A DNA stretch of 38,519 nt. It comes from Aeromicrobium sp. GTDB lineage: Bacteria; Actinomycetota; Coriobacteriia; Anaerosomatales; Anaerosomataceae. Location of the stretch: the NCBI GenBank assembly GCA_015351705.1, contig JADIIM010000054.1:1-38519 (forward strand). Reading direction: 5' to 3'. The notes below the pieces were generated by a model. It was not told where the DNA came from. It saw nothing but the letters and a program-made list of their open reading frames with translations, and did no database searches. Of this stretch, positions 1-38,519 are shown piece after piece. How positions within the stretch are numbered: position 1 is the first letter of the stretch; each line of letters begins with the position of its first letter. The translations under genes were made by a program, and so were the position numbers.

Positions 1-2
1 CG

Positions 3-1367
3 GCGGGCATCGGCGCCGTCCTGCTCGTTGTGGGCGTGGTGTTCCTGTTCCGCGCGCGCATGGGCGCACCGGCGCTCCCGCGCGCCGACGAGCGACCGTA
101 CCTCGAGATGATCGGCCTCGACAGCTCGGCCGGGACGCTCGAGATCCTCGGCGCACGTCGGGCGCTCGAGGGCGCGCGCCGCGCGGTCGAGGCGCTCGAG
201 GCCGCGGGGACGTCCGCCGAGTCGGCCGCCCAGGACGCGTCGCTCGCCGGTAATGCGCTTGAGACGCGCCGCGCCCTGTGGAGCTCCTGGCTCGCCGAGC
301 GCGCGCTTCCCGCTGACCTCACGCCTGCGGCGGCAGCCGTGCTGCTCGGCAGGCTCGGCGAGGCACGCTCGGCAGGCACCGCTGTGGCCGAGGCGGCGGC
401 GGATGTGGAGCGCATCACGACCCGGATGGACGACTTCGCCGTGCGGCTTGCCGACGCCGCCCGCCCGTTCGTGCCGGTACCGTCCGGGCCCACGCGGGCC
501 GACGTGCCGGTGATGGCGAGTCGCGTGGCGGAGCGCCTCGAGGCGCTGCGTGCGCAGATCGCGCGAGCCGAGGAGCTTGCACGCGATGCCGCCGCGGTCG
601 CCGAGCGCATCGAGGACGAGGAGATGCGCCGTGCGCGCGCCGCGCACGACCTGCATGGCATCCTCGAGCGCTTCGACCTGGCGGATGGCGGCACCCACGA
701 TGACCTGCACGTCCTGCGCAGGGAGGCGGAGCGCGAGGCCGGCGAGGCGGACGCTGCCGTCGAGGAGCTCACCGACGAGCGCAGCGGTCTTGAAGAGCGT
801 CTCGCCACCGCCGAGCGCGAGCGTGTCGGCGAGGAGCTGCGCCTTGAGGAAGCCGGCCTCCTGGAACGGATCGGCGAGACCGTGGACCGCTACCTGGCGC
901 TCACGCTCGCTTCACGGCTGCTCGGCAGGGCACAGGAGCGCTACCAGCGCGAGCGGCAGCCCGACGTGGTCAAACACGCCGGCCGCGTGTTCCGCGAGAT
1001 CACCGACGGGCGCTACACGGATCTCAGCATGCCGCTTACGGGCGGACGGATCGAGGTCTTCGACACGCACGCGAGTGCGCTGACCTCGGACATCCTGTCG
1101 GCAGGCACCGCCGACCAGCTCTACCTGGCGTTGCGCATCGGTCTGGTGGCCCAGCTCGGCGAGGTGGGTGCGTCGCTGCCGGTCCTGATGGACGACGTGC
1201 TCGTCAACTTCGATCCGCCGCGCAAGCGTGGCGCGGTCCGGGCGATCGCCGAACTCGCCAGGACGCGCCAGGTGGTGTTCTTCACCTGCCATCCGGACAC
1301 GGCCGCGCTCTTCGCCGAGGCCGCCCCCGGCCATGTGCGTCTGGAGATGGAGCGCGTGTCGCGGTAG
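3..1367 (+). CDS. YhaN/SMC-like AAA ATPase, C-terminal part (5' end outside window)
   Basis: The reading frame is already open at the window edge, so the N-terminus (Walker A half) is missing. The first visible residues (GAVLLVVGVVFLFRARM) form a hydrophobic segment, as in YhaN-type proteins whose long coiled coil is interrupted by membrane helices. About 250 residues rich in Glu, Arg and Ala with heptad character (coiled coil) follow. The C-terminal ATPase lobe has an ABC/Rad50-type signature region (SAGTADQLYLALRIGL), a Walker B (LPVLMDDVLVNFD) with D-loop, and an H-loop (VVFFTCHP). By family this is a DNA-metabolism-type ATPase that usually partners a YhaO/SbcD-like nuclease, which would lie upstream and is not visible. 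The exact function is inference. It is followed convergently by the sensor kinase gene 16 bp away. Confidence 0.8.
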   Translation, partial: AGIGAVLLVVGVVFLFRARMGAPALPRADERPYLEMIGLDSSAGTLEILGARRALEGARRAVEALEAAGTSAESAAQDASLAGNALETRRALWSSWLAERALPADLTPAAAAVLLGRLGEARSAGTAVAEAAADVERITTRMDDFAVRLADAARPFVPVPSGPTRADVPVMASRVAERLEALRAQIARAEELARDAAAVAERIEDEEMRRARAAHDLHGILERFDLADGGTHDDLHVLRREAEREAGEADAAVEELTDERSGLEERLATAERERVGEELRLEEAGLLERIGETVDRYLALTLASRLLGRAQERYQRERQPDVVKHAGRVFREITDGRYTDLSMPLTGGRIEVFDTHASALTSDILSAGTADQLYLALRIGLVAQLGEVGASLPVLMDDVLVNFDPPRKRGAVRAIAELARTRQVVFFTCHPDTAALFAEAAPGHVRLEMERVSR

Positions 1368-1383
1368 GGGCCGAGCGGCCCGG

Positions 1384-2829
1384 CTATCCGTCGCTCAACG
1401 CCGGGAGCCGCAGCGTGAACACCGAGCCGCCGCCTGCGGCCGGCGCCGCGGTGATCGTTCCGCCGTGTGACTTCACGATCGCGGCCACGATCGCGAGCCC
1501 GAGCCCGGCGCCGCCGGTGGTGCGGTCACGGCTCGGCTGTGCGCGGTAGAAGCGATCGAACACGCGTGCCGCGTCCTCCTCGGAGATGCCCGGGCCCTGG
1601 TCTGTCACGCTGGCGACGGACGTCCCGTCCTCGGCGGAGAAGCCGAGCGTGACCGTCCCGCCCTCCGGCGTCATCCGCGAAGCGTTGTCGAGCAGGTTGG
1701 CGAACACCTGCTGGAGCCGGTCACGGTCGCCGAGCACGAGCGGTGCCGAGCCCTCGAAGGCCACGTCCACACCGCGGCTGTCGAGCAGGGGAGCGAGGCC
1801 CTCGACGGCGAAGCGGGCGGTCTCGACGAGGTCCACCCGCGAGATGGGCAGCTCGCCGGTGGCGCCCTCGATGCGCTGGAGGGTGAGCAGGTCGTTCGCC
1901 AGCCGTCCGAGCCGTTCCGACTCGCGCACGATCGTGGACAGGAACTGCCGGGCATCCTCTTCGGGCACGTCGCCGTCGAGCAGCGTCTCGGCCGCTCCAC
2001 GGATCGCCGTGAGCGGCGTGCGCAGCTCGTGGCTCACGTCGGACACGAACCGCGACTTGCGCGTCTCTTCGTCCTTGAGCTCGGCCAGGGCGGTCTGCAC
2101 CTCGTCGGCCATCGCGTTGAAGGCGTCCGCCACGGACTGCACCTCGCTCGACCCGCGTGGGCGCACGCGTACCGAGTGGTCGCCGGAGGCGAACGCGATC
2201 GCGCTGCGGGCCAGGGTGCGCAGCGGCGCTGAGAACCACCGCGCAAGAAGCTCGGTGAGCACGAGTGTGGCGAGCGCGAAGAGCCCGAGGGCGGCGAGAA
2301 GTCGGGTCCGGTAGTCGCGCAGGAGCGTGCGTACGGAGAACGTCGTGGCCGAGGTGTACGAGACCCCGGCGATGCGGTCGCCCACGACGATCGGGTTGGC
2401 GATGTAGAGCATCACGCGGCCGTCCTCGCTGATGCGGGTGGCCGCGCCGTGCTCACCCCGGAGCGCACGCGCGATCTCAGGCGTCTCCGCGTAGCCCACA
2501 CCCACGCCATCGCCTCCGGCCGAGTCGATGAGCGCCGTGCCGTCGGCGTCGAGAACCCGGATGCGGCTGGCGATGTGGTCGCCTGCGGCGGCGAGCTCCT
2601 CGGCGATGGTGGTGGCCGATCTCGAGGACAGCCCGTCGGCTCCGGTCGCACGCAGCTGGCCCGCGACCATGGCCGAGACGATGAGACTCTCGTTGTGCAG
2701 CCGCTCCTCGAGTTTGCGCAGTCCGTAGTCCTCGAGCTCGGTGAGGAAGAACGCCGAGAGCGCGGCTGCGGCGCCGAGCGCCACGGCCAGGAACGCGATG
2801 AGGAGGCGGGTGCGTATCGAGGCGCGCAT
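1384..2829 (-). CDS. Membrane sensor histidine kinase (PhoR/ResE-like)
   Basis: A 481-residue two-component sensor. TM1 is at about residues 7-28, followed by an extracytoplasmic sensor region (about 30-172). TM2 is at about 176-198 and a HAMP linker follows. The HisKA dimerisation helix has the phosphoacceptor His267 (VSHELRTPLTAIRG). The HATPase_c domain has an N box (NLLDNASRMTP), G1 (DQGPGIS), F box (FDRFYRA) and G2 (GGAGLGLAIV). The frame is open further upstream, but the ATG at 2829 lies 8 bp after the stop of the response regulator gene and gives a proper N-terminal membrane helix. The longer reading only translates the regulator gene in another frame. It is co-transcribed with that regulator. 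The signal it senses cannot be read from the sequence. Confidence 0.93.
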   Translation of the reverse strand: MRASIRTRLLIAFLAVALGAAAALSAFFLTELEDYGLRKLEERLHNESLIVSAMVAGQLRATGADGLSSRSATTIAEELAAAGDHIASRIRVLDADGTALIDSAGGDGVGVGYAETPEIARALRGEHGAATRISEDGRVMLYIANPIVVGDRIAGVSYTSATTFSVRTLLRDYRTRLLAALGLFALATLVLTELLARWFSAPLRTLARSAIAFASGDHSVRVRPRGSSEVQSVADAFNAMADEVQTALAELKDEETRKSRFVSDVSHELRTPLTAIRGAAETLLDGDVPEEDARQFLSTIVRESERLGRLANDLLTLQRIEGATGELPISRVDLVETARFAVEGLAPLLDSRGVDVAFEGSAPLVLGDRDRLQQVFANLLDNASRMTPEGGTVTLGFSAEDGTSVASVTDQGPGISEEDAARVFDRFYRAQPSRDRTTGGAGLGLAIVAAIVKSHGGTITAAPAAGGGSVFTLRLPALSDG

Positions 2830-2837
2830 CGGCGGCC

Positions 2838-3539
2838 TTATCCGCCGAGGCGGTACCCGTATCCGCGCACCGTCTCGACGACCGCCGGGTCCACTCCTGC
2901 CTGCGTGAGCTTGTCGCGCAGGCGCTTGATGTGTGTGTCGACGGTCTTGGTCTCGACGACGTACTGCCAGCCCCACGCCTCCTTGAGCAGCTGCTCGCGG
3001 GAGAGCACCCGTCCGGCGTGGCGCATCAGGCATGCGAGCAGTTCGAACTCGCGCGGCGTGAGGTCGATCTCGGTCTCGCCGTAGGTGGCGATGTGCGCGG
3101 CCTCGTCGAGCAGGATGCCGGCGGCCTCGATCGGCGCGTCGTCGCGCGCGGGCTCGGCGGTCCGGGTGCCGCTTCGGCGCAGGAGCGCTTTGACGCGCGC
3201 GATCAGCTCGCGGACGCCGAACGGCTTGGCGAGGTAGTCGTCCCCGCCGATCTCGAGGCCGACCACCTTGTCGAGCTCGGTGTCGCGTGCCGAGAGGAAC
3301 AGCACGGGCGTGTCGCCCTTGGCGCGCAGGCGGCGGCACACCTCGTAGCCGTCGGTCCCCGGAAGCATGATGTCGAGGACGATGAGGTCGAACGCCTGTG
3401 ACTCGGCGAGTTCGAGCGCGGCGTCGCCGTCGGCGGCCACCGTCACCTCGTAGCCCTCCTTGCGGAGGTTGTAGGATACGAACTGGAGTATGGACTCCTC
3501 GTCATCGACGACGAGGATGCGAGCGGGCTCGGTGTTCAC
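2838..3539 (-). CDS. OmpR/PhoB-family response regulator
   Basis: A 233-residue DNA-binding response regulator. The receiver domain (about residues 6-120) shows the acidic pair (VVDDEES), the phosphoacceptor Asp56 (LIVLDIMLPG), the conserved Ser/Thr region (LFLSARD) and the Lys of LAKPF. The C-terminal winged helix (about 135-230) has TPREFELLACLM and VDTHIKRLRDKL, then VRGYGYRL, typical of OmpR/PhoB proteins. GTG at 3539 is chosen because GGAGG lies 5 nt upstream. An in-frame GTG at 3545 overlaps that ribosome-binding site and is less likely. It is the first gene of a two-gene operon with the histidine kinase and is divergent from coaX. The regulon is unknown. Confidence 0.94.
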   Translation of the reverse strand: MNTEPARILVVDDEESILQFVSYNLRKEGYEVTVAADGDAALELAESQAFDLIVLDIMLPGTDGYEVCRRLRAKGDTPVLFLSARDTELDKVVGLEIGGDDYLAKPFGVRELIARVKALLRRSGTRTAEPARDDAPIEAAGILLDEAAHIATYGETEIDLTPREFELLACLMRHAGRVLSREQLLKEAWGWQYVVETKTVDTHIKRLRDKLTQAGVDPAVVETVRGYGYRLGG

Positions 3540-3569
3540 GGACACCTCCGTCGATCGTGGTCATCTGCG

Positions 3570-3578
3570 ATGATAGCA
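3570..3578 (-). promoter_or_regulatory. Extended -10 promoter of the two-component operon
   Basis: On the minus strand the sequence reads TGC-TATCAT, an extended -10 (TGn plus 5/6 match to TATAAT). It would start transcription about 24 nt before the regulator start codon. No good -35 hexamer is seen. The same TGCTATC(A/G)T word occurs before two other minus-strand genes in this window. Confidence 0.5.
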
Positions 3579-3640
3579 CCGTGACCGCGCACCGCCCGCT
3601 GTGGCGTTGCCGGGACGTCACAACGTGAAGGGGGAGGGCC

Positions 3641-4405
3641 ATGATCCTGCTGGTGGACATCGGCAACACACAGACGGTCCTCGGCCTGGTCGAAGACGGC
3701 GTGCTCGCCGGGCACTGGCGCGTGTCAACCGACGCGACGCTCACCGCCGACGAGGTGCGGGTCAAGATCGGCGGTCTGCTCGCGCTCGACGGCCAGGGCT
3801 GGCCGGACGTGGAGCAGGTGGTGGTCTCGTCGGTGGTGCCCACACTCACGACCGCCTACATAGCACTGGCCGAGCGCGCGACCGGCCGGTCCCCGCTCGT
3901 GATCGGCCCGGGGGTACGGACCGGCGTCCCGGTGGCCTACGACAATCCGCACGAGATCGGAGCGGACCGCATCGTCAACGCCGCCGCGGCGGTCGACGGC
4001 TTCGGCGCGCCGGTCATCGTGGTCGACTTCGGCACGGCGACCACGCTCGACGTGGTGGACACGTCCGGTGCATACGTCGGCGGCGCGATAGCGCCGGGCG
4101 TGGAGACCGGCGCCGAGGCGCTGCTGCGTCGAGCCGCGCGTCTCTCGGCGGTCGATCTCGAGCCGCCCCGGCATGTGATCGGCAAGACCACCCGCGAGTC
4201 GTTGCAGGCCGGACTGCTCGTCGGCGCGGCGGCGATGGTGGACGGGCTGGTCTGGCGCACGTGGCAGGAGATCGGCGCCGAGTGCCCGGTGGTCGCGACC
4301 GGCGGGCTTGCCGAGTTGGTCGCGCCGCTCAGTGAGACCATCGGCCAGGTGGACGTCGACCTGACGCTCAAGGGGCTGCTGCTCGTGTGGGAGCGCAATC
4401 GCTGA
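3641..4405 (+). CDS. coaX: Type III pantothenate kinase
   Basis: A 254-residue cytoplasmic kinase that phosphorylates pantothenate in the first step of coenzyme A synthesis. It belongs to the ASKHA-fold type III family (CoaX). The N-terminus has the phosphate-binding motif LLVDIGNTQTVLGL. The middle has PHEIGADRIVNAAAAV, containing the conserved GADR. VVDFGTATTLDVVD follows, then GAIAPGVETGAEALL. Length and motif order match complete family members. The start is ATG with GGGGGAG 5 nt upstream. It stands alone, divergent from the two-component operon, with a strong palindrome downstream. CoaX proteins have low substrate affinity and need a monovalent cation (family knowledge). Confidence 0.96.
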   Translation: MILLVDIGNTQTVLGLVEDGVLAGHWRVSTDATLTADEVRVKIGGLLALDGQGWPDVEQVVVSSVVPTLTTAYIALAERATGRSPLVIGPGVRTGVPVAYDNPHEIGADRIVNAAAAVDGFGAPVIVVDFGTATTLDVVDTSGAYVGGAIAPGVETGAEALLRRAARLSAVDLEPPRHVIGKTTRESLQAGLLVGAAAMVDGLVWRTWQEIGAECPVVATGGLAELVAPLSETIGQVDVDLTLKGLLLVWERNR

Positions 4406-4439
4406 GAGCGGCCGGCGATCGCATAGAATCGGAACATGA

Positions 4440-4469
4440 CACGGGCCCGGACGATCGTCCGGGCCCGTG
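4440..4469. terminator. 30-bp perfect palindrome between convergent genes (bidirectional terminator candidate)
   Basis: Positions 4440-4469 are identical to their own reverse complement, so the stem can fold from either strand (for example with a GATC loop). It lies between the 3' ends of coaX and the small membrane protein gene. No U-tract follows on either side, so classical intrinsic termination is not assured. Confidence 0.55.
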
Positions 4470-4501
4470 GGCCGCCAGATGTGTGCGGCTCCCCGTGGGG
4501 G

Positions 4502-4690
4502 CTACCCGTGGAGCGCGAGCCTCCCGTGCGAGCGCGACTTGGGCTCATGTGCGGGGAGATGAGCACCCTTGATCGCGCTGTGCACCAGGATGAACGGTCC
4601 GGTGAGCAGCATCCCCAGGATGTAGAGCACGGCGCCCAGCACCGCGATCCCGATGAGACCGAACACCACGGCTCCGATTGCCTCTGCCAT
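4502..4690 (-). CDS. Small hydrophobic membrane protein (62 aa), function unknown
   Basis: A short gene supported mainly by a near-perfect ribosome-binding site (AAAGGAGG, 4699-4706) placed 8 nt before the ATG. The protein has one long or two short hydrophobic segments at about residues 4-40 (AIGAVVFGLIGIAVLGAVL, then LGMLLTGPFILVHSA). The tail is basic and His-rich (HLPAHEPKSRSHGRLALHG). It has no catalytic motif and I do not recognise a family. It could be an inner-membrane accessory peptide. It is divergent from the ccm operon and convergent with coaX, and a shared intergenic regulatory region lies upstream. A function in cytochrome maturation is possible only by position. Confidence 0.72.
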   Translation of the reverse strand: MAEAIGAVVFGLIGIAVLGAVLYILGMLLTGPFILVHSAIKGAHLPAHEPKSRSHGRLALHG

Positions 4691-4713
4691 CTCACCCGCC
4701 TCCTTTCGGTGGT

Positions 4714-4743
4714 CCGCAACGCGCTGATATGGATATGTTGCGG
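4714..4743. repeat. Inverted repeat CCGCAAC-N16-GTTGCGG
   Basis: Perfect 7-bp arms lie just upstream of the ribosome-binding site of the 62-aa membrane protein gene. They flank a tandem GATATGGATATG. This could be an operator, or an mRNA hairpin in that gene's leader. No protein can be assigned. Confidence 0.4.
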
Positions 4744-4799
4744 CCTACTCTGCATATGCCTCCACACGCTGGCTGAATGCGCGTGAATCGCGTCACAAG

Positions 4800-4853
4800 A
4801 TGATGAATGGATGATTTCCGGGGATGAACGGCTGATTCAGCCCCGTTCATCAT
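4800..4853. promoter_or_regulatory. Three phased GATGAAYGG sites (putative activator/repressor sites)
   Basis: GATGAATGG lies at 4802-4810 and GATGAACGG at 4823-4831. The inverted copy CCGTTCATC lies at 4843-4851. The outer two extend to 11-mers (ATGATGAAYGG) that differ at one base. Centre-to-centre spacing is 21 and 20 bp, two helical turns, so all three would sit on one face of the DNA. They lie 70-120 bp upstream of the ccmE -35 element. Confidence 0.5.
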
Positions 4854-4922
4854 TCGATGCCGCGTCGGCATAGCCCTTGCTTCCAGATCACCGCCGGGCT
4901 GTCTCGGGCACATCGTGCGCCG

Positions 4923-4968
4923 TTGGCGAACACGTCCGTGCAGTGGTACGATGCAGGACGTTCAGGCA
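4923..4968 (+). promoter_or_regulatory. Predicted ccm operon promoter with GTTCAGGCA at the start site
   Basis: TTGGCG (4923-4928), an 18-bp spacer ending TGG, and TACGAT (4947-4952) form a -35 and extended -10. Seven bases later comes GTTCAGGCA (4960-4968), covering the predicted transcription start. The hemA promoter has the same layout. Confidence 0.55.
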
Positions 4969-5080
4969 AGCAGGGTCATCCGCGGTGTGTCTGCGTGGCC
5001 GGTCGACGGCCGCTCCGCGCTCCTGCGACGCTGTACGTCGTTCTTCTCGTCCGCACAGGGCAGTGAGGAGTGATCGCGGA

Positions 5081-5764
5081 GTGAACAAGCGTGCCAAGCA
5101 GCGCCTCATGGGCGTCACCATCCTGATCTTCGTAGCGGTAGGCGCGCTCATCGGACTGACGCGGCTGGGTAACGCCGCAGCCACCCCGGTGAGCATCGAT
5201 GCCGTCCTGAGCGACTCGGAACTGGTGGGCCGTCAGATAGAAGTCACCGGTGAGGTCGTCGCGGGGTCATGGGTCTCCGGCGCCAAGCCGTTCGTGTTCG
5301 AGATCGAAGACGCCGACGCCGACGGCAGCGGGCGCGTCCAGGTCATCTGGGACGATGTCGTGCCTGGCTCGTTCGGCGACGGCACGACCGCCACGGTGAC
5401 CGGCGTCATCAACGAGGAAGGCGCCGTCGAGGCGAAGTACCTCGTGACCAAGTGCCCGTCCAAGTACGAGTCGGCTACCGGGGCGCTCACCGTCAACGAC
5501 GTGCTCAGCCGCTCGAGCGAGCTGATCGGCTCGACCCTCAAGGTGACCGGGTTCGTCACTGCCGGCTCCATTCAGCCGGCAGGCGGCGCCGAGCGCTTCC
5601 GTATCGCAGACACGGCCGGAGCGGCGGACGGTCTCCCGATCGCGTATGGCGGCGGGCTTTCCACCGAGTTCACCGATGACTCCAAGGTGGTCATCACCGG
5701 CTCTATCGAGGCGGACGGCATCTTCCAGGCCACCGAGGTTGCCCTCGACAACGCCAGCAAGTAG
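5081..5764 (+). CDS. ccmE: CcmE-like haem chaperone, CxxxY variant with a second OB-like domain
   Basis: A 227-residue membrane-anchored periplasmic haem chaperone for cytochrome c maturation. An N-terminal anchor (about residues 10-28, MGVTILIFVAVGALIGL) is followed by an OB-fold region (37-130). That region ends in LVTKCPSKYES, so the haem-binding motif is Cys125-xxx-Tyr129 and not the canonical HxxxY. CxxxY CcmE is known from archaea and some sulfate reducers that also lack CcmH. Residues 135-227 (LTVNDVLSRSSELIGSTLKV...) repeat the pattern of the first domain (VSIDAVLSDSELVGRQIEV...) but have no C/HxxxY, which suggests an internal duplication. GTG at 5081 is chosen because the anchor begins nearby, with GAGGAG 11 nt upstream. 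It is the first gene of the ccm operon. Identity rests on motif, fold pattern and context. Confidence 0.88.
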   Translation: MNKRAKQRLMGVTILIFVAVGALIGLTRLGNAAATPVSIDAVLSDSELVGRQIEVTGEVVAGSWVSGAKPFVFEIEDADADGSGRVQVIWDDVVPGSFGDGTTATVTGVINEEGAVEAKYLVTKCPSKYESATGALTVNDVLSRSSELIGSTLKVTGFVTAGSIQPAGGAERFRIADTAGAADGLPIAYGGGLSTEFTDDSKVVITGSIEADGIFQATEVALDNASK

Positions 5765-5844
5765 CAGCGCTCTCCCACGTAGACCCGCACTCTCCCACAC
5801 AGACCCGCGAACCGCACCGCACCGCACGAGAATGGAGTTGATGC

Positions 5845-7914
5845 ATGGACCTCGGGACCCTGGGCAATTCACTGCTCGCGCTGGCGAGCATCGCGGCGGT
5901 CGCCTCGATCGTCGCTATCGCCGCTGGCGGCAAGGACGGCGCCAACGCGCGCCGAGTGGGCGGCATCCTGACCTTCGCGGTCCTCGGGTTCACCACGCTC
6001 GCGACACTCCTTCTGGCTGTGGCGTTCCTCACCGAGAACTGGGCGCTGCAGTACGTCGTCTACAACCACCCGACGCTCACCGGGCCGACGGCGTGGATGT
6101 ACCGGCTCTCTGGCGTCTGGGCAGGCCGAGAGGGGTCGCTCCTGTTCTGGGAGTGGGTGCTCGCGATCTTCGCCGGCTTTGTCGCCTACAAGACCCTCAA
6201 GGTCGATGACCGTCTCGGCTCCACGGGCCTTGCGGTCCTGAACTTCGTGCAGCTGTTCTTCCTCGCGGCGATGTTCATCGACCTCAACAACCCCTTCAAG
6301 CTGACCCCTCCGGGGCTGGTCGACCCCAATACCGGGGCGCTGCTGACCAGTGCCGCGATGAACCCGTTGCTGCAGACGTGGGCGATGATCGCCCACCCGC
6401 CTACGCTGTTCATCGGGTACGCGGGCCTGGCGGTTCCCTTCGCCTTCGCGGTAGCGGCGCTGATCGTCGGCGACACCTCCAAGCGCTGGGTCGTCTTCTC
6501 CGACCGCATCACCGTCTTCTCCTGGCTCCTGCTCGGTATCGGGATCGGCCTCGGCTCGGTGTGGGCCTACATCGAGCTCGCCTTCGGCGGGTACTGGGCG
6601 TGGGACCCGGTCGAGAACGCGTCGATCCTGCCGTGGCTCACGGGTGTGGGCCTCATCCACTCGATGACCGTGTACCGGCGCAGGGGCGGTTTCCGTGCGT
6701 GGACGTTCATGCTCGCAGCGATAACGTTCGTCTACGTGTTGCTCGGCACGTTCATCACGCGTTCGGGCATCGTGCAGTCAGTCCATGCCTTCCAGGAGGA
6801 TCCGCTCTCGTTCTGGCTGTTCCTGACGATGATGGTGGGCTCGCTTGCGGTGGTCGCCATCGGTGTGGCGATCCGCTGGAAGGACCTCCAGAGCGAGCAT
6901 GATGGCTTCGAGCGCATCATCTCCAAGGAGGGCTCGTACTACTTCAACAACGTCATCATGCTCATCGCCGCGACGCTGATCGCCTACATGACGCTCGCGC
7001 CGGCGTTCCCCTCGTGGATGCCGCTCGGAGGGCAGTCCATCAAGCCGCCCGCGTACGACGCGCTGGCGCGGCCGATCGGCATCTTCTACATCATGGTCAT
7101 GACCGCGTGCCCGATCCTCGCGTGGGGCGGTGGCGACTGGAAGAAGCTCTGGGAGCGTGCACGCATGCCGATCATCGGCGGCACGGTGCTGGGCGCGCTG
7201 TTCGTGGCGCTCTATGTCTTCGTGATGCTGCCGTTCTACACGCCGGACGGCACCACGCCGGACTGGTGGCACCACTTCCTCGCGATCGCGGGCGTGGTGA
7301 CGGCAGGCTACGCCATCGCGCTTCCCACGTGGCTGTTCATCGACGGCACGCGCAAGCGCGCCGCCAGCACGGGCACGTCCATCGGCTCGGCGTTCGGCTG
7401 GATCCTCACCAAGGCACGGACGCAGTCGGGCGGCTACATCACCCACCTCGGCATGGGCGTCATCCTGATCGGCCTGGTGGGCTCGACGATGTTCGTGCGC
7501 ACGCACCAGGTGGTCCTGCCGCAGCAGCCCGGTGCCAGTCAGTCCGCCGAGGGCTACACGTTCACCTTCGTCGACCTCGAGGAGACGCAGGAGAACGTGC
7601 GCGAGGGCGGAAGCGGAGACACCGTCTACACCCTGGTGACCGACGTGAGCAAGAACGGCAAGAGCGTGCAGATCGCCCGCCCGCAGATCCGCTTCCCGCA
7701 GCAGCTGGCGGCGCAGAACCAGACCACGCAGCACGTCGCGCTTGTGATCGAGCCGTTCAAGGACGTGTTCCTGTCCTTCTCGGGCATCGACCAGGCGGGC
7801 AACGGCAACCTCACCGTGAAGTTCTTCCCGATGCAGAGCTGGGTGTGGCTCGGATTCGTGATCACCATCCTCGGCAGCGGGCTTGCGATGTGGCCCAAGC
7901 GACAGGCGGCCTAG
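5845..7914 (+). CDS. ccmF: CcmF, haem lyase component of cytochrome c maturation
   Basis: A 689-residue polytopic membrane protein of the haem-handling superfamily. It takes haem from CcmE and attaches it to apocytochrome c CxxCH motifs outside the membrane. The N-terminal half shows repeated helices and the hallmark NHPTLTGPTAWMYRLSGVW and AGREGSLLFWEW segments. The WWD-type haem-handling loop GGYWAWDPVENASILPW lies near residues 248-264, followed by GTFITRSGIVQSVHAF. After more helices a periplasmic domain (about 560-660) precedes a final transmembrane helix (WVWLGFVITILGSGLAMWP). Length matches typical CcmF. The ATG has GGAG 8 nt upstream. It sits between ccmE and ccmA. Because no ccmH is present it may work alone with CcmE, as in variant System I. 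Confidence 0.96.
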   Translation: MDLGTLGNSLLALASIAAVASIVAIAAGGKDGANARRVGGILTFAVLGFTTLATLLLAVAFLTENWALQYVVYNHPTLTGPTAWMYRLSGVWAGREGSLLFWEWVLAIFAGFVAYKTLKVDDRLGSTGLAVLNFVQLFFLAAMFIDLNNPFKLTPPGLVDPNTGALLTSAAMNPLLQTWAMIAHPPTLFIGYAGLAVPFAFAVAALIVGDTSKRWVVFSDRITVFSWLLLGIGIGLGSVWAYIELAFGGYWAWDPVENASILPWLTGVGLIHSMTVYRRRGGFRAWTFMLAAITFVYVLLGTFITRSGIVQSVHAFQEDPLSFWLFLTMMVGSLAVVAIGVAIRWKDLQSEHDGFERIISKEGSYYFNNVIMLIAATLIAYMTLAPAFPSWMPLGGQSIKPPAYDALARPIGIFYIMVMTACPILAWGGGDWKKLWERARMPIIGGTVLGALFVALYVFVMLPFYTPDGTTPDWWHHFLAIAGVVTAGYAIALPTWLFIDGTRKRAASTGTSIGSAFGWILTKARTQSGGYITHLGMGVILIGLVGSTMFVRTHQVVLPQQPGASQSAEGYTFTFVDLEETQENVREGGSGDTVYTLVTDVSKNGKSVQIARPQIRFPQQLAAQNQTTQHVALVIEPFKDVFLSFSGIDQAGNGNLTVKFFPMQSWVWLGFVITILGSGLAMWPKRQAA

Positions 7915-7921
7915 GCAAGCG

Positions 7922-8653
7922 ATGGCCGACGAGCAGCATAGTGCTCCTGCGCTGGAGGTCCGGGATCTCACCCGGGCCTTCGGCGTGCGCAAGGCGCTCG
8001 ACGGTGTGAGCTTCGATGTGCCCGAGCGTGCGTTCCTGTCGATCTTCGGGCCCAACGGCGCCGGCAAGACCACGCTCGTCAAGGTGCTCACCACACTGCT
8101 GAACCCCACGAGCGGCACGGCGAAGGTGCTCGGCCTCGACGTGGTGGACGACGCCGTGGAGATGCGGAAGCGCATCGGCCTCATCAGTCACAACCCGCTG
8201 CTCTATCCGGACCTCACCGCCGAGGAGAACCTGCTGTTCTTCGCCGAGATGTACGGGATCGAGATGCCTGAGGCGCGCGTGGCGGAGCTGCTCGAGGCCG
8301 TCGAGCTCGATCACCGCCGGCTCGACCTTACGCGCACGTTCTCGCGCGGGATGCTGCAGCGGCTCTCGATTGCGCGGGCGTTGCTGCACCGGCCCGAGGT
8401 GATCTTCTTGGACGAGCCGTACTCCGGGCTCGACCCGCACGCGATGGACATCCTAGATGGCCTGATCGCCGCGGTGCGCGCCGACCACACGTTCGTGATG
8501 ATCAGCCACGACCTCGACAAGGGCCTCGAGCTTTGCAGCCATGCGCTCATCCTCGCGCGCGGCCGGCTCGTGCTCTTCGAGCCCCGTGAGGCCATCGACG
8601 ACAGCGCGTTTCGGCGCACGTATCGCGAGACCGTGGGCATGGGGGTGGCCTGA
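7922..8653 (+). CDS. ccmA: CcmA-type ABC transporter ATPase
   Basis: A 243-residue ATP-binding subunit that with CcmB and CcmC powers release of haem-loaded CcmE. Walker A is GPNGAGKTT (about residue 43) and the Q-loop region is LISHNPLLYPDL. The signature motif FSRGMLQRLSIARALL (about 140) deviates from LSGGQ in the way many CcmA proteins do. Walker B is EVIFLDEPYSGLDP, and the switch His is in FVMISHDLDKG. The ATG at 7922 lies 7 bp after the ccmF stop. Longer in-frame reading only overlaps the ccmF end. Assignment to CcmA and not a generic ABC ATPase rests on its position between ccmF and ccmB. Confidence 0.93.
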   Translation: MADEQHSAPALEVRDLTRAFGVRKALDGVSFDVPERAFLSIFGPNGAGKTTLVKVLTTLLNPTSGTAKVLGLDVVDDAVEMRKRIGLISHNPLLYPDLTAEENLLFFAEMYGIEMPEARVAELLEAVELDHRRLDLTRTFSRGMLQRLSIARALLHRPEVIFLDEPYSGLDPHAMDILDGLIAAVRADHTFVMISHDLDKGLELCSHALILARGRLVLFEPREAIDDSAFRRTYRETVGMGVA

Positions 8654-8654
8654 G

Positions 8655-9359
8655 ATGGCGAGCACGTCGATGCGCCAGTTCCGCGCGATGCTTCGCAAGG
8701 ACATCGTCATGGAGTTGCGCACCAAAGAGATGCTCATGTCGATGGGCCTGTACTCGCTGCTCACGATGGTGGTCTACTTCGTAGCCCTCTCGCAGGCTGG
8801 CTCGTCGTTCGACCCGCGCGACATCGCCGCCGGCCTCTTGTGGCTCGCGTTCATCTTCACGTCGATGCTCGGGCTGAACCGCTCGCTCGTCCACGAGAAG
8901 GACCAGGGGTGCCTTGAGGCGCTGCTGCTCTCACCGGTGGATCGCCCGGTCATCTTCTTCGCGAAGTTCATCGGCAACCTGATCTTCCTGCTCATCGTCG
9001 AGGCGCTCACGATCCCCGTCTTCGCGTTCCTGTTCCTGCAGGGGAACGCGCTCGACAGCGGTGCGCTCGCGCTCATCCCGCTTGTGCTGGTGGCCGGGTC
9101 GGTGGGCATCGCGGGAGTGGGCACGCTTCTGGCTACGATGTCGGTCAACACGACGGGCAAGGACTTCGTGCTCGCGATGCTCTTCATCCCGCTCATGTAC
9201 CCGCTGCTCCTCGGGGCGGTCACCGCCACGAGCGCAGCGATCATCGGCGGGCCGGAGGGCGTGGCTGCGTTCTGGACCGGCATGGCGTGGGTGGTGGGCT
9301 ACGACGTCATCATGATCCTGGCGTCGTACGGCCTGTACGAGTTCATCGTGGGCGCGTGA
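8655..9359 (+). CDS. ccmB: CcmB, haem exporter membrane subunit
   Basis: A 234-residue integral membrane protein forming the permease of the CcmABCD complex. After a short cytoplasmic start (MRQFRAMLRKDIVMELRTKE, typical of CcmB) there are six hydrophobic segments. The family-typical LNRSLVHEKDQGCLEALLLSP loop lies between the second and third segments. The start ATG lies 1 bp after the ccmA stop codon, implying translational coupling. A longer open frame starting inside ccmA is an artefact of the overlap region. Length and segment order match complete CcmB proteins, with nothing missing. Confidence 0.94.
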   Translation: MASTSMRQFRAMLRKDIVMELRTKEMLMSMGLYSLLTMVVYFVALSQAGSSFDPRDIAAGLLWLAFIFTSMLGLNRSLVHEKDQGCLEALLLSPVDRPVIFFAKFIGNLIFLLIVEALTIPVFAFLFLQGNALDSGALALIPLVLVAGSVGIAGVGTLLATMSVNTTGKDFVLAMLFIPLMYPLLLGAVTATSAAIIGGPEGVAAFWTGMAWVVGYDVIMILASYGLYEFIVGA

Positions 9360-9395
9360 CGCGTCCACGTACGGCATAAGGAGGTCGATCGGCGC

Positions 9396-10322
9396 GTGAG
9401 ATCAACGACCACGAGAGCGTTCATCGCGCTTGTCGTCGGCGGTGTGCTGACCCTGGCGGCCTTCCTCGGCGCGTTCTTCTGGGCGGGTGTGCCCGATTTC
9501 GGGTTCGTCCGTACGGCGGAGCGTGCCGACTCGGTGCGCTACCAGGGACCGTTCGAGCAGGCCATCGATGAGACGCGCTACCTGACCAACTTCATCGGCT
9601 ACGACGTTGAGGTGGTCTCCGGCGGTGAGACGTTCCGCGGCGACCTGCTCGAGGCCGATGAGGTGCACGTGACGCTTCAGACCGCCGAGGGCGAGGTGCG
9701 CGTCTCGGCTGCCGAGTTCGAGTCCGGGCTTGTGCGCGGCTCGTCGTACGGTCGTCCCGACTGGGGGCAGAAGATCTTCTACTTCCACGTGCCGGTGGCC
9801 GAGATCTCCTTCATCGTCTTTGGCTTCGCGGCCTTCTACAGCCTGCGGTTCATCATGACGCGCAAGCGCGAGTACGACACGAAGGCGCGCATCTCCATGG
9901 AGGTCACGCTGCTGTTCGTCCTGCTCACGATGGCCACGGGCATCCTGTGGACGAAGGCCGCGTGGGGCGTGTGGTGGGACTGGGAGCCACGGCTCACCAC
10001 GTACTTCATCATGACGTTGCTCGTGGTCGCGTACTTCGTGCTGCGCAACGCGGTCGAGGACGAGGAACGGCGTGCGCTGTACGCGGCGGCGTTCAGTATC
10101 CTCGGCTTCATCGACGCGCCGATATCCTTCTTCATCACGCGGCTCATCCCGTCGAACCACCCCGTGATCGAGCGGGGCGGGCTCGAGCCGCCGATGCTGA
10201 TCAGCTTCATCATCGCCCAGGTCGGGATGATCGCGTTCGGCTACGCGATCTACCAGCTGCGGATGGGCGAGGTGCTGCTCAAGGACCGTATCGAACACGC
10301 CAAGACCCTGTTGGAGAGGTGA
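9396..10322 (+). CDS. ccmC: CcmC, haem-handling membrane protein with enlarged periplasmic loop
   Basis: A 308-residue CcmC that places haem onto CcmE. TM1 is at about residues 8-30. The conserved QKIFYFHVPVAEISF segment is at about 125-139, and the WWD domain AWGVWWDWEPRLTTYFI is at about 189-205. FIDAPISFFITRLIPSNHP then supplies a conserved external His. Canonical CcmC has a short loop between TM1 and the HVP motif, but here about 95 residues intervene. Residues 62-115 (including VEVVSGGETFRGDLL and VHVTLQTAEGEVRV) look like a small beta-barrel (Sm/SH3-like pattern, inference). GTG at 9396 is used, with GGAGG 11 nt upstream, which is slightly long. It is followed directly by a CcmD-like gene. 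Confidence 0.93.
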   Translation: MRSTTTRAFIALVVGGVLTLAAFLGAFFWAGVPDFGFVRTAERADSVRYQGPFEQAIDETRYLTNFIGYDVEVVSGGETFRGDLLEADEVHVTLQTAEGEVRVSAAEFESGLVRGSSYGRPDWGQKIFYFHVPVAEISFIVFGFAAFYSLRFIMTRKREYDTKARISMEVTLLFVLLTMATGILWTKAAWGVWWDWEPRLTTYFIMTLLVVAYFVLRNAVEDEERRALYAAAFSILGFIDAPISFFITRLIPSNHPVIERGGLEPPMLISFIIAQVGMIAFGYAIYQLRMGEVLLKDRIEHAKTLLER

Positions 10323-10329
10323 GTCAGTG

Positions 10330-10524
10330 ATGGTGACGGATCCCACGCTCAAAGAGGTCTACTCGCTCGTGCTCACGCAATGGCCGCTGGTAGCTGGCGC
10401 CTACGCGATCCTGTGGGCGGTGCTCGTCGTGTACGTGGGCATGACCTTGCGGCGGCTCGGCGGCCTCGACAAGCAGCTCAAGGTTCTTGAGTCCGCGCTC
10501 GAGCGGCGCAGCGCTGGCGAGTAG
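10330..10524 (+). CDS. ccmD: CcmD-like small membrane protein
   Basis: A 64-residue protein with one central transmembrane helix (WPLVAGAYAILWAVLVVYVG, about residues 17-36). A basic, coiled-coil-prone tail (TLRRLGGLDKQLKVLESALERR) follows. CcmD proteins have this layout and stabilise CcmC with CcmE in the release complex. Sequence conservation in the family is low, so the call rests on size, topology and position 7 bp after ccmC. The ATG at 10330 is preferred over the GTG at 10327. A GGAG lies 13-17 nt upstream, at the end of ccmC. Confidence 0.8.
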   Translation: MVTDPTLKEVYSLVLTQWPLVAGAYAILWAVLVVYVGMTLRRLGGLDKQLKVLESALERRSAGE

Positions 10525-10554
10525 CGCCCGCGGCATCGACCGAGGGGAGGCCGT

Positions 10555-11400
10555 GTGCTTGAGGTAGCATTCGTGGCGTTCTGGATGGCCATGGCGTTGT
10601 ACGCCGCGGCCACGGTGCTCTACGCCTATCACGTCGCCACCAAGCGGGCGGCCCTGTCGTGGTACGCGACGTTCGCCACCGGCGCGGGCTTCCTGCTACA
10701 GACGGCGTCGATCGGGCTGCGGTCCTCGGCCACCGAGGGAACGGAGCTCACCGGATCCAATGTCCTCGTGCTCATGGCCTGGGCGCTCATCTTGGTGTAC
10801 TTCGTGCTCGAACATGTGATCAAGCGCAAGGTCTACGGCACGCTGCTCGTGCCCTCGGCGCTCGTACTCATGCTGATCGCACAGATCGGCGGGCTGAGCT
10901 CCAACGTGCTCTCCGAGCTCACGCCGGAGCACGCCGCGCTGCTCGACAACTGGCGCGTAGGCATCCACGTGGCGCTGATCGCCTTCGCCAACGCCGGCTT
11001 CTTGATCAGCGCCGTCTCATCGCTGCTCTACCTTGTGCTCGAGCGGCAGCTCAAGGCGCGCAAGACCTCAAAGCTCTTCAGCCGTCTGCCGTCGCTCGCG
11101 CAGACCGACACGATCGCCCGCCGCTCGGTGGTGTGGGCGTTCCCGGCGTACACCGCCGGCATGATGCTCGGCGCGCTGCGTGCGATCGAGACCGACGTGC
11201 AGCTGTGGTGGGCCGACCCACGCGTGGTCCTCTCGGGGCTCGTGTGGCTCGCGTTCGCCGGCTACCAGTTCCTCCGCTGGCGCGTGGGTTGGGGCGGCCG
11301 CAAGGCCGCGTACCTGTCGCTCGCCGGCTTCGTGCTCGTGGTCGTGCTGGCCGTCGTCGCGCGAACCGTACCGTCCGGCTTCCACATCTTCGGCCTGTAG
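10555..11400 (+). CDS. HemX/CcsA-family cytochrome assembly-type membrane protein
   Basis: A 281-residue protein with about eight hydrophobic segments, belonging to the CcsA/CcmC/HemX haem-handling superfamily. Conserved features include NWRVGIHVALIAFANAGFLI, with the internal His of the family. A degenerate WWD-like segment (TDVQLWWADPRVVLSGLVW) and a C-terminal external His (PSGFHIFGL) follow. In Bacillus the equivalent HemX precedes hemC in the hemAXCDBL operon and affects HemA amounts. Here it lies between ccmD and the hemA block, so either a haem-synthesis (HemX) or a cytochrome-assembly role fits. The start is a GTG with GGGGAGG only 4 nt upstream. The ATG eight codons in is an alternative. 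Confidence 0.82.
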   Translation: MLEVAFVAFWMAMALYAAATVLYAYHVATKRAALSWYATFATGAGFLLQTASIGLRSSATEGTELTGSNVLVLMAWALILVYFVLEHVIKRKVYGTLLVPSALVLMLIAQIGGLSSNVLSELTPEHAALLDNWRVGIHVALIAFANAGFLISAVSSLLYLVLERQLKARKTSKLFSRLPSLAQTDTIARRSVVWAFPAYTAGMMLGALRAIETDVQLWWADPRVVLSGLVWLAFAGYQFLRWRVGWGGRKAAYLSLAGFVLVVVLAVVARTVPSGFHIFGL

Positions 11401-11409
11401 GGGAGACCG

Positions 11410-12246
11410 GTGGCCTTGTGGCATGACAGACACGTGCTCATCACCGGCGGCTCGAGCGGCATCGGGCTCGCGTTCGGCGAGCTCGCGGCCGAGCGCGGCG
11501 CACACGTGACGCTCCTCGCCCGCGATGTCGGACGGCTTGAGGCGGCGCGAGAAGCGGTCGCGGCCGCGCGCGTGACCGAGGCGCAGCGGGTCAGCGCCGT
11601 CCCGGCCGACGTGACCTCCTGGCAGTCGACCGACGCCGCCATCAGGCAGGCCGAGGATCTGGCGGGTCCGGTCGACGTGCTTGTGACGAGCGCGGGGTAC
11701 TGTCATCCCGCGCGCTTCGTCGAGATGCCGATCGAGCAGATCGAGGGACAGGTGAACGTCGACCTCCTCGGCACGCTCCACGCTGCGCGCGCCGCGGCGC
11801 CGGGGATGGTCGAGCGCGGCCGCGGCCACATCGTGCTGCTGTCGTCGATGGGCGGCATCGTCGGCGTGTACGGCTACGCGCCGTACAGCGCCGCGAAGTT
11901 CGGCGTGATGGGGCTGGCCGAGGTCCTGCGTTGCGAGCTCAAGCCCCACGGCGTGGGCGTGAGCGTGGTCTGCCCGCCCAACGTCGACACCCCCGGGTAC
12001 GCCCGTGAGCGCGAGATCGAACCGCCCGAGACCGCCCGCATCAACGGCGCGGCCCGCACCGCAAGCCCGCGCTCCATGGCGGTGCTCGTCGCCGACGCGA
12101 TCGACCGCCGCCGCTTCGTGGTGGTGCCGGGGCTCGGCTACCGGCTGCTCAGGCGCGTGAAGGGCCTCGTGCCCGAGATCTTCTACGCGTCGTTCGACCG
12201 TGATGTCGCCGCCGCACGCAAGGAGGCGAGCGCCGATGTCGCGTAG
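11410..12246 (+). CDS. Short-chain dehydrogenase/reductase (KDSR-like)
   Basis: A 278-residue Rossmann-fold oxidoreductase of the classical SDR family. The NAD(P)-binding motif is TGGSSGIGLA near the N-terminus, followed by the cofactor-discriminating ARD. The catalytic set is Ser of LLSSMGG, Tyr/Lys of YSAAK, and a proline-rich substrate lid after VVCPPNVDTPGYARE. The CPPNVDTPG sequence and the hydrophobic/basic C-terminus (LGYRLLRRVKGL) resemble 3-ketodihydrosphingosine reductases, which act on long-chain ketones at membranes. No sphingolipid genes are visible, so the substrate is open. It starts with GTG behind GGGGAGA, 9 bp after the HemX-like gene. It is probably the last gene of the ccm transcript. 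A link to haem is not evident. Confidence 0.82.
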   Translation: MALWHDRHVLITGGSSGIGLAFGELAAERGAHVTLLARDVGRLEAAREAVAAARVTEAQRVSAVPADVTSWQSTDAAIRQAEDLAGPVDVLVTSAGYCHPARFVEMPIEQIEGQVNVDLLGTLHAARAAAPGMVERGRGHIVLLSSMGGIVGVYGYAPYSAAKFGVMGLAEVLRCELKPHGVGVSVVCPPNVDTPGYAREREIEPPETARINGAARTASPRSMAVLVADAIDRRRFVVVPGLGYRLLRRVKGLVPEIFYASFDRDVAAARKEASADVA

Positions 12247-12315
12247 GCTGCCGGGCAGAGCGTCGGGAGACCGTCGCCACCGTGTGCCGTTCGGCGCGAG
12301 ACAGGTTCTCGCGCG

Positions 12316-12360
12316 TTGTTCGGGCCTCGTGCCCGGTGCTACCATAAGCCTGTTCAGGCA
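12316..12360 (+). promoter_or_regulatory. Predicted hemA promoter with GTTCAGGCA at the start site
   Basis: TTGTTC (12316-12321), an 18-bp spacer ending TGC, and TACCAT (12340-12345) give a -35 and extended -10. Six bases later is GTTCAGGCA (12352-12360) at the expected transcription start. The arrangement mirrors the ccmE promoter almost base for base around the -10. Confidence 0.6.
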
Positions 12361-12447
12361 TGCGCAGGAGGAGCGTTCATCGCGCCACCACATCGCCCCC
12401 GCCGGGCCTGCTTGCCTGAACAACAACGCACCGCTCCGGCGGGGGCG
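12351..12447 (+). promoter_or_regulatory. Structured hemA leader: two interleaved perfect inverted repeats
   Basis: Repeat A pairs 12351-12360 with 12413-12422 (10 bp, TGTTCAGGCA/TGCCTGAACA). Repeat B pairs 12394-12405 with 12436-12447 (12 bp, CGCCCCCGCCGG/CCGGCGGGGGCG). The arms alternate A5-B5-A3-B3, so the two stems either form a pseudoknot or exclude one another. They fill most of the approximately 170-nt untranslated leader of hemA. No T-box, cobalamin or other known riboswitch motif was recognised. The gap 12247-12521 otherwise holds only the promoter. Confidence 0.5.
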
Positions 12448-12521
12448 CCCAAGCCCTCCACTGTCCGTGACTCGGGCATCCCTGTCTCCGTGCGCGCAAC
12501 CCCGGGAGTGATCCGGCAGCC

Positions 12522-13892
12522 ATGCATCTCGTTCTGATCGGCCTCAGCCACAAGACCGCTCCGGTCGCCATCCGGGAGAAGCTCACGTTCCCGGCGACGG
12601 TGCAGCAAGACGCACTCACGCAGCTCAAGCGTCTCGAACAGATCGCCGAGGCGGTCATCGTGTCCACGTGCAACCGCACCGAGGTCTACGCGGTGGCGTC
12701 GGGCGAGGACGCGGGCGTGGAGGCGGTCATCGACTTCCTCTGCGACTACCACGACCTCGATCGGCACGAGCTCGTCCGCTACCTGTACATCATCACCGGT
12801 GAGGCGGTGGTGCGGCATCTGTTCCGGGTGGTCGCGTCGCTCGACTCGATGGTCATCGGCGAGGCTCAGATCCTCGGCCAGGTGAAAGAAGCCTACGATC
12901 ACGCGCTCAACGCCGGCACGACCGCGCGCGCGTACAACAAGCTGTTCCGCCAGAGCTTCGAGGTGGGCAAGCGGGTGCGCACCGAGACGGCCATCGGCGA
13001 GTCGGCAGTCTCGATCAGCTACGCCGCCGTGGAGCTCGCCAAGAAGGTGTTCGACACGCTCGACGGCCGGACGATCCTCATCCTGGGCGCGGGCAAGATG
13101 AGCGAGCTCACTGCCAAGCACCTCGTGTGCAACGGCGTGACGCGCGTTCTCGTGGCCAACCGCACGCTCTCGCGTGCAGAGGAGATGGCCGATCGCTTCG
13201 CGGGCGAGGCTGTTGCGTACGAGCGCCTGTACGAGGCGATCGCCGAGGCGGACATCGTGATCTCCTCCACCGCGGCGACGGAGTATGTCGTGACCAAGAC
13301 CGACCTCGCGCCTGCCGTGCGTCACCGCAACCGCCCGCTGTTCCTCATCGATATCGCCGTGCCGCGCGACATCGACCCGGCCGTCAACGGCCTCGGCAGT
13401 GTGTTCCTCTACGACATCGACGACCTGTCGGGTGTGGTGGAGTCCAACCTCGAGGAGCGCATGACCGAGGCGCGCCGGGCCGAGGGCATCATCGAGGAGG
13501 AGATCGCCGCCTTCTTCGCATGGGCCGAGTCCATGGAGGTGGTGCCCACGGTCACCGCGATCCGGGCCAAGGCCGAGGTCATCCGCCAGATGGAGCTCGA
13601 GAAGGCGATGAAGCGGCTCGACCTCTCGGACAAGGAGCGCAAGGTGGTCGAGGCGCTCACCTGCGCGATCGTGAACAAGATGCTCCACGGGCCCACGGCG
13701 CGCCTGAAGAAGGCCGCCACCGGCGCCGACGGATATCTGTACGTGGACGTGGCCCGCGCGCTGTACGGGCTCGAAGACAGCGAGGACCGGCGCGGCCCCG
13801 GCATGTTCCGCAACCTGATCAACCAACGTGCACGTGAGATCGTCGAGAAGCAGAAGGAGACAGGGGATAGCTTTGGCGACTGTGGAGCGTAA
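12522..13892 (+). CDS. hemA: Glutamyl-tRNA reductase
   Basis: A 456-residue enzyme that reduces glutamyl-tRNA(Glu) to glutamate-1-semialdehyde, the committed step of C5-type tetrapyrrole synthesis. The catalytic domain starts with IGLSHKTAPVAIRE and has the active-site Cys50 in VSTCNRTEVY. The conserved DSMVIGEAQILGQVKEAY follows. The NADPH domain carries ILILGAGKMSELTAKHL, and DIAVPRDIDPAV lies near its end. The C-terminal helices are the dimerisation domain. ATG at 12522 follows GGGAG by about 12 nt. The long leader may control it. HemC begins inside its last codons (20-nt overlap), showing coupled translation. Confidence 0.97.
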   Translation: MHLVLIGLSHKTAPVAIREKLTFPATVQQDALTQLKRLEQIAEAVIVSTCNRTEVYAVASGEDAGVEAVIDFLCDYHDLDRHELVRYLYIITGEAVVRHLFRVVASLDSMVIGEAQILGQVKEAYDHALNAGTTARAYNKLFRQSFEVGKRVRTETAIGESAVSISYAAVELAKKVFDTLDGRTILILGAGKMSELTAKHLVCNGVTRVLVANRTLSRAEEMADRFAGEAVAYERLYEAIAEADIVISSTAATEYVVTKTDLAPAVRHRNRPLFLIDIAVPRDIDPAVNGLGSVFLYDIDDLSGVVESNLEERMTEARRAEGIIEEEIAAFFAWAESMEVVPTVTAIRAKAEVIRQMELEKAMKRLDLSDKERKVVEALTCAIVNKMLHGPTARLKKAATGADGYLYVDVARALYGLEDSEDRRGPGMFRNLINQRAREIVEKQKETGDSFGDCGA

Positions 13893-14844
13893 GGAACTGG
13901 TCATCGGCACGCGCGGGAGCAAGCTCGCGCTGTGGCAGTCCGAGTACATCAAAGCCAAGCTCGAGGAGGTCACCGGGCTGCCGGTGAGCCTCAAGATCAT
14001 CAAGACCACCGGCGACAAGATCCTCGACGTGCCGCTCGCCAAGGTGGGCGGCAAGGGCCTGTTCACCAAGGAGCTCGAGGTCGAGCTGCTCGCGGGCACC
14101 GTCGACCTGTGCGTGCACTCGATGAAGGACGTGCCCACCGAACTTCCCGACGGTTGCGTGATCGCGGCCATGCCCGAGCGCGTGGACCCGCGCGACGCGA
14201 TCGTCTCCGGCGCGGGCTACGACCTCACCACGCTGCCGGAGGGCGCCAAGCTCGGCACGTCGAGCCTCAGGCGTCGCTCCCAGGTGGTGCACATGCGCCC
14301 CGACCTCGAGATCGTCGACGTCCGCGGCAACCTGGACACGCGTATGCGCAAGGCCGAGACCGGCGAGGTCGACGCGGTGATCCTCGCCTCGGCGGGCATC
14401 ACGCGCATGGGCTGGTCCGACCGCATCACGAGCTACATCCCGGTCGAGCAGATGGTGCCGGCCGTGGGCCAGGGCGCCATCGGCATCGAGATCCGCGAGG
14501 ACGACGAGTTCATGCTGCACGTCATGGAGCGGATCGGCCACCCCGAGACGATGGAGTGCGTGACCGCCGAGCGCGTGGTCATGCGCTCGCTCGAGGGCGG
14601 GTGCCAGGTGCCCATCGGCGCGTACGCGCGCTACGAGGAGGGCACGCTCACGATGGACGCCATGGTGGGCTCGGTCGACGGCCAGCGCATCGTCCGCGAG
14701 CAGCTGTGCGGCGACGCCGGCCAGCCGCGGGCCCTCGGCGAGGCGATGGTCGAGCGTCTGCGCGCACTCGGCGCGGAGGCGATCCTGGCCGAGATCCGCG
14801 ACGCGGCCCCGGACGGCAGCGTGGACACGCTGCTCGGCACCTGA
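13873..14844 (+). CDS. hemC: Porphobilinogen deaminase (hydroxymethylbilane synthase)
   Basis: A 323-residue cytoplasmic enzyme that polymerises four porphobilinogens into hydroxymethylbilane. Motifs include IGTRGSKLALWQ near the N-terminus and the substrate-binding DLCVHSMKDVPTELP with its catalytic Asp. GTSSLRRRSQV and VDVRGNLDTRM follow. The dipyrromethane cofactor is attached through Cys244 in LEGGCQVPIGAYA. I place the start at TTG 13873 because AGGGGA lies 5 nt upstream and the conserved N-terminus begins eight residues later. In-frame reading upstream only overlaps hemA. hemD follows after 14 bp. Confidence 0.96.
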   Translation: MATVERKELVIGTRGSKLALWQSEYIKAKLEEVTGLPVSLKIIKTTGDKILDVPLAKVGGKGLFTKELEVELLAGTVDLCVHSMKDVPTELPDGCVIAAMPERVDPRDAIVSGAGYDLTTLPEGAKLGTSSLRRRSQVVHMRPDLEIVDVRGNLDTRMRKAETGEVDAVILASAGITRMGWSDRITSYIPVEQMVPAVGQGAIGIEIREDDEFMLHVMERIGHPETMECVTAERVVMRSLEGGCQVPIGAYARYEEGTLTMDAMVGSVDGQRIVREQLCGDAGQPRALGEAMVERLRALGAEAILAEIRDAAPDGSVDTLLGT

Positions 14845-14858
14845 GCGGAGGGATGCCG

Positions 14859-15638
14859 ATGGCAGGAGCGCTTCAGGGCAGACGGGTGGTGGTGACGCGG
14901 GCGGCATCCCAGGCCGCGCCGCTCATCGCGCTGCTCGAGGCCGCCGGTGCCGAGGCACTCGTCTTCCCCACCATCGAGATCGTGGACCCGGAGGACTTCG
15001 GCCCGGTCGACGACGCGATCCGCCAGATCGACGTGTACTCCTGGGCCGTGTTCACCTCCACCAACGGCGTGGAGCGCTTCTTTGCGCGCATGGCCCAGGT
15101 GGACAAGGACGCCCGGGCGCTCCACGGCCTGCGCATCGCGGCGGTAGGGCCGGCAACTGCCGAGGCGCTCGGCCAGCACGGGATCCGGCCCGACTTCGTG
15201 CCCGACGAGTACGTGGGCGAGGGCGTGCTGGAGGGTCTGTGCGTGCGTGGCGTGGGCCAGGGCACGCGGGTGCTCCTGCCGCGCGCACTCGAGGCGCGCG
15301 AGGTGCTGCCCGCCGAGCTGTCCGCCCGCGGCGCCCGCGTGGACGTGGTGCCGGTCTACCGGACGGTGCCCGGCGCGGGCGACCCGGAGGTGCTCGAACG
15401 GCTGCGCGCGGGCGAGGCCGACGCGGTCACGTTCACGTCGTCTTCGACCGTCCGGCACTTCGTGCGACTGACCGGGGGCGTGGACCTCTCGGACGTCGTC
15501 ATTGCGTGCATCGGCCCTATCACGGCGGCCACCGCGCGCGAGCACGGACTGACGGTTACCGTCGAGCCCGAGGAGTACACGGTACCGGCGCTGGTGGCCG
15601 CGCTCGAGCTGCACTTCGCAGAGCGCGCGGCCGATTGA
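14859..15638 (+). CDS. hemD: Uroporphyrinogen-III synthase
   Basis: A 259-residue single-domain HemD that closes and inverts ring D of hydroxymethylbilane to give uroporphyrinogen III. The two-lobed fold is visible as GRRVVVTRAASQAAPLIALL at the start and VFTSTNGVERFF. The second lobe has LLPRALEAREVLPAEL, VVPVYRTVPG and FTSSSTVRHFV. HemD proteins are poorly conserved, but these motifs and the position after hemC make the call secure. There is no fused methyltransferase (CobA) domain. The precorrin-2/siroheme branch needed by the downstream Ahb enzymes must therefore be encoded elsewhere. ATG 14859 is preferred over 14853 because GGAGGG ends 6 nt upstream. Its stop codon lies inside a TTGACA. 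Confidence 0.92.
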   Translation: MAGALQGRRVVVTRAASQAAPLIALLEAAGAEALVFPTIEIVDPEDFGPVDDAIRQIDVYSWAVFTSTNGVERFFARMAQVDKDARALHGLRIAAVGPATAEALGQHGIRPDFVPDEYVGEGVLEGLCVRGVGQGTRVLLPRALEAREVLPAELSARGARVDVVPVYRTVPGAGDPEVLERLRAGEADAVTFTSSSTVRHFVRLTGGVDLSDVVIACIGPITAATAREHGLTVTVEPEEYTVPALVAALELHFAERAAD

Positions 15639-15668
15639 CAAAGCGAGCATCGCTCGGCATTGTATACA
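15635..15668 (+). promoter_or_regulatory. Weak promoter candidate before tRNA-Ala
   Basis: TTGACA (15635-15640) overlaps the hemD stop codon, and TGTATACA (15661-15668) is AT-rich and -10-like. The 20-22 bp spacing is too long for a standard sigma-70 promoter, so this is only a possible separate start for the tRNA and hemB. Confidence 0.3.
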
Positions 15669-15706
15669 TCTGCACTCGGCCCTTGAGGGTCACGGGTGCG
15701 GCAGAT

Positions 15707-15782
15707 GGGGATGTAGCTCAGCTGGGAGAGCGCTGCGTTCGCAACGCAGAGGTCGGCGGTTCGAGCCCGCTCATCTCCACCA
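15707..15782 (+). tRNA. tRNA-Ala (anticodon CGC)
   Basis: All four arms of the cloverleaf can be drawn. The acceptor stem is GGGGATG/CATCTCC with the G3-U70 wobble that marks alanine tRNAs. The D arm is GCTCAGCTGGGAGAGC. The anticodon stem is CTGCG/CGCAG with loop TTCGCAA (anticodon CGC at 15740-15742, reading GCG). The T arm is GGCGG-TTCGAGC-CCGCT. The CCA end is encoded. The gene sits between hemD and hemB in the same orientation, within the haem gene block. It would need processing from a haem transcript or its own start. Confidence 0.97.
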
Positions 15783-15793
15783 ACGGATACGAT

Positions 15794-15828
15794 GTCGGGG
15801 CGGCCACGCGGATGCGGGTCGCCCCGAC
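15794..15828 (+). terminator. Hairpin downstream of tRNA-Ala
   Basis: GTCGGGGCG (15794-15802) pairs perfectly with CGCCCCGAC (15820-15828), 12 bp after the tRNA. There is no U-tract. It may end or attenuate the hemD/tRNA transcript, or define the 3' end for tRNA processing before hemB. Confidence 0.45.
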
Positions 15829-15920
15829 TGCGTCACCCGCATTGCACGTCCGTACAAGCACCGTCGCGCACGCGCCTCTGGCGCCGGCCGCGCGGCCAAC
15901 CGGCCACAAGGAGGTCACCG

Positions 15921-16904
15921 ATGGAGTTCCCCGCCTACCGCCCGCGCCGCCTGCGCCGCACCGAGGCGCTGCGCTCGCTCGTCCGCGAGACGACTCTTTC
16001 CCCCGCAGACTTCGTCTACCCGCTGTTCGTGATGTTCGGCACCGGTGTGCGCCGGGAGGTGCCGTCCATGCCGGGCGTCTACAACCTCTCGCTCGACCAG
16101 CTGCCCGCCGAGATCGATGAACTCAAGGCCCTCGGCGTCCCTGCGGTGATCCTGTTCGGCATCCCGGACGCGAAGGACGAGGCCGGCAGCGGAGCGTATG
16201 CCGAGGAGGGCGTCGTCCAGGAGGCGATCCGTGCGATCAAGGCGCACGATCCCGACTTCACCGTGATCACCGACGTCTGCATGTGCGAGTACACGAGCCA
16301 CGGCCACTGCGGCGCGCTCGACGAGCACGGCTGCGTGATGAACGACGTGACGCTCGAGATGCTCGCGTCGACCGCCGTCAGCCACGCCGAGGCCGGCGCC
16401 GACATGGTGGCGCCCTCAGACATGATGGACGGCCGAGTAGGCGCGATCCGCTCGGCGCTCGACGCCGAGGGTTACAGCGAGGTGCCAATCATGGCGTACT
16501 CGGCCAAGTACGCGAGCGCGTACTACGGCCCGTTCCGGGACGCCGCCGACAGCGCGCCGAGTTTCGGCGACCGCCGCGCCTACCAGATGGATCCCGCCAA
16601 CGGTGAAGAGGCGCTGCGCGAGACCGGGCTGGACATCGCCGAGGGCGCCGACATCGTCATGGTCAAGCCGGCGCTTGCGTACATGGACGTCATCCGTCGG
16701 GTGAAGGACGAGTTCGGCTACCCCACGGCCGCCTACAACGTCAGTGGCGAGTACGCGATGGTGAAGGCCGCCGCGCGCAACGGATGGATCGACGAGCGGC
16801 GGCTCGTGCTCGAGACGCTCACCGGCTTCAAGCGCGCCGGTGCGGACATCATCATCACCTACCACGCCAAGGACGCGGCGCGGTGGCTCAAGGAAGGCGA
16901 GTAG
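15921..16904 (+). CDS. hemB: Delta-aminolevulinic acid dehydratase (porphobilinogen synthase)
   Basis: A 327-residue enzyme that condenses two 5-aminolevulinates to porphobilinogen. The N-terminal arm is [18 protein letters not shown]. The zinc site has the three cysteines Cys120, Cys122 and Cys130 in [14 protein letters not shown], so this is the zinc-dependent type. The Schiff-base lysines are Lys196 ([14 protein letters not shown]) and Lys249 (VMVKPALAY). Length fits the family exactly. ATG 15921 has AAGGAGGT 5 nt upstream; an upstream in-frame extension covers the tRNA hairpin and is not coding. The radical-SAM gene starts immediately after its stop codon. Confidence 0.97.
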
Positions 16905-18416
16905 ATGGCTGACAACGTAGGGAACGCGGACGCCCGGCCCGACCTGGACCTCGACGAGCAGCTCGGGGACGACCGGCCCACGATCGACGAGCAGGAGATG
17001 GCCGAGGCCATGGCCGGCTGCGGCCAGACCGCGATCGGCATGCCGATGGGCGCGTCCGGCTCGCCGGTGGCCTCCGCCTCGGACGCCGGTGACCCCTCGC
17101 TCGCTGTCCTCGGCGCACAGGACGCGCCTGCGGAGGCTTCGCTCGAGGTCCCGCCGTCCTCGGCGCAGCCGGGCCACCCCGGCATGCCTCCCGGTCACCC
17201 GCAGGTCCCGGCGGGCGCCGGGATGCCGGCGGGTCACCCGGCGGGCATCGACCGCCAGCGCCACGGCGGCGCGCGCTCGGTGGGCTTCAGGCCCGGCGGC
17301 GGCGAGCAGGCGCTCGCCTACGAGGCCCGCACCGGCATCAAAGCGCCGCGCATCATCGCCTGGGAGATCACGCGCTCGTGCAACCTGTCGTGCGCGCACT
17401 GCCGCGCGGCGGCCGAGTTCGGCCACTACGCGGGCGAGCTCTCGCTCGACCAGATCAAGAGCGTCATCGACGACATCGTCACCATCTCCAACCCGATCAT
17501 CATCCTGACCGGCGGCGAGCCGCTCATGCGTCCCGACATCTGGGAGATCGTCGACTACTGCCATGAGAAGGGCGCGATGCCGGTCATCGGCACCAATGCC
17601 ACGATGATCACCGACGACATCGCCGCCACGATGGCCGAGCACAGGATCCCGCGCATCAGCGTGTCGATCGATTTCCCCACCGCCGAGGGGCACGACTCCT
17701 TCCGCGGCGAGCCCGGATGCTTCGACCAGTCGATCGAGGGCATCAAGATCGCCAAGCGCCACGGCGTGGGCGTGCAGATCAACACCACGGTCACCAAGCT
17801 CAACGCTGACCGGATCGACGAGATCCACGATCTGGCCGAGTCGCTCGGCGTGGACGCGTTCCACATCTTCATGCTGGTGCCCACCGGCCGCGGTAGCGAT
17901 CTGCTCGAGCAGGAGCTCCCGCCCGAGGAGTACGAGCGCGTGCTGACGTGGGCGTACCATCGCCAGAAGACGAGCCCGCTGCATTTCAAGCCGACCGACT
18001 CGCCACACTACTACCGGATCATCCGGCAGCTCGCCAAAGCCGAGGGCAAGAAGGTCACACGCGAGGAGTACGGCCTGGACGCGATGACGCGCGGGTGCCT
18101 CGGCGGCATCACGTTCTGCTTCATCAGCCACACCGGCGACATCCAGCCGTGCGGGTACTTCGACATGCAGCTCGGCAACGTGAAGGAGCAGCCGTTCTCG
18201 CAGATCTGGACCGAGTCGAAGGTCTTCAACGAGCTGCGTGACTACTCGCTCCTCAAGGGCAAGTGCGGCGCGTGCGAGTACAAGGCGGTCTGCGGCGGGT
18301 GCCGGGCGCGCGCGCTGGAGCTCACCGGTGACTACCTTGAGGCCGAGCCGTACTGCGTCTACGAGCCGCCAGGCTGGACCGGCGAGTGCGAGGAAGTCGA
18401 GACCAGCGGGGACTGA
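16905..18416 (+). CDS. ahbD: AhbD-like radical SAM haem b synthase with long N-terminal extension
   Basis: A 503-residue radical SAM enzyme. The SAM/4Fe-4S cluster site is Cys159-x3-Cys163-x2-Cys166 in WEITRSCNLSCAHCRAAAE, followed by ILTGGEPLMRPDIW. The C-terminus has SPASM/twitch-type cysteines (GCLGG, QPCGYF, KCGACEYKAVCGGCRARA, PYC) for auxiliary clusters. The HCRAAAE and CGGCRARALELTGDYLEAEPYC patterns match AhbD, which decarboxylates the propionates of Fe-coproporphyrin III to haem b. AhbC and NirJ are alternatives but fit less well. The first 140 residues are unusual: acidic, then Gly/Pro/His-rich with GHPGMPPGHPQVP and AGHPAG repeats. I know of no function for them. It starts directly after the hemB stop and is followed by fused ahbA-ahbB, which supports the pathway. 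Confidence 0.85.
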   Translation: MADNVGNADARPDLDLDEQLGDDRPTIDEQEMAEAMAGCGQTAIGMPMGASGSPVASASDAGDPSLAVLGAQDAPAEASLEVPPSSAQPGHPGMPPGHPQVPAGAGMPAGHPAGIDRQRHGGARSVGFRPGGGEQALAYEARTGIKAPRIIAWEITRSCNLSCAHCRAAAEFGHYAGELSLDQIKSVIDDIVTISNPIIILTGGEPLMRPDIWEIVDYCHEKGAMPVIGTNATMITDDIAATMAEHRIPRISVSIDFPTAEGHDSFRGEPGCFDQSIEGIKIAKRHGVGVQINTTVTKLNADRIDEIHDLAESLGVDAFHIFMLVPTGRGSDLLEQELPPEEYERVLTWAYHRQKTSPLHFKPTDSPHYYRIIRQLAKAEGKKVTREEYGLDAMTRGCLGGITFCFISHTGDIQPCGYFDMQLGNVKEQPFSQIWTESKVFNELRDYSLLKGKCGACEYKAVCGGCRARALELTGDYLEAEPYCVYEPPGWTGECEEVETSGD

Positions 18417-18493
18417 GTACGGCTTCGTGCGTGCGTCGGCCGGCCGGCTGCCGCGCGCGGTACGATGCGATGACCCGCCATCGGGAGGACATG

Positions 18494-19486
18494 ATGCCCC
18501 CACAGTCCGATCAGACCGTCGCGCGCGTGATCGAGGCGCTCGGCGATGGCCTGCCGCTCACCGTCCGTCCGTTCGCCGACCTCGGCGAGCGGCTGGGGTT
18601 GAGCGAAGCCGACGTGCTCGCCGTCGTGCGCGACCTGCGCGCGCAGCGTGCGATCGTGCGCGTCGGCGCCGCGCTGGCTCCCGGTGCGCTCGGCTACCAT
18701 CCGTCGCTGAGCGCGGTCGCTGTGGCCGAGGAGCGCGTGGAGGAAGCGGCCGACCTCCTGCGCGAGCTGCCGTACGTCACGCACGTCTTCGAGCTCGATG
18801 ACCGCTACCGGCTGTGGTATGCGCTCGCCACCACCTCCCGCGCGCGGCTGGAGGTGGCCGAGAGCGAGATCGCCACACGCCTCGGCGTGAGCGACCGCTA
18901 TCGCGTGCTGCCCGACGAGCAGTTCAAGGCCACCGCCACCTTCGCTGCCGATGGTACGCCCGAGCCGTGGAGCGTCGCCGCGGAGCCGGAAGAGGCGCCA
19001 CCGGCGCTCGACCGCGACGAGCAGGCGCTCGTGCGGCTCCTGCAAGGCGAGTTCCCGCTTGCCGAGCGGCCGTTTTCGGCGCTTGCGATCACGCTCGGCG
19101 AGTGCGGTTACGACGTGGACGAGCGCTGGGCGCTCGACTCTGCGCGCGAGCTGTCCGATGCCGGGGTGCTCGGCGGGTTCGAGGCGACGCTTCGCACGCG
19201 CCCGGAGCCGTGGCGCCTCGCGCTCACCACGTGGCTCTGCCCCGGTGACCCGCAGGCCGCCGGCGAGGCGATCGCATCGTTCCCCGAGGTGCTCCACTGC
19301 TTCACGCGGCGCGTGCCGGGCGCGGGGATGTCAGTGCTCGCGCTCGTGGAGGCCGATGACCGGGCCGCGCTCGACCAGTCGATCGCCCGCATCGCCGCAA
19401 TCGCGGACCTCGACGCGCCTCGGATCGCGTGCCCGGTGACCGAGTTCAAGCGCACGCAGCTGCGGTTCTTCGCCGAGGGGGAGTAG
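18494..19486 (+). CDS. ahbAB: Fused AhbA-AhbB siroheme decarboxylase (Lrp/AsnC-like)
   Basis: A 330-residue protein made of two homologous halves, each a winged helix followed by an AsnC-like alpha/beta domain. Half one covers about residues 8-150 (VIEALGDGLPLTVRPFADLG, later IVRVGAALAPGALGYHP and VTHVFELDDRYRLW). Half two covers about 176-325 (LLQGEFPLAERPFSALAITL, later GGFEATLRTR and VLHCFTRRVPG). In Desulfovibrio AhbA and AhbB are separate chains of about 150-170 residues. They decarboxylate siroheme to 12,18-didecarboxysiroheme. His97 and His268 sit in the conserved VxHxF positions. Fused NirDL of haem d1 synthesis has the same layout, but no nir genes are seen here. ATG 18494 is chosen because GGGAGG lies 5 nt upstream. 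Regulation by DNA binding is unlikely but not excluded. Confidence 0.85.
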   Translation: MPPQSDQTVARVIEALGDGLPLTVRPFADLGERLGLSEADVLAVVRDLRAQRAIVRVGAALAPGALGYHPSLSAVAVAEERVEEAADLLRELPYVTHVFELDDRYRLWYALATTSRARLEVAESEIATRLGVSDRYRVLPDEQFKATATFAADGTPEPWSVAAEPEEAPPALDRDEQALVRLLQGEFPLAERPFSALAITLGECGYDVDERWALDSARELSDAGVLGGFEATLRTRPEPWRLALTTWLCPGDPQAAGEAIASFPEVLHCFTRRVPGAGMSVLALVEADDRAALDQSIARIAAIADLDAPRIACPVTEFKRTQLRFFAEGE

Positions 19487-19564
19487 CCCGGGCCGGGGCG
19501 GACCCTCTGCGCTCGAGGCTGCCTTGCCGCCTCGCCCGCCCGCGCCCGACGCGCCGCCGCCGCC

Positions 19565-19573
19565 TGATATACT
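19565..19573 (+). promoter_or_regulatory. Extended -10 promoter before hemL
   Basis: TGA-TATACT is an extended -10 with 5/6 match to TATAAT, 44 bp upstream of the hemL start codon. No good -35 is visible, as expected for extended -10 promoters. hemL may thus be transcribed separately from the rest of the haem operon. Confidence 0.5.
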
Positions 19574-19616
19574 CTGCTCTCGGCTGTCCGTACCTCCCGA
19601 AAGGGGCGTTCCTCCC

Positions 19617-20900
19617 ATGCAGCACGCACACTCCTCGGACCTGTTCGCCCGCGCACAGCGCGTCATCCCGGGCGGCGTGAACTCCCCGGTCCGCGCGTTC
19701 AAAAGCGTCGGCATCGATCCGCTGTTCTACGAGCGCGCCAAGGGCTCGCGCGTGTGGGACGCCGACGGCAACGAGTACATCGACTTCGTGGCGTCGTGGG
19801 GCCCGATGATCCTCGGCCATGCGCCCGACGTGGTGCTTGACGCGGTGCGTGAGCAGCTCGACCGCGGCACCAGCTACGGCGCGCCCACCGAGATCGAGAT
19901 CCGTGCCGCCGAGGCGGTCATCGACGCCGTGCCCTCCATCGAGATGGTGCGCATGGTCTCCTCCGGCACCGAGGCCACGATGAGCGCGATCCGGCTCGCC
20001 CGCGGCTACACCGGTCGCGAGAAGTTCATCAAGTTCGACGGCAACTACCACGGCCACTCCGACGCGCTGCTGGCGGCGGCGGGAAGCGGCCTGCTTACGC
20101 TCAATATCCCCGGCACACCCGGCGTCACCCAGGGCGCGGTGGCCGACACGATGGTGCTTCCGTACAACGACATCGACGCGGTTCGCGAGGCGCTCGAGGC
20201 GTACCCGGAGCAGATCGCCGCGATCATCGTGGAGCCGGTCGCCGGCAATATGGGCGTCGTGCCCCCCGCAGACGGCTTCCTTGAGGGGCTGCGTGAGCTC
20301 TGCACCGCGCACGGCACCGTGCTCATCTTCGACGAGGTCATCACCGGCTTCCGTGTCGCCCGCGGCGGCGCGCAGGAGCGCTTCGGCGTGATGCCCGACC
20401 TCACCACGCTCGGCAAGATCATCGGCGGCGGCTTCCCGGTGGGCGCCTTCGGCGGACGCCGCGAGATCATGGAGCATCTGGCGCCTGTGGGTCCCGTCTA
20501 CCAGGCCGGCACGCTCTCGGGCAACCCCATCGCGATGGTGGCCGGTCTCGCGCTCATGGCCGAGCTCGCCAGGCCGGGCGTCTACGACGAGCTCGAGCGC
20601 AAGGGTGCGCGCCTCGAAGCGGGACTGCGCGCCGCGGTCGACGCCGCGGGCATCGATGCGTTCCTCACACGCGTGGGCGCCATGGCGTGCATGTTCTTCA
20701 CCGCCGAGGAGATCCGCGACTGGCCGTCGGCTTCCACAAGCGACACCGACCGCTACGCGTGCTACTTCCGCGGCATGCTCGATCGCGGCATCGTGCTCGC
20801 ACCGAGCCAGTTCGAGGCCACGTTCGTGGGTCTCGCGCACTCCGATGCGGACATCGACGCGATGACATCTGCCGCAGCCGAGGTGCTCGCGGGGCTGTAG
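19617..20900 (+). CDS. hemL: Glutamate-1-semialdehyde 2,1-aminomutase
   Basis: A 427-residue PLP enzyme that converts the HemA product into 5-aminolevulinate. It shows the family N-terminus (RAQRVIPGGVNSPVRAFKSV), SSGTEATMSAIRLARGYTGR and the DGNYHGHSD segment. The cofactor-contacting EPVAGNMG and IFDEVITGFRV follow. Lys267 in TLGKIIGGGFPVGAFGG forms the Schiff base with PLP. Length is normal. ATG 19617 is used because the conserved region begins about ten residues later. GAAAGGGG is 10 nt upstream, and the in-frame sequence before it is the promoter region. It closes the haem block. Confidence 0.97.
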   Translation: MQHAHSSDLFARAQRVIPGGVNSPVRAFKSVGIDPLFYERAKGSRVWDADGNEYIDFVASWGPMILGHAPDVVLDAVREQLDRGTSYGAPTEIEIRAAEAVIDAVPSIEMVRMVSSGTEATMSAIRLARGYTGREKFIKFDGNYHGHSDALLAAAGSGLLTLNIPGTPGVTQGAVADTMVLPYNDIDAVREALEAYPEQIAAIIVEPVAGNMGVVPPADGFLEGLRELCTAHGTVLIFDEVITGFRVARGGAQERFGVMPDLTTLGKIIGGGFPVGAFGGRREIMEHLAPVGPVYQAGTLSGNPIAMVAGLALMAELARPGVYDELERKGARLEAGLRAAVDAAGIDAFLTRVGAMACMFFTAEEIRDWPSASTSDTDRYACYFRGMLDRGIVLAPSQFEATFVGLAHSDADIDAMTSAAAEVLAGL

Positions 20901-20920
20901 TCGTCGGCTGTCGTCGTCAG

Positions 20921-20959
20921 GCGCGAGGGGCGTGACGTGGCCGCCCTGAGCGCTCGCGC
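20921..20959 (+). terminator. GC-rich hairpin after hemL
   Basis: GCGCGAG-GGGCG (20921-20932) pairs with CGCCC (20942-20946) and, after a 6-nt bulge, CTCGCGC (20953-20959). The stem lies 20 bp after the hemL stop codon. It has no U-tract, but its position suits the end of the haem transcript. Confidence 0.4.
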
Positions 20960-20977
20960 GAAGCGGCGCCGCTCCGG

Positions 20978-21005
20978 TTGACGTTCCCTGCCCACGGTGT
21001 AGGCT
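20978..21005 (+). promoter_or_regulatory. galU promoter candidate
   Basis: TTGACG (20978-20983), a 16-bp spacer, and TAGGCT (21000-21005) resemble a sigma-70 promoter. It would start transcription about 70 nt before the galU ATG. Confidence 0.5.
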
Positions 21006-21083
21006 AGTGCACGTTGTGCGGACGCCCCCGCACCCGCGTGCGCGATGTGCCACGCGGTCGTCAGATGCGAGAGAAGGCGAGCG

Positions 21084-21935
21084 ATGAAGGCGATCATACC
21101 GGCGGCGGGACTGGGTACCCGCTTCCTGCCGGTCACCAAAGAGCAGCCCAAAGAGATGCTCCCCGTTGTGGGCAAGCCGGTCATCCAGTATGTGGTGGAA
21201 GAGGCCGTAGCAGCCGGGGTGGACGACATCCTCATGATCACCGGTCGTGGCAAGCGCGCGATCGAGGACCACTTCGACCGGTCGGTGGAGCTCGAGGATC
21301 TGCTCGAGCGCTCGGGGGCGACGGACAAGCTGCGCCAGGTCCGCAACATCCCCGATCTCGCCAACGTCTTCTACGTCCGCCAGGGCCGCCCGCGCGGCCT
21401 GGGCCACGCGGTGCTCTGCGGCGCGCCGCACACGCTCGACGAGCCGTTCTTCGTGCTGCTGGGCGACGTCATCGTCCCGGGCAACCACTGCTTGCCGCGG
21501 CTGCAGGAGATCCACAAGAAGTACGGATCGTCGGTCATCGCCGTCGAGCCGGTCGAACAGCAGTACGTGAGCCGTTACGGCGTCATCGCCGGCCACGAGG
21601 TGGAGCCGGGCGTGTGGAAGGTCACCGATCTCGTAGAGAAGCCGCCGGCCAACGAAGCGCCAAGCAACCTGGCCATCTTCGGCCGATACCTGCTGACGCC
21701 GAGGGTCATGGAGATCCTGCCCCACATCGAGGCGGGGCGCGGCAACGAGATCCAGCTCACTGACGCACTGCGCGAGCTCATTCTTCGTGAGGACCTCTAC
21801 GCGGTGACGCTTGACTGCAAGGGTTACGACACCGGCAACATCCTCTCGTGGCTCGAGACGAACGTGGCGCTCGCGCTTGAGACCGAGGAGTTCGGCGACC
21901 AACTGCGAGAGAGCCTGGAGCGGCTGCTCGGCTGA
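21084..21935 (+). CDS. galU: UTP-glucose-1-phosphate uridylyltransferase
   Basis: A 283-residue nucleotidyltransferase that makes UDP-glucose, a precursor for surface polysaccharides. The N-terminal nucleotide-binding signature is IIPAAGLGTRFLPVTKEQPK, followed by MLPVVGKPVIQYVVEEA. The catalytic GRPRGLGHAVLCG and LLGDVIV come next. The sugar-binding VEKP and GNEIQLTDAL lie in the second half. Order and length match bacterial GalU. ATG 21084 is preceded by GAGAAGG about 8 nt upstream; in-frame reading beyond it lacks a ribosome-binding site. It sits just before the cell-wall and polysaccharide genes that could use its product. Confidence 0.96.
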   Translation: MKAIIPAAGLGTRFLPVTKEQPKEMLPVVGKPVIQYVVEEAVAAGVDDILMITGRGKRAIEDHFDRSVELEDLLERSGATDKLRQVRNIPDLANVFYVRQGRPRGLGHAVLCGAPHTLDEPFFVLLGDVIVPGNHCLPRLQEIHKKYGSSVIAVEPVEQQYVSRYGVIAGHEVEPGVWKVTDLVEKPPANEAPSNLAIFGRYLLTPRVMEILPHIEAGRGNEIQLTDALRELILREDLYAVTLDCKGYDTGNILSWLETNVALALETEEFGDQLRESLERLLG

Positions 21936-21966
21936 CACGACCGTTCGTCGCAATCCGAGTAAAGGC

Positions 21967-22031
21967 GGGGTTCCTTTCTGCCGAAACAGTAGGTGACGGT
22001 AAGTTCGCCCACTGCGGCAGTAAGGAATCCC
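21967..22031 (+). promoter_or_regulatory. Long hairpin sequestering the ribosome-binding site of the cell-wall protein gene
   Basis: Positions 21967-21983 pair with 22015-22031 over 17 positions (15 Watson-Crick pairs, one G-U, one U-U mismatch). Inside, CAGT/ACTG (21987-21990, 22011-22014) and GGTG/CGCC extend the stem. The 3' arm contains AAGGAA and ends directly before the preferred GTG start at 22032, so folding would hide the ribosome-binding site. It could alternatively act as the galU terminator, though there is no U-tract. Confidence 0.55.
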
Positions 22032-24137
22032 GTGTGTCGTTTGCGTGTACACGTATGCCCTGAGAGCCGGATTCGCAAGGCGGGGACCGCGCTGCTCGGT
22101 GCGTTTCTCGTGCTTGCGATGCTCCCCGTGGCGCCCGCCGAGGCGTCCTCGGCCACCTGGACCGTCGACACCCTCGGGCGGACCGAGAGCGACATCCGCC
22201 GCGTCTGGCAGCAGCTGAGGCCGTCGTACGACGGAGCCGTACACACGGTGTCGCCGCTGGTGACGACGCCGTACGCGCCCGGAGAGACCACCGCAGGCTT
22301 CGTGGCCGACGGGCTCGGGATCATCAACTTCGCGCGATACCTCGCAGGTCTGCCCGCCGACGTGGTGACCACGCCGGAGATGAACCTGCAGGCGCAGCAT
22401 GGCGCGGTGCTCCTGGCCGCGAGCACGTTCTCGCACACCCCGCCCAAGCCGGCCGACATGAGCCAGGCGTTCTACGACATCGCCGTCCGCTCCACCTCGT
22501 ACAGCAACATCGGCGCGGGCTATCGCGACGCCGAGAGCTTCCAGATGGCTTGCCTGCACGACAGCAGCGCCTCGAACCTCACCCGCATCGGGCACCGGCG
22601 CTGGCTGCTGAACCCCAGGATGAAGCAGACCGGCATCGGCTATGCCGAGACCCGCCTCACCACGTGGGCGATCGACAACTCGCGCTCCGAGACCGTCTCG
22701 TTCGACACGATCACGTGGCCTGCGGCCGGGCTCTTCCCGGTGGAGTTCATGACCACGCGCACCCCGTGGTCGGTGACGCTCGACCCGGGCCGTTACGAGT
22801 GGGACACCGCCGGGCACCGTGTGACCCTCACCCGGGTGGCCGACGGACGCTCGTGGAGCTTCGACGCGACCACCAAGGACACCGCAGGCACGTACTTCAA
22901 CGCCGACTTCAGCTACATCGGTGTGCGCAACGCGTTCATCTTCCGGCCCGACCCGGCGACCATCACGTACGCTCCGGGCGATGAGTTCGACGTGCGGCTC
23001 GAGGGCGGGATCCGCCTCAAGGGCACGTCGACCCCGGCGGTCATCACCTACCGCACGAAGTTCATGACGCTCGACGGGCCGGTTGACGCCGAGGACGAGG
23101 GCACCACCGATCCCGGCGATGACGTCACGGTCCCGGGTGATGGCAACGACGCCGCGTTGCCCGACGACGGCGACGAGACGGCCGGGGAGCTTGCGGTGAC
23201 GCAGGTGGCGGGCACCGACCGCATCGCCACGGCGATCGCGGCCTCGAAGAAGGCATTCCCGGGCGGCGCGCCCACCGTCGTGATCGCAACGGCCACCAAC
23301 TGGCCGGACGCGCTCGGCGGCGCGGCACTCGCCGGCTCGGCGGGCGGGCCGATCCTGCTCACCACCCAGGCGAGTCTGCCCTCGGCGGTGGTGACCGAGA
23401 TCAAGCGCCTCGGCGCCAAGCAGGCGATCGTGCTCGGCGGCACCGGCGCGGTGTCCTCCAGTGTGGAGAGCCAGCTGCGCACGGCGCTCGGCGCGGGCGG
23501 AAGCGTCACGCGCATCGCCGGCAGCGATCGTTACGACACGGCGCGGCGCATCGCGGCCGAGACCGTGAAGCTGCGCTCGGCGGACGGCGGCTACGACGGC
23601 GTGGCGTTCCTGGCGACCGGCGCGAACTTCCCGGACGCGCTCGGCGCTTCGCCGCTGGCGGCGGGCAACGGCTGGCCGATCTATCTGAGCGGCGGCGGGC
23701 TCGATGCGGCGACCGCCTCGGCGATGAAGCGCGCCGGTGTCACGAAGGTGATCGTGCTGGGCGGCACCGGCGTGGTCTCCACCGCAGTGGAGCAGGCCGT
23801 GGTCCGCGAGGTGGGCTGCTCGGTGCAGCGCATCGCTGGCCCGGACCGCTACCAGACCGCGGTCAAGGTGGCCGCGTACGGCGTGAACTCGGCGGGCATG
23901 AGCTGGGACGGCGTGGCGATCGCCACGGGCACCGGGTTCCCGGACGCGCTCGCGGGCGGCGTGCTGCAGGGCACTGGCGGGTCGGTCGTGTTGCTCACGC
24001 CGCCGACCAAACTCGACACCTCCGTGCGCGGCACGCTCTCGGCCAACCGCGACAGCGTGACCGAGGTGCGGTTCCTGGGCGGCACCGGCGCGGTGTCCAC
24101 CACGGTGCGCACCCAGGTGACCGACGCGCTGCGCTAG
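22032..24137 (+). CDS. Secreted CAP-domain protein with three cell-wall-binding repeats
   Basis: A 701-residue exported protein. A signal peptide (basic start, then GTALLGAFLVLAMLPVAPAEA) is followed by a CAP/SCP-like region (about residues 100-200, with MNLQAQHGAVLLAAS and SNIGAGYRDAESFQ). A beta-rich segment (200-350) comes next, then an acidic Asp/Gly/Pro linker (about 355-385). Three CW_binding_2 (PF04122) repeats begin near residues 392, 494 and 600 (VAGTDRIATAIAAS, RIAGSDRYDTARRIA, RIAGPDRYQTAVKVA), each with FPDALGG/A and VLGGTGAVS-type motifs. These repeats anchor proteins to anionic cell-wall polymers in Gram-positive-type envelopes. GTG 22032 is chosen because it gives a compact signal peptide and follows AAGGAA; GTG 21993 is possible. 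The role of the CAP part is unknown. Confidence 0.88.
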   Translation: MCRLRVHVCPESRIRKAGTALLGAFLVLAMLPVAPAEASSATWTVDTLGRTESDIRRVWQQLRPSYDGAVHTVSPLVTTPYAPGETTAGFVADGLGIINFARYLAGLPADVVTTPEMNLQAQHGAVLLAASTFSHTPPKPADMSQAFYDIAVRSTSYSNIGAGYRDAESFQMACLHDSSASNLTRIGHRRWLLNPRMKQTGIGYAETRLTTWAIDNSRSETVSFDTITWPAAGLFPVEFMTTRTPWSVTLDPGRYEWDTAGHRVTLTRVADGRSWSFDATTKDTAGTYFNADFSYIGVRNAFIFRPDPATITYAPGDEFDVRLEGGIRLKGTSTPAVITYRTKFMTLDGPVDAEDEGTTDPGDDVTVPGDGNDAALPDDGDETAGELAVTQVAGTDRIATAIAASKKAFPGGAPTVVIATATNWPDALGGAALAGSAGGPILLTTQASLPSAVVTEIKRLGAKQAIVLGGTGAVSSSVESQLRTALGAGGSVTRIAGSDRYDTARRIAAETVKLRSADGGYDGVAFLATGANFPDALGASPLAAGNGWPIYLSGGGLDAATASAMKRAGVTKVIVLGGTGVVSTAVEQAVVREVGCSVQRIAGPDRYQTAVKVAAYGVNSAGMSWDGVAIATGTGFPDALAGGVLQGTGGSVVLLTPPTKLDTSVRGTLSANRDSVTEVRFLGGTGAVSTTVRTQVTDALR

Positions 24138-24183
24138 AGAAGCACGGCAGGTGCGCCGGCGCGGGCTTGTCGAATATTCACCT

Positions 24184-24208
24184 AATCACTAAAGCGAATT
24201 GGTGTTTA
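24184..24208. terminator. AT-richer hairpin between convergent genes
   Basis: Two imperfectly paired arms, CTAATCACTAA and TTGGTGTTTAG, enclose AGCGAA in a short AT-rich island (about 24175-24208). The genes on either side converge here. A second stem, CGCCCG-TTTG-CGGGCG (24210-24225), overlaps the last codons of the minus-strand gene. Together they are the likely transcript ends. Confidence 0.4.
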
Positions 24209-25402
24209 GCGCCCGTTTGCGGGCGAAGCGCAGGTGAGTTCCGCGAGGGCGCGCAGCATCCACGCCTCACCCCACCGCGTGTAGGCCATCGGCTGGTAGC
24301 CGTAGCCGAAGATGCCGTAGCCGAACGAGCCGTCGTCGTTGCGCAGGTTCTCCGCGGTCCAGCGGTAGGCGCGCTCCGCGAGGTCCAGCGCGTCCGGGAA
24401 CCGGTCGGCCAGCGTGGCGCCACATAGGATCGACTCGGCGCACGCATGGATGTTCACGGGCAGGTACTGTCCCTCGATGGTCCGCACGGTGCCGTCGGCA
24501 AGCACGAACTCGCGCGCGTAGTGAGCCCAGGCCCGCTCGAGAGGTGCTGACGCCTCGGCATAGCCCAGGTCCTCGTACTGCAGGAGCGCCCGGAGCACGA
24601 AGCCGGTGTGGTAGTTGTCCACGTGACGGCCGGTACTCTGATGTGCCGCCCAGTACTCGAACGCACCATCGTCCCGTTGCTCGGACAGGGTGAACTGGAG
24701 CACCTCGTGAGCTAGTTCAGCCCAGGCGGGCGCATCGAAGTCGCGTGCAAGTCGAGCCAGGAGAGCGCCGAGCGAGATGCTCACGTTGTGGACGGCGAAG
24801 TCATCGATTGGTGTGTACGGCAGGTAGACGCCGTGCTCAGTGGTGTACCGAGGAAGCGCGTCAGCGATGAAGACCCCCACCTCGTGAGCAAGTCCCCGTG
24901 CCAGATCATCCTTGCGGTAGATCGCATAGTCGAGAAGCGCCTCGCCGCAGATGGCCGTCGTGATCGAATAGGGGGTCCCCGGCGGGAAGTTGATCCTCGA
25001 CCGGAACGCGAACGGGTACGACCACGATGCGCCGGGGTAGTCTGTGTGGCGGTGTTGGTCGAGCCAATCGACGAGTGTCGCGCCGTCCTCCGGCCACGCG
25101 CGGAGTCCCGCCGTCTGCAGCCGTGTCCAAGCGCCCAGGAGTAACCCGACGGCCTTGGAGTTCTCGTGTGGCTTCTGTCGCAGCAGGCGTCGAGCACCAT
25201 GCGGGTTGCGCTGCACTGCACGGTCAGCGGTCGTCCAGGCACCCGATATCCGTGTGCCTCTCGTTCGCCGGAGCAGGCGCATCACCGGATGATCATACAC
25301 GTCATAGGGGTCGTAGCCCGCCAGCCCATAGCGGTCGAACCACGCCACCAGGTCCGCGATGGTCTCGCCGAGTGCCTCGGTATGTCCTGCGTTGTCCGGC
25401 AT
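24206..25402 (-). CDS. Alpha/alpha-toroid protein of a polysaccharide locus, function unknown
   Basis: A 398-residue, probably cytoplasmic protein without signal peptide. Repeated helical pairs with aromatic/Gly turns are visible (WLDQHRHTDYPGASWSYPF, NVSISLGALLARLAR, HVDNYHTGFVLRALLQYEDL, WTAENLRNDDGSFGYGIFGY, YTRWGEAWMLRALAEL). This resembles an (alpha/alpha)6 toroid as in glucuronyl C5-epimerase, lyase or prenyltransferase-like folds. The N-terminal GYDPYDVYDHP is a recurrent feature of such proteins in exopolysaccharide clusters. No catalytic set can be named. ATG 25402 has GGGAG 5 nt upstream; a longer start at 25432 overlaps the promoter. It is divergent from the ABC exporter gene and shares its control region. 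Confidence 0.75.
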   Translation of the reverse strand: MPDNAGHTEALGETIADLVAWFDRYGLAGYDPYDVYDHPVMRLLRRTRGTRISGAWTTADRAVQRNPHGARRLLRQKPHENSKAVGLLLGAWTRLQTAGLRAWPEDGATLVDWLDQHRHTDYPGASWSYPFAFRSRINFPPGTPYSITTAICGEALLDYAIYRKDDLARGLAHEVGVFIADALPRYTTEHGVYLPYTPIDDFAVHNVSISLGALLARLARDFDAPAWAELAHEVLQFTLSEQRDDGAFEYWAAHQSTGRHVDNYHTGFVLRALLQYEDLGYAEASAPLERAWAHYAREFVLADGTVRTIEGQYLPVNIHACAESILCGATLADRFPDALDLAERAYRWTAENLRNDDGSFGYGIFGYGYQPMAYTRWGEAWMLRALAELTCASPANGR

Positions 25403-25430
25403 CGTCTCTCCCGATAGGCGTGATTCCTGC

Positions 25431-25439
25431 ACGATAGCA
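25431..25439 (-). promoter_or_regulatory. Extended -10 promoter for the alpha/alpha-toroid gene
   Basis: On the minus strand TGC-TATCGT is an extended -10. It would start transcription about 22 nt before the ATG at 25402. No clear -35 is seen. Confidence 0.5.
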
Positions 25440-25460
25440 GGGTCGCGCCACTGCGCCCAT

Positions 25461-25512
25461 CGTGCGATGCCGCAGGCCGTACGTGTAGAATGGGCCGTTG
25501 GTGCATCGCACG
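25461..25512. promoter_or_regulatory. 10-bp inverted repeat around the exporter promoter
   Basis: CGTGCGATGC (25461-25470) and GCATCGCACG (25503-25512) are perfect inverted copies. They flank TAGAAT (25486-25491), the likely -10 of the exporter gene. Further CGTGCGA-like copies lie at 25429-25435 (inverted) and 25525-25531. This looks like a regulator site set in the 165-bp divergent intergenic region. Confidence 0.5.
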
Positions 25513-25567
25513 TTAGTCGTCACTCGTGCGACCGGCAAGAACTTGCATCGAGCACCGGGGAGTGTGC

Positions 25568-27355
25568 ATGAAGTACGTACGGATAGTGCGCCGAGTGCTC
25601 GCGTTGCTCGGCGTGCGCTGGCGGCAGGGCGCCTTGATGGTGGCGCTCACCGGCATGTACGCAATCTTCGAGGGTTTCGGCATCAGCTTGCTGCTGCCCG
25701 TGCTCGAGTACGCCGAGTCGGGAGGCGCCGCGGTGCCCTCCGGCGGTGTGTGGCCGTACGTGACAGCGCTCGCCGGCGCACTCGGGCTTCCAGTGACGCT
25801 CGCTACGCTGCTGCTGCTCTCGTTCGTGCCCATCCTGCTTCGTCAGGGCGCGTTCTTCCTGAACACCTGGTACACAGCGGCGATCCAGAACCATGCGGTC
25901 GAGCGGCTCACTGCGCGTGTGTTCGGGGCGATCGTTGAGGCCGACCTCTCCTTCATCGACAGCGAAGACCAAGGGATGCTCCTGAGCCTCGTCACCGGAC
26001 AGTCCTCGCGGTGCGGTGTCGTGCTCAACCAGATGCTGCGCCTGCTTGCAGCCGCAGCCATCTCACTCACGTACGTCCTGATACTTGCGGTGCTGTCGTG
26101 GCGCCTTGCGATCGTCTCCGCTGTGGCGATGCTCCTCATCTCCGTGCCGATGAAGCGGATCCTGCAGCGCTCGCGCAGGCTCGGGACGTCGCTCACCGAT
26201 GCCACGGTCCGCACGGTCGCGGCGGTTCGCGAGCGGCTCGCTGCGGTGCGCCTCGTCAAGCTCCGCAACCGGGAGGCCGAGGAGACGGCGCATGTGCGCG
26301 CACTCGCAGCCGAGCAACGCGAGGCGGGGACGAAGATCGCACTCGCTGGCGCGCTCGTTGAGGTCATCGTCGACCCCGCGCTGATGCTCGCGGTGTTCAT
26401 CATCGTCTTCACCGGCATCGAGGTCTTCTCGATGTCGCTTGCCGGTCTGGGGTTGTTCCTGTTCGTGCTCCTGCGTCTCAACGGGAAGGTGAAGGAGCTG
26501 AACGTCGGCCGGCAGGCGTTCGCCAGCCACGCCCCGGCACTCGACTGGGTCGAGAGCGCCCTGGAGGCGGCCGAGTATTCCCGTACGATCCGGGGCGGCG
26601 CGCGCGAGTTCAGCGGCGTGGGAGACGGGATCGAATTCCGCGACGTGCACTTCACCTATCCGGGCAGCCACACGCCAGTGCTCGATGGCGTGAGCCTCTC
26701 GCTTCCGCGGGGCACGCTCACCGGCATCGTGGGACGGTCGGGCTCGGGCAAGTCAACGCTGGCCGACCTCATCCCACGGCTCAAGGTGCCGACGTCCGGT
26801 GAGATCTCCATCGACGGCCACCCGATCGAGGAGTACGACCTCGCCTCGCTCAGGCGACAAGTCGGCTTCCTCGGCCAGGACCCGGTCATGTTCAACGACA
26901 CGATCCGCGCCAACATCGGCTACGGGCTGGATTCGGTGCCGGAGGATGCCGACATTCGTCGCGCGCTTGAGGCCAGTCATTCGGCGGAGTTCGTGGACCA
27001 GCTGGCCGAGGGCGTGGAGACGGTGATCGGTGACCGGGGCGTCAGGCTCTCCGGCGGGCAGCGGCAGCGACTCGCGCTTGCTCGCGTTTTCTTGCAGCGG
27101 CCCGAGATCCTCATCCTCGACGAGCCCACGAGCGCGCTCGATTCCGAGTCCGAGCAGTTCATCCAGCACGCGCTGGAGCGGCTACACGGCGAGGTCACGC
27201 TTCTCGTGATCGCCCACCGCCTCGCGACGGTGGAGACGGCCGACCAGATCCTCGTGCTTGCCGATGGGCGCATCGTCGAGGCTGGCACGCACGACGACCT
27301 GCTGGCGCGCGGCGGCCACTATGAGCGCCTCTTCGCCTCGCAGATCAGGGCGTGA
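25568..27355 (+). CDS. ABC exporter (fused membrane and ATPase domains), lipid/glycan flippase type
   Basis: A 595-residue half-transporter. The membrane domain (about residues 15-325) has roughly six helices, including MVALTGMYAIFEGFGISLLL and LMLAVFIIVFTGIEVF. The nucleotide-binding domain (about 355-595) has an A-loop tyrosine (VHFTYPGSHTPVL) and Walker A GRSGSGKST (about 389). The Q-loop is FLGQDPVMF, the signature is LSGGQRQRLALARV (about 494), Walker B is ILILDEPTSALD, and the switch is IAHRL. The domain order matches MsbA-like exporters that dimerise and flip lipid-linked or peptide substrates. At the head of a glycosyltransferase operon, a lipid-linked glycan or glycolipid is the likely cargo (inference). 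ATG 25568 lies 5 nt after GGGGAG. Confidence 0.9.
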   Translation: MKYVRIVRRVLALLGVRWRQGALMVALTGMYAIFEGFGISLLLPVLEYAESGGAAVPSGGVWPYVTALAGALGLPVTLATLLLLSFVPILLRQGAFFLNTWYTAAIQNHAVERLTARVFGAIVEADLSFIDSEDQGMLLSLVTGQSSRCGVVLNQMLRLLAAAAISLTYVLILAVLSWRLAIVSAVAMLLISVPMKRILQRSRRLGTSLTDATVRTVAAVRERLAAVRLVKLRNREAEETAHVRALAAEQREAGTKIALAGALVEVIVDPALMLAVFIIVFTGIEVFSMSLAGLGLFLFVLLRLNGKVKELNVGRQAFASHAPALDWVESALEAAEYSRTIRGGAREFSGVGDGIEFRDVHFTYPGSHTPVLDGVSLSLPRGTLTGIVGRSGSGKSTLADLIPRLKVPTSGEISIDGHPIEEYDLASLRRQVGFLGQDPVMFNDTIRANIGYGLDSVPEDADIRRALEASHSAEFVDQLAEGVETVIGDRGVRLSGGQRQRLALARVFLQRPEILILDEPTSALDSESEQFIQHALERLHGEVTLLVIAHRLATVETADQILVLADGRIVEAGTHDDLLARGGHYERLFASQIRA

Positions 27356-27364
27356 CGGGCACCC

Positions 27365-28654
27365 ATGTCTGACGGCAGATCCCGACCCCGCGCACTGGTC
27401 CTGGCGCTCAACGCCCTTACCCACGACCGCCGGGTGCTGAACGAGGCGCGCTCTCTGGCCGAGGCCGGATTCGAGGTGATCCGTGTCGGTCTCGTCGTGG
27501 TTGAGGGTCAGCCGGAGCAGGAGACGACCGACTTCGACACGATAATCAGGTTGAAGCCGTCCTGGTACAAACCACTGCCCGCGGGCGCGGCGGGAAGAGC
27601 GCACGACGACAGCGGTGCGCGTATACAAGGAGTACTTCGCCAGTGGCCACTGAAAGTCCGCGCGATGAACTTCGTGCGAGATACGTTCCCGCGTACGATG
27701 CAGGGCTTAGATGGACTACGGGGGGTGCACCGCTGGAGCAAGGAGCTCGTGGCCCTTTGCGCGGGCTTGAGGCCAGACGTGGTCATCGCATGCGACTTCG
27801 ACACACTGTCTGCGGGGGCCGCACTGCGCCGCCGTGGCGCGTCGTTTCTCGTATACGACGCACACGAGCTGTGGGTGGATCAGTCCGGGAGGCGCTTCAC
27901 GCGTCTTGTGCGCCGGCTCGCGCTCTTCCTTGAGAGCCGCTTCGCCCGCCAGGCCGACCTGTGCACCACGGTCGGCAACGGTCTGGCCGACACGCTGGCG
28001 AAGCGTCACCGTCTACCGAGACCTCTCGTGGTGTTCAACGGGCCCGAGACGGTCATGGACCCCGCGCCGCACGCCGTCGGCCCGCTTCGCCTCTATTTCC
28101 AGGGCTCGTACTCGCCGGGTCGCGGCATCGAGCGTGCACTTGCGGCGATGGAATCGCTTCGTGGTCAGGCAACGCTCACGCTCCAGGGCTTCGGCGTTCT
28201 TGAGGACGAGCTGCGTTCAGTCGCCGAGGAGCGAGGCCTCGTCCCCGACCCGGTGACCTTCGTGCCGTCGTGCCGTCCCGATGAGGTCACCCAAGCCGCG
28301 AGCGCGTACGACATCGGGCTGGTCTCAGTCGAACCCGTCTGCCTCAACAACATCCTGAGCATGCCGAACAAGGTCTTCACCTACCTCGGCGGCGGGCTCG
28401 CGATCATGACCACGGACGAGACGCCTGAGATCGCCGCGCTCGTGCGCGAGTACGGGTGCGGTATCGTGGCTGACAAGTGGACGGCCGACGCGATCGTGGA
28501 GGCACTGCGCCCGCTTCTCGGGGACCGGGAGCGTGTGGAGTCGATGCGTGCGGCCTCGCGGCGGGCATGCGACGTGTTCGCCTGGGAGCGGCAGTTCGGT
28601 CCGGTGGTGGAGGCGCTGCGGGAGCGGTTCGGTCAGCGACTCGATGCCCCGTAG
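27365..28654 (+). CDS. GT4-like glycosyltransferase (module A, copy 1)
   Basis: A 429-residue GT-B fold enzyme. The N-terminal Rossmann half has RALVLALNALTHDRRVLNEARSLAEAGFEVI, cited here only as the NALTHDRRV turn, and FLVYDAHELWVDQ. The C-terminal half has LYFQGSYSPGRGIERALAAM (about residue 245) and VTFVPSCRPDEV. The sugar-nucleotide region is SMPNKVFTYLGGGLAIMT, with PNKVFxYL in place of the usual ExxxxxxxE. No signal peptide or membrane helix is visible, so it is cytoplasmic, probably at the membrane surface. It follows the exporter by 9 bp. It resembles the gene at 31016 in its start and in YDAHEL, suggesting an ancient duplication. Donor and acceptor are unknown. Confidence 0.86.
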   Translation: MSDGRSRPRALVLALNALTHDRRVLNEARSLAEAGFEVIRVGLVVVEGQPEQETTDFDTIIRLKPSWYKPLPAGAAGRAHDDSGARIQGVLRQWPLKVRAMNFVRDTFPRTMQGLDGLRGVHRWSKELVALCAGLRPDVVIACDFDTLSAGAALRRRGASFLVYDAHELWVDQSGRRFTRLVRRLALFLESRFARQADLCTTVGNGLADTLAKRHRLPRPLVVFNGPETVMDPAPHAVGPLRLYFQGSYSPGRGIERALAAMESLRGQATLTLQGFGVLEDELRSVAEERGLVPDPVTFVPSCRPDEVTQAASAYDIGLVSVEPVCLNNILSMPNKVFTYLGGGLAIMTTDETPEIAALVREYGCGIVADKWTADAIVEALRPLLGDRERVESMRAASRRACDVFAWERQFGPVVEALRERFGQRLDAP

Positions 28655-28669
28655 TGAAGGGCTGAAGGT

Positions 28670-29893
28670 GTGCCTAGACTCCTGCTCGTGAGTTACTTCT
28701 TCCCCCCGATAGGCGGGGTGGGCGCGCAGCGCGCGCTCAGGTTCGCGCGCTATCTTCCGGAGCATGGCTGGGATGTCACGGTCCTTGCGCCGGCCACGTC
28801 CAACTATGCACTCGTGGATGAGTTTCCTACGGCGCGTGACGGCGGCTACGAGGTCGCTCGAACGCGGTCCATCGATGTGCCAAGACGGTATTCACGGCTC
28901 GGGCAACGGATCTACCCGGTCGTGATGTTCCCCGACGACCGGCGGCTGTGGGCGCTTCATGCGTCACGTGTCGCAGGACAGCTCGCTCGGACTTGCGATG
29001 TGGTGATGTCCAGTGCGCTTCCCATGACCTCCCACATCGTCGGGCGGGCGGCCACACGTGCAGGGCGGCTACCGTGGGTGGTGGACTTTCAGGACCCCTA
29101 CGTAACCAACCCGCACCTGGCCAACGCGCCGCGGGCGCGTAGTCGCGAGCGCCTCGAGCGGCGCGTTCTGAGTGAGGCGAGCGCGATCACCGTGGTCACC
29201 GACGACATGGAGCGCGACTTTGCCGCCCGCACAGAGTCGCCGGTCACGGTGATCGAGAACGGATTTGATCCAGACGAATTCGCTGCGGCGAGTACGGTCT
29301 CACTCCCAGGTCAGCGCACGCTCGTCTACCTGGGCTCCCTGTACGGCTCACAGTCGCTCGTTCCGGTTGTTGAGGCAATGCGGCTTGCATGCGAGCGCGC
29401 GCCGCACATCAGGGAGACGCTGATGGTGCACTTCGTCGGCAGCGTCGCAGACTGGCAGAAGGCGCACGCGTTGCAGTCCGATGTGGCGGACATGGTCTCG
29501 TTCACGTCGTATGTGCCGCGACAAGAGGCGCTCGGCATCATGCTAGGTGCCGACGCGCTGCTACTCTTGCTCTCAGAGGACCTCGCCCATGCGGCTACCG
29601 GCAAGGTGTTCGACTACCTGGGCAGCGGCAGACCGATTCTCGCGCTCGTGCCACCGAGTCCGGCGGGACGCATCGCTGCCGCGGCGGGCGGGACGGTGAC
29701 CCATACCATCGAGGACTTCGCCGATGCGCTCATCCGGCTTGCCGGAGATGGGTTGCCGTCTGCCGCGCCGGCGGAGTCGGAGGCGGTTGCCCGATACGCC
29801 GCCGACCGACTGACATCCCGATTCGTTGACGTGCTCGATGAGGTTCTGGGGCGCTCGCGCGCCCCCGTAGCTCCACTCAGGAGAGAGCGCTGA
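28670..29893 (+). CDS. GT4-like glycosyltransferase (module B, copy 1)
   Basis: A 407-residue GT-B enzyme. The N-terminus LLLVSYFFPPIGGVGAQRA is typical of WcaI/WbuB-like transferases, with a glycine-rich acceptor loop. WVVDFQDPYVTNPH follows near the domain hinge, then VTDDMERDF and VIENGFDPDEF. The C-terminal donor half has LVYLGSLYGSQSLVPVVEAM and ATGKVFDYLGSGRPILALVP. The start is GTG 28670, 15 bp after the previous stop; the ribosome-binding site is weak, so GTG 28668 is out of frame and not an alternative. It is closely similar in layout to the gene at 32167. Substrates cannot be assigned. Confidence 0.86.
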   Translation: MPRLLLVSYFFPPIGGVGAQRALRFARYLPEHGWDVTVLAPATSNYALVDEFPTARDGGYEVARTRSIDVPRRYSRLGQRIYPVVMFPDDRRLWALHASRVAGQLARTCDVVMSSALPMTSHIVGRAATRAGRLPWVVDFQDPYVTNPHLANAPRARSRERLERRVLSEASAITVVTDDMERDFAARTESPVTVIENGFDPDEFAAASTVSLPGQRTLVYLGSLYGSQSLVPVVEAMRLACERAPHIRETLMVHFVGSVADWQKAHALQSDVADMVSFTSYVPRQEALGIMLGADALLLLLSEDLAHAATGKVFDYLGSGRPILALVPPSPAGRIAAAAGGTVTHTIEDFADALIRLAGDGLPSAAPAESEAVARYAADRLTSRFVDVLDEVLGRSRAPVAPLRRER

Positions 29894-29894
29894 C

Positions 29895-31019
29895 ATGACG
29901 CGAGCAGTCACACACCCGAGGACGCGTGATCGTTCCGCCCGGGAAGGCCTCCGCATCCTCATCATCGGGCCTGCCCATAGCATCGCGCTTGAGCAATGGG
30001 TCGATGAGATGCTTGCGCGCGGCCACGAGATCCTCGTGCTGTCGCCCAATGAACCCCGCCCTGCGCTTGCCGACCGCGTCGAATCGACGGAGGCCGGGTT
30101 CCGGCCGCCGCTGCTCGGCCTGCTGCTGCGCATCATCTACGTCAGACGACGTGTCCGTTCGTATCGCCCGGACGTCGTCCATGGGCAGTCCGCCATAGAC
30201 TACGGACTCTGGGCAGCGCTGTCAGGTCGCGTGCCGGCGCTCGTGACCTGCTGGGGCTCGGACGTCTTCATCGCACCGCAGATGAAGCGCAAGAGCCGGT
30301 GGAAGGTGCGAACCGCCCTGCGGTGCGCGACGTACGTGACGGGTACCTCCCAGGCGCTCCTGGATGCCGCGGACCGTGTTGCGGGCAAGAAGCTCGCCAG
30401 TGAGATCGTCTTCTGGGGCGTGGACACTGATGTGTTCCGTCCGGTGGATGGAAGCGGTAGACCGAACGTCACGGTCCTGAGCGTGCGGGGGCATGAGACG
30501 CTCTACAACATCGACGTGATCCTCCGTGCGTTCGCGCGCCTGCGTGACGTGCGTCCGCATGTCCGGCTGGTAGTCGCGCATCAGGGCTCGCTCACCCCGG
30601 CACTCAAGGATCTCACCCGTGAGCTTGGCATCGCCGATGCCGTGACGTTCCTCGGCTTCGTTGAACAGGATGCGCTGCCGCAGGTCTACGCCGAGGCCGA
30701 TGTCTACGTATCGGTCCCGTCGAGCGACGCCTCGGCGGTGTCCAACCTCGAGGCCATGGCGTCCGGCCTGCCTGTGGTCGGAAGCACACTGCCATCCACG
30801 CTCGAGTGGATCGAAGACGGCGTGAACGGGCTTGTTGTCCCGCCGGGTGACGAGGACGCCCTGACCGACGCGCTCGTCCGTCTGGTCGACGACGAGGGGC
30901 TGCGCCTGCGACTGGGCACCGAGGCGCGTCGCATGGCGGAGGCTCGAGGTTCGCGTGCCAGCCAGATGGACCGCGCGTCCGAGATCTACCGGCTCTTGGC
31001 CGAAGGGCGGCTGCCGTGA
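29895..31019 (+). CDS. GT4 glycosyltransferase
   Basis: A 374-residue GT-B enzyme. The N-terminal half has LRILIIGPAHSIALEQWVDE, the conserved RPDVVHGQSAIDYG and VTCWGSDVFIAP. The C-terminal half has VLSVRGHETLYNIDVILRAF and VTFLGFVEQDALPQVYAEAD. The donor-binding segment is SSDASAVSNLEAMASGLPVV, where the first Glu of the usual ExxxxxxxE is replaced by Asp; the second is kept. VNGLVVPPGDEDAL follows. It starts 1 bp after the preceding stop codon, and its own stop overlaps the next GTG start (GTGA), so translation is coupled. It is the unpaired middle member between two copies of the A-B module. Confidence 0.88.
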   Translation: MTRAVTHPRTRDRSAREGLRILIIGPAHSIALEQWVDEMLARGHEILVLSPNEPRPALADRVESTEAGFRPPLLGLLLRIIYVRRRVRSYRPDVVHGQSAIDYGLWAALSGRVPALVTCWGSDVFIAPQMKRKSRWKVRTALRCATYVTGTSQALLDAADRVAGKKLASEIVFWGVDTDVFRPVDGSGRPNVTVLSVRGHETLYNIDVILRAFARLRDVRPHVRLVVAHQGSLTPALKDLTRELGIADAVTFLGFVEQDALPQVYAEADVYVSVPSSDASAVSNLEAMASGLPVVGSTLPSTLEWIEDGVNGLVVPPGDEDALTDALVRLVDDEGLRLRLGTEARRMAEARGSRASQMDRASEIYRLLAEGRLP

Positions 31020-32167
31020 AGATCGCCATGCTTGTCCTTAACGACATGACTGCAGACGCCCGCGTGGATCGCGAGGCCCGATCACTCGCCGACGCTAGGC
31101 ACAACGTCGAGGTCTTCGCACTCAGAAGCCGAGGCCTGCCCGAGCGTGAGGATGCCGGATCGTATGTGATCCATCGGGTCGCCGACTTCACCCGGGCCGG
31201 TCTGAGGCGGCCGGTCGCGAAGCTGCGTGAGCGGCGGGTGCGAGAGCGCTCAATCGCTGCCCACGCGGTGGCTGTGTCGCCTGACGTCGTTCACTGCCAT
31301 GACACCAACACCCTCGGCATCGGAGTGTCCGTGGCGCGGCAGCTCGGCGTGCCGTATGTCTACGACGCTCACGAGCTGTATCCGGACTCGCTCACTCAGC
31401 GTCGGTTCCAGGGGTCGGCTCCCGTGCAGATGTACCTCCGGAGCCAGGAGCGACAGCTGGTTCCAGGTGCGGCAGCCGTGATCACCGTCAGCGATGGTCT
31501 GAGCCGAGTCCTTCACGAGCGGTACGGGGTTGCCCCTGTCCTCGTCGCCAACTGCCCGCCACTGCGGCCGCCGGCGGATCGAACCGCACTGAAGCGGGAG
31601 CTCGGGCTGCCACCCGAGTCACTCGTTGTGCTCTACCAGGGCGGACTGTTGCCAGGTCGGGCGATCGATGAGCTCGTCGACGCGATGGCGCAGGTGCCGG
31701 ACGCCTACCTGGTCGTGCAGGGGAGTGGGGAGTACGAGTCGGCCATGCGAAGCCGTGTCGCCGAGCGTGGTGTGGACGCCCGCACGATCTTCATGGGTCA
31801 GGTGCCGCATGAGCGACTGTTCGAGCTGACCTGTGGCGCCGACGTGGGGACAATCTTCCTTGACGGTGTGACGCTCAACCACCAGCTCGCCTGGACGAAC
31901 CGGATGTTCATGTACATGATGGCCGGCATCCCCACAGCGGCGACGGACCTGCCGGGCGCTTCCGGGGTCCTGCTTCCGGCCGGCGCGGGGCTTGTGGCTC
32001 CGGCTGGTGATGCTGAGGCGATGGCGGACATCCTCCGAAAGCTCGTGTCCGACCCGGAGAGGCGCGCACGGATGGGTGCCGCCGGTCGCGCGGCCGCCGA
32101 GAGCGAGTACAACTGGGCTTCGCAGGAGCGGCGGCTTCTCGACGTGTACGAACGGCTCGGTGTCTGA
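31016..32167 (+). CDS. GT4-like glycosyltransferase (module A, copy 2)
   Basis: A 383-residue GT-B enzyme. The N-terminus KIAMLVLNDMTADARVDREA parallels the gene at 27365. VVHCHDTNTLGIG and VPYVYDAHELYPDS follow, then the hinge region VITVSDGLSRVL. The donor half has VVLYQGGLLPGRAIDELVDA, AYLVVQGSGEYES and TIFMGQVPHERLFELT. NRMFMYMMAGIPTAATDLPG replaces the classical ExxxxxxxE. The GTG start overlaps the preceding stop by 4 nt (GTGA), and its own stop overlaps the next ATG (TGATG). No membrane helix is seen. Donor and acceptor are unknown. Confidence 0.87.
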   Translation: MKIAMLVLNDMTADARVDREARSLADARHNVEVFALRSRGLPEREDAGSYVIHRVADFTRAGLRRPVAKLRERRVRERSIAAHAVAVSPDVVHCHDTNTLGIGVSVARQLGVPYVYDAHELYPDSLTQRRFQGSAPVQMYLRSQERQLVPGAAAVITVSDGLSRVLHERYGVAPVLVANCPPLRPPADRTALKRELGLPPESLVVLYQGGLLPGRAIDELVDAMAQVPDAYLVVQGSGEYESAMRSRVAERGVDARTIFMGQVPHERLFELTCGADVGTIFLDGVTLNHQLAWTNRMFMYMMAGIPTAATDLPGASGVLLPAGAGLVAPAGDAEAMADILRKLVSDPERRARMGAAGRAAAESEYNWASQERRLLDVYERLGV

Positions 32168-33471
32168 TGCGACTCCTCTTCGTCACATACGAGTTCCCTC
32201 CCAAGGGTGGTCCGGGCGTGCAGCGGCCGCTCAAGCTCGTGAAGTACCTTCCTCAGTCCGGCTGGGAGAGCACGGTGCTCACCGTCCTCGATCCGCCCAC
32301 TGCGCTCGTTGACGCCACGCTCGAGGCAGAGCTGCCGGCATCCACGCGGGTGGTGCGCGCGTGGTCGCTCGAACCCACGCGGGTGATCCAGTTCCTGAGG
32401 CGGCTGCGAGGTGGGTCGGGTGCGGCGGCAGACGCCGCGCCATCCGGCGCCGTCGGTTTCTCGGGGGCGCCCTCGTGGACGGTCGGCGCCGTCCAGGGGC
32501 TCTTCGTCCCGGATGAGAAACGGTTCTGGAGGCCGTGGGCGGTGCGCGCCGGCACGGCTGCAACGGCAGCGGACGACTGCATCGTCGTGGTATCGAGCGG
32601 ACCGCCGCACACGGCGCACGTGGTGGCAGGAGCGATCGCGCGGCGCCTCAGCCTCCCGCACGTCGCTGACCTGCGCGATCCCTGGGTGGGCGCCTACCAT
32701 CGGCGCTACGCCACGCCGTTGCACCGTGCCGCGGACGCGAGGCTCGAGCGGCGCGTGCTCTCGGCCGCGAGCACCATCGTCACCGTCACCGAGCAAATGG
32801 CCGAGATGTACCGCGAGCGCTATCCGGGCGTGCGCGTACTCGTGATCCCCAACGGGTACGACCCGGCCGATCTGCCGGCCGCACCCTCCGGCACGCACGA
32901 GGGACTCGTGCTCGCCTATACGGGCACGTTCGGCGGCGCGCGTCAGCCGGAGAGCTTCCTCGCGGGCGTGGCGCTCGCCGAGGCACGGCAGCCGGAACTC
33001 GCTCAAGACCTCCGAATCGTGGCTGCCGGTCCGGGGCAGGAGTTCGTGGCAGCCGCGCGCCGCGCGGGCGTGCGGAGCACGGTGGAGGCGCTCGGCTACG
33101 TCTCCCACGAGCGGAGCCTCCAGGTGCTCGCCGCATCAGACGTCGCCCTGCTCGTGCTCTCCGCGGGCGAGGAGAGCCGCGTGAGTCTCTCGGGCAAGGT
33201 CTTCGAGTACCTCGGTATGCGCAAACCGATCCTGGCGGTAGTAGGCGAGGGACCGGCGGCAGAGTTGGTGGAGAGCGTCACCGGCGGCCGCGTCGCCTCC
33301 TTCGACGATCCCGCATCGGTTGCCGTTGCACTCGAGGAGTTGTACGCGGTGTGGCGGTCGGGCAGTCTCATGGGACCCACCGAGGCCGAAGCTGCCCGGT
33401 TCAGCCGCGTCGAGCAGGCACAGGCCTACGCCGCGCTCCTCGAGGAGGTCGCCGATGCGCGCCGCGCGTGA
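32167..33471 (+). CDS. GT4-like glycosyltransferase (module B, copy 2)
   Basis: A 434-residue GT-B enzyme. The N-terminus LLFVTYEFPPKGGPGVQRP matches the gene at 28670. A variable Ala/Gly-rich insert lies at about residues 80-105. HVADLRDPWVGAYHRR, IVTVTEQMAEMYRERYPGV and VIPNGYDPADL follow. The donor half has LVLAYTGTFGGARQPESFLA and LSGKVFEYLGMRKPILAVVG. It is translationally coupled to the gene before it through a 1-nt stop/start overlap. The next gene starts inside its last codons. With its partner at 31016 it forms the second copy of a two-gene module. Specificity is unknown. Confidence 0.87.
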   Translation: MRLLFVTYEFPPKGGPGVQRPLKLVKYLPQSGWESTVLTVLDPPTALVDATLEAELPASTRVVRAWSLEPTRVIQFLRRLRGGSGAAADAAPSGAVGFSGAPSWTVGAVQGLFVPDEKRFWRPWAVRAGTAATAADDCIVVVSSGPPHTAHVVAGAIARRLSLPHVADLRDPWVGAYHRRYATPLHRAADARLERRVLSAASTIVTVTEQMAEMYRERYPGVRVLVIPNGYDPADLPAAPSGTHEGLVLAYTGTFGGARQPESFLAGVALAEARQPELAQDLRIVAAGPGQEFVAAARRAGVRSTVEALGYVSHERSLQVLAASDVALLVLSAGEESRVSLSGKVFEYLGMRKPILAVVGEGPAAELVESVTGGRVASFDDPASVAVALEELYAVWRSGSLMGPTEAEAARFSRVEQAQAYAALLEEVADARRA

Positions 33472-34582
33472 CCTCCGCGTCCTTCTCGTAGCGGCAGCCA
33501 CCTCCACCACCGGTGGTGGAGAGAAGCACGTCGCCGACCTGCTGCGGCTGCTGCCGCCGCGCGGCATCGAGGTCGGCCTCGTCGCCCCGCCCGGTGGCGA
33601 CCTCGCACTGCTTGCTGCCAACGCGGGCATCCCGTTCCACCACGCCGAGATCGCGGGGGGCCTGTCCTTCGCGGGTCGATCCCAGCTCGCCTCGGCCATC
33701 GGCACCTTCCAGCCGGACGTGGTACACGCGCACGGCTCGCGCGCCGCCTTCTACGCCCGACTGGCCGACCCGAAGGCCGCGCGTCGCGTGGTCTACACCC
33801 TGCACGGCATCCATGTCGACAAGGCGGGCACGCCGCTGCGCCGCTGGGCGCTCGTTCGTGTGGAGCGCCTGCTGCGACGTCGGACCGCGCGCTTCGTGAC
33901 GGTCTGCGACGCGAACATGCGCGCAGGTGAGCGCCTTGGCATCCTGGATGCGCGTCGCACCACCACCGTCTACAACGGCATCGACGTGCCGGGCGCGCCG
34001 CAGCCGCGCGGCACGTTCCGCGCCGAGCTCGGCCTGTCGGACGACACCCCGCTCGCGCTCTCCGTCGGCCGCCTCACGTGGCCCAAGGACCAGGCCACGC
34101 TCCTGCGCGCGTGGGCGCTCGTGCACGACCGCGTCCCCGGCGCGGTGCTCGCGCTCGTGGGCGAGGGCGAGTTGGACGCCGAGCTGCGCGCGCTGGCCGC
34201 CGAACTCGGCCTGGCCGAGTCCGTCCGCTTCGTCGCGCCGCGTGAGGGCCTGGCGCCTGCCTATGCCGACGCCGACGTCTTCGTGCTCTCCTCGCGGTGG
34301 GAGGGCCTGCCCTACGTGGTGCTCGAGGCGATGTCGTTCGGCCTGCCCGTGGTGAGCACGCGGGTGGACGGCATCCCCGAGGCGGTCGTCGACGGCACGA
34401 GCGGGCTCCTCGTCCCGTCGTCGGCCCCCGAGGCGCTCGCCTCCGCGATCGCCGGCGTGCTCGACGACCCGGACACCCGCGCACGCATGGGCGCCGCAGG
34501 TGCGGCGATCGTGGCCGAGCGCTTCGGCCTGGACCGCATGGCCGACGAGCTCGTCGCCGTGTATCGCGGGCTGGTGCGCTAG
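33455..34582 (+). CDS. GT4 glycosyltransferase
   Basis: A 375-residue canonical GT4 enzyme. The N-terminal half has LLVAAATSTTGGGEKHVADL (Gly-rich loop), PDVVHAHGSRAAFYARL and VYTLHGIHVDKAG. The donor half has LSVGRLTWPKDQATLLRAW, VLALVGEGELDAELRALA and the retaining-GT signature WEGLPYVVLEAMSFGLPVV with both glutamates. VDGTSGLLVPSSAPEALA follows. ATG 33455 is preceded by GGAGG at 6 nt and overlaps the previous gene by 17 nt. In-frame reading further upstream only re-translates that gene. Its TAG shares the CTAG tetranucleotide with the stop of the converging oxidoreductase gene. It is the last gene of the exporter/glycosyltransferase operon. Confidence 0.92.
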   Translation: MRAARDLRVLLVAAATSTTGGGEKHVADLLRLLPPRGIEVGLVAPPGGDLALLAANAGIPFHHAEIAGGLSFAGRSQLASAIGTFQPDVVHAHGSRAAFYARLADPKAARRVVYTLHGIHVDKAGTPLRRWALVRVERLLRRRTARFVTVCDANMRAGERLGILDARRTTTVYNGIDVPGAPQPRGTFRAELGLSDDTPLALSVGRLTWPKDQATLLRAWALVHDRVPGAVLALVGEGELDAELRALAAELGLAESVRFVAPREGLAPAYADADVFVLSSRWEGLPYVVLEAMSFGLPVVSTRVDGIPEAVVDGTSGLLVPSSAPEALASAIAGVLDDPDTRARMGAAGAAIVAERFGLDRMADELVAVYRGLVR

Positions 34583-35517
34583 GAGCGGGTGGCCGCGCGT
34601 TCGACCTCGTAGGCGAGCCGGACCGCGTTCACGCCCGCGGCGCCGTCCACGAGGGGCTTGCGGCCGGTGGTGATCGCGTCGATCACGTCGCGCAGCTCGC
34701 GGGCGAGCGGCTCGCCGCTGCGGTCGAGGTACGGCACTTCCACCACGTTCGCCTGCCGGTACATGCCGCTCTCCTCGAACTCCACCGAGGTCTCGCGCTT
34801 GATGCTGACGTCCTGGCGGATCGAGTCGGCCACGATGAACCGCTCGCGCTCGGAGACGGAGATGCGGCGCACCTTGTCCTGCGTGACGCGGGAGGTCTGC
34901 AGCGACGCGATCCGGCCGCCCTCGAACTCGAGGACGGCGCTGGCCACGTCGAACGAGTCGGAGAACACCGCTGACGCGGCCGCCTCCACGTGGACGGGAT
35001 AGCCGCCGGCGATCCAGCACGCGAGGTCGAGGTCGTGGACCATGAGGTCAAAGATGACGCTGTCTTTGATGCGCGGCGTGTACGGCGAGAGGCGCTCGAA
35101 GGAGAGCATGACCGGGTCTGATGTGAGCCCGGCGAGCACGCTGACCGCGGCGTTGAAGCGCTCCACGTGGCCCACCGCCAGCACGAGGCCGGCTGACTCG
35201 GCGGCGTCCACGATGCGCTGGGCGTCTTCCGGCGTTCCGGCGAGCGGCTTCTCGATCATCAGGTGTGTCTTCCTGCCGATGAGTTCGAGCGCCGTCTCCA
35301 CATGGCTCTGGGTGGGGGTGGCCACGACCGCGAAGTCAACCTCGGGCAACGCATCCAGGCTCTCGAAGACCGGGGCGCCCACCGCCGCCAGACGGGTGCG
35401 TGCGCCCTCCACGTCCGGGTCGACCACGCCGACGAACTCCACGTCGGGCTGTGTGGCGAGGATGCGTGCGTGATGGCGGCCCATGTTCCCGGCCCCGATG
35501 ACAGCGGCGCGCAGCAT
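34579..35517 (-). CDS. Gfo/Idh/MocA-family oxidoreductase, probably on a nucleotide sugar
   Basis: A 312-residue NAD(P)-dependent dehydrogenase. The Rossmann motif is AAVIGAGNMGRHHARILATQ at residues 4-23. DFAVVATPTQSHVETALELI and the conserved EKPLAGTPEDAQRIVDAA follow. The catalytic region is around FDLMVHDLDLACWI, with its His-Asp pair. A beta-sheet dimerisation domain ends the protein. Relatives in surface-glycan loci oxidise UDP-sugars such as UDP-GlcNAc derivatives at C3 (family knowledge; exact substrate is inference). ATG 35517 follows GGGAGGGAG at 7 nt. It is divergent from another glycosyltransferase and convergent with the operon before it. Confidence 0.88.
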   Translation of the reverse strand: MLRAAVIGAGNMGRHHARILATQPDVEFVGVVDPDVEGARTRLAAVGAPVFESLDALPEVDFAVVATPTQSHVETALELIGRKTHLMIEKPLAGTPEDAQRIVDAAESAGLVLAVGHVERFNAAVSVLAGLTSDPVMLSFERLSPYTPRIKDSVIFDLMVHDLDLACWIAGGYPVHVEAAASAVFSDSFDVASAVLEFEGGRIASLQTSRVTQDKVRRISVSERERFIVADSIRQDVSIKRETSVEFEESGMYRQANVVEVPYLDRSGEPLARELRDVIDAITTGRKPLVDGAAGVNAVRLAYEVERAATRS

Positions 35518-35586
35518 GGTGCGACTCCCTCCCGGTGGCGATGCACGCGCGGCATCGCGTCCCGTGTGTCCGTGTGCGATGTGCTC

Positions 35587-35595
35587 ACGATAGCA
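35587..35595 (-). promoter_or_regulatory. Extended -10 promoter of the Gfo/Idh/MocA gene
   Basis: On the minus strand TGC-TATCGT is an extended -10, identical to the element before the alpha/alpha-toroid gene. It predicts a leader of about 60 nt. The -35 position is not conserved. Confidence 0.45.
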
Positions 35596-35613
35596 GTTCC
35601 CGGCTTCCGGCAC

Positions 35614-35642
35614 GTGACGCTCGGTCGTGCGCGTCGTAGACT
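35614..35642 (+). promoter_or_regulatory. Promoter candidate for the GT at 35731
   Basis: GTGACG (35614-35619), a 17-bp spacer and TAGACT (35637-35642) give a plausible sigma-70 promoter facing right. It predicts an approximately 80-nt leader. No other feature is seen in the 213-bp divergent gap apart from the leftward promoter. Confidence 0.45.
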
Positions 35643-35730
35643 GACGGCACCGCTGCGCACCCGCGCTCGGCCGGAGCGGGGCACCGTTCCCGGCCTGGCC
35701 GACACGACCCGGAAGGCGGCCGCCCGGCCG

Positions 35731-36840
35731 ATGCGCTCGCTCAAGCACACCACCGTCCTGTTCGTCACCTCCCGCACGGGCCCCACGCTCTCACGCGTGG
35801 AGCGCCGGTGGCTGCCGGTGATGCGTGCCCTCGTGGCCGAGCAGGCCACGGTGTTGCTCGTGGCCGCCCCCAACGGCCCGCTCGTCGCGCCTGCCCGGCA
35901 GGCCGGCGTCACCATCGCGCCCTACCGGGTCGACCGGTTCAATGTGTGGATCACGCGCAACCGGCTGCGCGCGTACCTCAAGCGCTACGAGCCGGCCATC
36001 GCGTTCGCGTCCGGGTACCACGCGGACATCCCGTTGCGCCTGGCCGCGCGCGACCTGCCGGTCACGGTCGCAACCTCCACGTACTGCGGCGGCTGGCCGT
36101 ATCGCGGCCTCGGCGTGCTCACCACGCGGGGCCGTCAGCGGCTCGAGCGCAGGACACGCTCCCGCGTCGATGCGTTCGTGGTGGACAACGCCGTGCTTGC
36201 CGAGACGCTCACTGCCGACGGTGTGCCGCTGCACAAGGTCCACGTGGTGCCGCCGGGTGTGGACGTGGGCGACGTCTCCCGCGCCTCGGCCGTGGTGCTC
36301 GATCTTCCCGGGGAGCGCCCGCTCATCGGCTATGCGGGGGCACTCGAACGCAGCCGCGGGCTCGGTACGCTCGCCGCCGCGGCGCCACTGATCAAGGAGC
36401 GCCACCCGCAGGTGCGCGTCATCGTGTCGGGGGAGGGGCCGGCGCGCCTCGGCCTGCTGCCCGCCTCGCTCGATGGGCGCATCGAGCTGCTCGGCCGCGC
36501 CGAGAGCGTTCCGGCGCTCCTCTCGGCGCTCGACGTGTGCGTGTTCCCCACAAGCGAGTCGGGGATCCCCACGTCGCTTCTGGAGGCCGCCGCGCTCGGT
36601 CGGCCTATCGTGGCCTCGGACACGCTGGGCATGCGCGAGGTGTTCGCCGAGGGAAGCGAGATCGTGCTGGTCCCGCAGGGTAACGCCGAGGCACTTGCCG
36701 AGGCCGTGAGCGACCTGCTCGACGACCCGGGCCGTGCCGCCGCGCTCGGCGCCGCGGCACGCTCGCGCGTGCTCGACGACTACGCGGAGCCCGATCTCGT
36801 GAGGCGCTGGGTCACGCTGCTGCGGTCGCTCTCGGCCTGA
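35731..36840 (+). CDS. GT4-like glycosyltransferase
   Basis: A 369-residue GT-B enzyme. The N-terminal half has VLFVTSRTGPTLSRVERRWL, TVLLVAAPNGPLVAPARQAG and AFVVDNAVLAETL. The donor half has PLIGYAGALERSRGLGTLAA, VRVIVSGEGPARLGLLPASL and the signature SESGIPTSLLEAAALGRPIV, with both Glu residues of the GT4 ExxxxxxxE. VPQGNAEALAEAVSDLL follows. The start at ATG 35731 is uncertain. GGAAGG is about 15 nt away, and the frame is open further upstream, where no better ribosome-binding site is seen. It is monocistronic by layout, with its own promoter, and is followed by the toxin-antitoxin pair. Substrate unknown. Confidence 0.87.
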   Translation: MRSLKHTTVLFVTSRTGPTLSRVERRWLPVMRALVAEQATVLLVAAPNGPLVAPARQAGVTIAPYRVDRFNVWITRNRLRAYLKRYEPAIAFASGYHADIPLRLAARDLPVTVATSTYCGGWPYRGLGVLTTRGRQRLERRTRSRVDAFVVDNAVLAETLTADGVPLHKVHVVPPGVDVGDVSRASAVVLDLPGERPLIGYAGALERSRGLGTLAAAAPLIKERHPQVRVIVSGEGPARLGLLPASLDGRIELLGRAESVPALLSALDVCVFPTSESGIPTSLLEAAALGRPIVASDTLGMREVFAEGSEIVLVPQGNAEALAEAVSDLLDDPGRAAALGAAARSRVLDDYAEPDLVRRWVTLLRSLSA

Positions 36841-36872
36841 GCCTACCGCTTCGGATCGTTCGGCCAGCGGCG

Positions 36873-36910
36873 TTGCACGCCTCCCTACGTTTCCGTAGAG
36901 TTCTCTACGG
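36873..36910 (+). promoter_or_regulatory. Toxin-antitoxin promoter with overlapping operator palindrome
   Basis: TTGCAC (36873-36878), a 17-bp spacer and TAGAGT (36896-36901) form a good promoter. CCGTAGAG-TT-CTCTACGG (36893-36910) is a perfect palindrome lying across the -10. A further CTACG (36885-36889) pairs with CGTAG (36894-36898). The three alternating CTACG/CGTAG half-sites suit binding by the ribbon-helix-helix antitoxin encoded just downstream. Confidence 0.7.
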
Positions 36911-36920
36911 AGGTGGACGC

Positions 36921-37226
36921 ATGACGGACTACGTGCAGATCTCGGCGCAGATCAGCGAGGCGACGCGCGCCCGGCTCGACCAGTACGCCCGCGAGACCGG
37001 CCTCAAGAAGAGCCGCATCATCGAGGACGCGATCCAGGCGCGACTGGACGCGCTCGATCAGATCCCCCCCGAGTACATCGTCCCCACACGCGTCGTGCTC
37101 GACGACGAGTCGTGGGGACGCGTGATCGAACGCGTCGAGGGCGCCGGCCAGCCGAGTGCCGGGCTCATTGAGCTCCTGCGCCCGCATCGCGAGGAATTCA
37201 GGAGGCTCCTTGGGCTTGACGATTAG
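36921..37226 (+). CDS. Ribbon-helix-helix antitoxin (TacA/DUF1778-like)
   Basis: A 101-residue antitoxin. The N-terminal ribbon-helix-helix domain (about residues 4-45, VQISAQISEATRARLDQYA then KSRIIEDAIQARL) binds DNA as a dimer. The C-terminal tail (TRVVLDDESWGRVIERVE, then AGLIELLRPH) matches the toxin-neutralising tail of DUF1778 antitoxins, which wraps the GNAT partner. ATG 36921 follows GGAGG by 7 nt. An open frame starting at 36873 covers the promoter and is not coding. The toxin gene overlaps its last codons. Autoregulation through the palindrome on its promoter is expected from the family. Confidence 0.9.
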   Translation: MTDYVQISAQISEATRARLDQYARETGLKKSRIIEDAIQARLDALDQIPPEYIVPTRVVLDDESWGRVIERVEGAGQPSAGLIELLRPHREEFRRLLGLDD

Positions 37227-37737
37227 GCGACTCGAGCGCTCCGACGTCAGGGACGGTTTCGACAGCGGGTCGCTGGCGCTCGATCGCTACCTTCGCGAGT
37301 TCGCGTGGCAGAACCAGGAGCGGTACGCGCTGGGCGTGACGTACGTGGCGGTCGACGATGAGACGCGGTGTGTGTGCGGTTACGTGACCGTCTCCGCCGC
37401 GCAGCTCACCGCGAACCTGCGTTCACGGGCGGGTGTTCCCCGCGCGTTCGAGGGCGGGGTGCCCGTGCTGCGGCTCGGCTGTCTTGCGGTCGATCGACGG
37501 TTCCAGGGCCACGGACTCGGCAGGGAGCTCCTCGTGCATGCGCTTCGTCTGGCCATCGGGCAGGCTCACGAGGTGGGGTGCGTCGGGGTCGTCGTGGACG
37601 CACGGCCTGAGGCGGTCGCATTCTACGAGCGGCACGGATTCGAGCGCGTCGAGGCGCTTGAGGGCGGCGGCATGAGCCGGCCCCGGACGATCCTCATGTT
37701 CCTCGCGCTGCGCGATGTCCAGGCTGCGCTCGGCTGA
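37216..37737 (+). CDS. GNAT acetyltransferase toxin (TacT-like)
   Basis: A 173-residue GNAT-fold protein. The start (IRRLERSDVRDGFDSGSLAL then DRYLREFAWQNQERYALGVT) is typical of TacT toxins. The acetyl-CoA-binding motif is DRRFQGHGLGRELLVHAL, preceded by LRLGCLAVD. The catalytic tyrosine is in FYERHGFERV. TacT-type toxins block translation by acetylating the amino group of charged tRNAs (family knowledge); the tRNA target here is unknown. TTG 37216 overlaps the antitoxin by 11 nt, with AGGAGG 10 nt upstream; TTG 37210 at 4 nt is the alternative. Both key motifs are intact, so the toxin is probably active. Confidence 0.9.
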   Translation: MTIRRLERSDVRDGFDSGSLALDRYLREFAWQNQERYALGVTYVAVDDETRCVCGYVTVSAAQLTANLRSRAGVPRAFEGGVPVLRLGCLAVDRRFQGHGLGRELLVHALRLAIGQAHEVGCVGVVVDARPEAVAFYERHGFERVEALEGGGMSRPRTILMFLALRDVQAALG

Positions 37738-37744
37738 GCGCCGG

Positions 37745-38519
37745 CTACCGCTCCCAGTCGTCCTCGAAGCGCGTGATGTCGTCCTCGCCGAGATACTCGC
37801 CGACGGCGATCTCGACGATCCGCAGCACCTCGGTGCCGGGGTTCTCGAGCCGGTGCAGGAAGCCGCGCGGGATGTACGCGCTCTCGTTGGGCCGGATGTC
37901 GAAGACCTCCTGGCCGCGTGTGATGCGGCCAGAGCCCTCGACGACCACCCAGTGCTCGCTGCGGTGCTCGTGACTCTGGAGTGAGAGCCGCTGCCCGGGC
38001 GCGACCTCGATGGTCTTCACCTGGAAGCCGGTGCCTTTGACCAGCAGCGTCCACGCGCCCCACGGGCGCAGCGACGAACGCGTCTCCACGATCTCGCGCG
38101 CACCGGTCGCCTTCAGGGCGTCCACCACCAGCCGTACGTCCTGCGCGCGGTCCTTGGGCGCCACGAGCGTGGCGTCCGTGGTGTCCACCACCATGAGGTC
38201 CTTGAGACCGATCGTGGCCACGAGCCGGTCCGCCGAGTAGACGATCGTGTCGTGGGAGTCGATGTCCACCACGTTGCCCTTGAGCACGTTGCCGCGCTCG
38301 TCGGCAGGCGCGACCGCCTCGAGTGCGGCGAGCGAGCCCACGTCGGACCAGTCCATCTCGGCCGGGACCACCGCAACGGCGTCGCTCACCTCGAGCACCG
38401 CCTTGTCGAACGGCACGGCGGGCAGTGCGGCGAAGCGCTCGCGCGCCGACTCGCCGGTCCACTCGGCCGGCGGCATCGCGGCCACCTCGCGCGCGGCGGC
38501 GGCCATCTCAGCGGCAGGC
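37745..38519 (-). CDS. Mannose-1-phosphate guanylyltransferase/cupin, C-terminal part (5' end outside window)
   Basis: The frame is open through the window edge, so only about 258 C-terminal residues are seen. The first part is the end of the nucleotidyltransferase domain, with the family motif MDWSDVGSLAALEAVAP, followed by left-handed-helix-like repeats (GNVVDIDSHDTIVYS). The last 110 residues are a type II phosphomannose isomerase cupin: GQRLSLQSHEHRSEHWVVV, SAYIPRGFLHRLENPG and the typical ending YLGEDDITRFEDDWER. ManC/CpsB-type enzymes make GDP-mannose for surface glycans and the cupin may supply mannose-1-phosphate. This suits the glycosyltransferase locus. It converges on the toxin gene with a 7-bp gap. 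Confidence 0.92.
   Translation of the reverse strand, partial: PAAEMAAAAREVAAMPPAEWTGESARERFAALPAVPFDKAVLEVSDAVAVVPAEMDWSDVGSLAALEAVAPADERGNVLKGNVVDIDSHDTIVYSADRLVATIGLKDLMVVDTTDATLVAPKDRAQDVRLVVDALKATGAREIVETRSSLRPWGAWTLLVKGTGFQVKTIEVAPGQRLSLQSHEHRSEHWVVVEGSGRITRGQEVFDIRPNESAYIPRGFLHRLENPGTEVLRIVEIAVGEYLGEDDITRFEDDWER

Follow-up and report, generated by a model that had tools for sequence, protein, structure and literature searches.

Genes and leader elements at the locus

The window, by which we mean the whole analysed DNA stretch of 38,519 nucleotides, harbours a ccm operon for cytochrome-c maturation and the gene hemA for glutamyl-tRNA reductase, each preceded by a leader with a -10-like box (Table 1). 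The hemA leader contains two repeats, a perfect 10-bp repeat A, which extends to 13 bp at 92% identity, and a perfect 12-bp repeat B, and their arms are interleaved in the order A5-B5-A3-B3. Positions and alternation agree with an original prediction made from the letters of the window, which had also regarded such an arrangement as unlikely by chance; indeed, a comparable pair of interleaved perfect repeats of at least 10 nt appeared in 1 of 2000 dinucleotide shuffles of positions 12301-12470. The hemA transcript probably starts at A5, because the box TACCAT ends 6 nt upstream of the sequence GUUCAGG. A start downstream of the repeats, which the original prediction had named as an argument against itself, is not indicated by the sequence, as the box ends upstream of A5. 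In most relatives, a TANNAT-like box is found in equal placement relative to A5. A consensus -35 element was not found for the hemA promoter, and the scan for canonical promoters and terminators across the window gave none on the sense strand. It should be mentioned that the evidence base consists of genome sequences, mostly MAGs, and that 5' ends were placed from -10-like boxes.

Table 1. Positions of the ccm and hemA genes and of their leader elements in the window.
Feature	Position	Strand	Basis or remark
-10-like box TACGAT, predicted ccm promoter	4947-4952	+	sequence
Trans target GUUCAGGCAAGCAGG	4960-4974	+	15-nt perfect complement of 12407-12421; presumed ccm mRNA 5' end
C5-like segment GCGGUGUGU	4982-4990	+	complementary to 12426-12434, one G-U pair
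ccmE (haem chaperone), heads the target operon	5081-5764	+	Pfam CcmE 5.9e-28
ccmF, ccmA, ccmB, ccmC	5845-10322	+	Pfam
Second Cytochrom_C_asm gene, then short-chain dehydrogenase	10555-12246	+	Pfam
-10-like box TACCAT, predicted hemA promoter	12340-12345	+	sequence; ends 6 nt before G12352
Whole element	12349-12459	+	covariance model R1, 118 bits, sole match in its genome
A5 UGUUCAGGCA, presumed start of the mRNA; target-site copy in cis	12351-12360	+	compensatory changes with A3 in 3/9 pairs
C5 GGAGCGUU, predicted to pair with C3	12370-12377	+	one mismatch in the window's genome; AGCGCAT/ATGCGCT in G505
B5, 5' arm of the 12-bp hairpin	12394-12405	+	double changes in 8/12 pairs
Inner stem, 5' side (GC, bulge, UGC)	12406-12411	+	pairs with 12428-12434 (GCA, bulge, GC) in predicted folds
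Antisense stretch CCUGCUUGCCUGAAC, includes A3 (12413-12422)	12407-12421	+	near-invariant in relatives
C3 AACGCACC	12425-12432	+	predicted partners: C5 (cis), ccmE-leader copy (trans)
B3, 3' arm of the hairpin	12436-12447	+	perfect repeat
hemA, glutamyl-tRNA reductase	12522-13892	+	Pfam GlutR_N, Shikimate_DH, GlutR_dimer

Structure and covariation of the hemA leader

The 12 bp of hairpin B are extended inwards by a second stem of the type GC-c-UGC/GCA-cc-GC, in which the distant loci L069 and L070 carry GU/AC in place of GC/GC. Folded alone, this hairpin is more stable than shuffled sequences in the window (z -4.4) as well as in distant members (z -3.2 to -6.8, two of these sequences including a terminator). 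The minimum-energy fold of the whole hemA leader was no better than that of shuffles (z -0.32), partly because a pseudoknot cannot be represented in such a fold.

The covariation check that had been proposed for homologous hemA leaders revealed compensatory double changes in 11 of the 21 pairs of A and B, with 99.5% of the alignment cells able to pair; these counts take one row per distinct variant, are uncorrected for relatedness and exclude members in which B has an indel. When relatives from other Actinomycetota classes are included, double changes are found in 3 of 9 pairs for A and in 8 of 12 for B. The covariation score of 0.374 for both arms compares with 0.226 after shuffling (0 of 500 shuffles as high) and with 0.09-0.125 for slid pairings. 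The variants of A, including those of other classes, comprise GTTCAGG/CCTGAAC, GTCCAGG/CCTGGAC, GTTTAGG/CCTAAAC and GTTTAGACA/TGTCTAAAC. Hence, the pseudoknot layout of the original prediction is supported by compensatory sequence changes in both arms.

Helix C (GGUGCG/CGCACC), a third pairing, had been overlooked there, as had the conserved inner part of B and the 15-nt complement of the loop in the ccm leader. Its arm C5 is located between A5 and B5 and its arm C3 between A3 and B3, and the helix can form in most of the 51 members of the order. Double changes were found in G025, G064, G054 and G048, and by eye in G006, whereby C was scored by motif position, since the automatic alignment displaced C5 in some rows. 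Judged from these sequences, helices A and C jointly make up an H-type pseudoknot, and it is plausible that both helices are present simultaneously. As a separate observation, a small hairpin of variable sequence (GTCCG...CGGAC type) seems to recur 3' of B3 in many relatives, corresponding to about 12460-12476 in the window.

Complementary sites in the leaders of ccmE and other genes

The 15-mer complementary to CCTGCTTGCCTGAAC occurs a single time on the sense strand of the window, namely 7 nt past the TACGAT box, 121 nt before ccmE and 7.4 kb away from the hairpin in the hemA leader. Likewise, 68 of 70 ccmE leaders show GTTCAGG 5-8 nt past a TANNNT -10 box. A promoter-linked search through 27 genomes returned almost exclusively ccmE or hemA leaders, with an additional site in G028 ahead of a protein resembling CcmE by eye, and the reversed control gave 0 matches. 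A search of the window's genome with the 12-nt loop sequence, allowing one mismatch, returned six sites: the loop itself, A5, the ccm leader, a position upstream of the gene for a small membrane protein (L109), and two more, of which one is apparently coding. In relatives, the motif recurs at A5 of hemA, in the ccmE leader and in the leader of the L109 orthologue, where it mostly lies 17-19 nt before the start codon and adjoins the ribosome binding site (RBS) upstream in most loci read. The conserved antisense seed is complementary to leaders of other mRNAs in the case of ccmE (68/70) as well as of the small protein, which is encoded elsewhere in the genome.

When the loop was compared with the ccmE leader of the same genome in 58 genomes, the median z-value was -3.6 against shuffled leaders, and in 35 genomes none of 100 shuffles was as good. 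The duplex energy showed no advantage over shuffles in G085, G089 and G069, and several targets offer 9-11 pairs only. The 137 sites show 36 target changes at positions 1-9, of which 32 preserve the pairing, mostly via G-U and otherwise via a matched change in the loop; position 10 is looser and position 11 free. Loop and targets also change or disappear together, with few independent cases. In G072 and G091, a loop with an altered CUUACC part (CUUACCUGAAC) faces a ccmE-leader target (GUUCAGGUAGG) that is changed to match, and the two ccmE leaders without the motif (G040, G073) belong to genomes whose hemA leaders are devoid of the hairpin.

A second contact is suggested by the C5-like segment of the ccmE leaders, which has a mean pairing of 6.9 with its own partner compared to 4.4 and 5.2 in control windows, and by matched lineage-specific changes in G005, G016, G029 and G045. 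The test of own against swapped partners is confounded by base composition and relatedness, with one control window also significant across all genomes and a weak effect within families; the support for C comes from the pairing level and the individual double changes.

Situated at the predicted transcription starts, GTTCAGGCAAG could be a DNA operator for a haem-responsive regulator of hemA and ccmE, with the copy in the hairpin as second operator and the hairpin itself incidental. The constant spacing from the -10 box in both leaders would fit to such a regulator, and operator copies would likewise change together, so that the covariation of A alone is compatible with it. However, the covariation in B (8/12 pairs) and the joint change of C in G505 are left unexplained, the target changes are mostly G-U compatible, and the order of A and C in the loop, read as DNA, is opposite to that in the leaders. 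Moreover, the site in the small-protein leader is about 20 nt further away from the -10 box, beside the RBS, and stand-alone terminated hairpins exist. Therefore, we regard a DNA operator as very improbable.

Distribution and relocation of the hairpin

HemA was detected in 58 of 61 genomes, and the first 30 hemA leaders examined all carry the element with a nearly invariant core. Of the 69 genomes in the window's order (Coriobacteriia, Anaerosomatales type), the covariance model matched 66, with one strong match each; the 66 include a weak, chance-like match in G053. The element is located upstream of hemA, at a distance of up to ~190 nt, in all leaders read except that of G040, and the named relatives are Coriobacteriia and Anaerosomatales MAGs. 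The model also matched further families within the class, and beyond the class it matched 14 genomes, all of the same phylum, Actinomycetota. When 84,980 species were scanned with a pattern, no convincing member turned up beyond this phylum. The listed pattern matches from other phyla and one viral match have no stem or an unrelated sequence and were taken as chance, and matches in G390, G355, G199, G273 and G053 were rejected as terminators or coding sequence.

In some lineages, the hairpin is found in other gene contexts (family labels such as f1 or f21 are handles of the search tool). In f21 (G077, G085, G089), it is placed 3' of ccmD; G085 and G089 have a strong intrinsic terminator there. 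No hemA was found in the f21 assemblies, which are 77-90% complete, and the ccmE leader has a target site 32-37 nt before the start. In f46 and in G701, the full element precedes a ccmC-like gene that is followed by ccmE and ccmF. In f74 and f93, a T run directly follows the hairpin, A5 is absent, and the neighbours are mostly moaC/mogA-like genes; for example, G659 (f74) has a terminated hairpin between a moaC-like and a mogA-like gene, and the target lies in the hemA leader 2.1 kb away. In G611, the hairpin upstream of hemA is itself terminator-like. Altogether, a T run directly after B3, as in intrinsic terminators, was seen in G611, G659, G732, G544 and G650, with none in the window, and the cis copy A5 is absent from most f20 and all f21 members. 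Because the placement of the hairpin varies in this way across f21, f46/G701, f74/f93 and G611, hairpin and target are, as read from these genomes, separate entities. If pairing in trans is general, the hemA leaders of f46 are expected to carry GTTTAGGCAAG.

These placements also bear on the question whether the element represents a new riboswitch class acting in cis, in which A and C would be ligand-dependent pseudoknot helices and the other sites relics of duplicated leaders. A strongly conserved pseudoknot, an A-rich loop linker (AACAAC), a biosynthetic gene downstream and the absence of an Rfam match are in line with this idea. On action in cis, the placements point both ways: the element precedes hemA in the order and the ccm genes in f46, but occurs without hemA in f21 and apart from it in f74. 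However, f21 keeps the hairpin without hemA, f74 encodes hairpin and target apart, and the ccmE leaders of the order have retained the A5-C5 half only, which is in register with the loop and lost together with the hairpin. A new riboswitch class is hence hardly probable. Known riboswitches were rejected as identity of the element, because no Rfam family matched. At gathering score, Rfam reported no riboswitch or leader family and a tRNA as its only match in the window; weak, unrelated matches were obtained at E-values up to 10, and on nine distant loci a tRNA only. This agrees with the original prediction, which had recognised no known riboswitch class. Likewise, our literature search on a hemA riboswitch, small RNAs of Coriobacteriia and RNA control of ccmE or hemA found no precedent, and an RNA link between haem synthesis and cytochrome-c assembly was not found in the databases and papers searched.

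A proposed leader-embedded antisense RNA

The loop is complementary to the predicted 5' ends of other mRNAs, the hairpin exists on its own without adjacent hemA, and it is lost together with its target sites. For these reasons, we consider it likely that the hemA leader contains an embedded antisense RNA, which would act in cis on the 5' end of hemA and in trans on ccm and other mRNAs, thereby coupling haem synthesis and cytochrome-c maturation. From the earlier reading of the leader, the covarying pseudoknot-type RNA has stood the analysis, but not the haem-sensing switch; nothing pointed to haem feedback or a metabolite aptamer, and the loop is instead complementary to other messages. A ligand for the element is possible.

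In the proposed mechanism, hairpin B would display a long loop that recognises GUUCAGGCAAG(CAGG), whereby its 5' half (A3, up to CCUGCUUGCCUGAAC) would pair with GUUCAGGCAAG-type sites and its 3' half (C3) would make a second contact with a GGUGCG segment some 8-20 nt further along the partner. The first partner would be the 5' end of its own hemA mRNA, giving the H-type pseudoknot, the second the ccmE operon mRNA at its 5' end, where up to 15 bp and a further 6-9 bp would form, and the third the site just before the RBS of the small-membrane-protein mRNA, with the A contact only. At sites adjoining the RBS, as in the small-membrane-protein gene and in ccmE of the hemA-less f21, blocked translation would be the most likely effect. 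Where the site lies at the very start of the mRNA, as for ccmE and hemA in the window's order, pairing might alter decay, RNase access, access to the 5' end or pseudoknot formation. As net outcome, haem synthesis (hemA) would be tied to haem use (Ccm) by an RNA. The structure and its covariation, the target sites, their joint absence with the hairpin and the separate encoding in other lineages are read directly from the sequences, from which we infer that the hairpin is transcribed, released by termination or processing and paired with its partners in the cell. In the window and most of the order, a free small RNA may not exist, because no terminator follows B there, and the hemA mRNA itself could be the pairing partner.

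In a variant of the antisense reading, no free small RNA is made in the window's order; full-length hemA and ccm mRNAs would pair with each other, and the ccm 5' end would displace the weaker cis helix and in this way control hemA. The missing terminator after B and the ccmE match of 15 bp compared to 10 bp in cis speak for it. There is also a precedent in Listeria, where pairing between the hly and prsA2 mRNAs protects a 5' end from RNase J1 (PMC8079631). As in that system, pairing here would involve the distal 5' UTR of the partner mRNA and might protect its 5' end against RNase J, but there the partner is a 3' UTR, and a conserved hairpin loop and a self-target are absent. In f21 and f74/f93, on the other hand, separate hairpins with a terminator favour a small RNA, if only in these lineages. 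We assume that the mRNA-mRNA variant is rather unlikely, at about one chance in four.

Returning to the antisense RNA as such, a wider proposal has in our opinion slightly less than an even chance. Here, a mobile regulatory hairpin would couple haem supply and use, and hemA and ccm messages would compete for one antisense loop via intra- and intermolecular pseudoknots. The hairpin would have been relocated (hemA leader, ccm leader, after ccmD, alone) with the recognition sequence kept.

Relation to known RNA regulators and significance

No described RNA family matches, and the nearest analogues are SreA and OppZ. The SAM riboswitches SreA and SreB of Listeria act in trans on the prfA mRNA (PMC8079631). 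In contrast to these, the hemA element, for which a ligand or homology would be hypothetical, carries its own target copy at the 5' end and is conserved across classes, and some lineages encode its hairpin away from the leader. OppZ and CarZ are autoregulatory small RNAs from 3'-UTRs of Vibrio (PMC9438474). The f21 hairpin resembles them, because it closes the row of ccm genes, after ccmD, and is complementary to the ccmE leader, as expected for a 3'-end RNA repressing its own operon; however, the hairpin studied here also occurs in hemA and ccm leaders and has a strong structured stem, and a role of RNase E or Hfq would be hypothetical. Plasmid antisense RNAs of the CopA/CopT type use loop-loop recognition and are encoded opposite their target. 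The recognition element is a hairpin loop here as well, whereas the present RNA is trans-encoded and predicted to have several chromosomal targets.

As far as is known, bacterial haem control is mostly exerted via proteins. Few antisense networks are conserved this far and also show compensatory changes in both seed and target. The RNA with its readable target code is predicted to link the committed step of haem synthesis to cytochrome-c maturation, and its layout could provide a natural example of an intermolecular pseudoknot. The system is testable in the cultured members Anaerosoma and Parvivirga; isolates of this deep actinobacterial lineage carry 17-18 multihaem cytochromes (PMC9686372).

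Additional observations

The gene L109:1530-2078 (G000 contig C5) codes for a conserved small protein with a single membrane span and without Pfam match, which is present in 54 of 61 genomes and represents a new candidate for haem/cytochrome biology. L430:884-2113 (G028) codes for a 410-aa protein with, by eye, a CcmE-type N-terminal part and has a target site in its leader; it may be an extra regulon member. GTTCAGGCAAG was also found near a TATACT box at L303 (G023) and L326 (G031), in one genome each, upstream of an S-adenosylhomocysteinase-like gene and a small membrane-protein gene, respectively. Many further GTTCAGGCAAG sites were set aside, since they fall within P-loop (GSGKS) codons.

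Regarding tRNA genes, ARAGORN called a tRNA-Ile at 12003-12071 (-) inside the short-chain dehydrogenase gene on the opposite strand; this call is probably false, because the Rfam tRNA model does not report it. A tRNA-Ala (CGC) is situated at 15707-15782 (+) within the haem cluster, between the hemC/hemD-like and hemB-like reading frames.
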